Positions 1-64,000 of a stretch of 64,000 nt of DNA are shown piece after piece. The notes beneath the pieces were generated by a model that was not told where the DNA came from, ran no database searches, and worked only from the letters and a program-made list of their open reading frames with translations. The translations under genes were made by a program, and so were the position numbers. The first letter of the stretch is position 1; each line of letters opens with the position of its first letter. The DNA lies in NCBI GenBank assembly GCA_020723185.1, contig DYJI01000006.1, positions 1-64,000 of the forward strand. Direction: 5' to 3'. Source of the stretch: Sideroxydans lithotrophicus. GTDB taxonomy: Bacteria; Pseudomonadota; Gammaproteobacteria; Burkholderiales; Gallionellaceae.

Positions 1-54
1 CAGGATCAGGATCAGGATCAGGATCAGGATCAGGATCAGGATCAGGATCAGGAT
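1..54 (+). repeat. Hexanucleotide tandem repeat, nine copies of CAGGAT
   Basis: Nine exact head-to-tail copies of CAGGAT open the window and may continue to its left. In the reading frame of the gene that contains them they encode alternating Gln-Asp. The array sits where phage replication initiators have a flexible linker between an N-terminal DNA-binding part and a C-terminal helicase-loader-binding part. A perfect hexamer array can change copy number by slippage without shifting the frame. Confidence 0.95.
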
Positions 55-396
55 CGACAGAAGAATCGTCCGATAGCTTCGTTAATTGCTCAGCTAGGTG
101 TTGATCCAATTGTTGCTAAAGACTGGATCCAACTTCGAGATACCAAAAAAGCAGCCATTACCGAAACAGCTTTGGAAGGCATGCAGCGTGAGGCTACCAA
201 GGCAGGAATATCTCTGACAGACGCGATGCGTGTTTGCTGTGAAAAGGGTTGGGCACATTTTGATTCATCTTGGAATTGGAACACCGGAGGTGGTGCCTTA
301 CCAACAAAGTCAATTCAGTTAGCGATCCACAATAAGCATGTCGAAGATGAGTTTCTGAGAGAGACTACAATTGCTATTGGATGTGGGGGTGATTAA
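1..396 (+). CDS. Phage replication initiation protein (O-like), C-terminal part; start lies outside the window
   Basis: The frame is open from base 1, so the gene is cut by the window edge; internal ATG or TTG codons near 172-181 are not likely starts. The visible part is a Gln-Asp repeat, a basic stretch, then a C-terminal domain with the pattern GWxxF-x3-W (GWAHFDSSW) that I associate with the end of lambdoid O-type and similar phage initiators. Its TAA overlaps the ATG of the next gene, as in initiator-loader pairs of phages. Codon use and A+T content differ from the GC-rich genes after 1.7 kb, consistent with a prophage. The family assignment rests on the C-terminal pattern and the neighbour. 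Confidence 0.6.
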   Translation, partial: QDQDQDQDQDQDQDQDQDRQKNRPIASLIAQLGVDPIVAKDWIQLRDTKKAAITETALEGMQREATKAGISLTDAMRVCCEKGWAHFDSSWNWNTGGGALPTKSIQLAIHNKHVEDEFLRETTIAIGCGGD

Positions 397-1070
397 TGCG
401 AGATTCTGATAAATCGTCCTTCCTGAAAATGTTGCAAGCAACTCTTGCGTTGCGAGATAAGGCCGCAACGACCGAAACGGTGAACCTATGGTGGAATTTG
501 TTGTGTGAATATGATTTCAATGATGTCGAACAGGCATTTATCATTTTCCTGAAAAGCAAAGAAGGGCGATTCTCTCCTCAGCCCTCAAACATAATTGAAA
601 ATATTGAAGCCATGCGGCCTGATGGGCGACCTGGAGCCGACGAGGCATGGGCCATGATTCCCATGAACGAATTCACCAGCGCAGTTATGACCCAAGAAAT
701 GGCTGAGGCGCTGCATATTGCTCAGCCCCTCTTAGATTCTGGGGACAAAATCGCCGCTCGCATGTCATTCCGAGAAGCATACCTCCGAATAGTCGAGGCA
801 AATAAGCGTGCAGGCATTAAGCCATCTTGGTTTCCATCCATCGGTCAAGACAAAGAAGGCCGTGATGCTGTGCTAGGCGAGGCCGTGCGCCTTGGCCGAA
901 TAGGTACCGAACAAGCAATCGGTTTGCTTCCGCCAGAAAAGATTACACCGATGCTGCAAAGCGCTGAAAACAATATTTTGGCTCTGGAATACAAGACGCT
1001 GCCATACAGCGAAATGATGGAGCGAATTCAAGCCATGAAAGCAGCAATAGCTCGCAAGCAGGCATCATAA
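396..1070 (+). CDS. Phage replicative helicase loader-like protein
   Basis: This 224-residue cytoplasmic protein starts at an ATG overlapping the previous stop (TAATG), so the two are probably translationally coupled. The N-terminal 80 residues (SSFLKMLQATLAL, then NLWWNLLCEYDFNDVEQAF) resemble the helical N-terminal domain of phage helicase loader/inhibitor proteins (G39P/P type), which deliver host replicative helicase to the phage origin. The rest is helical, charged and not diagnostic. It is the last gene of the prophage remnant before the tRNA. It could also be a general phage replication protein of unknown type. Confidence 0.55.
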   Translation: MRDSDKSSFLKMLQATLALRDKAATTETVNLWWNLLCEYDFNDVEQAFIIFLKSKEGRFSPQPSNIIENIEAMRPDGRPGADEAWAMIPMNEFTSAVMTQEMAEALHIAQPLLDSGDKIAARMSFREAYLRIVEANKRAGIKPSWFPSIGQDKEGRDAVLGEAVRLGRIGTEQAIGLLPPEKITPMLQSAENNILALEYKTLPYSEMMERIQAMKAAIARKQAS

Positions 1071-1356
1071 AAACCGCTTCAACAATTCGGTATGGGGACA
1101 GAATCCCTCAAATCTCCCAGCTTCACAAATCAAATCCTTTCGGAGTAGTCCTGAATAGTGAAACTAAACCAACTTTGCGCAGCAAAGTGATTTCATATCC
1201 AATGAATTAGTTTTGTCCTAAAAGATGTACCTCTGGATTAGCTTAGGAGTAGCTAGTTGTGAACTTTGAATCTAATTGATCTAACTCGTTGCATCAATTT
1301 TGAGTATGCCGGATTAAAACCAATTGCTTACTTATTGCTTACTTTAATTAAAAACA
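1071..1356. other. A+T-rich non-coding stretch between prophage genes and tRNA-Lys
   Basis: No convincing reading frame is present on either strand. The only clear structure is a 7-bp inverted repeat with a 3-base loop at 1172-1188 (ACTTTGC/GCAAAGT), without a T-run. The composition matches the prophage side rather than the chromosome. If the phage integrated at the tRNA, this stretch would carry one attachment-site arm, but I see no obvious second copy of the tRNA 3' end here. Confidence 0.6.
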
Positions 1357-1386
1357 AAAAGGACTTACATCCCTGCAAGTCCTTTT
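1357..1386 (-). terminator. Rho-independent terminator of tRNA-Lys
   Basis: A perfect 10-bp stem (AAAAGGACTT / AAGTCCTTTT) encloses a 10-base loop. On the minus strand it is followed by a T-rich run, giving a classic intrinsic terminator directly downstream of the minus-strand tRNA gene. Confidence 0.85.
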
Positions 1387-1391
1387 CTTAT

Positions 1392-1467
1392 TGGTGGGTC
1401 GTGCGGGGATCGAACCTGCGACAAACGGATTAAGAGTCCGCTGCTCTACCAGCTGAGCTAACGACCC
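1392..1467 (-). tRNA. tRNA-Lys (anticodon CTT)
   Basis: The reverse strand gives a complete 76-base cloverleaf. The acceptor stem is GGGTCGT pairing with ACGACCC, the D-loop contains AGCTCAGCTGGTAGAG, the anticodon loop is CTCTTAA (anticodon CTT), the T-arm contains GGTTCGATCC, and the 3' CCA is encoded. It decodes AAG. A strong promoter lies upstream and an intrinsic terminator downstream, so it is an independent unit. Its 3' end points toward the phage genes at 1-1070, the usual orientation when a prophage has used a tRNA as its integration site. Confidence 0.97.
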
Positions 1468-1480
1468 GGAAGAGTCGCGC

Positions 1481-1508
1481 ATTTTAGGGACGCGTCCGAA
1501 TTTGTCAA
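1481..1508 (-). promoter_or_regulatory. Sigma-70-type promoter of tRNA-Lys
   Basis: On the minus strand there is TTGACA (1508-1503), a 16-base spacer and TAAAAT (1486-1481), about 14 bases before the mature tRNA 5' end. A GC-rich stretch between the -10 and the start is typical of stringently controlled stable-RNA promoters. Confidence 0.75.
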
Positions 1509-1716
1509 GAATATTTCCGGGGACACTCTTTCGATAGCTTCAGTGAGTCGCTTGAATATAAACTTCAGCGGCGACGGAACTAATTCAGCGGATGACAACC
1601 TATAGCACGCCGATTATCCATGCAAAGTCAGCGGCTTGAACAGGGTCTTCCGACCACGCCCTTGTGCTTTCATATGGATCGAACCACAGCTGCATCACAC
1701 CGGAGAAGTTGAAACA

Positions 1717-2811
1717 ATGAAGAAGCTATCCATCGTCATCCTGTTCCTGTCCCAAGCAATCACTGGCGTTCATGCACAAGACATCACGCTGTCTGCGGAA
1801 CAGATCGACAAGCTGGGTATCGTGACTGCGCCACTGCCGGCTCAGACCAACGGCGACATCTCCGGCCTGCCTGCACAGGTAGTCATTCCGGGAGACCAGC
1901 TCTATACCATCAGCACCCCGCTGTCCGCGATGGTCGAACAAACGCTGCTCGGCGTGGGCGACCCCGTGAAGAAGGGACAGGTATTGGCAAGACTGCAAAG
2001 CCCCGCTTTCATCGAAGCCCAGCGCAGCCTGCTGCAGGCACACATGCAGGACCAGCTCACAGCCGAGAACCTGAAGCGCGATCAAGAGCTATGGAAGGAC
2101 GGCATCATCGCGGAGAGTCGTCTGCGTGCGACACGCAGCCAGCGCAACGAGGCTCACGCTATCCTGACCGAACGCAGACAGGCATTGAAGCTGTTCGGCA
2201 TGTCATCCCAAGCGATAGCGCAGCTGCTGGCCAGCAATGAATTGAGCAGCCAGCTTGCGATCACATCGCCCATCGACGGCGTCATCCTGGACAAGTCTGC
2301 CAGCTCGGGACAACGCCTGGATGCGGCAACGCCATTGTTCACGGTGGCCAGATTGAGTCCGCTGGGTCTGGAGATACAGGTACCATTGTCCAGCTCCGCG
2401 AACATCAAAGTCGGTGCGGCCATCAATGTCCCGGCCTATTCTGCACACGGTAAAGTCACCGCGATCGGCCGCAGCCTGAGCGGAGGCAGCCAGACCATCC
2501 TGGTTCGCGCCCTCATCAACAAAGGAACAGAAGGACTGCGCCCCGGGCAGTATGTGGAAGCGAGTATCGCCACCGCAGGCAGCGGGATGAAGCAGTGGAA
2601 CGTGCCGAACAGTGCATTGGCAAGATTGGGGGAGCAGGCGGTCGTGTTCGTGAGGACACCCACCGGTTTCCGCGCCCAGAAGGTATCGGTGAAACTTGAA
2701 GGTGCCCAGCGCAGCCTGATCGATGGTGAATTCAAAGGCGACGAGGCGATCGCCGTACAGGGCGTCTCGACGCTGAAATCCGGCGCATTGAACACCAGCG
2801 GAGCCGAATGA
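1717..2811 (+). CDS. RND efflux periplasmic adaptor subunit (HlyD/CusB-CzcB type)
   Basis: This is the membrane-fusion subunit that links an inner-membrane RND pump to an outer-membrane channel. I chose ATG 1717 because it begins a clean signal peptide (MKKLSIVILFLSQAITGVHA, cleaved before QD) and has GGAGAAG upstream; the open frame to 1636 lacks these. The protein of 364 residues shows the paired biotinyl-lipoyl hairpin halves (GVGDPVKKGQVLARL near residue 80 and SPIDGVILDKSASSGQRL near 185) flanking a coiled-coil hairpin. The C-terminal part is a beta-barrel and membrane-proximal domain. It lacks the metal-binding N-terminal extension of some CusB proteins. Its stop overlaps the pump start, the first of several couplings in this operon. 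Confidence 0.9.
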   Translation: MKKLSIVILFLSQAITGVHAQDITLSAEQIDKLGIVTAPLPAQTNGDISGLPAQVVIPGDQLYTISTPLSAMVEQTLLGVGDPVKKGQVLARLQSPAFIEAQRSLLQAHMQDQLTAENLKRDQELWKDGIIAESRLRATRSQRNEAHAILTERRQALKLFGMSSQAIAQLLASNELSSQLAITSPIDGVILDKSASSGQRLDAATPLFTVARLSPLGLEIQVPLSSSANIKVGAAINVPAYSAHGKVTAIGRSLSGGSQTILVRALINKGTEGLRPGQYVEASIATAGSGMKQWNVPNSALARLGEQAVVFVRTPTGFRAQKVSVKLEGAQRSLIDGEFKGDEAIAVQGVSTLKSGALNTSGAE

Positions 2812-5800
2812 TGCTGTCGAAACTGGTCGAATTCGCGCTGACCCAGCGCATGCTGGCTGCTGCCCTGACACTGTTATTGATCGGCACCGGCGTCACCGCT
2901 TTCCGCGAGCTGCCAATCGATGCTTTCCCCGACGTATCGACCACGCAGGTGAAGATCATCATGAAGGCCCCCGGCATGACGCCGGAGGAAGTCGAGGCGC
3001 GCATCGTCGCGCCGATCGAACTGGAGATGCTGGGCATCCCCGATCAGCGCGTGCTCCGCTCCATCTCAAAATACGCCATCGCCGACATCACCATCGACTT
3101 CAACGACGGCACCGACATCTACTGGGCGCGCCAGCAGGTCGCGGAGCGTCTGAACAACGCCATGCGTGACCTGCCGCCCGATGCATCCGGCGGACTGGCA
3201 CCGATCACCACCCCGCTCGGCGAGATGTTCATGTTCACTGTGGAAGGCGAAGGTGTCTCACTTGAGGAGCGCCGCACGCTGCTGGACTGGACCATCCGCC
3301 CCGCGCTGCGCACTTTGCCCGGCGTGGCCGACGTCAATTCGTTGGGCGGGCTGGCGCGCAGTTTCGAGGTCGTGCCCGACCATAATGCGCTGTCTGCACG
3401 TGGAATCTCCTTTGCCGAGTTGAAGTCGGCGATCGAAGCCAATAATCGCAACGACGGTGCCGGACGCATCAGCGACGGCGACGAGGCACTGCTGGTACGG
3501 GCCGAGGGCAGTATCCGCAGCCTGCAGGATGTGCGCGACATCGTCATCGTCGGCGATCATGGCAATCTGATCCGGGTCGGCGATGTGGCGCAGGTCCGCA
3601 TCGGCAGTTTGACCCGTTATGGCACCGTCACCAAGGATGGCAAAGGCGAAGCCGTGCAGGGGCTGGTACTCGGCCTGCGCGGCGCCAATGCGCAAAAGGT
3701 CGTGAACGGCGTACGCGCCAAGCTGGCCGAGATCGCCCCCACCCTGCCCGCAGGAGTGACGACAAAAGTGTTCTATGACCGTGGCAGTCTGGTCGAGCGC
3801 GCCGTCGGCACCGTCTCCAAAGCACTGGGTGAAGCCATCATCCTGGTGGTCATCCTGCTGGTATTGTTCCTCGGCAACCTGCGCGCCGCGCTGGTTGTCG
3901 CGCTCACCCTGCCGCTGGCGGTATTGTTCACCTTCATCCTGATGCGCGAGTTCGGCATGTCGGCCAACCTGATGTCGCTCGGTGGTCTGGCCATCGCCAT
4001 CGGCATGCTGGTCGACGCGGCGGTCGTGGTGGTGGAGAACATCATCAACCATCTCGCGCATCGCCGTGAGCACATCCCGCATCTGCATGTCATCTACCGT
4101 GCGGTGAAAGAAGTCATCACCCCCGTCGCGGCCGGGGTCGCCATCATCATCATCGTGTTCCTGCCGCTGATGACGCTGCAGGGGCTGGAAGGGAAATTAT
4201 TCATCCCGGTCGCGGTCACCATCGTGTTCGCGCTGTTCGGTTCGCTGCTGCTGTCACTGACCTTCGTTCCCATGCTGGCTTCTTTCCTGCTAAAGGAGGC
4301 AGGACACGAGGAACCCTGGCTGGTACGCAAAGCGATGGCGATCTATGTGCCGCTGCTGCGGCGCGCGCTGGACAAGGAACGCATCGTCATCATCAGTGCA
4401 GTCTCGCTGCTGCTGGTGACCGGTGGTGTCTACATGCTGCTGGGCAAGACCTTCATGCCGGAGATGGATGAGGGCGACATCATCATGCAGACCTCCAAAC
4501 TGCCGTCCATCAACATCGAACAGACGGCAGAGCTGGACAAACGCATCCAGGCCGCCATCCTGGAGCAGGTGCCAGAAGTACAGGGCATCGTATCGCGCGC
4601 CGGGGCAGACGAGCTGGGTCTGGACCCGATGGGGCTGAACGAGACCGACAATTTCCTCGTACTCAAACCACAACAGGAATGGCGCAGCAGCGACAAGAAC
4701 GCCATCATCGACGACATCCGGAAAGTGATGGACGACTTCCCGGGAATCGAATACGGATTCACGCAACCCATCGCCATGCGTGTGTCGGAGATGCTGACCG
4801 GTGCCCGCGGCGATGTCGCCATCAAGTTGTTCGGCACCGACCTTTCCGTGCTGAACGACCGCGCGGAGCGCATCGTCAAAGTGCTGGAAGGCATCGAGGG
4901 CAGCGAGGATGTATATACGGTGCAGAACAGCGGCGTGCAGTATTACCGCGTGATCATCAACCGCCTCGCGGCCGGACGTATGGGGCTGAACGTGGACGAC
5001 ATCGGCACGGCCTTGCGCAGCCAGATCGAGGGCCAGCAACTGGGAACGGTGATCGAGGACGGTCGCCGCACCCCGCTGATCATGCGCGGACAGCAAGAGA
5101 TCAGACTCTCGCCCGCCTTGTTCTCCGCCCTCAAGCTTCCGCTGCCCAACGGGCAAGCCGTCCCGCTCTCCGTCGTGGCCAAACTGGAAAGGGCCGATGG
5201 TCCGGTAAAAGTGGATCGCCAGGACGGGCAGCGCATGGTGGTCATCCAGAGCAATGTGCGCGGCCGCGATCTGGTGGGTTTCGTGGATGAAGCGAAAGCG
5301 GCCGTCGCGGCAAAGATCGACATACCGGCCGGCTATCGTCTGACCTGGGGCGGCCAGTTCGAGAACCAGCAACGCGCGGCCGCGCGACTCGCCGTGGTCA
5401 TCCCGGTCGCATTGGGCATGATCTTCATGCTGCTGTTCGCTACCTTCGGCTCGGTACGGCAAGCGGCACTTGTGTTGACCAACATCCCTTTCGCCTTGAT
5501 CGGCGGCGTGTTCGCGCTGTGGCTCAGCGGCGAGTATCTGTCCGTCCCCGCCTCGGTCGGTTTCATCGCGCTGCTCGGCATCGCAGTCCTGAACGGCGTG
5601 GTGATGGTGTCCTATTTCAACCAGCTGCACGATGAAGGACTGTCGCTGGCAGAGGTGGTGTTCGAGGGCGCCAAACGCCGCCTGCGTCCTGTTTTGATGA
5701 CGGCCAGCATCACGGCATTCGGCCTGCTGCCGGTATTGTTCGCCACCGGGCCCGGCTCGGAGATCCAGAAGCCCCTGGCCATCGTGGTCACCGGCGGCCT

Positions 5801-5885
5801 GATCAGCTCTACCCTGTTGACGCTGATCATGCTGCCCATCCTGTATCGCCGTTTCGGCCTGGAAAAACCCGAGGTGCAAGCATGA
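2808..5885 (+). CDS. Heavy-metal efflux RND pump (CusA/CzcA family)
   Basis: This is a proton-driven inner-membrane transporter of 1025 residues, the normal family length. It has the two-fold RND plan: TM1 at about 12-30, a large periplasmic loop, TM2-6, TM7, a second periplasmic loop and TM8-12. Family marks include FPDVSTTQVKI near residue 45, the TM4 segment AIGMLVDAAVVVVEN near residue 400 with the acidic proton-relay residue, and FMPEMDEGD near 550. The TM4 motif belongs to the metal-exporting (HME) branch rather than drug pumps. I cannot name the metal: the TM4 motif is neither a plain CzcA DFG type nor a clear CusA type. It overlaps both neighbours by 4 bases (ATGA). Confidence 0.92.
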   Translation: MMLSKLVEFALTQRMLAAALTLLLIGTGVTAFRELPIDAFPDVSTTQVKIIMKAPGMTPEEVEARIVAPIELEMLGIPDQRVLRSISKYAIADITIDFNDGTDIYWARQQVAERLNNAMRDLPPDASGGLAPITTPLGEMFMFTVEGEGVSLEERRTLLDWTIRPALRTLPGVADVNSLGGLARSFEVVPDHNALSARGISFAELKSAIEANNRNDGAGRISDGDEALLVRAEGSIRSLQDVRDIVIVGDHGNLIRVGDVAQVRIGSLTRYGTVTKDGKGEAVQGLVLGLRGANAQKVVNGVRAKLAEIAPTLPAGVTTKVFYDRGSLVERAVGTVSKALGEAIILVVILLVLFLGNLRAALVVALTLPLAVLFTFILMREFGMSANLMSLGGLAIAIGMLVDAAVVVVENIINHLAHRREHIPHLHVIYRAVKEVITPVAAGVAIIIIVFLPLMTLQGLEGKLFIPVAVTIVFALFGSLLLSLTFVPMLASFLLKEAGHEEPWLVRKAMAIYVPLLRRALDKERIVIISAVSLLLVTGGVYMLLGKTFMPEMDEGDIIMQTSKLPSINIEQTAELDKRIQAAILEQVPEVQGIVSRAGADELGLDPMGLNETDNFLVLKPQQEWRSSDKNAIIDDIRKVMDDFPGIEYGFTQPIAMRVSEMLTGARGDVAIKLFGTDLSVLNDRAERIVKVLEGIEGSEDVYTVQNSGVQYYRVIINRLAAGRMGLNVDDIGTALRSQIEGQQLGTVIEDGRRTPLIMRGQQEIRLSPALFSALKLPLPNGQAVPLSVVAKLERADGPVKVDRQDGQRMVVIQSNVRGRDLVGFVDEAKAAVAAKIDIPAGYRLTWGGQFENQQRAAARLAVVIPVALGMIFMLLFATFGSVRQAALVLTNIPFALIGGVFALWLSGEYLSVPASVGFIALLGIAVLNGVVMVSYFNQLHDEGLSLAEVVFEGAKRRLRPVLMTASITAFGLLPVLFATGPGSEIQKPLAIVVTGGLISSTLLTLIMLPILYRRFGLEKPEVQA

Positions 5886-6193
5886 AAGAGATGAATTGCT
5901 GTCTGACACTGGTCTGTCACAAATCCCAGGAAGAGCGACTGGTCGACCAACTGCTCTCCCACCCGGACTGGGTGCGCGGCTTCTCCATCAAGCATATCGA
6001 GGGCGGCAGCCAGAAGGAGAAACTGCCCAGCATGCTGGAACAGGTTCGAGGCCGTTCCCAGCGCGTCCAGTTCGATTCGGTGATGGATATCGAAGATGCG
6101 AAACTATTGATCGCCCATCTGAAACAGGTCGAACCCAATCACGAGATCGCCTACTGGCTGTTGCCGGTGCTGGAATTCGGGAGGCTGGCGTGA
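5882..6193 (+). CDS. DUF3240 family small protein in the metal-efflux operon
   Basis: A 103-residue soluble protein with no signal peptide or membrane segment, starting at an ATG that overlaps the pump stop. The N-terminus (CCLTLVCHKSQEERLVDQLL) and the compact alpha/beta pattern fit DUF3240, a family often found beside HME-type RND genes and reminiscent of small ferredoxin-like or PII-like folds. Cysteines 6, 7 and 12 are close together and could bind metal. A cytoplasmic regulator or metal sensor for the pump is a reasonable inference from position only. Confidence 0.7.
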   Translation: MKEMNCCLTLVCHKSQEERLVDQLLSHPDWVRGFSIKHIEGGSQKEKLPSMLEQVRGRSQRVQFDSVMDIEDAKLLIAHLKQVEPNHEIAYWLLPVLEFGRLA

Positions 6194-7449
6194 GATCCCC
6201 GGCTTATGTGCTGGCCACCGCATACCTCTGCATGGCCGTATCGCTCGCTCATGCGGAAGCCGATCTGCCACCCCATGCACTGGTGGACCGCGCATTGGGC
6301 GAACACATCCTGGTGCTCAATGCACAGGCCGGCATGCAGATCGAACAGAGCGAACAGCGCAAGCGCGACACGGGCGAATACGAGTTCACCCTGCACGGCG
6401 CTGCGTACCGGGACCGCCTGCTGGAAGGCAACGTCCAGAACGATTACCGCGACTGGGAGATCGCCATCGAACGTCCGCTACGTCTGCCCAACAAGATATG
6501 GATAGATAGCGACATCGGCGCGGCCGCTCTCGCGCGCGGACAGCACGCCCTGGGCGATGCTCGCCACGAAGCCGCGCGCCAGCTGCTGCGTCTGTGGTTC
6601 TCCTGGCAGCGTGAGCAGGCTCAGCTCATGCAATGGCAGGCGCAACTGGATATCCTGCAGCAACAGGCCGCGATCACCGAAAAACGTATCAAGGCCGGGG
6701 ATGCGCCGCGCATGGAGCTGAACCAGGTCGATGCAGCCGCAGCGATGGCCGAGGTCTCTATGCGGCAAGCGGAACTGCGTGCAGCACTGGCAGCCGATGA
6801 ACTGAAACGGCAATTCCCCGCCCTGCTCCTGCCGCAGACGCCCATCCTGGTTGAACCGCAAGCCATCAGCCGCCCCCTCTCGTACTGGCAGGACATCGTG
6901 CTGGCCGGGAACCACGAGATCGGTCTGGCTGAGGCTGAGGCCGATTTCCAGCGCGGGCTGGCCGAACGTGCCGTTGCCGACCGTCTGCCCGACCCGACGC
7001 TGGGGCTCAAATACACCTCGCTGCTGGATCGCAAGCAAAGCATCGCCGGCGTCTATGTCTCGATCCCGCTTGGCTACAGCGCCCGTTCGGCGAACGCCGA
7101 CAGCGCGCAGGCCCAGGCCCGTATCGCGGCAGACCGGGCACAGGCATTGAAACGCAAAGTGGAGGGTGACATCTATCATGCCCACACCCATGCGGTCAGT
7201 AGCTACGAGATCTGGCAGCAGGCCAGCACTGCCGCCATCGCCTTGCGCCTCAATGCCGATCTGGTCGCCCGGGCTTACGGGCTGGGTGAAAGCAGCCTGG
7301 ACGCGACGCTGATCTCCCGTCGCCAGGCGCTGGAAGCAGCACTGGCCGAGACACTGGCGCGGCTGGATGCCAATGAGTCCCGCTACCGGCTGTTGCTCGA
7401 TGCTCATCAACTATGGGACAGTGAAAGCGCAGGGCATACCCCGCACTGA
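6190..7449 (+). CDS. TolC-family outer-membrane factor of metal efflux system
   Basis: This is the outer-membrane channel of the tripartite pump, 419 residues. The GTG at 6190 overlaps the stop of the DUF3240 gene and begins a good signal peptide (MRSPAYVLATAYLCMAVSLAHA); the frame is open further upstream but there it only shadows DUF3240. The body has the two long helical repeats of CusC/CzcC-type factors (for example ITEKRIKAGDAPRMELNQ near residue 160 and a repeat near 360 with ARAYGLGESSLDATLI). No lipobox cysteine is evident. Having the channel last in the order adaptor-pump-DUF3240-channel is less common than C-B-A order. Confidence 0.85.
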   Translation: MRSPAYVLATAYLCMAVSLAHAEADLPPHALVDRALGEHILVLNAQAGMQIEQSEQRKRDTGEYEFTLHGAAYRDRLLEGNVQNDYRDWEIAIERPLRLPNKIWIDSDIGAAALARGQHALGDARHEAARQLLRLWFSWQREQAQLMQWQAQLDILQQQAAITEKRIKAGDAPRMELNQVDAAAAMAEVSMRQAELRAALAADELKRQFPALLLPQTPILVEPQAISRPLSYWQDIVLAGNHEIGLAEAEADFQRGLAERAVADRLPDPTLGLKYTSLLDRKQSIAGVYVSIPLGYSARSANADSAQAQARIAADRAQALKRKVEGDIYHAHTHAVSSYEIWQQASTAAIALRLNADLVARAYGLGESSLDATLISRRQALEAALAETLARLDANESRYRLLLDAHQLWDSESAGHTPH

Positions 7450-7533
7450 GTCACCCTGGCCGGTTCCTACAGCGTGTGCCGACTAAGGTAGAATCCTCCG
7501 CAGCCAATTTCCGCTGCTTCAGAAGATCCAACC

Positions 7534-8748
7534 ATGCGCAAACGGATACCTGTAAAGAACGTCAGAATCGGCATGTTCATCCATGAGCTTTGCGGTAGCT
7601 GGATGGACCATCCCTTCTGGCGCAAGTCATTCCTGCTCGAGACCGATGCAGACCTGAATACGCTCCGCACCTGCGGCATCCAGGAGGTCTGGATCGATCC
7701 GGCACGGGGCCTGGATGTCGAAGGTGATGTCGTCGCCGTATCGGATGAAGAAGCCGAGCGCGAGATCGCTGCCGAACTGGACCGTATCACCAAGGGAAAA
7801 CCGCAGACGGAAGCGCGCGTCTCGCTGCACGACGAACTGGCACGGGCACGCCAACTGCAGGCGAAGAGCAAGGCGGCGGTCACCTCCATGTTCCAGGAGG
7901 CACGCATGGGCAATGCCATCAAGGTCAGCGAGGCCGCGCCGCTGGTGGACGAGATCAGCAGATCCATCACACGCAACCCGGAAGCCTTCCTCAACCTGGC
8001 GCGACTGAAGACCAAAGACGACTACACCTACATGCACTCGGTCGCGGTCTGCGCCCTGATGATCGCACTGGGCAAACAACTCGGACTTGAAGGCGAAGAC
8101 CTGAAAGAAGCCGGACTGGCGGGCCTGCTGCACGACGTCGGCAAGATGATGGTCGATCAGGATGTGCTGAACAAACCCGGCAAGCTGACCGACGATGAGT
8201 TCGAGATGATCAAGGCGCATCCGCGCAAGGGCTGGGAGATATTGCAGGGCAGCAGCGACATCACCGCGAGCGCGCTGGATGTCTGCCTGCACCACCATGA
8301 ACGCATGGACGGCAAGGGCTATCCGGAAAAACTGGCCGGCGAACAGCTCTCCCTGTTCGCGAAGATGGGTGCCGTATGCGACGTGTACGACGCCCTAACC
8401 TCCAACCGCTGTTACAAGAACGGCTGGGAACCGGCGGAGACCATCCGCAAGATGGCAGAATGGCGCAACGGCCATTTCGACGAGCGCGTGTTCCAGGCCT
8501 TCGTCAAGACCATCGGCATCTATCCTTCCGGCACCCTAGTAAGGCTCAAGTCAGGAAGACTGGCTATAGTTGTCGAGCAGACAGAGAAAAGCTTGCTCAC
8601 ACCCATCGTCAAGGTCTTCTTTTCGACCAAGTCCAACGAACCGATCATGCCTGAAATGCTAGACTTGGGACGTTCGCAGGAAAGCATCGTCAGCGCGGAA
8701 GACCCGACAAAGTGGGGCTTTGATCTGAAGCAGATCACCGGAATTTAG
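7534..8748 (+). CDS. HD-GYP domain protein with N-terminal DUF3391, probable c-di-GMP phosphodiesterase
   Basis: A 404-residue cytoplasmic protein. Residues 1-130 match the DUF3391 module (RKRIPVKNVRIGMFIHEL). The HD-GYP domain follows, with H in YMHS, HDVGK near residue 200, the paired histidines HHERMDGKGYP near residue 253, and DVYDALTSNR near 290. The GYP motif is intact, which in characterised members goes with hydrolysis of cyclic di-GMP to pGpG or GMP. A TAGAAT -10-like hexamer sits at about 7491 upstream, but I see no convincing -35. No sensor domain other than DUF3391 is present. Confidence 0.88.
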   Translation: MRKRIPVKNVRIGMFIHELCGSWMDHPFWRKSFLLETDADLNTLRTCGIQEVWIDPARGLDVEGDVVAVSDEEAEREIAAELDRITKGKPQTEARVSLHDELARARQLQAKSKAAVTSMFQEARMGNAIKVSEAAPLVDEISRSITRNPEAFLNLARLKTKDDYTYMHSVAVCALMIALGKQLGLEGEDLKEAGLAGLLHDVGKMMVDQDVLNKPGKLTDDEFEMIKAHPRKGWEILQGSSDITASALDVCLHHHERMDGKGYPEKLAGEQLSLFAKMGAVCDVYDALTSNRCYKNGWEPAETIRKMAEWRNGHFDERVFQAFVKTIGIYPSGTLVRLKSGRLAIVVEQTEKSLLTPIVKVFFSTKSNEPIMPEMLDLGRSQESIVSAEDPTKWGFDLKQITGI

Positions 8749-8772
8749 CAATCAACATCAAGGGAGAAACCA

Positions 8773-10740
<1,968 letters not shown>

Positions 10741-10745
10741 TAACA

Positions 10746-10774
10746 AAGATGGCCGGCGCACTGCCGGCCATCTT
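10746..10774 (+). terminator. Terminator of acs
   Basis: A 12-bp perfect stem (AAGATGGCCGGC / GCCGGCCATCTT) with a 5-base loop lies right after the acs stop. The T-tract is weak, so efficiency is uncertain. Confidence 0.7.
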
Positions 10775-10877
10775 CCTCCCGTTCAGTCGGATGGAGTGTC
10801 GCGACCCTTACCGAATTGACGCACCCCCTACCCTCCGCTACCATCGGTGCACTTCAAAAACACATAGAAAGCCGCGC

Positions 10878-12416
10878 GTGCGACTTAGCAAGCTGTCCCT
10901 ATCGTTACTGCTGATCCCCCTCTCCTGCGCCCAGGCCGCGGAAGACACGGTCCCCGCCAAAGATCCCGCTGTACAACTGGCGCTTGTCGCCGGAACCGGT
11001 CCCGCCCAGCCTGCTCCGGTGAAAGACTTGATCCAGCCCCCTGCCCCGATCCGTGAAGCACTCATCGTCGCTCCGGAATACATCCTGGAGGACATCGAGC
11101 AGGAACTCGTGGTGTCCCCGGAAGCGGACTATCCGCAACTCTCCGCCCTGCCCGATGAAGACGTATGGCAGCGCATCCGCAGCGGTTTCGCCATGAAGCC
11201 GTTGAACAGCAAACTGATCCAGCGTCACGAAAAGTGGTATGCCAGCCATCCGGATTACGTGTTGCGCATGAGCGAACGGGCCAGCCGCTACCTGTTCTAC
11301 ATCGTGGAAGAGGTCGAGCGCCGTGGCATGCCGACCGAGATCGCGCTGCTGCCCATCATCGAGAGCGCGTTCAATCCCGGCGCGAATTCCGTCGCCAGCG
11401 CATCCGGCATCTGGCAGTTCATCCCGTCCACCGGCAAACACTTCGGCATGGAACAGAACTGGTGGTACGACGGCCGCCGCGACATCATCGGCGCGACCAA
11501 CGGCGCGCTCGATTATCTGGAGAAACTGCACAAGCAGTTCGGCGACTGGGAACTGGCCCTCGCTGCCTATAACTGGGGCGAGAACGCGGTCGCCCGCGCG
11601 CAGGCCGCCAACCGCAAACGCGGCAAGCCGACCACCTATTCCCATCTGAGGATGCCGCGCGAGACACAGAACTACGTGCCGAAGCTGCTCGCCGTCAAGA
11701 ACATCGTCAGCGATCCCGCCCGGTACAAACTTACCCTGCAGGCGATCCCCAACCGTCCCTATTTCGAGGCGGTGACGCCCTCCAAGCCGATGGACGTAAA
11801 GGTTGCTGCAGAGCTGGCCGAAGTGACGCTGGAGGAGTTCCTAGCGCTCAACCCCGGCCATAACCGCCCGGTCATCCTGCACGACCAGGCCGAAGTGTTG
11901 CTGCTGCCGGTGGATAAGGTCGCGGTGTTCCGCGCCAATCTGAAGAACAACGACCAGCGTCTGGTCACCTGGCAGGCCTATGAATCCGACAAGGGCGAGG
12001 CTTTCGCCGACATCGCCGAACAGTTCGACATGACACTGGATCAACTGCGACAAGCGAACGGACTGTCCCGCTACGCCACATTGAGCAACGGCCAGACCCT
12101 GCTGGTCACTGCCAAGGAAGAAGCGGAGTACGAGTTCACGCCGTTCAACATGCATGCAACGGCAGTGCAGGAGATGTCGGGATTCAGATATGTGGTACGC
12201 AGAGGCGACACCATCTCGGGCATCGCGCGCAAGTTCGGCATCAGCCAGCGCAGCCTGATCGCCATGAACAACGGACGCACCTTCCTGCGGGTAGGACAGA
12301 AATTCACCATCATGCCGGGTAGCTCACGCAGAGCCGTAGCGCGCAAGGCGGTCAAGGTGAGCAAAACCGCAAAGCACGGTAGTTCGAAACCACAGGCGAC
12401 CAGCTACCGGCGCTGA
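10878..12416 (+). CDS. mltD: Membrane-bound lytic murein transglycosylase D-like protein with LysM repeats
   Basis: This periplasmic enzyme cleaves the MurNAc-GlcNAc bond of peptidoglycan to leave 1,6-anhydroMurNAc. I chose GTG 10878 because it begins a signal peptide (MRLSKLSLSLLLIPLSCAQA); the open frame extends upstream but without one. The SLT domain carries the catalytic glutamate (LLPIIESAF, Glu162), followed by ASGIWQFIPSTG and LAAYNWGENAV. A linker domain and two LysM peptidoglycan-binding repeats end the 512-residue protein (about 385-430 and 450-495). A proper lipobox is not evident, unlike E. coli MltD. It converges on and overlaps the 3' end of the minus-strand yqjK-like gene by 13 bases. 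Confidence 0.88.
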   Translation: MRLSKLSLSLLLIPLSCAQAAEDTVPAKDPAVQLALVAGTGPAQPAPVKDLIQPPAPIREALIVAPEYILEDIEQELVVSPEADYPQLSALPDEDVWQRIRSGFAMKPLNSKLIQRHEKWYASHPDYVLRMSERASRYLFYIVEEVERRGMPTEIALLPIIESAFNPGANSVASASGIWQFIPSTGKHFGMEQNWWYDGRRDIIGATNGALDYLEKLHKQFGDWELALAAYNWGENAVARAQAANRKRGKPTTYSHLRMPRETQNYVPKLLAVKNIVSDPARYKLTLQAIPNRPYFEAVTPSKPMDVKVAAELAEVTLEEFLALNPGHNRPVILHDQAEVLLLPVDKVAVFRANLKNNDQRLVTWQAYESDKGEAFADIAEQFDMTLDQLRQANGLSRYATLSNGQTLLVTAKEEAEYEFTPFNMHATAVQEMSGFRYVVRRGDTISGIARKFGISQRSLIAMNNGRTFLRVGQKFTIMPGSSRRAVARKAVKVSKTAKHGSSKPQATSYRR

Positions 12417-12721
12417 GTCTCCCCGGCTGACGGAAACCATCTGTCCGCCAGACTGCGGACCCATCCCAGACTCTTCCATAACCCGAAGGAAGTACGCAGT
12501 ACACGCCACACCCTTTGGCGATGCCTGACCAGCAGCGCGGCCAAGACACCGGATAGGAGCGGCTGCCCGCGCAAGAAACGAAACACCGACATCACCGTGT
12601 CGGCGATATGGAAGCCCCCCTGCAAGCGCCCGCCGATCGCGGCGAGTTGGGCACGCTGGTCAGCGATCTCCCCGCGCAATTCAGCCCTACGCAAACGTAT
12701 CTCGAGCAGTCGCCTATTCAT
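12404..12721 (-). CDS. YqjK-like small basic protein
   Basis: A 105-residue, Arg-rich protein (MNRRLLEIRLRRAELRGEI) that resembles YqjK of the yqjDEK cluster. The ATG at 12721 overlaps the stop of the upstream holin-like gene by 8 bases, which fixes the start; the longer open frame to 13009 is only the shadow of that gene. A weakly hydrophobic central region (QPLLSGVLAALLV) may associate with the membrane. Function is unknown. Confidence 0.7.
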   Translation of the reverse strand: MNRRLLEIRLRRAELRGEIADQRAQLAAIGGRLQGGFHIADTVMSVFRFLRGQPLLSGVLAALLVRHRQRVWRVLRTSFGLWKSLGWVRSLADRWFPSAGETQRR

Positions 12722-13094
12722 CACGCGTCTCCAGCTCGAAACGGTCCCTGCGCAGCTCGGCAAGACTGGCCGAGAACAACACCGGAGGCTGCTGCAACAG
12801 TCGGCGCAGCGCGAAGGCACAAACGCCAGACAACACGAAGAACGAAAGCGCCAGAACGGAGATTGCCAGCAAGGGATGGTCGTGCCAGAACGCAGCGACG
12901 ATGAAGATGGCAGCCAGCACCGCCGCCATACACACGAAGAACACCGCCAGCAAGGCCAGAACCAGCATGCGCACCAGGCGCATGCGTTCCTCCTGCCATT
13001 CGTTCGCAAGCAACTCCAGCCGGGTCGAAACGATGCCGAGCGACGTGCCCAGCAAGCGTTTTAACGAGGCATACAATCCGCCCGGCTCAGACAT
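12714..13094 (-). CDS. YqjE-like (phage holin family) inner-membrane protein
   Basis: A 126-residue protein with a soluble helical N-terminus and two adjacent transmembrane segments (about 42-65 LVLALLAVFFVCMAAVLAAI and 70-92). This is the layout of the YqjE/putative holin III superfamily, which despite the name is a chromosomal envelope protein group. It lies between yqjD-like and yqjK-like genes on the same strand with 3-base spacing upstream, so the three form one transcript. In enterobacteria the group is linked to stress and stationary phase; here that is inference. Confidence 0.78.
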   Translation of the reverse strand: MSEPGGLYASLKRLLGTSLGIVSTRLELLANEWQEERMRLVRMLVLALLAVFFVCMAAVLAAIFIVAAFWHDHPLLAISVLALSFFVLSGVCAFALRRLLQQPPVLFSASLAELRRDRFELETRDE

Positions 13095-13097
13095 GGG

Positions 13098-13427
13098 TCA
13101 ACGGCTGCGGCCGATCAGCATCCCGAGCAGCAAACCGACTCCCGCCGCAATGCCGACGGCCTGCCACGGATTCTCATGTACATATTCGTCTGTCGCTTTT
13201 GCCGCGACTTTCGTGCGCTCCACCACGGCATGCTCAGCTTCTTCCAGTCTGGCCTTGGCCACCGCCAGATTAGCCTTCGCGCGCTCGCGCAAGGACGCGG
13301 CCTTCTCGCCGGCCTGATCGGCTGTCGCCCGCAACAGCTCTTCGGCGTCGGCCACCACTGCCCGCATGTCTTTGGCCAATTTCTCCTTGCTGACGTCGTA
13401 GGCTGAATTCACTGCTTTCGTGCTCAT
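13098..13427 (-). CDS. DUF883 (ElaB/YqjD-type) membrane-anchored protein
   Basis: A 109-residue protein with a long amphipathic helix (about 10-80, rich in Ala, Glu and Lys) and a C-terminal hydrophobic tail with a glycine-zipper look (AAGVGLLLGMLIGRSR). This is the YqjD/ElaB plan: a tail-anchored inner-membrane protein, which in E. coli binds ribosomes in stationary phase. The motif ENPWQAVGIAAG before the tail is typical. GAGGAG precedes the ATG, and a good promoter lies upstream at 13507-13535. Confidence 0.85.
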   Translation of the reverse strand: MSTKAVNSAYDVSKEKLAKDMRAVVADAEELLRATADQAGEKAASLRERAKANLAVAKARLEEAEHAVVERTKVAAKATDEYVHENPWQAVGIAAGVGLLLGMLIGRSR

Positions 13428-13506
13428 GATTCGCTCCTCAAGTTAGATTGGATAAGGACAACACCCGGTGTCAGTCACTTCCGTGCAACGCTGACATCAC
13501 AGCTAC

Positions 13507-13535
13507 TTTTTATGCCTGCATCACGCGCTTGTCAA
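13507..13535 (-). promoter_or_regulatory. Sigma-70-type promoter of the yqjD/E/K-like operon
   Basis: On the minus strand there is TTGACA (13535-13530), a 17-base spacer and TAAAAA (13512-13507), about 80 bases before the start codon. The -35 lies right at the 3' end of the upstream ABC ATPase gene, so the envelope operon has its own promoter. Confidence 0.55.
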
Positions 13536-13536
13536 T

Positions 13537-15543
13537 TCAATTCGGCACGACCGGATACAGATGACAGCAAACGTCATGCGACGTGCTGCCTGCAGAGGTC
13601 ATGGGGGGAAATCTTCTGGCGCAGACCGGCATGACCTGCGGACATCGCGGTGCAAAATGGCAGCCTGCAGGCGGATCTGCGGGAGAAGGCAACTCACCCT
13701 GGAGCCTGACATATTCCCTCCCTGCCCCATCGATGCGCGGCACGGCGGAGAGCAGTGCCTGCGTATAGGGATGCTTGGGCGCGCGCATCACTTCCGCCGT
13801 CGGGCCGCGCTCGACGATGCGTCCCAGATACATCACACACACCTCGTGGGCGAGGTATTCCACCACCGCCAGATTGTGGGTGATGAACAGATAGCCGAGC
13901 CCCATCTCCTCCTGCAAGGATTTAAGCAGGTTCAATATCTGCGCCTGCACCGACACATCCAGCGCCGAGGTCGGCTCGTCGCAGATCAGCAGTCCGGGCG
14001 ATACCGCCAGCGCGCGCGCGATGGCGATGCGCTGGCGCTGGCCCCCGGAGAACTCGTGCGGATAGCGCCACTTGCTGTCGCGTGCCAGCCCGACCTTGTC
14101 CAGCAACCCGTCGATCTGCGCCTGGCGCGCGGCGCTATCGTCGCCGATATGCAGCGCAGCCATACCCTCTTCCAGTATCTCCGCCACGCGCATCTTGGGA
14201 TTGAGCGACGCATACGGGTCCTGGAACACCATCTGCATGCTGCCGCGCCGCCGGTCATCCCCTCCGCGCGGCTCACCCTCCACACACACGCTACCCGCCG
14301 TGGGTGGATGCAATCCCAGCAAGGCCTTGCCCAACGTGGTCTTGCCGCAACCGGATTCGCCCACCAGGGCCAGCGTGCGGCCTTGAGGAATGCTCAGCGA
14401 CACGGCATCCACCGCTTTCACCTGACCTACCACGCGCTGCAGGATGCCCTTGCGGATAGGGAAATGAACTTTCAGGTCTTCGACCTGCAACAGTGTTGAG
14501 CGCAGAGTGCCGGGTACCGTGTTCCCCTCTCCTGCTTGCGGGAGAGGGGACGGAGGAGAGGGAGAATCAGTGCCCGGTACTCGGCTCTCGGAACCGGCAT
14601 ACAGATGACAGCGCACCCCCTGCCCGTCGACCACCTTCCATGCCGGGGACTGCGTGTGGCACAGCGCCCACGCCCGATCGCAACGCGGTGCGAAACGGCA
14701 TCCCTGCACGCTGCTGCCCAGCGGCGGTACGCTGCCGGGGATGGCACTCAGCGGCTGGCCGCTGCGCCGCGCGTCCGGCAGTGCGGCGAAAAGTTTCTGT
14801 GTGTAGGGATGCAAGGGCGCGGCGAACAATCGCTCGCGCGTTGCCTGTTCCACGATCTGTCCCGCATACATCACGCCGACGCGGTGCGCGTTCTCGGCCA
14901 CAACGCCCAGATCATGGGTGATCAGCAGCATCGCCATACCGCTCTTCTCCTGCGTCTCGCGCAGCAGCTGCAGCACCTGTGCCTGTATCGTCACATCCAG
15001 CGCGGTGGTCGGCTCATCGGCGATCAGCAACTCTGGCTCGCCGGCCAGCGCCATCGCGATCATCACCCGCTGTTTCATGCCGCCCGACATCTGGAACGGA
15101 TATTCCTGCACGCGGCGGGCCGCATCCGGGATACCGACTTGCGCGAGCAGCCCGACACAGCGGGAAAGGGCCGCCTCCTCCCTCATCCCCTTGTGCAAAG
15201 CAAGCACCTCGGCGATCTGCGCGCCCACCGTCATCACCGGATTCAGACTCAAGCCCGGTTCCTGGAAGATCATCGCCATGCGTCCGCCGCGCACGTCGCG
15301 CATCTCGCGCTCCGGCAAACCGAACAGCGCCACCTCACCCAGCCTGGCCTCCCCGCCGGCATGCACCACGCCATCCGGCAGCAGCCGCATCAACGATAGC
15401 GCCGTCATGGACTTGCCGCAGCCCGATTCACCCAGTAGCGCGAAAGTCTCCCCGCCCGCGATATCGAACGAGACCCCATCCACGATGGGCGCGCCGCCTT
15501 GCAGCCTCGTCAGCAATCCATCGACTTTGAGCAACTTCTTCAT
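13537..15543 (-). CDS. Peptide ABC transporter ATP-binding protein, two fused ATPase domains (YejF-like)
   Basis: A 668-residue cytoplasmic ATPase. The start is ATG 15543, whose ATGA overlaps the permease stop; the frame runs on upstream only as a shadow. Domain 1 has Walker A GESGCGKS, signature MSGGM and Walker B LLIADEPTTALD; domain 2 has GESGCGKT, FSGGQRQR and LLICDEPTSALD. Each half ends in the oligopeptide-type Cys-rich tail (GCRFAPRC, GCHFAPRC). The plan matches YejF and other peptide or microcin C importers. The linker is longer than expected because a 63-base palindromic insertion encodes about 21 residues rich in Pro, Ser and Gly near residue 330. With the two permeases and the 18.6-20.8 kb binding protein it makes a complete importer. 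Confidence 0.9.
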   Translation of the reverse strand: MKKLLKVDGLLTRLQGGAPIVDGVSFDIAGGETFALLGESGCGKSMTALSLMRLLPDGVVHAGGEARLGEVALFGLPEREMRDVRGGRMAMIFQEPGLSLNPVMTVGAQIAEVLALHKGMREEAALSRCVGLLAQVGIPDAARRVQEYPFQMSGGMKQRVMIAMALAGEPELLIADEPTTALDVTIQAQVLQLLRETQEKSGMAMLLITHDLGVVAENAHRVGVMYAGQIVEQATRERLFAAPLHPYTQKLFAALPDARRSGQPLSAIPGSVPPLGSSVQGCRFAPRCDRAWALCHTQSPAWKVVDGQGVRCHLYAGSESRVPGTDSPSPPSPLPQAGEGNTVPGTLRSTLLQVEDLKVHFPIRKGILQRVVGQVKAVDAVSLSIPQGRTLALVGESGCGKTTLGKALLGLHPPTAGSVCVEGEPRGGDDRRRGSMQMVFQDPYASLNPKMRVAEILEEGMAALHIGDDSAARQAQIDGLLDKVGLARDSKWRYPHEFSGGQRQRIAIARALAVSPGLLICDEPTSALDVSVQAQILNLLKSLQEEMGLGYLFITHNLAVVEYLAHEVCVMYLGRIVERGPTAEVMRAPKHPYTQALLSAVPRIDGAGREYVRLQGELPSPADPPAGCHFAPRCPQVMPVCARRFPPMTSAGSTSHDVCCHLYPVVPN
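14506..14580. repeat. Palindromic mini-element inserted in the ABC ATPase gene, flanked by 12-base direct repeats
   Basis: A 9-bp stem (CCCCTCTCC / GGAGAGGGG, 14524-14532 and 14541-14549) with an 8-base loop is flanked by AGTGCCGGGTAC (14506-14517) and AGTGCCCGGTAC (14569-14580), identical at 11 of 12 positions and in direct orientation. That is what a target-site duplication around a small insertion looks like. The inserted length including one repeat is 63 bases, a multiple of three with no stop. The stem sequence resembles the abundant CTCTCCC...GGGAGAG type of proteobacterial REP-like repeats. Confidence 0.7.
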
Positions 15544-16892
15544 GCTGCACCTTCCGTCCGGTTCATGCGCGGATCGAAGGCATCGCGCACAGCATCGGCG
15601 AACAGGTTGGCCGCCAGCACCAGCACCAGCATGAACACGAAAGCGGACGCCAGTGCCCACCACACCACCGGTTCGCGCCCCATCTCCAGACGCGCCGCGT
15701 TGATCATGGTGCCGAACGAGATCATCGACGGGTCGACGCCGACGCCGACGTAGGACAGCACCGCCTCGGCCAGTACCAGCGCGGAGAAATCCATCACCAG
15801 CGCGATGAGGATGATGTGCATCACGTTGGGCATGATGTGGCGCGACAGGATGCGCATGGATGACACGCCGAACGCTTGCGCCGCCTGGATGTATTCCATC
15901 TCGCGCAGTTTCAGCGTCTCGCCGCGCAGCAGGCGGCACAGACCGGTCCAACTGGTCAGGCCGAGGATAAGACAGAGCGCGACCAGCCGAAGGTCGGCAC
16001 GCGCGGCCGATGTCTCGAACCATTCGGGATGCGTATCGATGGTGACCTGCATGATCAGCACCGCCGCCGCGATCAGCAGCACGCTGGGGATGGAACTGAG
16101 CACGGTGTAGACGTACTGGATGACATCGTCCACCCAGCCCCTGAAATAGCCCGCCGCCACACCGAGGAACAGGGCCAGCGGCAGCGTCACCAGCGTGGTC
16201 AATGTGCCGATGACGAGTCCGGTACGTATGGATTTCAGCGACAGATACAGCACGTCCTGCCCCACCTTGTCAGTGCCGAGCACATGGTAGACGGTGGCGA
16301 GATTCACCAACGCACCGCAGAGTGCGGCCAGCGCGACCAGCGTCACCTGCACTGCACGTTGCTTCAGATGCCGCCGCAGTGACCAAGCCAGCAGCAACCC
16401 GACCAAGGCCCCGGCAAATGTGCCTGCGGCAGCCCGCTTCGCCACATCCGCGGTGCGCTGCGACACATCGGCCAGATGCGCGCCGCCGTATCGCAAGCGC
16501 GGGTAGTCGCGCACGACATGGCTCTGTGCATCCTCCAAGCTCTCCTTGGCGTACAGATGCAGGGCGAACGGCGCGGAATAGGTCTTTTCAGTATGCGCGC
16601 GCAAAGGTTCGACCAGCTTGTCGAACACGCTCAGCACCTCGGGCGAATAGACCTTCTCTCCGGCGTCCGTCTGCGGCAAGGCGACCCGATAGTGCAAGGT
16701 ATCCAGCAGACCGATGACGAGGAAACACGACAACACCAGCATGGATACCATCGCCACACTGCTGCGCGCCACTCGCTGCCACGGCAGGCGCAGATGGGGA
16801 CGCTCACGCACATGGACGGCCACCGCGACGATAACAGCCAGCAACAGGAACACCAGCGCATCGCTCCACAGGATGACGGGGAGGAAATTCAT
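15540..16892 (-). CDS. Peptide ABC transporter permease (DppC/YejE type)
   Basis: A 450-residue inner-membrane permease. The C-terminal half is the BPD_transp_1 domain with about five TM segments and the EAA loop near residue 345 (EYIQAAQAFGVSSMRILSRH). The N-terminal 190 residues hold two TM segments and a periplasmic loop with no clear counterpart in short DppC proteins, and make it longer than YejE (about 340 residues). It overlaps the upstream permease and the downstream ATPase by 4 bases each, so the three are one coupled operon. Confidence 0.87.
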   Translation of the reverse strand: MNFLPVILWSDALVFLLLAVIVAVAVHVRERPHLRLPWQRVARSSVAMVSMLVLSCFLVIGLLDTLHYRVALPQTDAGEKVYSPEVLSVFDKLVEPLRAHTEKTYSAPFALHLYAKESLEDAQSHVVRDYPRLRYGGAHLADVSQRTADVAKRAAAGTFAGALVGLLLAWSLRRHLKQRAVQVTLVALAALCGALVNLATVYHVLGTDKVGQDVLYLSLKSIRTGLVIGTLTTLVTLPLALFLGVAAGYFRGWVDDVIQYVYTVLSSIPSVLLIAAAVLIMQVTIDTHPEWFETSAARADLRLVALCLILGLTSWTGLCRLLRGETLKLREMEYIQAAQAFGVSSMRILSRHIMPNVMHIILIALVMDFSALVLAEAVLSYVGVGVDPSMISFGTMINAARLEMGREPVVWWALASAFVFMLVLVLAANLFADAVRDAFDPRMNRTEGAA

Positions 16893-17866
16893 CTCAGCCT
16901 CACCCTTGGGTCGACCACCGTGTAGGACACATCCGTCAGGATCAGTCCCGCGATGTACAGCACGGAGCCGAGGAACACCATCGCCCGCACCACGCTGAAA
17001 TCCTGCGCGTTGATCGCGTCTATGGTGTAGCTGCCGAGGCCGGGGATGCCGAAGAACGATTCGGTCAGCAGGCTGCCCATGAACAGCAATGGGATCACCA
17101 CCACCACGCCGGTGAGGATGGGGATCAGCGCGTTCTTCAGCACGTGGGTGAACAACACGCGCAACTCGGACAGACCCTTGGCACGCGCGGTGCGCACATA
17201 GTCCTTGCCGATCTCATCGAGGAAGATGGTGCGATACCAGCGGCTGCTGGAGCCGATGCCGCCGACCACACCGATGAGGATAGGCAGCACCACGAACTTT
17301 AAACTGTCCGCACCACCCGCATAGCCGGAGATCGGCACCAGATGCCACAGCTTGCTCACCAGGAACTGGCCACCGATGATGTAGAACAATCCAGAGATGG
17401 ACATCAGGAGTACACACAGGGCCACCCCTGCCAGATCCAGGGCAGTGGCACGGAACAGTGTCATCAGCAGCGCAAAGCTGACATACACCACGAGACCGAT
17501 GAGGAAGGTAGGCAAGGCGATGGCCAGGCTGGGCCCCATGCGCGTAGCGATCTCGCGGCTGATGCTGCGCCCGTCATCCGAATAGCCGAAGTCGAACACG
17601 AACATGCTCGCCGACTTCTGCCAGAAGATGGTGTCGGTGAAAGTACCCGCGCTTCCCGTCCCCGTGTTGAGGAACAGCGGCTTGTCGTAACCACGCTGCT
17701 GTTTCCATCTGTCGATCGCTTCCGGCGTCACGCGCTTGATGCCGAGCTGCATGCGCGCCATGTCGTCCGGTGTGTTGACCACGAAGAACAGCGCGAAGGT
17801 GAGCAGGTTCACCCCGATCAGGATGGGGATGGCATACAGGATGCGGCGGACGAGATAAGCGATCAT
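16889..17866 (-). CDS. Peptide ABC transporter permease (DppB/YejB type)
   Basis: A 325-residue inner-membrane protein with the standard DppB N-terminus (MIAYLVRRILYAIPILIGVNLLTF), six TM segments and the EAA loop (DYVRTARAKGLSELRVLFTHV) near residue 215. It forms the heterodimeric channel with the 15540-16892 permease. It is the first gene of the minus-strand permease-ATPase block. The binding-protein gene that would normally precede it lies 765 bases further up, beyond an opposing FrnE-like gene. Confidence 0.9.
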   Translation of the reverse strand: MIAYLVRRILYAIPILIGVNLLTFALFFVVNTPDDMARMQLGIKRVTPEAIDRWKQQRGYDKPLFLNTGTGSAGTFTDTIFWQKSASMFVFDFGYSDDGRSISREIATRMGPSLAIALPTFLIGLVVYVSFALLMTLFRATALDLAGVALCVLLMSISGLFYIIGGQFLVSKLWHLVPISGYAGGADSLKFVVLPILIGVVGGIGSSSRWYRTIFLDEIGKDYVRTARAKGLSELRVLFTHVLKNALIPILTGVVVVIPLLFMGSLLTESFFGIPGLGSYTIDAINAQDFSVVRAMVFLGSVLYIAGLILTDVSYTVVDPRVRLR

Positions 17867-17896
17867 GGGTGGCCGCTATTGTACGGGAACAGCCGA

Positions 17897-17925
17897 TTGC
17901 CAAACCATCCGGCTGGGCAGAAAAT
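17897..17925 (+). promoter_or_regulatory. Possible promoter of the FrnE-like gene
   Basis: TTGCCA, a 17-base spacer and GAAAAT end about 33 bases before the ATG at 17959. The -35 matches consensus at 5 of 6 positions and the -10 at 4 of 6. Confidence 0.35.
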
Positions 17926-17958
17926 GAAGCCGCCCCTCACATCGTTCAGGAGAACGCC

Positions 17959-18603
17959 ATGCAAATCGAAGTCTGGTCGGACGTCATCTGCCCCTGGTGC
18001 TACATCGGCAAGCGCAAGCTGGAGATGGCGCTCGCAAAGTTCCCGCACTGGGAGCACGTGCAAGTGGTCTGGCGCAGTTTCGAACTGGATCCCACTGCAC
18101 CGCGCAATCCGAGCGGCACGCTGAACGAGATGCTGGCAGCAAAGTACAGCGTCACCCTGCAGGAAGCCGAAGCCATGAACGCGCGTGTGACCGAAGCCGC
18201 CAAAGAAGTCGGCCTGGATTACCATCTGGAGAACGCCCGCCCCGGCAACACCTTCGATGCCCACCGCCTGCTGCACTACGCTGCCTCGCGCCAGCTGGAC
18301 GATGTCGCTTCGGAACGAATGATGCGCGGCTACTTCTCGGAGTCCCTGCCGGTCGGCGATATCCAGGCGCTGGTCCGACTCGCGCCCGAGTTCGGCATAC
18401 CGGAGCATGAAGCGATGGCCGTTCTGGAAAGCGATGCTTATGCAAACGATGTGCGTGCGGACGAAGCACGCGCCTCGGATTTCGGCATCACCGGCGTCCC
18501 CTGCTTCGTCATCGATGAAAGCATCATCATCGCGGGCGCACAGCCCGTCGAAGTCTTTGCTGACACGCTGCGACAGGCCTGGGAAGAATCATCGCAGCAC
18601 TAA
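17959..18603 (+). CDS. DsbA-family oxidoreductase, FrnE-like
   Basis: A 214-residue cytoplasmic protein with a thioredoxin fold and helical insertion. The ATG at 17959 follows AGGAGA and starts the conserved MQIEVWSDVICPWC segment. The active site is Cys11-Pro-Trp-Cys14, as in FrnE and related DsbA-like proteins acting on disulfides or glutathione adducts in the cytoplasm. No signal peptide is present. The cis-Pro region (FGITGVPCFVID) near residue 185 is intact. It lies on the plus strand inside an otherwise minus-strand peptide transporter locus. Confidence 0.88.
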   Translation: MQIEVWSDVICPWCYIGKRKLEMALAKFPHWEHVQVVWRSFELDPTAPRNPSGTLNEMLAAKYSVTLQEAEAMNARVTEAAKEVGLDYHLENARPGNTFDAHRLLHYAASRQLDDVASERMMRGYFSESLPVGDIQALVRLAPEFGIPEHEAMAVLESDAYANDVRADEARASDFGITGVPCFVIDESIIIAGAQPVEVFADTLRQAWEESSQH

Positions 18604-18630
18604 CCCCACCTGCCACGGCAGAAGAACAGG

Positions 18631-20751
18631 TCAGTTCGCCTGCTCCCGCATGCGCAACACCCGCCGCATCCACCATCCGAACAAAACCAGCAAGCCAGAG
18701 CCAAGCACCAGCGGCCAATAGGCAGGGCGGTTCCATTCGTGGCGCATACGCTCGCGCTGCACCGGGTCCACGCGCCAGTACTTGAGCCGGTTGTTGGCCA
18801 TGATGTTGGGTTTTATGTTGTGCAGCCAGCCGTGCTGCAGTACGTAGCTCTTGGGATGGAAGCCCCACAGCCAGGGTGAATCGCGACGCAGGATCTCCAG
18901 CATGCGGTCGATGATGGCCTGGCGCTCGGGGCCGTTCTCCATGTTCTTCATGCGCTCGAACAGGCGATCGTATTCTGGGCTGTCGTAGTTGCTGGCGTTC
19001 TCGCCGCTGTACTTCACCTTGCCCTGCGGGCCGTGCAGCAGGAAAAAGAAGTTCTCTGGATCGGGATAGTCGGCGTTCCAGCCGTAATAGAACATCTGCG
19101 TGTCCCCGCGCCGGACCTTGTCCTGGAAGCGGTTGTAGTCGGTACTGCGCACGTCCAGTTGCACGCCGATCTTGTCGAACTGTTTGCGTATCCAGTCCAG
19201 CCGCGATTTGTTGCCGACGCCGTTGGCGGTGGTATCGAGGTGGATGACCAGCGGTTGCCCGGTCTGTGCATCCACGCCGCCGGGATATCCGGCCTGCGCC
19301 AGCAGCTTCTGCGCCTCCGCGATGGGTTTGCGCTTCGCTTCGCCGCTCACGCAGTCGTACACATAACGGTTGATTCCGTCGCAACCGTTGCGATAACCGA
19401 ATATGCCGGGCGGGATGGGCGACTGCGCTGCGATGCCGCGACCGTTGGCGAAGATGGAGATGAATTCCTCGAAGTCGACCGCGATGGCGATGGCGCGGCG
19501 CAGTTTGGTGGCGCGAGCGCTATCGCCGCCCACCACCGGGTCCAGCCAGTTGAAGCCGGTGTACATGGTGGAAGTGGAGACTGCAGTGTTGAGCGAGATG
19601 CCTTGCGCCTGCATCGCGTCGCTGACATTGGCCTCGCCGCCGACACTGACCTGCACTGCCTGGTCGAAACTGTCTGAGCTGATGCCGGAGGCGTCGTAAT
19701 AGCCCTGCAGGAATTTGTTCCAGTAGGGGATGGTCTCCTTTTCCAGCGTATACACGATCTGCTCGATCAGCGGCAAAGGCTTGCCGGCATCCTGCAGCAA
19801 TCCGGCTTCCGCATCGCCCGGCTCGCCTTCGACCGGATAACGTTCGCTGTCGTAATACGGATTCTTGCTGAGCACCATGCGCCGGTTCGGATCGTTCTCG
19901 GAAAAGTAATACGGCCCGCTGCCGATGGGCCACCAGTCCAGCGTGAGGTTGCGTGCTTTCATACCGGGTTGATCGTAGAAACGTTCGGCCTCTTGCGGCA
20001 TGGGCGAGAAGAACGGCATCGCCAGCCAGTAGGCGAACTGCGGATATTTGCCTTTGATGGTGATGCGGTAGGTCGTTGCATTGACCACTTCCACACCGGA
20101 CAGTGGGAAGGCATTCAGGTCGAGGAACGCATCGGGCTGCGCCTTGTGTGCAGCCTGCAATGACTCCGCATAGTCTTTGAGTCCGACGATGTACTCCATC
20201 ATCACTCCGGCGATGGGCGTGTGCAGGCGCGGATGGACGAGGCGTTTGATCTGGTAGGCGTAGTCTTCGGCGCTGACGGTGCGCGTGCCGACCGCCGCGA
20301 TGTCGGTCAGACTGTATACCCCCGCCAGATCGCTCTCCTTCAGGTACAGATTGGCAGGCACCAGCGCGGGGTGCGGCTGATATCGCATATAGGGTTTGAT
20401 ACGTATCTCGTACACACTGTAGGCGATGCGCGCATCCGGTGCGGTCAGCGGCAACGGCTTGTGGTTCTGATCGAAATAACTCACGCGCGGCATGTCGCGG
20501 GCGGCCAGCGGCACCAGCTGATAGGGGCGTTTCAGGTAATGGTATTGCAGCGGCGGCGAGTAGATGTGCGCGAGGAATTCGTATTCGTTCTCGCTGTAGG
20601 CCTGCGCCGGATCGAGATGCTTGGGACGCTCCGTGAAAGCGGTGTAAAGGATGGACTTGCCATCGTCATCACTTGAGTAGGGAGAGTTCCACAGCGCGCC
20701 ATCACAGGCGGTGAGCAACAGCAATGACAGGAGCAGCAACAGGGATTTCAT
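18631..20751 (-). CDS. Peptide ABC transporter substrate-binding lipoprotein with C-terminal membrane anchor
   Basis: A 706-residue SBP_bac_5-type binding protein. The N-terminus MKSLLLLLSLLLLTAC carries a lipobox with Cys16, so the mature protein should be lipidated. The binding domain fills residues 30-670, starting LYTAFTERPKHLDPAQAYSE. Unusually it ends with a second membrane segment and a basic tail (WPLVLGSGLLVLFGWWMRRVLRMR, last 28 residues), so both ends could be membrane-anchored. It is the solute receptor for the permeases and ATPase at 13.5-17.9 kb by family and strand, although the FrnE-like gene separates them. Confidence 0.85.
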   Translation of the reverse strand: MKSLLLLLSLLLLTACDGALWNSPYSSDDDGKSILYTAFTERPKHLDPAQAYSENEYEFLAHIYSPPLQYHYLKRPYQLVPLAARDMPRVSYFDQNHKPLPLTAPDARIAYSVYEIRIKPYMRYQPHPALVPANLYLKESDLAGVYSLTDIAAVGTRTVSAEDYAYQIKRLVHPRLHTPIAGVMMEYIVGLKDYAESLQAAHKAQPDAFLDLNAFPLSGVEVVNATTYRITIKGKYPQFAYWLAMPFFSPMPQEAERFYDQPGMKARNLTLDWWPIGSGPYYFSENDPNRRMVLSKNPYYDSERYPVEGEPGDAEAGLLQDAGKPLPLIEQIVYTLEKETIPYWNKFLQGYYDASGISSDSFDQAVQVSVGGEANVSDAMQAQGISLNTAVSTSTMYTGFNWLDPVVGGDSARATKLRRAIAIAVDFEEFISIFANGRGIAAQSPIPPGIFGYRNGCDGINRYVYDCVSGEAKRKPIAEAQKLLAQAGYPGGVDAQTGQPLVIHLDTTANGVGNKSRLDWIRKQFDKIGVQLDVRSTDYNRFQDKVRRGDTQMFYYGWNADYPDPENFFFLLHGPQGKVKYSGENASNYDSPEYDRLFERMKNMENGPERQAIIDRMLEILRRDSPWLWGFHPKSYVLQHGWLHNIKPNIMANNRLKYWRVDPVQRERMRHEWNRPAYWPLVLGSGLLVLFGWWMRRVLRMREQAN

Positions 20752-20821
20752 GATGCGAGAGTTTAGCCGAAAGGCACGGCTTCACGGTAACATTGCGCAA
20801 CACATCCCACTGGACACGACC

Positions 20822-21853
20822 ATGAACCAAGACTGGCAAAACCATCTCGCAACCAGGCAGGCGACCATCACCGAAGGCGTGGTGCACGATTTCGGTGATG
20901 CGGCCGCCGAACGCGCCGCAGCCGAGACGGGCGACATCATGTGCGATCTGTCACAGTTCGGCCTGCTGCGGGTGAGCGGCGAAGATGCACAAAGCTTCCT
21001 GCAGAACCTGCTCTCCAACGACATCCGCGAAACGGATAGCGGCCGCGCGCAACTGTCCAGCTTCAACAATGCCAAGGGCCGCATGCTAGCCAGCATGCTG
21101 GTATGGAAGCAAGGCGATGACTATCTGCTGCAGATGCCGCGCGGACTGTGCGAGGCGATGCGCAAGAAACTGTCCATGTATGTGTTGCGTTCCAAAGTGA
21201 AGATCAGCGACATCAGCGACGAACGTGTGTGCATCGGGGTAAGCGGCGACAAGGCGCTGGCAACCCTGCATGGCGTTTATGCAGCGCTGCCGAGCGACAG
21301 CATGACCGCCGTACAAGCCGACGATACGATCCTGATCCGTCGAGATGCTCAACGAGTGCAGATCGTCACCTCTTCCTCACGCGCCGGCGAGATATGGCAA
21401 ACGTTGAGCGCCGTTGCCGCGCCCGCCGGTTCGCCCTGCTGGGACTGGCTGGACATCCGTGCCGGCGTGCCGTTCATCCTGCCACAGACGCAGGAAGCCT
21501 TCGTGCCGCAGATGGTGAACTTCGAACTCATAGGTGGCATCAATTTCAAGAAGGGCTGTTATCCGGGACAGGAGGTCGTGGCACGCATGCACTATCTCGG
21601 CAAGGCGAAGCGCCGCATGTATCTGGCACGCGTGATGACAGATAGCGCGCCGCTACCCGGCGACAAGGTGTTCAGCGCTGCCGACCCGACCCAGCCCTGC
21701 GGCGAAGTGGTGAACGCGGCACAAGCGGCACATGGCGGTTTCGAACTGTTGGCGGTGGTGCAAACCGAAAGCGCGGATGCCTTCCCGGTGCATCTCGGCG
21801 CACTGACCGGACCGCGCCTTGAGTTCGAGCCTCTCCCCTACGCGCTGCCGTGA
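20822..21853 (+). CDS. ygfZ: YgfZ/GcvT-type folate-binding protein for Fe-S cluster assembly
   Basis: A 343-residue cytoplasmic protein related to aminomethyltransferase GcvT. The diagnostic motif K-G-C-Y-P-G-Q-E lies near residues 243-250. In E. coli YgfZ the cysteine of this motif is essential and the protein supports certain Fe-S enzymes such as MiaB in a folate-dependent way. ATG 20822 starts the conserved region; the frame open to 20711 has no support. The next gene starts within its stop codon (GTGA). Confidence 0.88.
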   Translation: MNQDWQNHLATRQATITEGVVHDFGDAAAERAAAETGDIMCDLSQFGLLRVSGEDAQSFLQNLLSNDIRETDSGRAQLSSFNNAKGRMLASMLVWKQGDDYLLQMPRGLCEAMRKKLSMYVLRSKVKISDISDERVCIGVSGDKALATLHGVYAALPSDSMTAVQADDTILIRRDAQRVQIVTSSSRAGEIWQTLSAVAAPAGSPCWDWLDIRAGVPFILPQTQEAFVPQMVNFELIGGINFKKGCYPGQEVVARMHYLGKAKRRMYLARVMTDSAPLPGDKVFSAADPTQPCGEVVNAAQAAHGGFELLAVVQTESADAFPVHLGALTGPRLEFEPLPYALP

Positions 21854-22518
21854 ACCTGCCAGCCACCCTGTTCACCTCTGACTGGCTGTGGCTGTTCGAC
21901 CTGCTGTTCGCCGGGTTCCTCTATCGCGCGCTAAAGTTCGCTGACTGGCGCTACTTGCTGGACAACCAGATCATGACCAACGCGCTGGTCGGTCTGGTCA
22001 TCGGTGCGTTCGTGTTCTGGCAGTTCAATGCGGGCATCCGTCCCGGTTTCAATTTCCACATCCTCGGTGCCACTTTGTTCGTGCTGATGTTCGGCTGGCA
22101 GATCGCCAGCGCCACGCTCACTCTGGTGATGCTGGCTTCTTTCTACAGAGCCGACACAGACTGGATCGCACTCGGCATCAACGGTCTGCTGATGATCGCC
22201 ATCCCGGTGCTGTTCACTGAATGGCTGTTGCGCTTCAGCCAGCGCAACCTGCCCAAGAACCTGTTCTTCTATGTGTTATGGAACGGATTCGTCTGCGCAG
22301 GTCTGGCCATCGTGCTGAACGTGGCAACGACGACCATCCTGTTGCTGCTGCTCAGCCACTACTCCTGGGCCGAGGTACAACGCCACTATCTGGTCGCCGC
22401 ACCCATCATCGTGCTGACCGAAGCTTTCATGACCGGCATGCTGATCACCGCCTTCACCGTGTTCCAGCCGGAAGCGGTGAAGAGCTTCAGCGATGCGGAA
22501 TATCTGGACGGGAAATGA
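21850..22518 (+). CDS. Multi-spanning membrane protein, COG3235/CbiM-like family
   Basis: A 222-residue integral inner-membrane protein with about six hydrophobic segments. The GTG start overlaps the ygfZ stop, so it is probably co-translated. The N-terminal pattern FDLLFAGFLYRALKFADWRYL and the segment NFHILGATLFVLMFGWQIA resemble COG3235, a family related to CbiM-type energy-coupling-factor permease components. No ATPase or EcfT partner lies nearby, so a transport role is only inferred. Confidence 0.65.
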   Translation: MNLPATLFTSDWLWLFDLLFAGFLYRALKFADWRYLLDNQIMTNALVGLVIGAFVFWQFNAGIRPGFNFHILGATLFVLMFGWQIASATLTLVMLASFYRADTDWIALGINGLLMIAIPVLFTEWLLRFSQRNLPKNLFFYVLWNGFVCAGLAIVLNVATTTILLLLLSHYSWAEVQRHYLVAAPIIVLTEAFMTGMLITAFTVFQPEAVKSFSDAEYLDGK

Positions 22519-22521
22519 TAC

Positions 22522-22959
22522 TTATCGCGGTTTGAGTTCCAGCGTCATCTTGATGTGCGGCAGCCCCGCATCCATGAATTGCTCTCCCTCTGCGGAAAAA
22601 CCGAAGCGCTGGTAGAACGGCACAGCGTGCACCTGCGCATCGACATCCACGAACCGGTATTTGCGCGCTCGCGCCTCGTCCAGCAAGGCTTCCATGATGG
22701 CGGTGCCAACCTTCTGTTTGCGCCACGGCTGTATCACCGCGATACGGCCGATATGGCCGTTCGGCAGGATGCGCCCACATCCGACCGCCTCCCCGGAAAG
22801 ACTCAACGCCAGGGCATGGCGGCAACTCTCGTCATGCTCGTCCCATTCCAGTTCTTCCGGCACACCCTGCTCGCGGATGAACACCGTCTCGCGTATCGCG
22901 CGCAGCAAAGGCCCACCGTCATGCCAGGACACCAGACTGACCGTGAAAGGATTGCCCAT
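22522..22959 (-). CDS. GNAT family N-acetyltransferase
   Basis: A 145-residue protein with the GNAT core: the acetyl-CoA-binding motif RIAVIQPWRKQKVGTAIM (Q/RxxGxG/A type) near residues 72-89 and the C-terminal FYQRFGFSAEGEQF motif near 115-127. The early segment IRETVFIREQGVPEELEWD is common in ElaA/YjcF-like acetyltransferases of unknown substrate. ATG 22959 has GGAGG upstream; the frame continues further upstream without support. It converges with the membrane protein, 3 bases apart. Confidence 0.85.
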   Translation of the reverse strand: MGNPFTVSLVSWHDGGPLLRAIRETVFIREQGVPEELEWDEHDESCRHALALSLSGEAVGCGRILPNGHIGRIAVIQPWRKQKVGTAIMEALLDEARARKYRFVDVDAQVHAVPFYQRFGFSAEGEQFMDAGLPHIKMTLELKPR

Positions 22960-22975
22960 CCCGCCTCCTGTTCCG

Positions 22976-24488
<1,513 letters not shown>

Positions 24489-24496
24489 GGAAAACC

Positions 24497-25909
24497 ATGA
24501 ACGCCCGTAAAACCTCGTCGGACAAGACCACCAAACTTTTCGTGCTGGACACCAACGTGCTGATGCACGACCCCACCAGCCTGTTCCGTTTCGAGGAACA
24601 CGATGTCTACCTGCCGATGTTCGTGCTGGAAGAACTGGACAACAACAAGAAGGGCATGACCGAGGTCGCACGCAACGCGCGCCAGGCCAGCCGCTTCCTG
24701 GACAATCTGGTCAGCGAATCCGAAGACAGCATCGATCAGGGTGTGCCGCTGGATGCGCTGGGCAACAAGAACGCCACCGGTCGCCTCTACCTGCAGACCG
24801 AGTTCATCACCCATGAGTTGCCGGAGAACCTCGCCAACGGCAAGGCCGACAACGCCATCCTGGCGGTGGTGGCGCACATGCACAAACAACATGCGCAGCG
24901 TCAGGTCACGCTGGTGTCGAAAGACATCAACATGCGCATCAAGGCGCGGGCGCTGGGTTTGTCGGCACAGGATTATTTCAACGACAAGGTGCTGGAAGAC
25001 ACCGACCTGCTGTATGCAGGCACGCGCGAACTGCCTGCCGATTTCTGGGAGACGCACGGCAAGGACATGAAGTCCGGCACACAGGCCAGCCAGACCTTCT
25101 ACACCATCAAGGGCCCGCTGTGCCGCGATCTGCTGGTGAACGAGTTCGTGTATCAGGACAATGCGGAAAAACCGTTCTATGCCGTGGTCGCCGCACAGCA
25201 GGACGACACCGCCACCCTGCTCACGCTGACCGATTACACGCACAGCAAGAACGCGATCTGGGGCATCACCGCGCGCAATCGCGAGCAGAACTTCGTGTTG
25301 AACCTGCTGATGAATCCCGAGATCGACTTCGTCACGCTGCTCGGCCAGGCCGGTACCGGCAAGACGCTGCTCACCCTGGCGGCCGGTCTGATGCAGGTGC
25401 TGGAACAGAAGATCTACTCCGAGATCATCATGACCCGCGTCACCGTGTCGGTGGGCGAGGACATCGGCTTCCTGCCCGGCACCGAGGAAGAGAAGATGTC
25501 GCCGTGGATGGGCGCACTGGACGACAACCTGGACGTGCTCAACCAGTCCAGCGACGAAGGCGGCGAATGGGGCCGCGCTGCCACGCGCGACCTGATCCGC
25601 TCACGCATCAAGATCAAGTCTCTCAACTTCATGCGCGGCCGCACCTTCCTCAACAAGTTCCTCATCATCGACGAGGCGCAGAACCTGACGCCCAAGCAGA
25701 TGAAGACGTTGATCACGCGCGCCGGCCCCGGCACCAAGGTGGTGTGCATGGGCAACATCGCGCAGATCGACACGCCCTACCTGACCGAAGGCAGTTCCGG
25801 CCTGACCTATGTGGTGGACCGTTTCAAGGGTTGGGCGCATAGCGGCCACGTCACGCTGCAGCGCGGTGAGCGTTCGCGTCTGGCGGATCACGCCGGCGAG
25901 GTGCTGTGA
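24497..25909 (+). CDS. PhoH-like ATPase with N-terminal PIN domain (PhoH2 type)
   Basis: A 470-residue cytoplasmic protein. The PIN ribonuclease domain (residues 15-150) has the acidic residues in FVLDTNVLMHD and near KDIN. The PhoH ATPase domain has Walker A GQAGTGKT near residue 283 and Walker B FLIIDEAQN near 388. PhoH2 proteins of this plan unwind and cleave RNA. ATG 24497 follows AAGGAAAA. It begins a run of tightly overlapping genes: its stop overlaps the GTG of the glutathione-transferase gene. Confidence 0.9.
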   Translation: MNARKTSSDKTTKLFVLDTNVLMHDPTSLFRFEEHDVYLPMFVLEELDNNKKGMTEVARNARQASRFLDNLVSESEDSIDQGVPLDALGNKNATGRLYLQTEFITHELPENLANGKADNAILAVVAHMHKQHAQRQVTLVSKDINMRIKARALGLSAQDYFNDKVLEDTDLLYAGTRELPADFWETHGKDMKSGTQASQTFYTIKGPLCRDLLVNEFVYQDNAEKPFYAVVAAQQDDTATLLTLTDYTHSKNAIWGITARNREQNFVLNLLMNPEIDFVTLLGQAGTGKTLLTLAAGLMQVLEQKIYSEIIMTRVTVSVGEDIGFLPGTEEEKMSPWMGALDDNLDVLNQSSDEGGEWGRAATRDLIRSRIKIKSLNFMRGRTFLNKFLIIDEAQNLTPKQMKTLITRAGPGTKVVCMGNIAQIDTPYLTEGSSGLTYVVDRFKGWAHSGHVTLQRGERSRLADHAGEVL

Positions 25910-26520
25910 AACTGATCGGCTCCAACACCAGTCCCTACGTGCGCAAGGCACGTCTGGTGCTGCTGGAGAAGGATCTGCCACACGAATACGTGGTCGATCC
26001 GCCCAGCGACCCGAACAGCGAGGCGTATCGCGTCAATCCGCTGGGGCGCATCCCGGCTTTGATCCTCGACGATGGCGAATGCATCTTCGACTCGGTGGTG
26101 ATCTGCGAATATGCCGACACGCTGAACGACACGCCCATCCTCATCCCGCGCGGCGATGCGCTGGCACGCATGCGGGTACGGCGCTGGGAGGCACTGGCCG
26201 ACGGCATCATGGATTCCGCCATCGTGGTGCGCAACGAAGTGCTGCGCCGGGCTGAGATGCAGTTGGCTGCGACACTGGCGCTTCATAACGATGCCATCAC
26301 CCATGCCCTGCAACATATCGCCGCACAGCTCGGCACGCACGACTGGTGCGAAGGCGATGCCCTCTCGCTGGCTGATCTGGCACTGGTGAGCGCACTGGCC
26401 TATCTCGACCTGCGCCAGCCCGAGCGTGACTGGCGCGGCACTCACCCCGACCTTGCCGCATGGTTCGAGCGCATGTGCGCCCGACCCTGCGTGCAACTAT
26501 CATTGGCAGACAACAAATGA
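25906..26520 (+). CDS. Glutathione S-transferase family protein
   Basis: A 204-residue soluble protein with a thioredoxin-fold N-terminal domain ([22 protein letters not shown], with SPYVRK at the usual active-site position) and the glutathione-binding stretch [14 protein letters not shown] and DSVVICEY near residues 44-70. The C-terminal helical domain contains [13 protein letters not shown] near 150. This resembles the YibF/SspA-like class with Ser or Pro at the active site. The GTG start overlaps the previous stop and the stop overlaps msrB. Confidence 0.88.
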
Positions 26521-26909
26521 ACGACATCGATAAAACAGAAGAGGAATGGCGCGAGCAACTCACGCCGGAACAATACGAGATCTGTCGCAAGGGCGGCACA
26601 GAGCCTGCTTTCACCGGCGAATACTGGGACTGCCACGACATCGGCATCTATCGCTGTGTGTGCTGCGGCGCGCCGCTGTTCGATTCCGAGACCAAATACG
26701 AATCCGGCACCGGCTGGCCCAGCTTCTGGCAACCCGTTGAAGAGGAAGCCGTCGAGTACAGCGACGAAGACCCGCTCGGCATGGGCCGCATCGAAGTCGT
26801 CTGTGCCAACTGCGGCTCGCATCTGGGACACGTGTTCGAAGACGGCCCGGAGCCGACCGGACTGCGTTACTGCCTCAACTCCGCCTCGCTGGCATTGGAC
26901 CGCACATGA
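26517..26909 (+). CDS. msrB: Peptide-methionine (R)-S-oxide reductase
   Basis: This enzyme reduces methionine-R-sulfoxide in proteins using thioredoxin. The 130-residue protein has the two structural zinc CxxC motifs (Cys47/Cys50 and Cys96/Cys99) and catalytic Cys119 in RYCLNS. It is cytoplasmic. The ATG overlaps the previous stop, which fixes the start although the frame is open to 26460. It lies in a redox-repair string with Bcp and the glutathione-transferase-like protein. Confidence 0.95.
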
Positions 26910-27448
26910 AACTGCTTTTCGACCTGTTCCCCGTCATCCTGTTCTTCGTCGTGTTCAAGGTGGCAGGCGTGTTCGCCGCCACGGCGGCCGCCATCGCTGC
27001 CACCTTCGTGCAGGTCGCGTGGGTGAAATACCACCACGGCAAAGTCGACACCATGCTGTGGGTGAGCCTGGGCATCATCACCGTGTTCGGTGGTGCCACC
27101 CTGTTGTTGCACGACGAGACCTTCATCAAGTGGAAGCCGACCATCCTGTACTGGTTCTTCACCGCGACGTTGCTGTTCTCTTCCATCTTCCTGAAGAAGA
27201 ACCTGATGCGCGCGCTGCTGCACGAGAAGATGTCCCTGCCCGATCCCATCTGGCATCGCCTCAACCTGGCCTGGAGCGCTTTCTTCGCTTTGCTGGGCCT
27301 CATCAACCTGTACGTCGCATTCAATTTCAGCACCGACGTATGGGTGAATTTCAAACTGTTCGGTGCCACCGGCATCATGCTGGTGTTCATCCTCGTGCAG
27401 GCGGCGATGCTGGCCAAATACGTGGAAGAAGATCACAAGGAGTCCTGA
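26906..27448 (+). CDS. yciB: Septation protein A / inner-membrane-spanning protein YciB
   Basis: A 180-residue inner-membrane protein with five hydrophobic segments. The N-terminus [18 protein letters not shown] and the segment [17 protein letters not shown] are hallmarks of the YciB/IspZ family, which affects septation and envelope integrity. It is coupled to msrB by an ATGA overlap and is followed by a YciI-type protein, a neighbourhood also seen around yciB in other proteobacteria. Confidence 0.93.
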
Positions 27449-27449
27449 C

Positions 27450-27752
27450 ATGCTGTATGCCATCTTCGGGCAAGACGTCGAGAACAGTCTGCCGCTACGT
27501 CAAAGCGCGCGTTCGGCGCATCTGGAACGTCTGGAGGTACTGCAGTCAGAGGGCCGCCTGCTGCTGGCTGGTCCGTTCCCCGCCGTGGATGCAATCGATC
27601 CGGGCGCGGCCGGTTTCAGCGGCAGCCTGATCGTCGCCGAGTTCGATAGCCTGCAGGCTGCCAGGGACTGGGCCGCCGCCGATCCTTACGTGGCGGCGGG
27701 GGTCTATGCACAGGTCGAAGTGCGTCCCTTCAAGCAGGTCTTCCCGCGCTGA
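27450..27752 (+). CDS. YciI-like protein
   Basis: A 100-residue ferredoxin-like alpha/beta-barrel protein of the YciI family ([24 protein letters not shown] with the conserved Asp-His pair, and [19 protein letters not shown] near the end). The family's catalytic role is not settled in general. ATG 27450 has AAGGAG just upstream, inside the end of yciB, which supports this start over the longer frame. Confidence 0.85.
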
Positions 27753-27778
27753 ACACCCATTGCGCCCTGTGCTATATT
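27750..27778 (+). promoter_or_regulatory. Candidate promoter of the PPIase gene
   Basis: TGAACA, a 17-base spacer and TATATT precede the start codon by about 54 bases; the -35 overlaps the yciI stop. Matches to consensus are 4 of 6 and 5 of 6. Confidence 0.45.
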
Positions 27779-27831
27779 CCGCGCCGGACTATTAGCCCCA
27801 ACCTGTCAATCAACGCTCAAAGGAAAGAAAC

Positions 27832-28617
27832 ATGCTGAATTTCTCCCGATTCGCCCTGCTCTCTGCGCTGCTGCTCGCCCCCGCTGCGCAAGCCGCCGAT
27901 GCCGACAAACCCGTCGCGCTGGTGAACGGTGTGGCGATCCCGCAGTCTCGCGTCGACCTGCGCGTCAACGTCGCGGCGACACAGGGTGGCCAGCCTGATT
28001 CAGAAGAATTGCGCAAAGCCATCCGCGAAGACCTGATCAATCTTGAAGTGCTGTCCCAGGCTGCCGAGAAACAGGGGCTGCAGAAACAGGGCGACACCGC
28101 ACAGCAACTGGAGCTGGCCCGCCAGTCCGTGCTCGCCGGTGCCCTGGTGCAGGATTTCGTGAGCAAGAACCCCATCGACGAAGCCGTGCTGAAGCAGGAT
28201 TACGAGAGCATGAAATCGCGTGTGGGTGACAAGGAATACAAGGTGTCGCACATCCTCGTCGCGACCGAAGACGAAGCCAAGGCAATCGCCAAGCGCGTGA
28301 AGAAGGAATCCTTCGCCAAGGTCGCCAAACAGAAGTCGAACGATCCCGGTTCCAAGGACAAAGGCGGTGACCTGGGATTCACCGTGCCGGGCAACTTCGT
28401 GCAGCCTTTCGGCGAGGCCATCCTCAAACTGAAGAAAGGCGAGATCAGCGCACCGGTGCAAACCCAGTACGGCTGGCACATCATCAAGCTCGAAGACACC
28501 CGCGAACTGAAGGTGCCCACCTTCGAAGAGATGAAGCCGCGTCTTGAGCAGCGCCGCAAGCAGGAAGCCGTGCAGAAAGCCATCGCCGATCTGCGCAGCA
28601 AGGCACGCATCGAATAG
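27832..28617 (+). CDS. Periplasmic parvulin-type peptidyl-prolyl cis-trans isomerase
   Basis: A 261-residue exported folding factor. It has a signal peptide (cleavage after PAAQA near residue 22), a SurA_N-like helical chaperone region (25-130) and one PpiC rotamase domain (about 135-230, with VSHILVATEDEAKAIAK, GGDLGFTVPG and TQYGWHIIKLED). A helical C-terminal tail packs with the N-domain in related proteins. It is shorter than SurA, which has two rotamase domains. It has its own promoter and a strong terminator, so it is monocistronic. Confidence 0.9.
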   Translation: MLNFSRFALLSALLLAPAAQAADADKPVALVNGVAIPQSRVDLRVNVAATQGGQPDSEELRKAIREDLINLEVLSQAAEKQGLQKQGDTAQQLELARQSVLAGALVQDFVSKNPIDEAVLKQDYESMKSRVGDKEYKVSHILVATEDEAKAIAKRVKKESFAKVAKQKSNDPGSKDKGGDLGFTVPGNFVQPFGEAILKLKKGEISAPVQTQYGWHIIKLEDTRELKVPTFEEMKPRLEQRRKQEAVQKAIADLRSKARIE

Positions 28618-28636
28618 ACATTCCCTGCCGCCCGAT

Positions 28637-28664
28637 AAAAGGACATCCGCGTGATGTCCTTTTT
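28637..28664 (+). terminator. Rho-independent terminator of the PPIase gene
   Basis: A 10-bp stem (AAAAGGACAT / ATGTCCTTTT) with a 7-base loop runs into a T-tract, 20 bases after the stop. Confidence 0.9.
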
Positions 28665-28706
28665 ATTTTCCGTCCTGCCCGTCGCTGCCCATCGTCCGAT
28701 TCGACA

Positions 28707-28736
28707 TTGACAGTCCCGACGCACTCGCCCTAAAGT
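28707..28736 (+). promoter_or_regulatory. Promoter of the Sel1-repeat gene
   Basis: TTGACA, an 18-base spacer and TAAAGT lie about 33 bases before the start codon. It has the same -35 as the three shared-leader promoters further on but a different spacer and no following leader. Confidence 0.6.
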
Positions 28737-28769
28737 TGGGGCAAATCATCCACAACAGGGAATGCGCAC

Positions 28770-29567
28770 ATGACTCGAAGCCCATCTTCACTCGCCCTCG
28801 CCGCCGTCTTGATGCTTTGCAACAGCGTCGCCATCGCATCCTCTTGCGACCCGAGTGAAACCGATGTCGCCGACACCAGCATCATGCATTACCGAGAATC
28901 GAAATGCGCCAACAAGGCCATTGAAGAGGCAGCGGACCGCTTCGACGAAGGCATCAAACTGGAGCAGCGCGGCGACATGTCGCGCATGTGCAGCAACTTC
29001 AACACCGCCTTGATGCAGCTGGACAAGTACCGCCGCGGTGATTGGCGTGAAAAATATTCGCGCATCGCCAAACAGGTCGATGAGGCCTACGCCGACCGCC
29101 TCGTGCGCTTTGAGAAGACGGTATGCCCGCAGAAGATCGACCTCTACCGTCACTTGTCCAACAAAGGCGATGCATGGGCGATGTTCCGTCTGGGTACCAG
29201 CTACGCCAAGGGCATCGGCGTGCGCCAGAACGACAGCGAGGCGCTGAACTGGCTGCAACAGGCAGCAGACCGCGACTATCCGGATGCCTATATGGCCCTC
29301 GGCATCATGTATAGCGACGGCTTGGCCTTTGCACCGGACTTCCGCATCGCCTTCAACTGGTTCGCCAAGTCTGCCGCATTGAACAACGCGGAAGCGCAAT
29401 TCCAGCTGGGTGGACTGTATCGAAATGGGCTGGGCGTGGAGAAAAGTCCCAAACAGGCAGTCGAGTGGTACCGCAAGGCAGCCGAGCAAGGGCATGAGGG
29501 AGCCAAGGCCCGCCTGAAAGAGATGTATCGTGCCAAGGAAGCCAAGGAGCCGCTGTTCGGCTACTGA
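28770..29567 (+). CDS. Secreted Sel1-like repeat protein
   Basis: A 265-residue protein with a signal peptide (MTRSPSSLALAAVLMLCNSVAIAS, cleaved near residue 24) and three Sel1-like repeats in the C-terminal half (about 130-240; AMFRLGTSYAKGIGVRQND, AYMALGIMYSDGLAF, AQFQLGGLYRNGLGVEKS). The N-terminal 110 residues are helical with four cysteines likely to form disulfides in the periplasm. Sel1 repeats mediate protein-protein contacts; no partner is evident. It appears monocistronic. Confidence 0.82.
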   Translation: MTRSPSSLALAAVLMLCNSVAIASSCDPSETDVADTSIMHYRESKCANKAIEEAADRFDEGIKLEQRGDMSRMCSNFNTALMQLDKYRRGDWREKYSRIAKQVDEAYADRLVRFEKTVCPQKIDLYRHLSNKGDAWAMFRLGTSYAKGIGVRQNDSEALNWLQQAADRDYPDAYMALGIMYSDGLAFAPDFRIAFNWFAKSAALNNAEAQFQLGGLYRNGLGVEKSPKQAVEWYRKAAEQGHEGAKARLKEMYRAKEAKEPLFGY

Positions 29568-29657
29568 AGTCTCCGCCCCCGCTCTGGATCGGACTGTTGA
29601 ACATCTCCCGCATGAAGCGTATGCTTTCTGTCATGGAATCAGTTGGGGAGTAATGCC

Positions 29658-30050
29658 ATGCCTACCGCATCTTCTCTATCCCTGAGCACCGGTGGCTACG
29701 TACAACAGTTCCGGCAACAGCAGGCGCAGCGTACCGCCGACCAGGCCGCTCAAAACGCTCAATCATTGCAAAGTCAGGCGCGTATAGCCCGGCAGGATGC
29801 GGCGCGAGCCCAGCAGAATGCGCGCGAACTGGAGATTCAGGCCGGACAGGCGCGCTCGGAAGCCAGCCGTCTCAGTATCAACGTCAGAGCGGCCACGAAC
29901 ATCGAGACAGCGCAGACGAACCTGCAGACGTCCTATGACCGGTTGCCGGATCAGATCGTCGCCGTCAAGGCTGACACCTATACCGCACCGAACTCGACTG
30001 CCACGGTTTCCACCGCCAACGTCGGCACCGTCGTCAATACGACCGCCTGA
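29658..30050 (+). CDS. Small Gln/Ala-rich coiled-coil protein of unknown function
   Basis: A 130-residue protein. ATG 29658 has GGGGAG at 29645-29650 with 7-base spacing. Residues 20-90 are rich in Gln, Ala and Arg with a heptad-like pattern (QQQAQRTADQAAQNAQSLQS), predicting a long coiled coil; the C-terminal 40 residues are Thr/Val/Ala-rich and low complexity. There is no signal peptide or TM segment. The start MPTASSLSLSTGGYV is reminiscent of small flagellar or FlxA-like proteins, but I do not recognise a family. Confidence 0.6.
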   Translation: MPTASSLSLSTGGYVQQFRQQQAQRTADQAAQNAQSLQSQARIARQDAARAQQNARELEIQAGQARSEASRLSINVRAATNIETAQTNLQTSYDRLPDQIVAVKADTYTAPNSTATVSTANVGTVVNTTA

Positions 30051-30055
30051 AAACA

Positions 30056-30094
30056 AGAACGCCGCACAGCGCTGAATGCGCCGTGCGGCGTTCT
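30056..30094. terminator. Bidirectional terminator between convergent genes
   Basis: A 12-bp perfect stem (AGAACGCCGCAC / GTGCGGCGTTCT) with a 15-base loop lies between the coiled-coil gene stop (30050) and the djlA-like stop (30105) on the other strand. It lacks a long T-run on either side. Confidence 0.65.
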
Positions 30095-30104
30095 GCCATG
30101 TCCT

Positions 30105-30881
30105 TCACATCCCGCGTTGTTTGCTCACCAGATCGTAGGCCAGCTGGATGTCCTTGGCCTGCTCGGTCGCCACCTTGATCATGTCTTCCGGCAAGCCCTG
30201 CCCCATCAGCTTGTCGGGGTGATATTTGCTCATCAGCTTGCGGTAAGCGCGCTTCACTTCGGCGTCGCTGCTCTCCTTGCTCACGCCCAAAGCCTTGTAG
30301 GCATCTTCGAGCGCGGTCTCGCTGTTCGCCTGCGCCCCGCCCGCGAAGTGCGTCTGGTTCACCACCATATCCAGCAAACGCTTGAACGCTTCCGGGCCAT
30401 AGCCGAGATGCCCGGCGATCTGGGTCAACAGCTTCTCTTCTTCCGGGTGATACTCGCCGTCCGCCATCGCCATCACGATCAGATAGACCAGCAGCATCTC
30501 TTTCAGATGATGGGTATGGCCGCACACCGACATGAATTTCCGGCAAGTCTCATACATATCGCCGTCACCAGACGCGCCCTGCTTGAACAGCGCGATGGCC
30601 TGCTGGCGATGCTCCGGCGTCATACCCAGCTTCTGCATCAACACCTCGGCATGCGCGATCTCGGCCTCCGACACGCGCCCATCCGCCTTGGCCAGCTTGC
30701 CCATGGCGATGAACACCGTCTCCAGGAACACCGTCTGCCGCAGCGCGGCATGCAGGGGATTGAACGCGCCCTGACCGAAGGCACGGATGCGGTCGATGAC
30801 CGCCCCCAGGATAAGGCCGAAGAAAGCGCCCATCCAGCCAAAGAAGAAATAACCGACAGCGATACCGATAAGCTTGAACAC
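30105..30881 (-). CDS. djlA: DjlA-like membrane-anchored DnaJ co-chaperone
   Basis: A 258-residue protein with an N-terminal TM segment (FKLIGIAVGYFFFGWMGAFFG), a TerB-like helical domain (about 50-165) and a C-terminal J domain with the HPD motif (SKYHPDKLMG) that stimulates DnaK. I chose GTG 30881 because TGGAG lies five bases upstream and the hydrophobic anchor starts right after; the frame extends to 31109 only as an unsupported extension. A TATAAT hexamer at 30926-30921 on the same strand is a probable -10, with a poor -35. Confidence 0.85.
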   Translation of the reverse strand: MFKLIGIAVGYFFFGWMGAFFGLILGAVIDRIRAFGQGAFNPLHAALRQTVFLETVFIAMGKLAKADGRVSEAEIAHAEVLMQKLGMTPEHRQQAIALFKQGASGDGDMYETCRKFMSVCGHTHHLKEMLLVYLIVMAMADGEYHPEEEKLLTQIAGHLGYGPEAFKRLLDMVVNQTHFAGGAQANSETALEDAYKALGVSKESSDAEVKRAYRKLMSKYHPDKLMGQGLPEDMIKVATEQAKDIQLAYDLVSKQRGM

Positions 30882-31033
30882 GACGACTCCAGGCACATAT
30901 TGAACAAAGGGACTGCGCCTATTATACCGATCCGGCGATCGCCTGCCCTCGGTGCCGAGACCGCGCTGGCTGCACGATCGGGCGCAATCGGCCGTAGCCA
31001 TCCGGCGCAATGGCACCCCCCTCGGAAGGGTCA

Positions 31034-31062
31034 TTGACACATACCCCGCATGGCCATAGAGT
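31034..31062 (+). promoter_or_regulatory. Promoter of shared-leader copy 1
   Basis: TTGACA, exactly 17 bases and TAGAGT, followed after 8 bases by ACTTGCAGA. Copies 2 and 3 use the same -35 sequence, the same spacer length and nearly the same distance to the leader, so transcription probably starts at or next to the ACTTGCAGA box. Confidence 0.65.
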
Positions 31063-31070
31063 CTTGCCCG

Positions 31071-31210
31071 ACTTGCAGATTCGCTGAGCTCACACCCCAC
31101 CGCACGCACGCTGGAGGAAGGTCAACGAGATTCCCGGACAGGAGGCTGGCGCAAGCATGTATCCCCGCAGAGGGATTAAGCCGGTTTAAGTCCGCACCAA
31201 GGGGAATCCA
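31071..31210 (+). ncRNA. Shared 5' leader RNA, copy 1 (upstream of CHASE-PAS-GGDEF gene)
   Basis: About 140 bases from ACTTGCAGA to the start codon. In order: an imperfect hairpin with loop CACGCA (31098-31113), an ATTCCC segment (31130-31135), a conserved ACAGGAGG (31138-31145) inside a short CCGG/CTGG stem, GCGCAAG, a hairpin ATCCC/GGGAT (31161-31176), then the RBS region with GGGAAT (31202-31207). The last is perfectly complementary to ATTCCC, so the leader could fold back on the RBS. Copies 2 and 3 change sequence in the third hairpin and the RBS pairing but keep them paired. It also holds a short frame (31157-31189) after the AGGAGG, not conserved in the other copies. Confidence 0.6.
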
Positions 31211-33601
31211 GTGTCAGTGAAGCAGATTGAAAGATCCGCCATGCACCTCGTGGCTGATGTGAAGCAATTCTGCAAGTACGCCTTTGCGGTCATGCTTGCG
31301 GGTATGGCTATCACCCTGTATTTCAGCCTCGACGCGAAGATCGATGCCGACAAGATCGCGCACGAACGTTTTGCCGCAGATGCCGACGAGGTCCGCATGC
31401 ACCTGTTGGGCATGCTCGCCTCGCACGAACAGGTTTTGCTGGGGGCCGCCGCTTTCTTCGACGCCTCCGCCAGCGTGACACGCGATGAATGGAAGCGTTA
31501 TGCCCATCGCATACAGCTGAACGATCACTTCAAGAGTGTGCAGGGAATAGGCTATGCCGAGTGGATACCCCGCGACCGGCTCGCCGCGCACGTCGCATCG
31601 GTGCGCAGCGAAGGGTTCCCGGACTACGAAGTGTGGCCCAAGCAGGATCTTGAGCACTACACCGCCATCGTCTATCTTGAGCCGTTCACCGGGCGCAACC
31701 TGCGCGCCTTCGGCTACAACATGTATTCCGAGCCCACCCGCCGCGTCGCGATGGAACGCGCGCGCGACACGGACGCCGCAGCACTTTCCGGAAAAGTGAC
31801 GCTCGTGCAGGAGACCGCCGAGGATGTCCAGGCGGGCACACTGATGTATCTCCCGCTGTACCGGAAAGGGATGCCACACGAGACCGTGGCCCAGCGTCGT
31901 GCCGCGCTGTATGGCTGGGTGTACAGCCCGTTCCGCATGAGGGACATGGTCGAGAACGCCCTCGGTGCCGCCAAACCGGAAGACAAAGAGACGCCACTCC
32001 AGATCAGTATCTATGATGGACGGGAGCTGGACAGCAGTTCCCTGCTCTATTCCAATCTGACCATGCGAAACAATGCGACACCGCCCGTCACCATCCAGCA
32101 GCATCTGGAATTCGGCGGACATGAATGGACGCTGATGACCGAGCACCACACCCTGAAGGGAGCCGGGCTGGACTACAGCAAGGCCAAGACGATCTTCTTC
32201 AGCGGCACGCTGACCAGTATCCTGCTCTACTTCCTGATCACCGCGCTCACCCAGTCGCGTGCAGCCTTGCACAAGGCAAAGGTCGCCGTCGCAGAATTGC
32301 GCAAGAGCGAAGAGAACCTGCGCGTACTGGCCAGGAACGAATCCGTGCTGATCTGGCTCGCCGGCCCGGACAAGCAATGCACCTATTTCAACCAGGTCTG
32401 GCTGGACTTCACCGGCCGCACAGTGGAACAGGAACTGGGATCGGGATGGGCGGAAGGCATCCACCCGGATGACCGGGAGAACTGTCTGCATACCTACATC
32501 CTGGCCTTCGATGCCCGGCGCGAATTCACGCTCGAATATCGCCTGCGACATCACAGCGGCACATACCGCTGGATCGTCGACCACGGCGTACCCCGCTTCG
32601 ACAGCAAGGGCGATTTCCTCGGCTACATCGGTAGCGGCGTGGACATCACCGACCGCAAGGAATCCGACGCTCAGCTCCAGCTCTCCATGTTCGCCATGGA
32701 CAAGGCATTCGATGCCATCTACTGGCTGGACAAGGACGGTCGCATCCGCTACGTCAACAACCAGGGTTGCGAGACGCTGGGCTACAGCAAGGAAGAGCTG
32801 ATGCGACTCTCCATACCGGACCTGGATCCTGACTTCCCCCAGGACCAATGGAAGCTGCACTGGGAAGCGCTAAAAAAAGACAGATCCCAGCTGTTCGAGA
32901 CCCGTCACCGGCGCAAGGACGGCAGCATCATCCCGGTGGAAGTCTCGGCCAATCATGTGCAATTGGGAGAACTGGAATACAACATCGCCTTCTGCCGCGA
33001 CATCAGCAAACGCAAGGAGATCGAACAGGAGATCTACTCCCTCGCATTCTTCGATCCGCTCACTCGCCTGCCCAACCGGCGCATGCTGAGCGACCGGCTC
33101 TCCAAATCGCTCGCCAACAGCAAACGCAACGACGCCTACGGCGCACTGCTGTTCCTCGACCTGGATAATTTCAAACCCATCAACGACAAGTGCGGCCACG
33201 AGGTCGGCGACCAGTTGCTGATCGAGGTCGCACGCCGCCTCACCGCCACGGTACGCGAGATCGACACGGTCGCCCGTTTCGGCGGCGATGAGTTCGTGGT
33301 CATACTCGGCGACCAGTCCAGCAGCCGGGAAGAGATGTACAAGCAAGCCAAAGTGGTCGCGGAAAAGATCGTCGCCACGCTGGCAAGGCCCTATCAGCTG
33401 ACCCGGTTCAGGGACAACAAGAATATCGCCGTCACGCATGAATGCACCACCAGCATCGGCATCACCCTGTTCGACGGCAAGCAGGACAACCAGTATGACA
33501 TCCTGAGCCACGGCGACATCGCCATGTATAACGCCAAAGAAGCGGGGCGCAACCGCGTCTCGCTGTACACCCCGCCGGAACCGGCCGGGCAGGCCCATTG
33601 A
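31211..33601 (+). CDS. Membrane diguanylate cyclase, CHASE-PAS-PAS-GGDEF
   Basis: A 796-residue inner-membrane signalling enzyme. TM1 is near residues 25-42, a periplasmic CHASE sensor domain fills about 70-310, TM2 is near 328-346, two PAS domains follow (about 370-490 and 495-615), and the GGDEF domain ends the protein. The active-site motif is RFGGDEF near residue 690, with the inhibitory RxxD (REID) five residues before it, so it should make cyclic di-GMP with product inhibition. The GTG at 31211 has GGGGAA upstream; a second GTG at 31217 is possible. Its stop overlaps the -35 of leader copy 2. Confidence 0.9.
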   Translation: MSVKQIERSAMHLVADVKQFCKYAFAVMLAGMAITLYFSLDAKIDADKIAHERFAADADEVRMHLLGMLASHEQVLLGAAAFFDASASVTRDEWKRYAHRIQLNDHFKSVQGIGYAEWIPRDRLAAHVASVRSEGFPDYEVWPKQDLEHYTAIVYLEPFTGRNLRAFGYNMYSEPTRRVAMERARDTDAAALSGKVTLVQETAEDVQAGTLMYLPLYRKGMPHETVAQRRAALYGWVYSPFRMRDMVENALGAAKPEDKETPLQISIYDGRELDSSSLLYSNLTMRNNATPPVTIQQHLEFGGHEWTLMTEHHTLKGAGLDYSKAKTIFFSGTLTSILLYFLITALTQSRAALHKAKVAVAELRKSEENLRVLARNESVLIWLAGPDKQCTYFNQVWLDFTGRTVEQELGSGWAEGIHPDDRENCLHTYILAFDARREFTLEYRLRHHSGTYRWIVDHGVPRFDSKGDFLGYIGSGVDITDRKESDAQLQLSMFAMDKAFDAIYWLDKDGRIRYVNNQGCETLGYSKEELMRLSIPDLDPDFPQDQWKLHWEALKKDRSQLFETRHRRKDGSIIPVEVSANHVQLGELEYNIAFCRDISKRKEIEQEIYSLAFFDPLTRLPNRRMLSDRLSKSLANSKRNDAYGALLFLDLDNFKPINDKCGHEVGDQLLIEVARRLTATVREIDTVARFGGDEFVVILGDQSSSREEMYKQAKVVAEKIVATLARPYQLTRFRDNKNIAVTHECTTSIGITLFDGKQDNQYDILSHGDIAMYNAKEAGRNRVSLYTPPEPAGQAH

Positions 33602-33626
33602 CAGAGATCGGGCTTACCCATACATT
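33598..33626 (+). promoter_or_regulatory. Promoter of shared-leader copy 2
   Basis: TTGACA, exactly 17 bases and TACATT, then 8 bases to ACTTGCAGA. The TTGACA is built into the stop codon region of the diguanylate cyclase gene. Confidence 0.65.
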
Positions 33627-33634
33627 CGCAGCCG

Positions 33635-33782
33635 ACTTGCAGACCGTCGAGGTACATCGCACCGCATGCACGGTGAGGGGCCGAAGACGGGATCCCCGGA
33701 ACAGGAGGCTGGCGCAAGACACGGTTCCTGTACCACCGGGAACAGCCGGCATCAGACTTGTTCGTTCAGGGGAGAAAGAACA
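33635..33782 (+). ncRNA. Shared 5' leader RNA, copy 2 (upstream of unknown secreted protein)
   Basis: About 148 bases. Hairpin 1 is CACCG/CGGTG with loop CATGCA (33660-33675). ATCCCC (33692-33697) precedes CCGG-AACAGGAGG-CTGG (ACAGGAGG at 33701-33708), then GCGCAAGAC. Hairpin 3 is GTTCC/GGAAC (33724-33743). The RBS AGGGGAG (33768-33774) contains GGGGA, complementary to TCCCC at 33693-33697. The block ACTTGTTCG before the RBS is shared with copy 3. I do not recognise a known riboswitch signature in it. Confidence 0.6.
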
Positions 33783-34673
33783 ATGAAGTACCTGTTTGCA
33801 GTCACCACATTGCTGATCATGGCATGGCACGCCCATGCGCTGGACCAGTCCGACAGCGGCAACTACGCCGTCGTCCACCGCGACGGCCACATCACCGACT
33901 TCACCTTCTTCGTCTCGCATAGCGACGGCCAATGGAACGTCGAGCAACTGCAACCGGACGGCAGCTGGGCCAGCGCCACCTGTTCGCGCAACTGCATGTT
34001 GCAGGAATCCTCGCCGCACGACCTTGCCACCTTCTTCTCCGGGAACGAACTGAGCGAGACGCACCCGACATGCGTGCATAACCAGGCCTTCGCATTCTGC
34101 CGTCAGGATTCGATCCTCCACCCCGGTGAGAAGGAATACACCCTGGTTGCGCTGATGATGTCCCGCCCCATCCAGATCCAGCTGAAAAAGATCGAGACCG
34201 GCTGGAAGGACACGCAAGGCCGGATGCAACCGGACTCCGATGCGAGAAAAGCGCAGAACGGCTTCGGCGGCTGGCTGCTGGTCACTGCGGACGATGACTG
34301 GAAGACAAAATGGGAGACACAGACGGATGCCACCCCCCGTTTCAGCATGGCCGCAACCGTCGCCAAAGGCAAACCCGTCTACGTGCTCACCTTCTTCAGC
34401 AATCCCAAACTCGATGAACAAGGCGGTGCCGACATCAGCTGCGACATCGACCTGCGCAAGCCAGACGGCAGCGCCTCGTTCCAGCAGACCGACGCCACCT
34501 GCTTCAAGGGTGCGCTCAAAGGCCAGCCGAACTACCTCTACCTCTCCGCCCCCGTGATCAGATTCATCGGTGAGCAAGAAGACCCCTACGGCGCATGGCA
34601 GATCAGCATCACGCTCAAGGACAACGTCGGGCGCACCAATCTGCCCCTCAAGACTTCGTTCATCCTGCAGTGA
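33783..34673 (+). CDS. Unknown secreted protein behind shared leader 2
   Basis: A 296-residue protein with a signal peptide (MKYLFAVTTLLIMAWHAHA, cleaved before LDQS). There seem to be two beta-rich parts: residues 25-140 with four cysteines (ATCSRNC, THPTC, AFCRQD) probably disulfide-bonded, and 150-296 with two more (ISCDIDL, ATCFKG). The second part reads like an extracellular beta-sandwich domain. ATG 33783 has AGGGGAG eight bases upstream. I do not recognise the family. It is followed by a KTSC-domain gene on the same strand. Confidence 0.75.
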   Translation: MKYLFAVTTLLIMAWHAHALDQSDSGNYAVVHRDGHITDFTFFVSHSDGQWNVEQLQPDGSWASATCSRNCMLQESSPHDLATFFSGNELSETHPTCVHNQAFAFCRQDSILHPGEKEYTLVALMMSRPIQIQLKKIETGWKDTQGRMQPDSDARKAQNGFGGWLLVTADDDWKTKWETQTDATPRFSMAATVAKGKPVYVLTFFSNPKLDEQGGADISCDIDLRKPDGSASFQQTDATCFKGALKGQPNYLYLSAPVIRFIGEQEDPYGAWQISITLKDNVGRTNLPLKTSFILQ

Positions 34674-34694
34674 ACCGTTGAAGGATATATCCGC

Positions 34695-34961
34695 GTGGAA
34701 ATGAAGAAGATCGACTCAGGGAGACTGCGCGCCATCGGCTACGACGCGCGCGCACGCATCTTGCAAGTGCAACTGGACAACGGCGATGCATTGCAATACC
34801 TTGGAGTCGGAGAGGACCTCTGGCGCAGACTCGCCAATTCCGGCGCTGCGTGGAGCTTCTTCCGCGACAACATCGAGGAAGAATTCACCGTCAGGAAGGT
34901 CTCTGCCCATGCCCCTGCAGGCAAGAACCCGCTGGATGAACTGTTCGGCCCGGCAGACTGA
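34695..34961 (+). CDS. KTSC domain protein
   Basis: An 88-residue protein that starts at GTG 34695 (GAAGGA upstream; an in-frame ATG two codons later has poorer spacing). The sequence IDSGRLRAIGYDARARILQVQLDNGDALQYLGV matches the beta-hairpin pattern of the KTSC domain, which in some proteins is linked to RNA or nucleic acid functions but has no settled role. It is probably cotranscribed with the secreted protein 21 bases upstream. Confidence 0.78.
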   Translation: MEMKKIDSGRLRAIGYDARARILQVQLDNGDALQYLGVGEDLWRRLANSGAAWSFFRDNIEEEFTVRKVSAHAPAGKNPLDELFGPAD

Positions 34962-35009
34962 ACACCGGAACATCGTTCCCGGCACTTTGAATAACAAGAG
35001 GAGGAGACC

Positions 35010-35168
35010 ATGAGCCAACCAGACCGCGATCCCATCATCCTCAGCGAAGAAGGCGAGCACGACGGCAAGACCGTCATCCTCCAGCGCTGCCCCAAGCACG
35101 GCATCGTGTTCCTGCCCAGCGAAGGCTGCCCGGAATGCGCCAAGGAAAAAGAAGCTGCCGGTTCTTAG
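35010..35168 (+). CDS. Small zinc-ribbon-like protein, 52 residues
   Basis: A short frame with a near-ideal ribosome binding site (GAGGAGGAGA ending 2 bases before the ATG region). The translation has RCPKHG near residue 28 and GCPECAKE near 40, giving Cys-x2-His and Cys-x2-Cys pairs suited to one zinc ion. The N-terminal half is acidic. It lies between the KTSC and rhodanese genes on the same strand. Function is unknown. Confidence 0.7.
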   Translation: MSQPDRDPIILSEEGEHDGKTVILQRCPKHGIVFLPSEGCPECAKEKEAAGS

Positions 35169-35197
35169 TCGAATATCCGATTCACAATCCAAAAAAC

Positions 35198-35773
35198 ATG
35201 ACCGAATACAACATCACCGTGGGACTCCCCACGGCAGACGTGCTGCACAAAGGGATAGCCGTCACCATTCGCCGCGAGCAGGATCCTGCGGCAACGATCC
35301 GTGCCGAATACGCCCCCACCGCCCGCCCCTGCCCGCCCTACTGCATCCAGCCGATGCGCTTGGCAGCAGGCATCGAGACGTTCGGTGAACTGGAAGTGTT
35401 GGACTACCTGCAGCGCATCGCAGCGGGTGACACGCAATACATGGTGATCGATTCGCGCACCCCGGACTGGTATGAGAAAGTCACCATCCCCGGTGCGGTG
35501 AACGTGCCCTACGCGCAGAACATGGCAGGTCATGCGACCGACCTGCCCGGCGTGAAAAAGACTTTAGCGGAATTGTTCGGCGCGAAAGAGAACAACGGCA
35601 GCTACGACTTCAGCAAGGCCCGCACCCTCGCCATCTTCTGCAACGGCCCTTGGTGCGGCCAGACACCGAACTATATCCGCACGCTGCTCTCGCTCGGCTA
35701 TCCGGCAGAAAGACTGAAGTGGTATCGCGGCGGCATGCAGGACTGGTGCGCGCTCGGTCTCACCACCGCCTGA
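35198..35773 (+). CDS. Rhodanese-like domain protein
   Basis: A 191-residue protein with a rhodanese domain in its C-terminal two-thirds (YMVIDSRTPDWYEKVTIPGAVNVPY near residue 85, active-site loop FCNGPWCGQT near 146-155, then GYPAERLKWYRGGMQDW). The active-site cysteine is in CNGPWC, so persulfide transfer is plausible. ATG 35198 begins the conserved part; SD is weak. The first 65 residues (GLPTADVLHKGIAVTIRREQ) are an extra domain I cannot name. No signal peptide is present. Confidence 0.85.
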   Translation: MTEYNITVGLPTADVLHKGIAVTIRREQDPAATIRAEYAPTARPCPPYCIQPMRLAAGIETFGELEVLDYLQRIAAGDTQYMVIDSRTPDWYEKVTIPGAVNVPYAQNMAGHATDLPGVKKTLAELFGAKENNGSYDFSKARTLAIFCNGPWCGQTPNYIRTLLSLGYPAERLKWYRGGMQDWCALGLTTA

Positions 35774-35780
35774 GCCAAAC

Positions 35781-36314
35781 TCATCCCCACTCGATCTCGA
35801 CCGAGCTGCAGTTGCCCAGTTTCTGCAGGCAAGTCGTTTCCTGTGTCGCACTCAACAACGTCAGCACCGCGATGATCGGATTCTCGTGCGACACCACCAG
35901 CACCGTCCCCTGCGGATGCCGCAAGGCCGCCTCGTCGAGGAAACTCTTCAGCCGCGCCATCTGTTCGATGAACGACTCGCCCTTGGGCGGTTTGATGTGC
36001 AGATAATCGGGACGCACCAGATCGTTGAACCTATCCACATGCTGCCCGTCCATGCCGGAGATGCGTTCGTTCAAACGCGCATCCACCACCGGATGCAAGG
36101 CATGGTGCCGCAGCAGGATGTCCATCGTCTGCTGCGCACGAGGGAACTCGGACACGTAAGCATGCGTGAACGGCATCCCTCTCAAGCGTTCGGCCGCCGC
36201 CTCAGCCTGCTGCCTGCCGCGCGCAGTGAGATTCACGACTCGCTCGGGATCGTCATTGATCTCGTGGAGCACATTGCCTTCACTCTCACCGTGGCGCACC
36301 AGAACGACCTTCAT
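35781..36314 (-). CDS. Histidine phosphatase family protein (phosphoglycerate-mutase-like)
   Basis: A 177-residue protein with the phosphohistidine motif VLVRHGES (Arg7-His8) and the second catalytic His in VVSHENP near residue 143. The substrate is not evident; it is shorter than true phosphoglycerate mutases and closer to SixA/CobC-like phosphatases. It lies downstream of the methyltransferase on the same strand, 16 bases apart, and converges with the rhodanese gene. Confidence 0.85.
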   Translation of the reverse strand: MKVVLVRHGESEGNVLHEINDDPERVVNLTARGRQQAEAAAERLRGMPFTHAYVSEFPRAQQTMDILLRHHALHPVVDARLNERISGMDGQHVDRFNDLVRPDYLHIKPPKGESFIEQMARLKSFLDEAALRHPQGTVLVVSHENPIIAVLTLLSATQETTCLQKLGNCSSVEIEWG

Positions 36315-36330
36315 CTGCTTCCCCCGACCA

Positions 36331-36999
36331 TCACTTCAACATCAGCAGAAAGATGTTCTCCTGCATCCTCGTCACACCGCGCGCCTTGAAGCGCGGTTCG
36401 CGTTCCAGAATATCCGCCTGCTCCAGAAAACGGATCTCCGCATAAGGCGCATAGAGCGCCCGCACCTCCGCCTCAGACACCGCGAACGGCGGCCCCGGCA
36501 TCTGCTCCTGCGGATAATCGAACGTCACCAGCAACACCTGCGAGCCGGGAGGCAATATCTCCACCAGGTGCCGCGCATAGCGCTCGCGCATCTCCGGCGG
36601 CAGCGCCACCAGCGAAGCGCGGTCATATACCGCACGCACTTGCGCCATATCCTCTTTGCGCAGATCGAAGAAATCCCCGCACAGGATGCGGATGCCCTCC
36701 GCCTCGCAGCACTCGAACTTCTCGCTGTGCGTATGCGCAGGCGACTTGCCCTGCTCCGAGAAAAAGTCGCGCACCGCGATGGCACTCAGCTCTACCCCCA
36801 GCACCGTATGTCCCTGTTCGCGCAGCCACACCATATCCAGACTCTTGCCGCACAAAGGCACAAATATCTCACCACCCGCCTCGCCGCCCTGCGCGACTTT
36901 CAGCTCAGGCCAATACTGCAACAGGTACGGATTGATATCGTTCTGATGAAACCCGATCTCCGCCCGCTCCCATCGCTCCAGCCAGAATTCCTTTTTCAT
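36331..36999 (-). CDS. tpm: Thiopurine S-methyltransferase family protein
   Basis: A 222-residue SAM-dependent methyltransferase. The family pattern is clear: KEFWLERWERAEIGFHQND at the start, VPLCGKSLDMVWL as the SAM-binding motif near residue 48, VYDRASLVALPP near 125 and GPPFAVS near 170. Bacterial members methylate thiopurines, selenite or tellurite compounds. I chose ATG 36999 because GAGGTG lies just upstream; a GTG two codons earlier is possible. Confidence 0.88.
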   Translation of the reverse strand: MKKEFWLERWERAEIGFHQNDINPYLLQYWPELKVAQGGEAGGEIFVPLCGKSLDMVWLREQGHTVLGVELSAIAVRDFFSEQGKSPAHTHSEKFECCEAEGIRILCGDFFDLRKEDMAQVRAVYDRASLVALPPEMRERYARHLVEILPPGSQVLLVTFDYPQEQMPGPPFAVSEAEVRALYAPYAEIRFLEQADILEREPRFKARGVTRMQENIFLLMLK

Positions 37000-37126
37000 A
37001 TGCACACCTCACAATATTCATCCATTCGCCCTGAGTAGCACGCATAGCGCGCGTATCGAAGGGCCGCACATTGCTCGCACCCAGATTTTACCAAACCACC
37101 CTGCCACCACACCCCTGATCCCATCA

Positions 37127-37155
37127 TTGACACTCACCGCCACCTCCCCTACAGT
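37127..37155 (+). promoter_or_regulatory. Promoter of shared-leader copy 3
   Basis: TTGACA, exactly 17 bases and TACAGT, then 7 bases to ACTTGCAGA. The TCATTGACAC context around the -35 is the same 10 bases as in copy 1. Confidence 0.65.
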
Positions 37156-37162
37156 TCAGCCC

Positions 37163-37311
37163 ACTTGCAGATCCGCTCAACGCACATCGCCCCGCACGTA
37201 CGGCGCGAGACACGAAGCGGAATCCCCGGAACAGGAGGCCGACGCAAGACGAGATTCCCGCGCTGCCGGGAACAACGTCGGAATATAACTTGTTCGCAAA
37301 AGGGGAAAACA
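37163..37311 (+). ncRNA. Shared 5' leader RNA, copy 3 (upstream of nuclease-like gene)
   Basis: About 149 bases. Hairpin 1 is CCG/CGG with loop CACGTA (37192-37203), extended by three more pairs beyond one mismatch. ATCCCC (37222-37227) precedes CGG-AACAGGAGG-CCG (ACAGGAGG at 37231-37238) and CGCAAGAC. Hairpin 3 is TTCCCG/CGGGAA (37255-37272). AACTTGTTCG and the RBS AAGGGGAAA follow; GGGGA is complementary to TCCCC at 37223-37227. This GC-rich leader belongs to the host-type composition while the genes behind it are A+T-rich. Confidence 0.6.
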
Positions 37312-38118
37312 ATGGCTGCAATTCCAAAGAAAGTTTCTGAGCGTCTGATAAACGGCATCAAAAAGTACCAGCCGATTCTTGCTGCTGCTAAATCTCGCGA
37401 TGTGGGAGAAGCTGATACCGTCACCATCATCAAGGACATGCTTCAAGACATCTTCGGATACGACAAATATTCCGAACTGACTTCCGAATATGCCATCCGT
37501 GGCACCTACTGTGACCTTGCCACCAAGATCAACGGTGTCCTGCAAACCCTCATCGAAGTGAAAGCCATCGGCCTGGATTTGAAAGACCAGCACGTCAAAC
37601 AAGCAGTCGACTACGCCGCCAATCAGGGCGTTGATTGGGTACTGCTCACCAACGGCATCTGCTGGCGCGTCTATCACCTAACCTTCGCCAAGCCAATATC
37701 AAGCGAGCTGATCGTTGATATTGATTTCACAACACTCAACTCTCGCAGCCTGCATGACCTAGAACTGCTCTACTTGTGGTGCAAAGAAGGATGGCAGCGT
37801 TCCGTCCTTGGCGAATATCACACCCAGCAACAAGCCCTTTCAAAATTCTTTATCGGGGCCATGCTGCAAACAGATACCGTTCTGGAAGTGGTCCGCCGCG
37901 AGCTACGCCGCGTCTCACCAGACGTGAAGATTGACATTGAGCAGATCAAAGCCGTACTTGTGAATGACGTGATCAAGCGCGACGTGATTGAAGGTGAAAA
38001 AGCTGAAGAAGCTCGAAATAAAGTCTCAAAATCTGCTTCAAAGTCCCTGCGTTCAATTGCAACAAAAAAACGTCCACATGAATCTGCGCCTTCAGTACAG
38101 CAGAGCGGTGTTGTATAG
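37312..38118 (+). CDS. HSDR_N-type PD-(D/E)xK nuclease-like protein, candidate defence gene
   Basis: A 268-residue cytoplasmic protein. Residues 45-160 resemble the N-terminal nuclease domain of type I restriction HsdR subunits: GTYCDLA (Asp), then TLIEVKAIG (Glu-x-Lys), then DQHVKQAVDYA with the motif-QxxxY helper residues, and WVLLTNGICWRVYHL. The PD-(D/E)xK pattern is therefore intact, but there is no helicase part and no HsdM/HsdS gene. The C-terminal 110 residues are helical and basic. ATG 37312 follows AGGGGAAAA. Its base composition is less GC-rich than surrounding genes. It is followed by the DUF262 gene after a hairpin. Confidence 0.72.
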   Translation: MAAIPKKVSERLINGIKKYQPILAAAKSRDVGEADTVTIIKDMLQDIFGYDKYSELTSEYAIRGTYCDLATKINGVLQTLIEVKAIGLDLKDQHVKQAVDYAANQGVDWVLLTNGICWRVYHLTFAKPISSELIVDIDFTTLNSRSLHDLELLYLWCKEGWQRSVLGEYHTQQQALSKFFIGAMLQTDTVLEVVRRELRRVSPDVKIDIEQIKAVLVNDVIKRDVIEGEKAEEARNKVSKSASKSLRSIATKKRPHESAPSVQQSGVV

Positions 38119-38132
38119 ATTCTCTGAGTATA

Positions 38133-38161
38133 GGCATAGCAATCAACACAATTGCTATGCC
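38133..38161 (+). other. Perfect 11-bp hairpin between the two cassette genes
   Basis: GGCATAGCAAT and ATTGCTATGCC flank a 7-base loop, starting 15 bases after the nuclease-like stop. There is no T-run after it, so it could be a weak terminator, an mRNA-processing or stabilising stem, or an operator. Confidence 0.6.
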
Positions 38162-38245
38162 GGTATGTTTCAATCAAAAACTGGCCGACGAACCGTGTGA
38201 TGCAAACCCGAAATATTGCGCTCAACAACCGACAAGGAGTTTAAC

Positions 38246-39730
38246 TTGGCACTAATATCTAGAGGCATGTCAATTCAAGAGGCCTATCGCATCTATCGGG
38301 ATGGCAATTTGATTGTCAACCGCCAATACCAAAGAAAGCTTGTCTGGACCATAGACGAGAAAGCACGACTTGTTGACAGCATTTTGAAGCAATATCCAAT
38401 TCCATTGATTTTGTTGGCCAGAAGCAGCGAGGGAAATCACAAGCTTGAAATTATTGATGGTATGCAGCGATTAAATGCAATTTTTGGCTTCATCGAAAAT
38501 GAATATGCATTTGATGGAAATCAATTTGATGTTGACCAGTTCGCCAGAGCTAAACAAGCAGCCGAAGAAGGGGCTTTTGTTAAAGCAGATGCTAATGCAA
38601 TAAAGTTGGATAAAAAGTCATGTGCTGATTTTCTGGACTATCAACTTGCAATTACTCAGTTCGATGCCAACAACCCCACCCACGTTGTAAGCGTCTTTGG
38701 TCGAATCAACTCTGGTGGCAGACAATTAAGCGATCAAGAGCGTCGACAAGCAGGCGTAATTAATCCATTTGCAAATTTAGTACGCTCATTGGCGAGTGAA
38801 CTCCGTGGCGATGCATCAAAAGAAACACTGCTTCTCAGTGAGATGCCTGCGATTAGCATTGAGTCACAAAAGTCTTCTCAAAAATACGGATTAATTGCCC
38901 AAGATATTTTTTGGTGCAAACAAGGAATTATCCGAGTGAAGGACTTAATCTCAAGCGAAGATGAAGAAATCGTTGCTGATTTGCTTGCTTCGGTGCTGCT
39001 GGGAAAGCCGCTAGCCATAAGTCGCGAAACACTTGATGAATTGTATGATCCAGCGTCCACACTTAGTCAAAGTGTTAGCAACTCATTGACCGCGTATACC
39101 CAAGACAAGCTCCGACTGGATATCACAGGAACCTTCTCCGTCATAAAAGAATTAATTTCAGCATATAACAACGCACCAAACTTCCTCCGCGACCTAGTAC
39201 GACCTGGAAAGAACCCCATTAAGACTCCCTTCTATTCTATATTTATGGCGTTTTACGAACTCGTCGTAAAACACCAATTAAGCCCCAATAATCCAGCTGC
39301 GCTTTTCAAAGCATTAAAGAATTCCGGCGAACGCCTTGTGTACAGCGCCCATTACGCAAAAGCTGAAGATCGAGAAAACAACATCAAAGTTATACGTGGC
39401 CTTATCGAGGCTTTTTTCGTAAAGCAGGAACCACCAATCATTACTCATGGTGCCAGTCTAGCTTTGGATTTGGAAAACTCACTTCGCAGGTCTAAAACAG
39501 AAAGTGCAAATTACGAACTCAAGCAGGGAATCCTAGACTTGGGAAATTCTCGTTCCATTGATTCCAATCTTTTGGATCGTATCAATGAAACAATTTGCGC
39601 TATTGCCAACCTCGGGCCTAAATCTAAAGGCTTTTTAACTATAGGTGTTGCTGACAAAAAAGCAGACGCAGATCGCATAGCATTGCTCGATGCCGTTTCT
39701 CAAAAGATGTGTCCGGTAGGTACATCGTAG
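38246..39730 (+). CDS. DUF262 protein with (broken) C-terminal AlbA_2 domain, candidate defence gene
   Basis: A cytoplasmic protein of 494 residues up to the stop. I chose TTG 38246 because AAGGAG lies six bases upstream and the conserved region starts there. Residues 5-90 are the DUF262 (ParB/Srx-like) domain with NRQYQRKLVW and IIDGMQRL, the motifs of GmrS and SspE-type restriction proteins; VFGRINSGGRQLSDQE follows near residue 155. There is no DUF1524 HNH nuclease after it. The last 80 residues are the first half of an AlbA_2 (Schlafen-like) domain that stops abruptly; its second half continues in another frame at 39709. The gene is clearly A+T-rich relative to the chromosome. Confidence 0.72.
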   Translation: MALISRGMSIQEAYRIYRDGNLIVNRQYQRKLVWTIDEKARLVDSILKQYPIPLILLARSSEGNHKLEIIDGMQRLNAIFGFIENEYAFDGNQFDVDQFARAKQAAEEGAFVKADANAIKLDKKSCADFLDYQLAITQFDANNPTHVVSVFGRINSGGRQLSDQERRQAGVINPFANLVRSLASELRGDASKETLLLSEMPAISIESQKSSQKYGLIAQDIFWCKQGIIRVKDLISSEDEEIVADLLASVLLGKPLAISRETLDELYDPASTLSQSVSNSLTAYTQDKLRLDITGTFSVIKELISAYNNAPNFLRDLVRPGKNPIKTPFYSIFMAFYELVVKHQLSPNNPAALFKALKNSGERLVYSAHYAKAEDRENNIKVIRGLIEAFFVKQEPPIITHGASLALDLENSLRRSKTESANYELKQGILDLGNSRSIDSNLLDRINETICAIANLGPKSKGFLTIGVADKKADADRIALLDAVSQKMCPVGTS

Positions 39731-40017
39731 GAATAGACAGAGAAGCCAAGCTACTTGGAAAGAAGCTGGATGATTACATTTCAATAATTATTAGCTCAAT
39801 AAGAGCATCTTCGATTCCCGATCCGCTCAAAACCCAAGTACTGGCTTCAATTGACGTAATTACCTATCACGGCCTCTCCGTCGTGAGGATTACGATTCCA
39901 TCTCAGAACACCCCTAGCTTTCTAAACAACAAATGTTTTATCAGACAATCTGCAAATACAATTGAACTCACAAAGTTGGATGAGATTGCAGCCATCACTC
40001 AATTGTTTTCAAAGTAG
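39709..40017 (+). pseudogene. C-terminal half of the frameshifted AlbA_2 domain
   Basis: The frame gives GRYIVGIDREAKLLGKKLDD and VRITIPSQNTPSFLNNKCFIRQSANTIEL, which is the expected continuation of the AlbA_2 domain begun in the DUF262 gene. The two frames overlap at 39709-39730. Restoring one A in the A-run at 39702-39705 joins them as SQKDVSGRYIVGIDREAK. A separate start (GTG 39709) has no ribosome binding site, so this is a fragment unless frameshifting occurs. Confidence 0.7.
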
Positions 40018-40082
40018 CAAGTAAGGGAGCTAATGGGGGCGGGTTCGCAATACTTTCCAGCCAACTCGCACCCCATCATGCA

Positions 40083-41699
40083 TCACACACCTGCCACCTC
40101 CACCCTGTTCCGCCCCTTATCCTTCGCTGCATAGAGCGCACTGTCGGCACGGGCGAGCAAGGTGTCCAGCGATTCGCCTGACACCGCCATCTGGGCCACG
40201 CCGAAACTGGCGGTGATGTTGCCGGCCTCCAGGCCGCCCAGCCCGCGTCCGCTGAGTTGCAGTCGCAGTTCTTCGCAGAGACGTCTGGCTTCCTCGATGT
40301 CTGTGTCCGGGAACACCAGCAGGAACTCTTCGCCGCCAAAGCGGAAGGCCAGGTCGGAGGTACGCAACCGGTTCTTGATGAGGCCGGCGGCATCGACCAG
40401 CACGTGGTCGCCCACCAGATGACCATGGTTGTCGTTGATCAGTTTGAAGTGGTCGAGGTCCAGGATGGCGATGGTGAAGGTGCGGCCATGTCTGGTCGCG
40501 CTGGCGTATTCCTTTTGCAGGAATTCGTCGAGGTAATGCCGGTTGTACAGCCCAGTCAATTCGTCGTGCGCCGCCATATCCCGCAAGGTGGCGGTCTGCT
40601 TGGCGATCATCCTTTCCAGACTGAAGGTTGCGCGGCGCAGCGCGAAGAACAGCATGGTCTCGATCAACAGGAATGCGATCAGCGCGTAGGCGATGTTGAT
40701 GGAAAGGTCGCGCTTGAGCTGGCCGACGTCCTGTTCGACATCCATCCATGCCAGGACGGTGCCGACCGCCGCACGCTGCGCGTCCTGCTGCCCGAGATAG
40801 TCACGCAAGGGGAAAGCGGTGAACGCCAGATGACGTTCGCCGACCTTGAACCAGCGAGTGCCCGACTGCTCCACCAGTTGGGCGATCTGCGGATTCAGGA
40901 GCAGTTCTCTAACCTCGGGATGCAGCGTGGCCTCGACGAGGTTGCCATTAAGAGGTGGATTCTCTTTCTTTAGCTTTTCCAGACGATCGGGAAAATAGGT
41001 ATCGCTCAGGTGCGACATCGAGAGCAGCACGGCGAACTTGGCCTGACTGGGTTTCTCCAGCAGTTCAAGCAAGGTGCGGAACGAGGTGCCTGCTTCCAGC
41101 ACGCCGATGAATCGCCCATCTTTGGCATGGTGGCCGTTGAGGAACACCGGTGTGACACCGCGGATACCGCAGATGATGCGCCCGCACTCGAAGCCCTTGG
41201 TCGAACGCTGGTCGCGCAGGGCATGAAAGATGGTATGGCGCACGCCTTCGAGGTCGTCACCGAAGCGGTCGGTAGCATGTACGCGCAGGAACGAGGTGGC
41301 GTTGTCGCCGAACTGGAAATGCAGCTGACGCGTGTCGTAGTGGTCACGCAGTTCCTGCCAGGGTGCGCTGACGAGCTTGAGCAAACGTTCGCGGGCCAGA
41401 TTGGCGCGCGTGCCACCTGCACCGCCGCCTTCCTGATCCACCGCAATCCGCCCTTGGTGGAAGGCCTGCTGGACCTCGGGCATGGAGGCGACAAAGGTGG
41501 CGGTCTGTTGCATGCTCAATGCAGTATTGCCCAGCTCGACCTCGAACAGATCGTGCAGGTGAGCGGCGCGTTGTTCCAAATGACTCTGGAAGCGCGCCTG
41601 CTCCGCCCTGTAGTTGATCCAGACGAACAATGCATCGCTCACAGCCAAGATCATGCTCAGCCAAAGGAACACTTTGGCGCGTACCGATAGATTCGTCAT
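40083..41699 (-). CDS. Membrane diguanylate cyclase with periplasmic Cache-like sensor and GGEEF domain
   Basis: A 538-residue inner-membrane protein. TM1 is at about 9-28, a periplasmic sensor region of roughly 300 residues follows (with CGIRGVTPVFLNGHHA and GRFIGVLEAG, resembling double-Cache domains), TM2 is at about 335-355 and the C-terminal GGDEF domain ends it. The active site is RFGGEEF near residue 452, with RxxD (RTSD) five residues before, so activity and feedback inhibition are expected. It is the second diguanylate cyclase within 10 kb but has no shared leader; GAGGAG precedes the ATG. Confidence 0.9.
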   Translation of the reverse strand: MTNLSVRAKVFLWLSMILAVSDALFVWINYRAEQARFQSHLEQRAAHLHDLFEVELGNTALSMQQTATFVASMPEVQQAFHQGRIAVDQEGGGAGGTRANLARERLLKLVSAPWQELRDHYDTRQLHFQFGDNATSFLRVHATDRFGDDLEGVRHTIFHALRDQRSTKGFECGRIICGIRGVTPVFLNGHHAKDGRFIGVLEAGTSFRTLLELLEKPSQAKFAVLLSMSHLSDTYFPDRLEKLKKENPPLNGNLVEATLHPEVRELLLNPQIAQLVEQSGTRWFKVGERHLAFTAFPLRDYLGQQDAQRAAVGTVLAWMDVEQDVGQLKRDLSINIAYALIAFLLIETMLFFALRRATFSLERMIAKQTATLRDMAAHDELTGLYNRHYLDEFLQKEYASATRHGRTFTIAILDLDHFKLINDNHGHLVGDHVLVDAAGLIKNRLRTSDLAFRFGGEEFLLVFPDTDIEEARRLCEELRLQLSGRGLGGLEAGNITASFGVAQMAVSGESLDTLLARADSALYAAKDKGRNRVEVAGV

Positions 41700-41775
41700 C
41701 CTACTCTCCTCGTGCCGCTCGTCCGGGCGCGTACACCCGTCTTTTATTATCGTTCTGTACTGCCTGTTGCTATTT

Positions 41776-44700
41776 TCAGCCTACCCACTTCCTCGCATTC
41801 TGGAACATGCGCAACCAAGCTCCGTTCTCTTTCCACTCCTTCGGATACCAGGAGTTCTGCACGGCGCGGAACACGCGCTCCGGGTGCGGCATCATGATGC
41901 TGAAGCGACCATCCGGGGTGGTGAGGCCGGTGATGCCTTGCGGTGAACCGTTGGGGTTGAGCGGATAGGTGGTGGTCGGCTTGCCGTAGTGGTCGATGTA
42001 ACGCAGGGTGACCACTTCCTGTGCGGCGTGCAGGCGCTTGGTGTTGCCGAAGTCGGCATAGCCTTCGCCGTGTGCCACGACGATGGGCATGCGGCTGCCG
42101 GCCATGCCGTCGAACAGGATGGAGGGCGACTGCTGCACTTCCACCATCACGAAACGCGCTTCGAACTGCTCGGACTGGTTACGCGAGAAGTGCGCCCAGT
42201 TCTCGGCACCGGGGATGATCTCATGCAGGTTGCTCATCATCTGGCAGCCGTTGCACACACCCAATGCGAAGGTGTCGTTGCGCTGGAAGAAGGCCTCGAA
42301 CTCGTCGCGCGCGCGCGGGTTGAACAGGATGGACTTGGCCCAGCCCTCGCCCGCGCCCAGCACGTCGCCGTAGGAGAAGCCGCCGCAGGCGACCACGCCT
42401 TTGAAGTCTTCCAGTTTCACACGGCCGCTGATGATGTCGCTCATGTGTACGTCCACCGCGTGGAAACCGGCGCGGTCGAACGCGGCCGCCATCTCGACAT
42501 GACCGTTCACGCCCTGCTCGCGCAGAATGGCCATCCTGGGACGGGAGGTGAGCAGCGCGGGCGCCACGTTCTCGTTCAGGTCGTAGGACAGCTTCACATG
42601 CAGACCGGGGTCTTTGGCGTCGAGGATGCGGTCATATTCCTGCTGCGCGCAGGCCGGGTTGTCGCGCAGCTTCTGCATCTGGTAAGTCGTCTCGGACCAC
42701 ATGCGGCGCAGTGCGATGGCGTTCTCTTCATAGACCGTCTGCTTGTTGCGCATGACGTTGAGCGTGCCGCTGGTGTTGAGGCGCGCCACTTCGTGCACGT
42801 TGACCAGGCCTGCTTCCTCGCACAGCACGAAGATGTCTGCCAGATCGGCACGACGTACTTGCACCAAGGCACCCAGCTCTTCGTTGAACAGCACTTCCAG
42901 GTCGTCGCCCTTCAGTTCGTCCAGCATCACGTCCAGACCGACGTGCGAGGCGAAGCTCATCTCGGCCAGCGCGGCGAACATGCCGCCGTCGGAACGGTCG
43001 TGATAGGCGAGCAGTCTGCCTTCGCGGTTGAAGCGCTGGATCAGGTTGAAGAAGGCTTTCAGCTTGTTGGCGTCATCCACGTCCGGCGCTTCGTCGCCCA
43101 CTTGTTTGTACACCTGCGCCAGCGCAGAACCACCGAGGCGGTTCTTGCCGCAACCCAAATCGAACAGCAGCACCACGGTGTCGGTGGCGGCCACTAGTTG
43201 CGGAGTGAGCGTCTTGCGCACGTCCGGCGTGGGGGCGAAGGCGGAGATGATGAGCGACAGCGGCGCAGTGACGGTCTTCTTCTCGCCGCCCTCTTCCCAT
43301 GCGGTCTTCATGCTCATCGAATCCTTGCCGACCGGGATGCTGATACCAAGTTGCGGGCACAGCTCCATGCCGACGGCTTTCACGGTGTCGTACAGCGCGG
43401 CATCCTCGCCGTGGTGACCGGCGGGCGCCATCCAGTTGGCGGAGAGTTTGATGTCGCCGATCCTGGCGATCTGCGCGGCGGCGATGTTGGTGATGGCTTC
43501 GCCGATGGCCATGCGACCGGAGGCCGGTGCATTGATGACGGCGATGGGCGTGCGTTCGCCCATGGCGAAGGTCTCACCCGCGAAGGTGTTGTAGCCGAAG
43601 GTGGTGACGGCAACGTCGGCCACCGGCACTTGCCACGGGCCGACCATCTGGTCGCGTGCGGTGTAGCCGCCCACGGTGCGGTCGCCGATGGAGATGAGGA
43701 AGGTCTTGTCAGCCACGGAGGGCAGACGCAGCACGCGCTCGGCAGCGTCCTTGATGGTGATGTTGCGGGTGTCAAACTTGCTCAGCGCGACCTTTTCGCG
43801 CTTCACGTCGCGCGTCATCTTGGGCGGTTTGCCCAGCAGCACGGAGAGCGGCATATCGACGGCGTTGTTGTCGAATTCGTTGTCATGCACCACCAGCCGG
43901 TCTTCTTCGACCGCGGTACCGAGCACGGCGAACGGGCAGCGCTCGCGTTCGCACATGGCCTGGAACTCTTCCAGACGCTCGGCCGCGATGGCGAGCACGT
44001 AACGCTCCTGCGCTTCGTTGCTCCAGATCTGCATCGGCGACATGCCGTGTTCTTCGCTCGGCACTTCGCGCAGTTCGAAACGCGCGCCCATGCCGCCGCC
44101 GTGCACCAGCTCGGGCAAGGCGTTGGAGATACCGCCCGCGCCCACGTCGTGGATGCTCAGGATGGGATTGTTCTCGCCCATCTGCCAGCAGCGGTCGATG
44201 ACTTCCTGCGCGCGGCGTTCCATCTCGGGATTGCCGCGCTGCACGGAATCGAAGTCCAGATTCTCGGCGTTGGCACCGGTATCCATCGACGACGCCGCGC
44301 CGCCACCCAGGCCGATGAGCATGCCGGGGCCGCCCAGCTGGATGAGCAGTGCGCCTTTGGGCAGATCGTGTTTCCTGGTGTGCTTGTCACTGATGTTGCC
44401 TACACCGCCGGCCAGCATGATGGGCTTGTGATAACCGCGCACTTCGCCGTTCACCTTCTCTTCGAAGGTGCGGAAATAGCCGGTGAGGTTGGGGCGACCG
44501 AATTCATTGTTGAACGCCGCGCCGCCAAGCGGGCCGTCGATCATGATCTGCAACGGCGAGGCGATGCGGCCCGGCTTGCCGATGGCGTCAACCTCCCACG
44601 GTTGTGCGAAGCCGGGGATGTTGAGGTTGGACACGGTGAAGCCGGTGAGGCCTGCCTTGGGCTTGGAACCGATACCGGTCGCACCTTCGTCGCGGATCTC

Positions 44701-45657
44701 GCCGCCGCTGCCGGTGGCCGCGCCGGCGAACGGCGCGATAGCGGTCGGGTGGTTGTGCGTCTCCACCTTCATCAGGATGTGGGTGCGCTCCTTGCTGAAC
44801 TCGTAGCTGCCGTCGGCGCGCGGGTAGAAACGCTCGAAGTCGCCGCCTTCGATCACGGAGCAGTTGTCCGAATAGGCGATCACCGTGCCTTGCGGGTGCA
44901 GCTTGTGCGTGTTGCGGATCATGCCGAACAGCGAGATGGCCTGCTTTTCGTCGTCGATGATCCAGTCGGCGTTGAAGATCTTGTGGCGGCAATGCTCGGA
45001 GTTGGCCTGCGCGAACATCATCAGTTCCACGTCAGTCGGGTTGCGGCCCAGCTTGCCGAAGTTCTCCACCAGATAGTCGATCTCGTCAGTCGACAGTGCC
45101 AGGCCCATGGCCTTGTTCGCGGTCTCCAGCGCAGCCTTGCCGCCGCCGAGGATGTCCACCGTGGTCAACGGTTGCGGGGTGCCGTGCTGGAATATTTTGG
45201 CTTCGATGCCATTAATTTCGAACACCACGGACTCGGTCATGCGATCGTGCAGCAAGGGCAGCACGGCTTGCTGCTCGGCGGCGCTCAGCGGCTTGCCGCT
45301 CTTGCTCTTCAGGTAATAGGTGACGCCGCGCTCGATGCGCATCACTTGCGGCAGCGCGCAATGACGAGCGATGTCAGTGGCCTTGGACGACCAGGGGGAG
45401 ATGGTGCCCAGACGCGGCACGATCAGTACAGACTGTGTGCCGGCAGCAAGCTTGGGTGCTGCGGCCTGCTCATCCAGGCTCAGCAGGCGTTGCAGCAGCG
45501 CGAGTTCCTCTGTGCCCAGTTCTTCTGAAAGCTCGGTGAAATAGTAATGTCGGGTGTCTTCGAGGGTGACGCCGCTGCCGGTGGCAGCCAGGGCTGCGCG
45601 CAGTTTGTCGAGACGGAAGGATGAGAGAGCGGCTTTACCTGTCAGAGTGAGGAACAT
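41776..45657 (-). CDS. purL: Phosphoribosylformylglycinamidine synthase (large, single-chain form)
   Basis: This enzyme carries out the fourth step of purine synthesis, FGAR + ATP + glutamine to FGAM. The 1293-residue length matches the single-chain PurL of gammaproteobacteria and betaproteobacteria. The N-terminal domain, the two AIRS-like halves (for example [19 protein letters not shown] near residue 295 and GKDSMSMKT near 775) and the C-terminal glutamine amidotransferase domain with nucleophile Cys in LGVCNGCQM are all present. It is divergent from the nnrD-like gene, with 72 bases between. Confidence 0.97.
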
Positions 45658-45729
45658 GGCTTATGAACGGCGTTGAATACAGGCAGCGATTATAATGCAG
45701 CCGACTCTCTACGACCCGAGGAAAACCGC

Positions 45730-46584
45730 ATGAAGCTCCCCCGCCCCACCCCTGTGACCCCGAAACAGGTCACCGCCTTCCTGAAACCGCGCCGAAAAGA
45801 CAGCCACAAGGGCGATTTCGGTACTGTCGCCATCCTCGGCGGCGGTAAGGGCATGATAGGCGCGGCCTTTCTGGCCGGGCGTGCCGCGCTGAAGATGGGC
45901 GCGGGCGCGGTGCATGTCGGCCTGCTGGCGGACAAGATGCCGCTGGTGGACATGCGCATGCCGGAGCTGATGGTGCACCGTGCGCAGGATGCGCTCAAGT
46001 TGCCGGGGTTGGACGTAGTGGCCATCGGCAACGGCCTGGGCCGCAGCCTGCCCGCGCAGAAACTGCTGTTCGATGCGATCAAGCTGGATGCGACGCTGGT
46101 GCTGGATGCAGATGCGCTGAACATCCTGGCCGAACGCCCCGACCTGCGCGGCATGCTGTTCGAGCGCAAGCGCCCCACGCTGCTGACGCCGCATCCCGGC
46201 GAGGCGGCGCGTCTGCTGCATCTCAAGACCGAACAAGTGCAGGAAGCACGCGTCGCCTCGGTGCTGGACATCGCCAAGCGCTATCACGGCAGCGTGGTAT
46301 TGAAGGGGGCGGACAGCCTGATCGCCGGTACCGACGGCAAGGTATACGTGAACCAGACCGGCAACCCCGGCATGAGCGCGGCTGGCATGGGCGATGTATT
46401 GAGCGGCATGATCGCCGCCTTCATCGCACAGGGGCTGACAGGCGACGAGGCGCTGTTGCTGGCGGTGCATCTGCACGGCGCGGCCGGTGATGCGCTGGCC
46501 GAACAGGTCGCCACCATAGGCATGAGCGCCACCGAAGTCACCGAATGGGCGCGCTGGTTGCTGAACCGGATGGCGACAAACTGA
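45730..46584 (+). CDS. nnrD: ADP/ATP-dependent NAD(P)H-hydrate dehydratase, stand-alone domain
   Basis: This enzyme repairs hydrated NAD(P)H. The 284-residue protein has the ribokinase-like CARKD fold: DFGTVAILGGGKGMIGA near residue 28, LVLDADALNIL near 125, LTPHPGEAARLL near 150 and the nucleotide-binding NPGMSAAGMGDVLSG near 215. The NnrE epimerase domain found in E. coli YjeF is missing from this gene. ATG 45730 begins the conserved part. A TATAAT hexamer lies about 36 bases upstream. Confidence 0.92.
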   Translation: MKLPRPTPVTPKQVTAFLKPRRKDSHKGDFGTVAILGGGKGMIGAAFLAGRAALKMGAGAVHVGLLADKMPLVDMRMPELMVHRAQDALKLPGLDVVAIGNGLGRSLPAQKLLFDAIKLDATLVLDADALNILAERPDLRGMLFERKRPTLLTPHPGEAARLLHLKTEQVQEARVASVLDIAKRYHGSVVLKGADSLIAGTDGKVYVNQTGNPGMSAAGMGDVLSGMIAAFIAQGLTGDEALLLAVHLHGAAGDALAEQVATIGMSATEVTEWARWLLNRMATN

Positions 46585-46591
46585 GAACAAA

Positions 46592-47119
46592 ATGGGTGAC
46601 CCTCTCTACCGTTATCTGATGATCGTCGTCGCCTGCGTCGCGCTGCTGCTCGGCCTGCAGGTCCCGAACTTCGTCGATCAGTACCAGAAGCGGGTGGATG
46701 CACATCTGCGCGAGGTCACCGTCAACCTGCAACCGTTCCAGGCCATCGCCGACAAATATTTCGCGGGCGACATGGAAAAGCTGATCGCGCTGCATCGCGG
46801 CAGCAGCGAGAAACCTTTCCAGGAAGAAGGCTCGGCCATCGAACAGATGGTGCAGCGCAAGCTGCGTTTCGAGGCTGACCTCGCTGCATTGCAAGCCAGC
46901 CTGCCGGTGAAAGCGTTCCGAGTGCTTTTCAACGGTGACCGCGAGATGATCGACGAGACGCTGGGACAATTCAGCTACAACGTGCCGATGAACCAAGACG
47001 CACTATTCTTTGGCGCGGGCTTCGCCTTGTCGCTGCTGCTGTTGCTGGAAGCCCTGCTCGCACTGGCTCGCCGTCTGACCCGCAACACATTCAATACTAA
47101 AACCACCAAGCTACAGTAA
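46592..47119 (+). CDS. DUF2937 family membrane protein
   Basis: A 175-residue protein with TM segments at both ends (about 8-25 and 138-158) and a central 110-residue helical region (YQKRVDAHLREVTVNLQPFQAIADKYF) probably facing the periplasm. This plan and the N-terminus fit DUF2937, whose function is unknown. It sits 8 bases after nnrD and its last base overlaps the start of the spermidine-synthase-like gene. Confidence 0.72.
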   Translation: MGDPLYRYLMIVVACVALLLGLQVPNFVDQYQKRVDAHLREVTVNLQPFQAIADKYFAGDMEKLIALHRGSSEKPFQEEGSAIEQMVQRKLRFEADLAALQASLPVKAFRVLFNGDREMIDETLGQFSYNVPMNQDALFFGAGFALSLLLLLEALLALARRLTRNTFNTKTTKLQ

Positions 47120-47874
47120 TGAGTTATCCCATCGACATCAGCGAGGAGGCGGGTGTCCGCTATCTTCATTTCGGCTCGCTCTGGATACAAGGGGCGATGC
47201 GTATCGCGCGCCCGTGGAATCTGGAACTGGAATACACCAAGGAGATGATGGCCAGCCTGCTGCTGCGCGAAGGTACGCGTTTTCCGCGCCGCGTGTTGCT
47301 GATCGGTCTGGGTGCGGCGTCCATCACCAAGTTCCTGTACCGCAACTACCCGCTGTCGAACCTGACAGTGGTGGAGATCGAACCCGGCGTGGTGGCCGCT
47401 GCAAAGCAGTTCTTCAAGTTGCCGGAAGACCCGCTGCGCCTGAACATCGTGATCGGCGACGGCGCGCGTTTCGTGGAGGAATACGACAAGCAGTTCGACC
47501 TGATCCTGGTGGACGGCTTCGACGAGAACGCGCGCGCGGGTGAACTCGACACGTCGCCGTTCTATGAAAGTTGCTACGCGCGCCTGAACGAGAACGGCAT
47601 CATGGCGGTGAATCTGCTCGGCCGCACACGCGGCTACAAAGCCAGTTTCGAGCGCATCTCCGCGACCTTCGACGGTCGCGCGCTGGCCTTCCCGTCATGC
47701 GACAGCGGCAACGTGATCGCCATCGCTGCGCGCGGCAAACCGATCAAAATGTCGCTGGACGATCTGAAGGACGAGGCGGAGAAGATGAAGAACAAGACAG
47801 GCTTGAATCTGCTGCCGACCATCACCCGCATCGAACAAGCCCATACCTGCAAGGGCGGTACGCTGACGATTTAA
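47119..47874 (+). CDS. Spermidine synthase-like methyltransferase-fold protein
   Basis: A 251-residue soluble protein with the polyamine aminopropyltransferase / class I methyltransferase fold: RVLLIGLGAASITKFLY (glycine loop) near residue 56, LTVVEIEPGVVAAAKQFF near 78, and FDLILVDGFDENA near 125. True spermidine synthases have a GGGDG loop and a longer N-terminal beta-strand tetramer domain; here the loop is GLGAAS, so the substrate may differ. The start is adjacent to the DUF2937 stop. Confidence 0.75.
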   Translation: MSYPIDISEEAGVRYLHFGSLWIQGAMRIARPWNLELEYTKEMMASLLLREGTRFPRRVLLIGLGAASITKFLYRNYPLSNLTVVEIEPGVVAAAKQFFKLPEDPLRLNIVIGDGARFVEEYDKQFDLILVDGFDENARAGELDTSPFYESCYARLNENGIMAVNLLGRTRGYKASFERISATFDGRALAFPSCDSGNVIAIAARGKPIKMSLDDLKDEAEKMKNKTGLNLLPTITRIEQAHTCKGGTLTI

Positions 47875-47965
47875 TCTCGGTGTCACAGGAAGTGTGTAGA
47901 ATCGCTATAGGGACAGGCTTTCAGGCATAGTCCGGCATACCGAATTTCACTTAAAGGGGAACATC

Positions 47966-48352
47966 ATGGCTACTGCAAAATCCGCCACCACGACGAAGAA
48001 GGTTGCGACCGCGACCAAGAAACCGGCTGCTGCAGCCAAGCCTGCCGCCAAAAAGCCAGCCGCTGCCAAACCGGCCGACAAAAAGGTCGCCGCCCCCAAG
48101 GCAGCAGCGAAGAAGCCTGCCGCCGCAAGCAAGACCACAGCCGCAAAACCTGCTGCCGTTAAAGCCGCTGCACCGAAAAAAACGGCAACACGCAAGTCCG
48201 CAGAGAAATATGTGCCTTCGCCGGAGCAGCGTTATCGCATGGTGCAGGATGCCGCCTATTTCCTGGCAGAGAAGAACGGCTTTTCCGGAGGTGCGATGGA
48301 CTACTGGATCGCTGCGGAGATCCAGATCGAATCGATGCTGTCCGGGAAGTAA
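47966..48352 (+). CDS. Histone H1-like Lys/Ala/Pro-rich protein with C-terminal DUF2934 domain
   Basis: A 128-residue protein. Residues 1-75 are made almost only of Lys, Ala, Pro and Thr with repeating AAKKPAA units, like bacterial histone H1-like tails that bind DNA or RNA. Residues 82-125 form a small helical domain (EQRYRMVQDAAYFLAEKNGF, then MDYWIAAEIQIE) matching DUF2934. AAGGGGAA precedes the ATG. The fusion suggests a nucleoid-associated protein; function is inferred from composition only. Confidence 0.8.
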   Translation: MATAKSATTTKKVATATKKPAAAAKPAAKKPAAAKPADKKVAAPKAAAKKPAAASKTTAAKPAAVKAAAPKKTATRKSAEKYVPSPEQRYRMVQDAAYFLAEKNGFSGGAMDYWIAAEIQIESMLSGK

Positions 48353-48356
48353 TGTT

Positions 48357-48683
48357 TCAGGCTTGCGGCAAGGTATTGCCGCACTCAACGACATAGCGCA
48401 CATACGGCAGGGAGATGTTCTCTGCCGCAATGACGCCCAGCAACTGGTTGGCACGCGCAGGTTCAAGCACGAACTCCACCTGTACCGGCAAGTCCGCACC
48501 CAATTCAAAGAACGTCTCTTCGTGCAGGCGGCCGTGTTTGCCGAAACCCGCGACTGCGCGGAACACCGAGCCGCCCGGCGCACCCAGTGCGCGTGCCGTC
48601 TCCAGCAGCCACTCGGACATCAGTTTGCCTTGATGCAGTTGCTTCTCGGTCAGGTAGAACTTGAGATAGACATTGCTTTGCAT
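48357..48683 (-). CDS. DUF190 family protein paired with CrcB
   Basis: A 108-residue soluble protein of the DUF190 family (VYLKFYLTEKQLHQGKLMSEWLLETA, then GSVFRAVAGFG near residue 40). The fold is PII-like. ATG 48683 lies one base after the crcB stop, while an alternative start at 48698 would overlap it. DUF190 and CrcB genes are neighbours in many bacteria, so a role with fluoride export is plausible. Confidence 0.82.
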   Translation of the reverse strand: MQSNVYLKFYLTEKQLHQGKLMSEWLLETARALGAPGGSVFRAVAGFGKHGRLHEETFFELGADLPVQVEFVLEPARANQLLGVIAAENISLPYVRYVVECGNTLPQA

Positions 48684-48684
48684 A

Positions 48685-49077
48685 TCACGCCCCCGCATTG
48701 AACCATTTGTAAGTCTGTATCCCCAGCACCGTCATCAGCAACGAACCGCCGAGATGTGCCGCGACGATGCCGGACGCCCAGGCATACTGTCCGCGCATCA
48801 ACAGGGCGACCGTCTCGGCCGAGAATGTCGAGAAGGTCGTCAGGCCGCCGAGGAAGCCGGTGATGATGAACAAGCGCCATTCCGGCGACAGGCCGGGATG
48901 CTGCATGAAGAAGGCGATGGCGATACCGATGAGGTAGCCGCCGACCAGGTTGGCGGCGAGTGTGCCCGGCGGCAACTCGGCCAGCGTGGGATTGAGCCAG
49001 ATGCCAAACCCCCAGCGCAGCCAGGCCCCGCATGCAGCGCCCAGTCCGACTGCGAGGAAGGCATTGAGCGTCAGCAT
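48685..49077 (-). CDS. crcB: Fluoride ion exporter CrcB/FluC
   Basis: A 130-residue inner-membrane channel with four TM segments. Family marks are [13 protein letters not shown] near residue 14, [13 protein letters not shown] near 40 and [15 protein letters not shown] near 75, which holds the Phe-box and the Na-binding break in TM3. It works as an antiparallel dimer passing fluoride. It starts only 5 bases after the tldD stop, so it is cotranscribed and cannot have its own fluoride riboswitch leader here. Confidence 0.93.
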
Positions 49078-49082
49078 CGTTG

Positions 49083-50522
49083 TCAGGCCGTGCCACCCAC
49101 GGTCAGTCCGTCGATGCGCACGGTGGGCTGGCCCACGCCCACCGGTACACTCTGCCCTTCCTTGCCGCAGGTGCCAACGCCGCTGTCGAGGGACATGTCG
49201 TTGCCGATCATGCTGATGCGGGTCAGTGCATCCGGGCCGTTGCCGATCAGGGTGGCACCTTTCACCGGATAAGTGACTTTTCCGTCCTCGATCATGTAGG
49301 CCTCGGTGGTGGAGAACACGAATTTGCCGCTGGTGATGTCGACCTGCCCGCCGCCGAAGTTGGCGGCATACAGGCCGTGCTTGACCGAGGCGATGATCTC
49401 TTCCGGCTTCTTGTCGCCGTTCATCATCATGGTGTTGGTCATGCGCGGGATGGGCAGATGCGCGAACGACTCGCGGCGCGCGTTGCCGGTGACCGGCACT
49501 TTCATCAGGCGAGCGTTCATGCTGTCCTGCAGATAGCCGCGCAGAATGCCGTCTTCGATCAGCACGGTGCGCTGCGTGAGGTTGCCTTCGTCGTCGATAT
49601 TGAGCGAACCGCGCCTGTCCTTGATGGTGCCGTCGTCCACCACGGTGACGCCTTTGGCCGCCACACGTTTGCCGACTCGACCCGAGAAGGCGGAACTGCC
49701 CTTGCGGTTGAAGTCCCCCTCCAGGCCGTGTCCCACCGCTTCATGCAGCAGAATGCCGGGCCAACCGTTGCCAAGCACCACGGTCATGTTGCCTGCCGGA
49801 GCGGGACGCGCATCAAGGTTGACCACGGCCTGATGCACGGCTTCTCTGGCATAGCGTTGCAGGATCTCTTCGCTGAAATAGTCGTAACCGAAACGTCCGC
49901 CGCCGCCTGCCGAACCCTGTTCGCGCTTGCCATTGCCTTCGACGATGATCTGCAGCGAGAGCCGCACCAGCGGACGGATGTCGGCACTCATCAAACCGTC
50001 GTTGCGCGCCACCAGCACCACGTCGTACTCGCCGGACAGGTTGGCCATCACCTGTGTCACACGCGGGTCGAGCGCGCGCGCGATGCGCTCCAGTCTTTCC
50101 AGCAAGGCCACCTTGTCGTCGGCACGCAGCGAGGCGATGGGGTCCTGCGGCAGATAGAGTTCATGCGCCTTGCTGCGGCGCAGCATGGGCGCAGCCCGGT
50201 TGCCACCCTGGCGTGCGATGGCACGCGTCGCGGTCGCAGCTTCCTGCAACGCTGCGAAGGTGATGTCGTCGGAATAAGCGAAGGCGGTCTTGTCGCCGGA
50301 AACGGCACGCACGCCCACGCCCTGGTCGATGTTGAAACTGCCGGATTTGACGATCCCCTCTTCCAGCGACCAGCTCTCGGCGCGGCTGTACTGGAAATAC
50401 AGGTCGGCATAGTCGACCTTGTGCGTCAGCATGCTGCCGAACACCTGCTGCAGTTGCCCTGCCTTCAGGCCGTGGGCATCAAGCAAGGTGTGCTCGGCGA
50501 TCTTGAGGGGACTAGCGCTCAT
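49083..50522 (-). CDS. tldD: Metalloprotease TldD
   Basis: A 479-residue cytoplasmic subunit of the TldD/TldE protease, which processes microcin or CcdA-type peptides in E. coli. The zinc motif HExxxH is His260-Glu261...His265 ([12 protein letters not shown]), with the third ligand expected in the C-terminal CGKEGQ region. ATG 50522 overlaps the nitrilase stop (ATGA). A partner tldE/pmbA is not in the window. The neighbourhood with YhdP and nitrilase is the same as in many proteobacteria. Confidence 0.95.
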
Positions 50523-51385
50523 GTCTTGTTGCAGCAACTGCAGCTGATGGTGCGGTGGGTCAAGGCGGGCAGGCTGCTGCGCAGACTCTTCTGGTAGGAG
50601 GTATTCACGTCGGCGATGACCACGCCGGAACCGCGCTGCAGTTCATCCATGATGCGCCCCCACGGGTCGACGATCATGCTGTGGCCGTGCGTCTCGCGGC
50701 CGCTCACGTGATAACCGCCCTGCGCCGCCGCGATGACATAGGCCAGGTTCTCGATGGCGCGAGCGCGGATCAGCGGTTCCCAGTGCACCTTGCCGGTGGT
50801 GGCGGTGAAAGCGGACGGCAGCACGAGGATGTCCACATCCTTCATGGCGCGGAAGAGTTCGGGGAAGCGCAGGTCGTAGCAGATGGCCAGGCCGATACGG
50901 CCGAACGGGCTGTCGATGACCACCACCTTGTCACCCGCTTCGATGGTCTGTGCCTCGTTGTAACTCTCGTTGCCCAGCGTGAGGTTGAACAGGTGGATCT
51001 TGTCGTAGCGCGCGACCTGCGCACCGGTCTCGTCGTATACCAGCAGGCTGTTGCGTACTTTGTTCGGGGTGTTGGACACCAGCGGCAGCGAGCCCATCAG
51101 CCAGATCTTGTGCTGGCGTGCGGTCTCGCCGAGGAACTGCTGGATCGGCCCCTGCCCCGGCTTTTCGCACACTTTGACCTTGTCCTGTTCGTTCATGCCC
51201 ATGATGGCGAAGAACTCCGGCAGTACGACCAGCTTCGCGCCCTGCGCGGCCGCGTCCGCCACCAGACGCCGCGCTTCGCTCAGGTTGCCCGCAACATTGG
51301 GACCCGAAGCCATCTGGATGGCGGCGACCTTGAATGCGCTCTGCTGTGCGGCGATACGGGCTTGGGTGGAATCAAGAGCGCTCAT
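50519..51385 (-). CDS. Carbon-nitrogen hydrolase (nitrilase superfamily, Nit-type amidase)
   Basis: A 288-residue cytoplasmic enzyme with the catalytic triad Glu57 (LPEFFA), Lys129 (YDKIHLF) and Cys169 (AICYDLRFPEL). The sequence is of the Nit1/Nit2-like branch, whose members hydrolyse deaminated glutathione or alpha-ketoglutaramate; deaminated glutathione amidase is the best guess. It lies between yhdP-like and tldD genes on the same strand. Confidence 0.9.
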   Translation of the reverse strand: MSALDSTQARIAAQQSAFKVAAIQMASGPNVAGNLSEARRLVADAAAQGAKLVVLPEFFAIMGMNEQDKVKVCEKPGQGPIQQFLGETARQHKIWLMGSLPLVSNTPNKVRNSLLVYDETGAQVARYDKIHLFNLTLGNESYNEAQTIEAGDKVVVIDSPFGRIGLAICYDLRFPELFRAMKDVDILVLPSAFTATTGKVHWEPLIRARAIENLAYVIAAAQGGYHVSGRETHGHSMIVDPWGRIMDELQRGSGVVIADVNTSYQKSLRSSLPALTHRTISCSCCNKT

Positions 51386-51418
51386 GTTGTCAGTGCTTTC
51401 TGTATACGTTGAGAGAAT

Positions 51419-54400
51419 TCATTGTTTTGTTTCCGGAGCGGCTTGCGTACGGGGCGCACCGATCCGTTCCACCTTGGGATCGGCCCAACTTCCACTGACA
51501 TTGTAGTCAAACGAAACCAGCTTATCGAGCGGATCGCGCAGGAGTTTGTTTGTAAGCAACACCCCGACTCCAACCGCCGGCCCGGCGGCGAAAGACAGCA
51601 GCGAGACGTTGTCGCCTATGGCCGGCAGCACCCGCACGTTGAGTTCCTGCGTCTCGCGTGCCAGATCGACTTCCCCCTGCAGCCTCACCTTGGCTGCCGA
51701 CCCGCTCATCACGAACTCATCTGTCTTGAGCAAGCCGTTCTGGATCACCGCCTCGCCCTTGATGCTGCTGAACTCGAAGCCGGGCGTGAACACATCGGTG
51801 AAGTCGAGCGAGATGCGCTTGGGGATGGATTGCAGACTCAACACCCCCAGCAATTTGGCAGCACCGGGATCGACCTGCAGGAACCGGCCTTTTCCGGTGG
51901 TCAGTTGCAGGCTGCCGTTCAGGCTGGGGATATCCAGCGCATCAGGGGAACCGCGCCAGCGCAGTTCGCTCACCAGCAGCCCGCCCCCGCCGCTCAGACT
52001 TTCCGGGTAGCCAGAGCGCGCCAGGATGCGCCCGGCATCGGCGATCTCGATGCGCGCACTGAGCTCCGTCTCGCCCTGTCTGGGCCGCCAGCGTCCACCG
52101 ACATCGACCACACCATCCGGATTGGTCAGCCGCATCTTCTTCAGCACCGCATCCCCGGCAACGTCATCCAGCAACAACTCCAGCTTGCCCAGCTGACGCC
52201 CTTTCCAGGTCAGACGATCGACCACCAGATCGATCTCCGGCATGGAGATGTCTTCGGCCACGACAGGCGGCGCATCCTGCGCAGGGCTGCCAGCTTCCAT
52301 ATCCGAGGAGGCACCCAGCGCGAGATGCTTCAAACGCACGTACAACTTGCCCTCATCCTGCGGCTGCCAGATCAGATCGCCGCTCATCTCGCGCGCACTC
52401 AGTCGCGTGCTGATCAGTCCGTTGCGGCCGCTACCGAGGACTTGCAGGTCATGCAGCGCGCTGCCGTATCCTTGCACCTCATCGATCTTCACGTCCAGAC
52501 CTCCGATATTGGGCAATACCCCTTCCCGGTCAGGCAAGGATGACCAGCCGCTCCACCCCTGCAGGGAGAAATTTGGCAAATGGCCGCTGATCCAGATACC
52601 GTCCTTGTCAGGCATGTCGGGTACTTTTCCCAGCAGGATGTTGCCGCGCTTGATGTCCCGGTGCCCGGCCTCGTTCCCGCTCCTGGCCAGCTCAACCTTG
52701 ACGATATCGCCGTAACGGAATCTCAGCAGATCATTGTGCGCATCGATGTCTTGCAACTCGAACCGCAGCGGGATGAGCTGCGCCACCGTCTTGTTGAACG
52801 GCTGCGGCAGGTTCGAAGCCAATCCCTGCAGATCCGAGCTGACACGCACATCGGCACGCTTGTCCTTGACACTGATCTCGGCCTGCCATGCAGTCTTGCC
52901 GTGCAGCTTCCACAACAGGGGATAACCGTAGGTATCGAACAGGCTGCCCGCATCCATGGTCCCGTCCGCACGCACGCGCAGCACGCTGCCTTCGTTGCGC
53001 AGCGACAGGCGCGCCGGGCCGCCGAGTATCTGCGCCGTCACGCCTTCCGCCGCGATATCCTGTTCGGTGAAAGTCAAAATCCCTTTCGCCTTGCGCAGCA
53101 GCGGCACACTCCCGCCCAGATCGATCTCGTTGCCATCGACCCGATAACTGCCCTTTACACGCGTAGCACCATCGCCGTCGAGCGGGATATCCAGTCGCAG
53201 TTTCAGCAGGCCGCGCCCTTGGGCATGGAAATCGTCGGTATAACCGTTCAGATAGCCGCGCACCGGGCTGTTGCGGATGTAGTCGAGTGAATGTTCGGTG
53301 GGGCCGGCCGCCTCGCCGTCGACTTCCATCACCAGCGCGTCGGACAAGGTGTCGGGCAAAGCGACGCGCACGTTCTGCAGGGCGGCGCCCGCCGTTTCAG
53401 CCCTTGCCGCCTTCACCTCCAGCAGACGTCCTTGTATCAGCAGATCGGCGCTGGCCTTTTCGATGCGCGGCCAGCCGGGATCGAATTCGATGGCTACGTC
53501 CTTCGCCTTGGCGGTCAGGCGGAACAATCCCTGCTTGCTGTCCGGGAAAGGGAACTCATTCAGGTCGCCGCGCACATGCATCTGGAAAGCGTCGGCGATA
53601 CCACCCTGCAACCCGGTCTGCAGCCAGCGATAGGTCTGGTCGTTGAAGGCATGTATCGGGATGTAGCGCGCCGCGTTCTTCACTTCGACACGGGTCAGGC
53701 TGACTGTCAGGTCGGCGATGCCCGCACCGTCGTTGATCTGGTAACTGCCGTACACCGTGCCTTCCGCATCGGCATTGGAGACGAGCACCTTGTTCAACTT
53801 CAGGTCCCATCCGTGCTGGCTGTTGCGCTGCCAGTCGAGCTGGCCGTAGAGTCGGTCGAAGGTGAGCGGCCCGGACAGGAATCCCGGTGCCTGCAAGCTC
53901 AGCTTGCGGCTGTCGATCTTAAGCATCCCGTCGCTGTCGCTGCCATCCACCATGCCACTCAAGCCCGAGATGGCCGGGAATTCCCCCACCTGTTGCAGAC
54001 CTACCTTGTCGAATCTGGCATGCACCCGATAGCGCTGCAACTTTTCGCTGTCTCCCTGCCAGCTCAGATTCAGATCGTTCAGCTTTCCCTGCGGGGCAAA
54101 CTCCGAGAGCTTGTGTTTGAGGTCCTCCGCCACCGGCAGATAAGCCAGCAAGCGGTTGATATCGGACAGTTCCAGCGAATTCACCTTGATCTCGCCGGAG
54201 GCGGAGCTGTAAGCGGTCTTTGCAGACAGATTGAGCAGGAAGTCGGTCGGCGGCAGGCTGAAGCCATCCAGTGTGTGCATCGACAATCGTTCGCTGGACA
54301 CTTCGAATCCGGTATCCGACTGGCGCCACCCCAATCGCCCCTGCATGCGCTGCAGCAGCAGTTCCGGGAGGTCTTCCGCCAGACGGGCATTGACTGCACG

Positions 54401-55255
54401 CAGGTCGATATCCGCATCCAGCCTCACCGGCATACCTCGGTCGATACCCAGCCAGAGACGCATGCCGCCGCTCCCCTTCTTGATGACCGAAGGCAAGTCG
54501 AACCAGCTGCGCCAGGCCCCCACGTCGGTATGGTCCATCCTGGTGTAGAGCTCGCCCTCCCAACTCCCTGCATCGGCAAAACTGTCACCCCGCAGATCGG
54601 CCCGCAGGTCGATGGGACTCGCCAATGCCGGTGGCGGTGTGGCATTCAGGGCGAGGCGATGCCGGCCGTGGACGTTCTGGATGACGAGATCGACGCGTTC
54701 GAACGAGATGGGCGGCGCGTTGCGCAACTCGTCCTGCCAGACGATGCGGCCGTTACGTACGACGATGAGCGATTGGTGCAACAGCCAGTCGAGACTTTGC
54801 GCATCCGAACTCAGCCCCCCCTGTCCGCCGGACGAGATGCCCGCCACGAAGCGGTTCCCCTGCGCATCACGTCTCACCAGCAGCTGCGGACTTTCCAGTT
54901 CCACGCTGTGGAAACGCAGTTCGCCGAACAGCAAGGTGGTCCACGCCACGGTGTTCCTCAACAGCGGGAACTGCAATGCGGTCTCGCCCTGCGCGTCCAG
55001 GATGCGCACATCCGACATCAGCAGGCGCGGACGGAATCCGTGCCAGTCCGCTTCGATGTGCGCGATGGACACCTGCCTGCCTACCGCCGAACTGGCGGCG
55101 AATTCAATGTCGGAGTGGTAGCGCTCGATGCCCGGCAACACCCAATAGCGCAGCGTGAGCAAACTGCCCGCGCCCAGCAGAATGAAGACCAGGAAGAGCA
55201 GACGCGAAAGTCGCCATGTGCCGATCGCGGTAAAACGGAGTACGTGACTCAGCAT
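51419..55255 (-). CDS. yhdP: YhdP family AsmA-like protein
   Basis: A 1278-residue protein anchored by one N-terminal TM segment (LSRLLFLVFILLGAGSLLTL), the rest periplasmic. The length, the repeated beta-rich groove pattern and the C-terminal AsmA-like region match YhdP, one of the bridge-like proteins that carry phospholipid from inner to outer membrane. I chose ATG 55255 because it leads directly into the TM segment; the frame open to 55600 runs into the glnE gene on the other strand. It heads a minus-strand operon with nitrilase, tldD, crcB and DUF190. Confidence 0.88.
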   Translation of the reverse strand: MLSHVLRFTAIGTWRLSRLLFLVFILLGAGSLLTLRYWVLPGIERYHSDIEFAASSAVGRQVSIAHIEADWHGFRPRLLMSDVRILDAQGETALQFPLLRNTVAWTTLLFGELRFHSVELESPQLLVRRDAQGNRFVAGISSGGQGGLSSDAQSLDWLLHQSLIVVRNGRIVWQDELRNAPPISFERVDLVIQNVHGRHRLALNATPPPALASPIDLRADLRGDSFADAGSWEGELYTRMDHTDVGAWRSWFDLPSVIKKGSGGMRLWLGIDRGMPVRLDADIDLRAVNARLAEDLPELLLQRMQGRLGWRQSDTGFEVSSERLSMHTLDGFSLPPTDFLLNLSAKTAYSSASGEIKVNSLELSDINRLLAYLPVAEDLKHKLSEFAPQGKLNDLNLSWQGDSEKLQRYRVHARFDKVGLQQVGEFPAISGLSGMVDGSDSDGMLKIDSRKLSLQAPGFLSGPLTFDRLYGQLDWQRNSQHGWDLKLNKVLVSNADAEGTVYGSYQINDGAGIADLTVSLTRVEVKNAARYIPIHAFNDQTYRWLQTGLQGGIADAFQMHVRGDLNEFPFPDSKQGLFRLTAKAKDVAIEFDPGWPRIEKASADLLIQGRLLEVKAARAETAGAALQNVRVALPDTLSDALVMEVDGEAAGPTEHSLDYIRNSPVRGYLNGYTDDFHAQGRGLLKLRLDIPLDGDGATRVKGSYRVDGNEIDLGGSVPLLRKAKGILTFTEQDIAAEGVTAQILGGPARLSLRNEGSVLRVRADGTMDAGSLFDTYGYPLLWKLHGKTAWQAEISVKDKRADVRVSSDLQGLASNLPQPFNKTVAQLIPLRFELQDIDAHNDLLRFRYGDIVKVELARSGNEAGHRDIKRGNILLGKVPDMPDKDGIWISGHLPNFSLQGWSGWSSLPDREGVLPNIGGLDVKIDEVQGYGSALHDLQVLGSGRNGLISTRLSAREMSGDLIWQPQDEGKLYVRLKHLALGASSDMEAGSPAQDAPPVVAEDISMPEIDLVVDRLTWKGRQLGKLELLLDDVAGDAVLKKMRLTNPDGVVDVGGRWRPRQGETELSARIEIADAGRILARSGYPESLSGGGGLLVSELRWRGSPDALDIPSLNGSLQLTTGKGRFLQVDPGAAKLLGVLSLQSIPKRISLDFTDVFTPGFEFSSIKGEAVIQNGLLKTDEFVMSGSAAKVRLQGEVDLARETQELNVRVLPAIGDNVSLLSFAAGPAVGVGVLLTNKLLRDPLDKLVSFDYNVSGSWADPKVERIGAPRTQAAPETKQ

Positions 55256-55273
55256 CGCGCGGTGACGCGCCAG

Positions 55274-55288
55274 ATTTCGCGACGAAAT
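55274..55288. other. Inverted repeat in the yhdP-glnE intergenic region
   Basis: ATTTCG, 3 bases, CGAAAT. It lies between the two divergent genes, near a TATAAT hexamer on the plus strand at about 55314. It could be an operator or chance. Confidence 0.3.
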
Positions 55289-55360
55289 GAAAATCGGTGT
55301 GGCATGGAAGACTATAATGAGAAGCAAGATGTACGGCGCATATTTTAACCGAAACCAGCC

Positions 55361-58051
55361 ATGAATAACCCTGAACCCACACACGATTTCGACCAGCTTG
55401 TCGCCTTTTCCATCCAGTGCAGCCGCTACTTTTCCAGATTGCTGGAAGCTGAGCCTGGCTGGCAGGAGGCCTTGCGCGGCGACCATCGCTCGCCCGCCGA
55501 TGCGGAACTGATCCGGCGCTGGCTGGATGAGTTGCCGACCGACGACGAAGTACAGTTGTCGAGCGCGCTGCGCATCCTGCGCAAACGCGTGATGCTGCAC
55601 CTGATACTGCGCGACCTTGGCGGTTTATGCGGCCTGGAAGAAGTGGTGAGTGCCATGACCGCGCTGGCCGAACTGTCCGTGCAGCGTGCCCAAGCGCTGA
55701 TGATGAGGGTGTTGTGTGCGCAATTCGGCCAGCCGGTGGGAACCGAGAGCGGTGCCCCGCAACAGATGCTGGTGATCGGCATGGGCAAGCTGGGCGGCGG
55801 CGAACTGAACGTCTCCTCGGACATCGACCTCATCTTCGTCTATCCGGAGGAAGGCGAGACGAATGGTACCCGCTCCCTCTCCAATCACGAGTTCTTCAGC
55901 CGGCTGGGGCGCAAGGTGATCGCACTGGTGAACGACCTCACCGCCGACGGTTATGTGTTCCGCGTCGACATGCGGCTACGCCCATACGGCGACAGCGGCC
56001 CGCTGGCGATGAGCTTCGCCGCACTGGAGGAGTATCTGGTGACACAGGGGCGCGAATGGGAGCGCTACGCATGGATCAAGGCGCGCGTCATCTCCCCGGT
56101 CGGAGACCCGCACATCGCCGATCTGGAAAAGCTGTCCCTGCCTTTCGTATTCCGAAAATATCTGGATTTTGGCGCTTTCGATTCGATGCGCAAACTGCAT
56201 GCGCAGATCCGTGCCGAAGTCGTTCGCCGCGACCGGCAGGACAACATCAAGCTCGGCTCCGGCGGTATCCGCGAGATCGAGTTCCTCGCGCAGGTGTTCC
56301 AGTTGATACGCGGCGGACGGGATGCGCGACTGCGCATCAAACCCACCCGCAGCGTGCTGCGTTTGCTCGCCCAGGAAGGCGAGCTGCAGGCGGAGGTGGC
56401 GCAACGGCTGGACGACAGCTATGTGTTCCTGCGCAACCTGGAACACCGCCTGCAATATCTGGACGACCAGCAGACACAGATGCTGCCGGAAGGCGACGAG
56501 CAAAAGGCCGTCGTCGCGCGCGCCATGGGTTACCCCGACTATGCCGCGCTATTGGCGGCATTGGACCCGCTGCGCGAGTTTGTCAGCAGCCAGTTCGAAG
56601 CGGTCTTCGGCAACAGACAGGGAGAGAGCGCAGAAGGCATCTGGCAGGAGAACGCCGATCGCGACGCCCTGGCGGCGCAACTCGGCGATGCCGGCTATTC
56701 CGGCACGACCGAACTCGCCGACATGCTGATGCAGATGCGCGCGAGCAGCCGTTATCGGCAATTGCCGGAGATCAGCCGGCAACGCATGGATAGTCTGGTA
56801 CCGCGCTTCATCAAGTTATGCGCGGCCGAGAAGAATGCGGACGCCGCCTTGCATCGCGCTCTCGCCCTGCTCGAAGCCATCGCCCGCCGCGCGGCCTATC
56901 TGGCTTTCCTCGCCGAATATCCGCAGGCCTTGCCGAGACTGATGCGCATCCTCGGTGCCAGCGCCTGGGCGGGGGAATATCTGGCGCAGCATCCCATCCT
57001 GCTGGATGAATTGCTGGACACGCGGGAACTGTACGAGGCACCGGACTGGCAGGCGCTGGACGCACAGTTGCTGCAACAGCTCGAGGCGCATCACGGCGAC
57101 ACCGAACGCGAGATGGATGTGCTGCGGCAGTTCCGGCAGGTGCAGACCTTCCACTTGCTGGCGATGGATCTGCAGGGCGTGTTGCCGCTGGAGAATCTCA
57201 GCGACCACCTGAGCGATCTGGCCGACCTGATCCTGCGCCATGTGTTGCGCCTGTGCTGGCGCGATGCGCGCAAGAAACACATCGAACACCCCAGGTTCGC
57301 GGTGATCGCCTACGGCAAACTGGGCGGCAAGGAGCTGGGCTACTCCTCCGACCTCGACCTCGTGTTCCTGTACGAGGACGACGATCCAGATGCCGGGCAG
57401 ATCTATGCGCGGCTGGGACAGCGCATCAACACACTGGTCTCCAGCTACACCGCCGCCGGGCGCTTGTACGAGGTCGATCTGCGCCTGCGCCCGAACGGCG
57501 ACAGTGGTCTGCTGGTCAGCTCGACCGAGGCATTCGAGTCATACCAGCGCGAGCATGCCTGGGTGTGGGAACACCAGGCGCTGACGCGGGCGCGCTTCTG
57601 CGCGGGGGACGAGGCTGTGGGCGCAAGGTTCGAGCAGATACGCAAGTCGATACTGTGCATGCCCCGCGATGTCGAGAAACTGAAGCAGGACGTGCAGGAG
57701 ATGCGCCGCAAGATGCACGAAGGGCATCCGAACCCGACAGCGTTGTTCGACATCAAACACGACAGCGGCGGAATGGTGGATATCGAATTCATGGTGCAGT
57801 TCATCGTGCTGGCCTATGCGTCACGCTATCCGCAGTTGGCGTTGAACATCGGCAATCTGGCCTTGCTGCGAACCGCGGCAGAGCTGGGTTTGATCGATCG
57901 GGACACCAGCAGCGCCCTGCAAGCGCACTACCGGGAACTGAGACGGTTGCAACACGAGATGAGATTGAACAAGATCCCTGCCCGCATCGAGCCGGGCGAT
58001 CTGGACATCACTGCGGTCAGGGATCTGTGGAAGACGCTGTTCGGGCAGTGA
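55361..58051 (+). CDS. glnE: Bifunctional glutamine synthetase adenylyltransferase/deadenylase
   Basis: This enzyme adenylylates and deadenylylates glutamine synthetase in response to PII. The 896-residue protein has two nucleotidyltransferase domains: LNVSSDIDLIFVYPEEG near residue 147 (deadenylylase) and GYSSDLDLVFLYEDDD near 655 (adenylyltransferase), each with the two Asp metal ligands, and helical PII-binding regions after each. It ends one base before the stop of the convergent cyclase gene. Confidence 0.96.
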   Translation: MNNPEPTHDFDQLVAFSIQCSRYFSRLLEAEPGWQEALRGDHRSPADAELIRRWLDELPTDDEVQLSSALRILRKRVMLHLILRDLGGLCGLEEVVSAMTALAELSVQRAQALMMRVLCAQFGQPVGTESGAPQQMLVIGMGKLGGGELNVSSDIDLIFVYPEEGETNGTRSLSNHEFFSRLGRKVIALVNDLTADGYVFRVDMRLRPYGDSGPLAMSFAALEEYLVTQGREWERYAWIKARVISPVGDPHIADLEKLSLPFVFRKYLDFGAFDSMRKLHAQIRAEVVRRDRQDNIKLGSGGIREIEFLAQVFQLIRGGRDARLRIKPTRSVLRLLAQEGELQAEVAQRLDDSYVFLRNLEHRLQYLDDQQTQMLPEGDEQKAVVARAMGYPDYAALLAALDPLREFVSSQFEAVFGNRQGESAEGIWQENADRDALAAQLGDAGYSGTTELADMLMQMRASSRYRQLPEISRQRMDSLVPRFIKLCAAEKNADAALHRALALLEAIARRAAYLAFLAEYPQALPRLMRILGASAWAGEYLAQHPILLDELLDTRELYEAPDWQALDAQLLQQLEAHHGDTEREMDVLRQFRQVQTFHLLAMDLQGVLPLENLSDHLSDLADLILRHVLRLCWRDARKKHIEHPRFAVIAYGKLGGKELGYSSDLDLVFLYEDDDPDAGQIYARLGQRINTLVSSYTAAGRLYEVDLRLRPNGDSGLLVSSTEAFESYQREHAWVWEHQALTRARFCAGDEAVGARFEQIRKSILCMPRDVEKLKQDVQEMRRKMHEGHPNPTALFDIKHDSGGMVDIEFMVQFIVLAYASRYPQLALNIGNLALLRTAAELGLIDRDTSSALQAHYRELRRLQHEMRLNKIPARIEPGDLDITAVRDLWKTLFGQ

Positions 58052-59368
58052 TCAGGCGACGGCCGGGGCCCCGCCCTGCGGGGGCAACTGGTAGATATTG
58101 GTCTTGCCGGCTTCACCCTTGCCATCCACCCGGCCGGTCAGCCGGTAGGAAGTCATCTCGCCCTTGCCCTTGACGTTCAGCACATTCGGAGGTTCGAACA
58201 GATAATCGTGACGCAGACGGTTGAAGGTCAGTCGGTCGGTGAGGATATGGCCGGATTTCGCATCGTCGGTCAGGCGGCTGGCGATGTTCACGGTGTCACC
58301 CCACAGGTCGTAGATAAAACGCTTGGTGCCGATCACCCCGGCCACCACCGGGCCGGTCGCGATACCGATGTGCACCCCCAGATTGCGCTTGGCGGCCAGC
58401 GGATGCTTGCTGACGAACTCGATCATCTCCAACCCCATGTTCACCACATCGGCCGCGTAATCCGGGCGTTCGCGCGTCAGGCCGCCCACCACCATGTAGG
58501 CATCGCCTATGGTCTTGATCTTTTCCAGCCCGTATTTCTCCGACAGTTCGTCGAAGCCCGAGAACACAGTATTGAGCAGGCCGACCATCTGCTCGGGCGA
58601 CATCTGTTCGGTGAGCTGGGTGAAGTTGACCAGATCGGCGAACATCACCGTCACATCGGCATAACCGTCGGCGATCAGCCCCTCGTTGCTCTTCAGGCGC
58701 TCGGCGATGTTTGACGGTAGCACGTTGAACAGCACACGCTCGGATTTCTTCTGTTCTTCGGCCAACAGGGCATGTTGCTCGTCCAGCTGATGCTTGATCT
58801 TCTCCGTCTCGATCACGAAGTAGCGCACCAGGAAGTACAGGATGGCGGACATCGCGGCGAAATTCAGTGCAAAGAAGAAGCCGATGGTGTTGAGCGGGAT
58901 GCCGGTCGTGGAGCCCGTACCCAGATAGAAATCGAAGAAACCGGAGACGCCGGTGAGTACCATGTAGGCGACGAACCAGGGGATGGATTCCTTCCAGCCG
59001 GAGACCACCAGCGCGCCGATCGGTGCCAGCAATGCCCACAAGGCCACACCGCTGGAGGTTATGGAACTGCCTATGCTCCATTGCATGACGAAAGGCGCGA
59101 ACAGGAACAGGTTCAACTGCACGAAGCGCAGTACCTCGAAGTTGCGCGACTTCATGTAGTACACCAGAGAACCGACCGACACGACCTGGTAGATCAAGGG
59201 GACGTTGCTGGAGAAGTTCAGACCCATCATCCAGTAGATGGCCAGCCAGAACATGACAGCGAAAGTCATGAATGCCGCAGCAAAGATGAGCAGACTCTTG
59301 CGCAGTTTGTCTTCCTGCGTATCGAGGATCTCGGGATCTATCCTTTGCGTATCGATGTGCTGCGCCAT
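58052..59368 (-). CDS. Membrane class III adenylate cyclase
   Basis: About 438 residues from ATG 59368; an ATG five codons upstream is an alternative with no SD. The N-terminal 190 residues have six TM segments in two groups without a periplasmic domain, followed by a coiled coil (EKIKHQLDEQHALLAEEQKK) and the catalytic domain. Metal ligands are Asp in MFADLVNF and TIGDAY; the adenine-selecting Lys in EKIKTIGD and Asp in IYDLWGD are both present, as are Asn and Arg in VNIASRL. The product should be cAMP, acting as a homodimer. Confidence 0.9.
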   Translation of the reverse strand: MAQHIDTQRIDPEILDTQEDKLRKSLLIFAAAFMTFAVMFWLAIYWMMGLNFSSNVPLIYQVVSVGSLVYYMKSRNFEVLRFVQLNLFLFAPFVMQWSIGSSITSSGVALWALLAPIGALVVSGWKESIPWFVAYMVLTGVSGFFDFYLGTGSTTGIPLNTIGFFFALNFAAMSAILYFLVRYFVIETEKIKHQLDEQHALLAEEQKKSERVLFNVLPSNIAERLKSNEGLIADGYADVTVMFADLVNFTQLTEQMSPEQMVGLLNTVFSGFDELSEKYGLEKIKTIGDAYMVVGGLTRERPDYAADVVNMGLEMIEFVSKHPLAAKRNLGVHIGIATGPVVAGVIGTKRFIYDLWGDTVNIASRLTDDAKSGHILTDRLTFNRLRHDYLFEPPNVLNVKGKGEMTSYRLTGRVDGKGEAGKTNIYQLPPQGGAPAVA

Positions 59369-59463
59369 GCGCCCCCCGGCCATACCAGACTGAATGCCGC
59401 GATATTACCTTATGCCCTGTCAAAGCGATACGCCCCGAATGCGGCATCCGGATTACTCGCAGC

Positions 59464-59492
59464 TTCATAATCGGCCGGGAAACAGCTAGAAT
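59464..59492 (+). promoter_or_regulatory. Candidate promoter of ilvE
   Basis: TTCATA, a 17-base spacer and TAGAAT, 41 bases before the start codon. Confidence 0.45.
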
Positions 59493-59533
59493 CCCCACCC
59501 CGAATTCAAACCCACGCTTTCAAGGAAATCACC

Positions 59534-60454
59534 ATGTCCATGTCCGACCGCGACGGCTTCATCTGGCACGACGGCAAGCTCGTCCCCTGGCGCGATGCCA
59601 CCACCCATGTCCTGACCCATACCCTGCACTACGGCATGGGCGTGTTCGAGGGCGTGCGCGCGTACAAGACGACCCAGGGCACGGCGATCTTCCGACTGCA
59701 GGAGCATACCGACCGTCTGTTCAACTCGGCCTACATCTTCAAGATGAAGATGCCGTACGACAAGGAGACCCTGATGGAGGCGCAAAAGGAAGTGGTGCGC
59801 GCCAACAAGCTGGAATCCTGCTACATCCGACCCATCGTGTTCTACGGCTCAGAAGCCATGGGCATCGCCGCCACCAAGGTCAGCACCCATGTCGCCATCG
59901 CGGCCTGGCCGTGGGGGGCCTATCTGGGCGAAGAAGGCATGGCCAAGGGCATCCGCGTCAAGACCTCCAGCTTCACCCGCCATCATGTGAACGTGAACAT
60001 GTGCCGCTCCAAGTCGGTCGGCACCTATACCAATTCCATCCTGGCCCATCAGGAAGTGGCGAACGACGGCTATGACGAGGCGCTGCTGCTGGACGTGGAC
60101 GGCTATGTCGCCGAAGGCGCGGGCGAGAACATCTTCATCGTGAAGAAGGGCAAGCTGTACACGCCCGATCTGACCTCCTGTCTGGAAGGCATCACGCGCG
60201 ACTCCATCATCACGCTGGCCAAGGACATGGGACTGGAGCTGATCGAGAAGCGCATCACGCGCGACGAGGTGTATTGCGCCGAAGAGGCCTTCTTCACCGG
60301 CACCGCCGCTGAAGTGACGCCGATCCGCGAACTGGATACGCGCACCATAGGCAGCGGCAGCCGCGGTCCGGTGACCACCAAACTGCAAGCTGCGTTCTTC
60401 GACATCGTCGCCGGCAAGAACGACAAGTACGCCGACTGGCTGGCACACGTTTAA
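59534..60454 (+). CDS. ilvE: Branched-chain amino acid aminotransferase
   Basis: This PLP enzyme interconverts Leu, Ile and Val with their 2-oxo acids. The 306-residue protein has [16 protein letters not shown] near residue 30, the PLP-lysine region around [12 protein letters not shown] near 160, and [20 protein letters not shown] near 190, all typical of class IV aminotransferases. AAGGAAA precedes the ATG. It is followed after 18 bases by a small zinc-finger gene. Confidence 0.95.
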
Positions 60455-60472
60455 CAGGGACCGGGGGAAAGT

Positions 60473-60673
60473 ATGGCCAACGATCAAATCTCGCAACGTT
60501 ATGTCGAAGTCACTGCAGAAGCGTTGCCGCTGTTCTGCCCGACACCGTCGGTGAGCCTGTGGAGCGCCCACCCCCGCGTCGCCATCCCGGTCGAAAAACT
60601 GGGCGAGGCGGTCTGCCCGTACTGCGGCACGCACTACAAGTTCAAGGGCGACCTGCCCCGCGCTCATCATTGA
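60473..60673 (+). CDS. Small zinc-finger protein (zf-CHCC type)
   Basis: A 66-residue protein with Cys22 (LFCP), His (SAHPRV) and the CPYCGTHY motif near residue 48, giving the Cys-His-Cys-Cys set of the zf-CHCC family related to the NDUFS6 zinc subunit. It lies right after ilvE and before waaF. GGGGGAAAG precedes the ATG. Its role is not known. Confidence 0.85.
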   Translation: MANDQISQRYVEVTAEALPLFCPTPSVSLWSAHPRVAIPVEKLGEAVCPYCGTHYKFKGDLPRAHH

Positions 60674-60683
60674 GAAACCCAGG

Positions 60684-61688
60684 ATGAAAAAGATCCTCGT
60701 CGTCGCACCCAGCTGGGTGGGCGACTGCGTGCTGATGCAGCCCATGCTGCAGCGCTTGGCGCAGCGCCACCCCGGCGTGCAGATCGACGTGCTGGCCCCG
60801 CCGTGGACGGAGAAGCTGCTGCGTCAGATACCCGAAGTCGCCGAGGTGATCATCAATCCATTCCCGCACGGTGCACTGCAACTCGGTGCGCGCCGCGCTC
60901 TGGGCATACAACTTCGCGCGAACGGCTACGATCAGGCCATCGTACTGCCCAACTCGCTCAAATCAGCACTCGTACCCTGGTTCGCCGACATCCCTTTGCG
61001 CACCGGCTTCACCGGCGAGATGCGCTACGGACTGCTCAATGACGCACGCAAGCTGGACAAGCGCAAACTGCCGCTGATGGTCGAACGATTCGCCGCGTTG
61101 GCCGAAGAGCGCGACACCGACATCGTCCGCCCCCTCCCGTCCCCCACGTTGCATGCCAGCGATGAACAACGACAAGCTGCACTGGTTAAGCAGGGACTGT
61201 CACTGGACAAACCGGTCGCCGTGTTCTGTCCCGGTGCGGAATATGGACCGGCCAAACGCTGGCCTGCACACTACTACGCCGAACTGGCGCAGCGACTGCG
61301 CAACAAAGGTTATGCAGTATGGCTGATCGGCTCACCCAAGGACAAGGAAGTGGCCGACAAGATAGTGGCGCTCGGCAACGAGCCCTGCCGCAACCTGTGC
61401 GGCACGACCGACCTTGCCGAAGCCATCGCGTTGATCTCCTGCGCCAAGCTGGTGGTAAGCAACGATTCCGGTTTGATGCACATCGCCGCCGCACTGGACA
61501 GGCCCATGCTGGCGATATTCGGCTCCAGCAGCCCGCAATTCACACCGCCGCTGTCCGATCAGGCCCGCGTGCTCAAGCTCGACCTACCGTGCAGCCCCTG
61601 CTTCAAACGCGAATGTCCGCTGGGGCATTTCAACTGCATGCTGCAACTGACCCCGCAGGAAGTGGCCCGACACCTTCCCGACCGTTGA
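60684..61688 (+). CDS. waaF: Lipopolysaccharide heptosyltransferase II
   Basis: This enzyme adds the second L-glycero-D-manno-heptose to the LPS inner core. The 334-residue GT9 (GT-B fold) protein starts KKILVVAPSWVGDCVLMQPML and has the donor-binding region FCPGAEYGPAKRWP near residue 175 and VSNDSGLMHIAAALDRPMLAIFGSS near 255. It acts at the cytoplasmic face of the inner membrane. It starts 10 bases after the zinc-finger gene and 3 bases before algC, so it is in the same operon. Confidence 0.94.
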   Translation: MKKILVVAPSWVGDCVLMQPMLQRLAQRHPGVQIDVLAPPWTEKLLRQIPEVAEVIINPFPHGALQLGARRALGIQLRANGYDQAIVLPNSLKSALVPWFADIPLRTGFTGEMRYGLLNDARKLDKRKLPLMVERFAALAEERDTDIVRPLPSPTLHASDEQRQAALVKQGLSLDKPVAVFCPGAEYGPAKRWPAHYYAELAQRLRNKGYAVWLIGSPKDKEVADKIVALGNEPCRNLCGTTDLAEAIALISCAKLVVSNDSGLMHIAAALDRPMLAIFGSSSPQFTPPLSDQARVLKLDLPCSPCFKRECPLGHFNCMLQLTPQEVARHLPDR

Positions 61689-61691
61689 AGC

Positions 61692-63068
61692 ATGTCCGTC
61701 GTACCCGCTGAGATCTTCAAGGCTTACGACATACGCGGTATCGTCGGCAAGTCACTGACCGACGACATCGTCACCCGCATCGGCCACGCCATCGGTTCGG
61801 AAGCCAGATCCCGCCAGCGACACATCATCGCCATCGGCTACGACGGTCGCCTGTCCGGTCCCGCCTTTTCTCTGGCACTGTCTCGCGGCATCCGCAACAG
61901 CGGGGTCGATGTGATCGACCTCGGCCGCATCACCACCCCCATGGCCTATTTCGCCGCGTTCCAGCTCGATACCGGCTGTGCGGTGATGATCACCGGCAGC
62001 CACAATCCGCCCGAGTACAACGGCTTGAAGATCGTGCTGGATGGAGAGACGCTATCGGGTGCTGCGATCCAAAGCCTGCGCGCGCGCATCGATAGCGGCG
62101 AGCTGACCCACGGTGACGGCAGATATTCCAGATATGACATCGCCCCCGAGTACATGGCGCGCATCATCGGCGACATCCGTCTGGCCCGACCGATGAAGCT
62201 CACGGTGGATTGCGGCAACGGCGTGGCGGGTGATTTCGCTGCCGAGCTCTATCGGGGGCTGGGCTGCGAGGTGAAAGAACTATACTGCGATGTGGACGGG
62301 CGATTCCCCCACCATCACCCCGACCCTTCCGACCCAGCCAATCTCGCAGACCTGATCGACAGTCTGCACTGTGATGACAGCGAGCTGGGACTGGCCTTCG
62401 ACGGCGATGCAGACCGGCTGGGCGTCGTCACCAAAGACGGCGGCATCATCTTCCCGGACCGTCAGTTGATGCTGTTCGCGGCCGATCTGCTCGCGCGCCA
62501 TCCAGGCGCGGAGGTGATCTTCGACGTCAAGTGCTCGGGCAAATTGTTCCCCTGGATACGCGAGCATGGCGGCACACCTTCGATGTGGAAGACCGGCCAT
62601 TCGCTGATCAAAGCCAGGATGAAAGAGACCGGCGCGATGCTGGCCGCCGAGATGACCGGCCATGTGTTCTTCAAGGAACACTGGTATGGCTTCGACGACG
62701 GCTTGTATGCCGGCGCAAGACTGCTGGAGATATTGAGCAGGTTCGAGGATGCGAGTGTGGTGCTACATGCCCTGCCCGACTCGGTTAACACGCCGGAGTT
62801 GCATATCCGCACCGCAGAGGGCGAGCACCACGCATTGATTGACCGGCTGCAGGATGAAGCACGATTCGCGGATGCGCTGGACATCGTCACGATCGACGGC
62901 CTGCGCGTGGAATATGCCGATGGCTTCGGTCTGGTGCGCGCGTCAAACACGATCCCGGCCATCGTGCTGCGATTCGAAGCGGATGACGAGGCTGCGCTGC
63001 AGCGCATACAGGGAGATTTCAGGAAACTGTTGCTGGATGCATCACCAGTATTGGTGTTGCCCTTCTGA
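61692..63068 (+). CDS. algC: Phosphomannomutase/phosphoglucomutase
   Basis: A 458-residue alpha-D-phosphohexomutase that interconverts hexose 1- and 6-phosphates for LPS and polysaccharide precursors. The phosphoserine loop TGSHNP holds Ser103, the Mg loop is FDGDADRLG near residue 237, and the sugar-binding EMTGHVFF near 320 follows. The start KAYDIRGIVG is typical. It ends a plus-strand operon with ilvE, zinc finger and waaF. Confidence 0.94.
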   Translation: MSVVPAEIFKAYDIRGIVGKSLTDDIVTRIGHAIGSEARSRQRHIIAIGYDGRLSGPAFSLALSRGIRNSGVDVIDLGRITTPMAYFAAFQLDTGCAVMITGSHNPPEYNGLKIVLDGETLSGAAIQSLRARIDSGELTHGDGRYSRYDIAPEYMARIIGDIRLARPMKLTVDCGNGVAGDFAAELYRGLGCEVKELYCDVDGRFPHHHPDPSDPANLADLIDSLHCDDSELGLAFDGDADRLGVVTKDGGIIFPDRQLMLFAADLLARHPGAEVIFDVKCSGKLFPWIREHGGTPSMWKTGHSLIKARMKETGAMLAAEMTGHVFFKEHWYGFDDGLYAGARLLEILSRFEDASVVLHALPDSVNTPELHIRTAEGEHHALIDRLQDEARFADALDIVTIDGLRVEYADGFGLVRASNTIPAIVLRFEADDEAALQRIQGDFRKLLLDASPVLVLPF

Positions 63069-63077
63069 GCCGGCAGC

Positions 63078-63536
63078 TCAGGAGTGGATGGTCTGCTGCA
63101 GCGCCTTGCCCATACCGTTCTCGTCCAGCCAGCCCAACTCGATCAGGTCGCGCATCAACTGGCTGAACTCCGCCAGATTCTCCGGCTTGCGCACGAAGCT
63201 GTTGGCACCGATCTGGTAGGAAAGCACAACATCCGAGGGCTCATGGCTGTCTGAATAGACCACGATGGGCACGTGTGTGAGGCGGCTATCCATGCGCAAC
63301 GTTCGCAGTACCGCGAGTCCGAGCAGCTTGGGCAACTTGAGATCGAGCAGGATCAGGCGCGGTACGGGATGGCCGTGTGAGGTCTCGGCAGACAACCAAT
63401 CGAGTGCGGCGACACTGTCCGGCACCACGGCCAGATACAGTTCGCCGGGACAACTGGCGACCGCCTGCTGCACCAGCAGGATCGCCGCTTCCTCGTTCTC
63501 CACCAGCAAGATCGTATCGCCAGATTGCTTCAACAT
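63078..63536 (-). CDS. Stand-alone response regulator receiver protein
   Basis: A 152-residue single receiver domain of the type often associated with phytochrome or Rcp1-like signalling (LLVENEEAAILLVQQAV, phosphoacceptor Asp in LILLDLKLPKLLG, Thr/Ser in VVYSDS, Lys in FVRKPENL). There is no output domain. GGAAGG precedes ATG 63536, and the frame open to 63701 is a shadow of alaS. It lies downstream of alaS on the same strand; no kinase is in the window. Confidence 0.87.
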   Translation of the reverse strand: MLKQSGDTILLVENEEAAILLVQQAVASCPGELYLAVVPDSVAALDWLSAETSHGHPVPRLILLDLKLPKLLGLAVLRTLRMDSRLTHVPIVVYSDSHEPSDVVLSYQIGANSFVRKPENLAEFSQLMRDLIELGWLDENGMGKALQQTIHS

Positions 63537-63564
63537 CTGCCTTCCCTTGCCTCCACATAAGCCC

Positions 63565-63578
63565 CATGCTGCAGCATG
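63565..63578. other. 14-base perfect palindrome upstream of the response regulator
   Basis: CATGCTGCAGCATG is fully self-complementary and lies 29 bases before the response regulator start, between it and the alaS hairpin. It could be an operator. Confidence 0.35.
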
Positions 63579-63580
63579 AA

Positions 63581-63599
63581 CCGTCTGCAAGCCAGACGG
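63581..63599 (-). terminator. Hairpin after alaS
   Basis: A 7-bp stem (CCGTCTG / CAGACGG) with a 5-base loop lies just beyond the alaS stop. It has no T-run, so it may only attenuate transcription into the response regulator gene. Confidence 0.4.
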
Positions 63600-63603
63600 C
63601 GGA

Positions 63604-64000
63604 TCACAATCTTTCTTTGGCCCAGCCTGCCACGGACGCCAAAGCCTTGGCCAGATGTTCAGGCTGCGTGCCGCCCGCCATCGCCATGTCCGGGCGACCA
63701 CCGCCCTTGCCGCCGACCTGCTGCGCGACGAAGTTCACAAGGTCGCCTGCCTTGACCTTGGCCGTCAGATCGGCGGTGACACCTGCAGCCAGGCTGACCT
63801 TGCCGTCGGCATCAGCCGCCAGCACGATAACGGCAGATTTCAGCTTGTCCTTGAGCTTGTCCATGGTCTCGCGCAGCGTGGCGGCATCGGCCCCCTCCAG
63901 CTTCGCGGCCAGCACTTTCACGCCGTTGACGTCCTGCGCCTGGGAAACGAGCTCATCGCCCTGCGCGGAAGCGAGTTTGGATTTCAGCGCGGCGAGTTCC
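63604..64000 (-). CDS. alaS: Alanyl-tRNA synthetase, C-terminal end (start outside the window)
   Basis: The frame runs off the right edge, leaving the last 132 residues. The visible part is the end of the coiled-coil stretch ([15 protein letters not shown]) and the DHHA1 / C-Ala domain with the diagnostic [15 protein letters not shown] near the end. The enzyme charges tRNA-Ala and edits mischarged Ser and Gly. The stop is followed by a hairpin and the response regulator. Confidence 0.95.

Follow-up and report, generated by a model that had tools for sequence, protein, structure and literature searches.

A candidate structured cis-regulatory RNA, conserved together with its promoter, ahead of unrelated genes in Gallionellaceae

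The window considered here is a stretch of 64,000 nucleotides from Sideroxydans lithotrophicus (contig DYJI01000006.1), in which three genes are each preceded by a similar promoter and leader. The locus raises the question whether the repeated sequence is a regulatory RNA, and how one element comes to stand ahead of such different genes. The analysis supports a candidate structured cis-regulatory RNA ahead of unrelated genes, and the module looks like an RNA control element that has not been described before.

Modules in the window and in related genomes

The three promoter-leader modules are present as described in the initial annotation, with TTGACA and the shared blocks in each (Table 1), and the observation is confirmed as real and far beyond chance. 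The distance from the -10 element to ACTTGCAGA is 8, 8, and 7 bases in modules 1, 2, and 3, respectively; the leaders comprise 140, 148, and 149 bases, counted from the A of ACTTGCAGA through the last base before the start codon. The TTGACA of module 2 includes the stop codon of the preceding gene. The genes behind the modules are indeed unrelated and encode a diguanylate cyclase (identified by Pfam), a secreted-looking protein, and an HSDR_N_2-like protein, the score of the latter being slightly below the curated cut-off of 25 bits. The product of the module 2 gene belongs to a cluster of 7 proteins found behind modules, itself counted. A fourth module is located in the same genome, 95 kb beyond the trio.

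Table 1. Positions of module features and of the genes behind them in the window
Feature	Position	Strand	Details	Evidence
Module 1 promoter	31034..31062	+	TTGACA 31034-31039, 17 bases, TAGAGT 31057-31062	sequence
Module 1 structured leader, P1-P7	31071..31207	+		R1 70.0 bits, E 1.5e-13
Module 1 P1 strands	5' 31072-31076, 3' 31151-31155	+
Module 1 ribosome-binding GGGG	31201..31204	+	3' strand of P7, partner CCC ~31131-31135	sequence and predicted fold
Gene behind module 1	31211..33601	+	CHASE-PAS-PAS-GGDEF (diguanylate cyclase); start GTG 31211	Pfam CHASE 1.1e-66, GGDEF 6.5e-42
Module 2 promoter	33598..33626	+	TTGACA 33598-33603, TACATT 33621-33626	sequence
Module 2 structured leader	33635..33776	+		R1 115.1 bits, copy part of R1
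Module 2 P1 strands	33636-33640, 33714-33718	+
Module 2 P7	33693-33697, 33769-33772	+	UCCCC with GGGG
Gene behind module 2	33783..34673	+	secreted-looking protein; start ATG 33783	no Pfam match
Module 3 promoter	37127..37155	+	TTGACA 37127-37132, TACAGT 37150-37155	sequence
Module 3 structured leader	37163..37308	+		R1 150.4 bits, copy part of R1
Module 3 P1 strands	37164-37168, 37244-37248	+
Module 3 P7	37223-37227, 37302-37305	+	UCCCC with GGGG
Gene behind module 3	37312..38118	+	HSDR_N_2-like (restriction nuclease-like); start ATG 37312	HSDR_N_2 4.8e-5, 23.9 bits

Further copies in relatives had been named beforehand as a test of the claim. A covariance model (R1), built with copies 2 and 3 and without copy 1, recovers copy 1 at 70.0 bits and yields 133 matches across 30 of the 34 genomes of the genus (1-11 per genome), including all 21 of good quality. 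Within the family, R1 matches 71 of 158 genomes and 7 of 15 genera. A second model (R2), run on 399 genomes of the order, has matches in 7, every one within the family; among the genomes searched, the module is hence limited to one family. With copy 3 as the query, BLAST gave matches in 31 of 61 genomes, its own among them. The BLAST spread, the R1 matches, and the R1 scores rule out chance or local duplication as the origin. An origin from phages or plasmids is unsupported: copy 3 matches nothing among 72,556 plasmid records and 50,697 phage records, and one 20-base word of the module was not found in viral contigs. For further analysis, all genus matches except one (contig C11 of genome G001) were fetched, as were all matches from other genera of the family among the matches listed.

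The promoter is conserved together with the leader. It is present at 148 of the 162 matches of at least 60 bits (19 of 181 matches scored lower and were left out), and at these 148 matches the -10 element lies 6-8 bases from ACTTGC. The 17-base spacing between the -35 and -10 elements noted initially holds for all three window copies, but the wider family usually has 18 (113 of 148 promoters, with 17 in the other 35).

Fold, covariation, and the ribosome-binding site

Comparison of the copies results in a fold that consists of the helices P2-P7 and a pseudoknot, P1, in which CUUGC, presumably the first transcribed bases, pairs with GCAAG. The fold extends the hairpins recognized initially: the third hairpin differs in sequence between the window copies and keeps its pairing, as had been stated, but the blocks that had appeared single-stranded (CTTGC, GGAACAGGAGG, CGCAAG, and GGGGA) mostly pair with each other. 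Taken individually, the window copies have at most a slight excess of folding (z = +0.41, -1.63, and -2.08), and the structure of the module rests on the comparison of copies, not on single window sequences.

Three alignments were evaluated. A2 comprises 22 of the 33 module sequences first gathered, leaving out copy 1, 6 sequences that carry inserts or have decayed, and 4 that are near-duplicates or divergent; A3 has 134 rows (132 distinct); and A4 has 47 rows, all from outside the genus of the window, none of them used in R1, and drawn from among the matches listed. In A2, 92.0% of cells are paired, compared to 33-45% after sliding. The corresponding values are 90.1% for A3, with both sides changed in 316 cells versus 81.6 in shuffles, and 92.6% for A4, with both sides changed in 108 cells versus 31.5. 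None of 500 shuffles reached these pairing figures; A3 and A4 favour the helices because both alignments were fitted to the model. P1 is absent from the model, but 94.4% and 96.0% of its cells are paired, and A3 contains two exchanges within it, one CATGC/GCATG and one CCTGC/GCAGG.

A tree-aware two-set test (150 and 300 simulations, branches weighted by mapped substitutions) and a comparison of G-U with A-C pairs were both carried out on the best 105 of the 134 A3 rows (104 distinct) and on 46 of the 47 A4 rows. At E<0.05, 3 of 42 pairs in A3 and 5 of 42 in A4 pass the tree-aware test; they are located in P2, P3, P5, and P6. When all column pairs are tested, one pair in A3 and none in A4 reaches E<0.05, and the two top-ranked pairs of A4 lie outside the structure. 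P1 and most of P7 are nearly invariant, and therefore show little covariation. G-U exceeds A-C in P4 (87 to 25) and P6 (43 to 20), which fits an RNA of the module's own strand, but not in P2 (29 to 34) and P3 (43 to 85). The covariation check named in the initial annotation comes out in favour of the claim, compensatory changes being frequent, and the 5' leader has the conserved structure with compensatory change that characterizes a cis-regulatory RNA.

The predicted fold also involves the ribosome-binding site. Among 125 leaders (matches of at least 70 bits and at most 160 nt with GGGG close to the end), the predicted mean unpaired probability of GGGG is 0.073, compared to 0.275 in shuffled leaders, and is lower in 113 of the 125. 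Pairing of GGGG in P7, as modelled, would allow the expression signal to be occluded. The window copies vary: the predicted values are 0.234 versus 0.204 (shuffled) for module 1, where GGGG is no less accessible, 0.466 versus 0.605 for module 2, and 0.002 versus 0.271 for module 3, such that clear sequestration is lacking in two of the three. A frame of at least 60 codons directly follows GGGG in 80 of 181 matches; in 97 the nearest 80-codon frame is further downstream (within 450 nt), and in 4 there is none. In more than half of the copies, therefore, no long gene starts at GGGG, and for this reason control of the downstream gene is something that we infer.

We consider it probable (roughly 0.6) that the module consists of a sigma-70-type promoter and a conserved structured 5' leader of about 140 nt that controls translation and whose core binds a signal, serving as a family-specific regulon device. 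This reading draws on the conservation, covariation, promoter geometry, predicted GGGG pairing, and taxonomic limit described above. As to the transcription start, the regulation and its direction, and the existence of a ligand, we infer the following course. The transcript would begin at or adjacent to ACUUGC, and its 5'-terminal CUUGC would fold back onto GCAAG to form P1. P2/P3 would make up an extended hairpin whose loop reads CAYGYA, and P6 and P7 would enclose the P4/P5 stem, with the GGGG Shine-Dalgarno sequence held in a helix with UCCCC. The conserved core (the P1 pseudoknot, the loop and internal loop of P2/P3, and the P4 junction) may bind the signal, most likely a small molecule, else a protein, and binding would decide whether P7 opens. 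The device would act ahead of signalling, secreted, and accessory (including phage-defence-like) genes. The module adds a well-supported RNA class with a testable fold in poorly studied iron-oxidising bacteria.

Genes behind the modules and alternative readings

Module-led genes encode signalling proteins, secreted proteins, and accessory functions, including phage-defence-like ones. Padloc and Pfam tallies cover 76 of 177 downstream proteins; by motif, 17 of the 177 are GGDEF proteins. At some sites the gene behind the module differs between species. Next to a TPMT-like core gene, 12 modules in 12 genomes, all divergent from that gene, precede about ten kinds of genes, and some of the different genes follow modules that are 84-89% identical. 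The TerB-DnaJ locus comprises 11 loci with about six kinds of genes, and here module and gene move together. Homologous promoter sequence thus stands ahead of unrelated genes, and promoter and leader move jointly: left of ATTGACA, the copies are mostly dissimilar by eye. In the fetched stretches, 44 of 44 neighbouring module pairs are co-oriented with a median spacing of 3.1 kb, not counting pairs less than 60 nt apart and more distant modules fetched separately; an opposite-orientation pair, 18 kb apart on contig C36 of genome G025, lies outside this count.

These observations permit a tentative extension of the riboregulatory reading, in which the module is a portable socket: the aptamer-like RNA and its promoter would stay put and accessory genes, including those for phage defence, would swap behind the ribosome-binding site. 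Genes exchanged directly behind it would at once come under one common RNA-sensed signal, and a ready-made RNA switch of this kind would be one route for foreign genes, including defence genes, into existing control.

The same facts (joint travel of promoter and leader, co-oriented neighbours, and different genes at the TPMT-like and TerB-DnaJ loci) also fit a portable cassette, in effect a mobile promoter, that spreads, persists, and expresses any gene arriving behind it, with recombination among copies swapping the genes and a fold that provides insulation or constant expression rather than sensing. We regard this as possible but rather unlikely, as compensatory changes maintain an RNA fold with the ribosome-binding site in it, for which a bare promoter would have no use, and an unsystematic look noticed neither terminal repeats nor target duplications nor a recombinase. 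A mosaic test, in which the 5' part would track the locus and the 3' part the gene, gave single cases and no overall excess; copies with neither neighbour in common have a mean likeness of 70% in the 5' part and 65% in the 3' part. The TPMT-like gene was also sought in 24 family genomes without a module among the matches listed, and was matched in 18. No clean empty site was found beside it in these 18 genomes: the flanking sequence (of which only 96 bases are visible at locus L219) is unrelated except at L212 in genome G024, where a decayed module stands ahead of a different gene. Four flanking stretches of 18-27 nt weakly resemble the module, which we take as chance. We note that the pseudoknot, the covering of the ribosome-binding site, the family restriction, and the gene exchange are additions beyond the initial annotation.

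Control by a leader peptide is improbable. According to this reading, the start of a short frame behind GGGG (M-I/T-A-S/R-L-T-E) is sensed via attenuation or coupling, and a long type of the module does conserve about 70 nt behind GGGG, including a start codon and a short peptide of similar sequence. The case for coding in this 3' extension is weak: the three codon positions differ from one another only mildly (254, 282, and 325 differences, from 58 pairs among 14 sequences picked by their peptide pattern), the stretch may by eye also form a hairpin, and it is missing from the three window copies.

A leader repressed by a CsrA/RsmE-type protein, with ACAGGAG and GGGGA as paired GGA sites, is very improbable. 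Many copies read ACAGGATGG or ACAGGAGG, which we take to be close to the CsrA consensus, but the upstream GGA is lost in some copies (GTGAGG), and CsrA (PF02599) is matched in none of the 34 genus genomes, some of them incomplete, compared to 3 of 14 control genomes including E. coli. CsrA is thereby ruled out as the regulator in these genomes; repression by another RNA-binding protein is possible. The modules are equally unlikely to be attC-like sites at which a chromosomal integron recombines co-oriented cassettes: they cluster in the same orientation and an integron integrase scores above cut-off in 15 of 34 genomes, including that of the window, but module presence is not tied to the integrase, which is below cut-off or absent in the module-rich genomes G020 (11 matches), G016 (6), and G025 (6) and elsewhere is located on a different contig or no closer than 150 kb to the listed modules, and the module has a conserved promoter and ribosome-binding site, which to our knowledge attC sites do not.

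Comparison with known systems

Rfam searches reject a known RNA family as the identity of the leaders, such that the candidate-new reading is kept. At the gathering threshold, Rfam 15 has a single match in the whole window, a tRNA at 1395-1467, and none to a module; the region 31000-37400 has one match with E up to 10, a chance IRES at 34071-34163 inside a gene; and 20 further loci have 23 matches with E up to 5, all sub-gathering and none overlapping a module. No published account of the Gallionellaceae module or of a matching RNA was found in the open-access literature searched.

The GGDEF proteins among the module-led genes are a point of likeness to RF01051, which we take to be the c-di-GMP-I riboswitch (GEMM), and the short words CACGCA and ACGCAA presumably recall it. 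Its architecture, as we understand it, differs from that of the module, and it has no match in the window region (E up to 10) or the 20 loci (E up to 5). Integron cassette arrays likewise string together unrelated accessory genes that face the same way, every gene accompanied by a structured element; unlike these, the module conserves promoter and ribosome-binding site, and its copies are independent of IntI.

Mobile promoters of prokaryotes, reportedly described by Nijveen, Matus-Garcia, and van Passel, likewise place homologous promoter regions before unrelated genes. Unlike these, the unit described here includes a 140-nt RNA with compensatory changes, and no insertion-sequence source was seen. 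Mobile promoter work is cited in an excerpt of PMC9208149. The orphan riboswitch candidates portrayed in excerpts of PMC7266159, PMC8632094, and PMC11109978 share with the module a structured 5' leader, a pseudoknot, covariation, and a predicted cover of the ribosome-binding site, all without a known ligand. As far as these excerpts go, the module differs from them in that it is confined to one family, with as many as 11 matches per genome, its promoter is conserved with the RNA, and its genes have no evident common pathway.

Distribution of the promoter-leader module

The window harbors three copies of a module that consists of a sigma-70-type promoter and a structured 5' leader with a GGGG ribosome-binding site. 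As described in the initial annotation, each promoter reads TTGACA, 17 bases, TAnAnT in the sequence, with ACTTGCAGA following 7-8 bases later and a leader that runs for 140-149 bases before the start codon, which is GTG at 31211, ATG at 33783 and ATG at 37312. The three copies are alignable across promoter and leader. The fold of any single window copy is unremarkable in comparison with shuffled sequences; the case must therefore rest on comparison between copies.

With copy 3 as BLAST query, matches are found in 31 of 61 genomes including its own, all except one from the same genus. The leader had been proposed as a candidate cis-regulatory RNA, and further copies do occur in relatives: a covariance model (R1) derived from an alignment of 22 leaders (A2) yields 133 matches in 30 of the 34 genus genomes, among them all 21 of good quality; one of these matches is a fourth copy in the window's own genome (G000:C7:132397-132530). 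Across the family, R1 matches 71 of 158 genomes in 7 of 15 genera. In wider searches, whose stricter filters lose weak matches and whose draws partly overlap, R1 matches 6 of 349 genomes of the order, each within the family, and 1 of 249 of the phylum, the own genome. With a second model made from 105 matches (R2), the counts are 7 of 399 for the order, every one a family member, and for the class 1 of 274, once more the own genome.

Leader structure and promoter

The leader consists of the helices listed in the table. P4 and P5 are enclosed by P6 and P7, and P1 crosses them.

Helices of the leader and modules with a REP-like hairpin
Feature	Strands or position	Remark
P1	CUUGC / GCAAG	pseudoknot
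P2	UCCGC / GCGGA	
P2b	GC / GC	
P3		long hairpin, loop CAYGYA
P4	GCUGGC / GCCAGC	
P5		third hairpin of the initial annotation
P6	GAACA / UGUUC	
P7	UCCCC / GGGGA	
REP-like hairpin	L137:5946-6150	module
REP-like hairpin	L124:7209-7410	module
REP-like hairpin	L072:1027-1233	module
REP-like hairpin	L152:1108-1305	module
REP-like hairpin	L080:3362-3565	module
REP-like hairpin	L162:1010-1211	module

Pairing amounts to 92.0% in A2, to 90.1% in the genus rows (A3; both sides change in 34 of 42 pairs) and to 92.6% in rows from other genera, none of them in R1 (A4; 27 of 42 pairs), where fitting biases A3 and A4 toward the model's helices but not toward P1, which is absent from the model and paired in 94.4% (A3) and 96.0% (A4) of cells. 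None of 500 shuffles reaches these levels, and structures slid along the alignment attain only 33-50%. Under a tree-aware null, in which substitutions are redistributed on the tree, covariation is significant (E<0.05) in 3 (A3) and 5 (A4) of the 42 pairs when only proposed pairs are tested, upholding the structured leader of the initial annotation; with all column pairs tested, a single pair reaches this level in A3, and in A4 no pair does. Structure pairs (42 of 10,296) make up 12 of the 25 highest-ranked pairs in A3; in A4 they make up 7 of 25, and the two ranked highest there lie outside the structure. G-U combinations outnumber A-C in P4 and P6; in P2 and P3 they do not.

The promoter is present at 148 of 162 matches scoring at least 60 bits, with TTGACA as -35 in 140, a spacing of 18 in 113 and 17 in 35, and 6-8 bases between the -10 end and ACTTGC. 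This geometry suggests that transcription starts at or beside ACTTGC, which would make P1 the very 5' end of the transcript. At the other end of the leader, predicted accessibility of GGGG is 0.073 versus 0.275 with shuffled leaders (125 copies); window copies 1 and 2 are weak cases of this cover.

In a long type of module (e.g. L080:3362, L163:3116, L076:3372) about 70 further nt are conserved behind GGGG, with a possible hairpin around GATAARTCG and a short frame encoding a similar peptide. A REP-like hairpin (tail GGCGTACCCCTTGCGGGTG) occurs near one leader point, between AACAG and CTGGCGCAAG; 13 of 28 tail copies in the fetched stretches (at most 3 mismatches) lie inside modules.

Downstream genes and their exchange

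The fetched stretches hold 181 matches (134 + 47), a few being fragments of one module. Of these, 80 have a frame of 60 or more codons that starts behind GGGG, 97 have one of 80 or more codons that starts within 450 nt, and 4 have none; the frame calls are mechanical, and there will be errors among them. Named by family matches and hence of predicted function, the downstream proteins (177) form 80 clusters. The largest comprises 39 methyltransferase/ORF6N proteins, many shortened (L082:1042, L111:702, L158:1091, L159:3043, L093:1098 and others); at least L159:3043 is apparently a mosaic of both genes. A PAS/GGDEF/histidine-kinase cluster follows (29 proteins, 17 with the GGDEF motif), then secreted proteins, DUF3857-transglutaminase, DUF6765, lipase and many singletons. 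Gabija GajA is found in 2 of 76 proteins tested (best E 6.4e-216); other defence-like proteins are an OLD-like ATPase, SIR2-STAND, SLATT, patatin and HNH. In the window, the restriction-like gene behind module 3 is followed by a GmrSD_N (DUF262) protein (38216-39730), and both may form a defence operon.

Neighbouring modules within one stretch share orientation in 44 of 44 cases; on G025:C36, two modules 18 kb apart have opposite orientations. Both genes changing behind similar modules and a module moving with its gene occur. Divergent to a TPMT-like gene, 12 modules in 12 genomes precede genes of ten clusters (in six cases the next frame, not that at GGGG), a restriction-like gene being common to three genomes; modules of L121 and L102 are 87% identical and those of L117 and L104 89% alike, each pair with different genes. 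At the TerB-DnaJ locus (11 loci, about six gene kinds, leaving out one weak and one double match), DGC modules resemble each other, as do DUF6765 modules; likeness follows gene kind, so module and gene move together there. A test for recombination within modules in general gave a negative result overall. L212 (G024) carries a decayed module upstream of the TPMT-like gene, missed by the model; the gene behind it resembles by eye, at its start, that behind L101:1064. The window's own genome encodes an integron integrase (G000:C12:128942-129880, 399.9 bits, over the curated cut-off) on a different contig from the modules.

Possible signals and relation to known RNAs

We favour the reading, with a probability of roughly 0.6, that the module RNA controls translation in response to some signal. 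A small molecule is our guess, suggested by the pseudoknot and by unpaired bases that are conserved; the signal may also be a protein. For c-di-GMP, GGDEF genes (a raw count of 17 of 177 downstream genes) provide a lead only. CsrA is not a likely regulator, as PF02599 matched in none of the 34 genus genomes.

In line with the suggested novelty, no Rfam family matches the leaders (window, module region and 20 further loci), and the open-access literature searched yielded no description of the module RNA. As an RNA, it forms a new class within a known kind, and the conserved promoter together with gene exchange makes it a variant.
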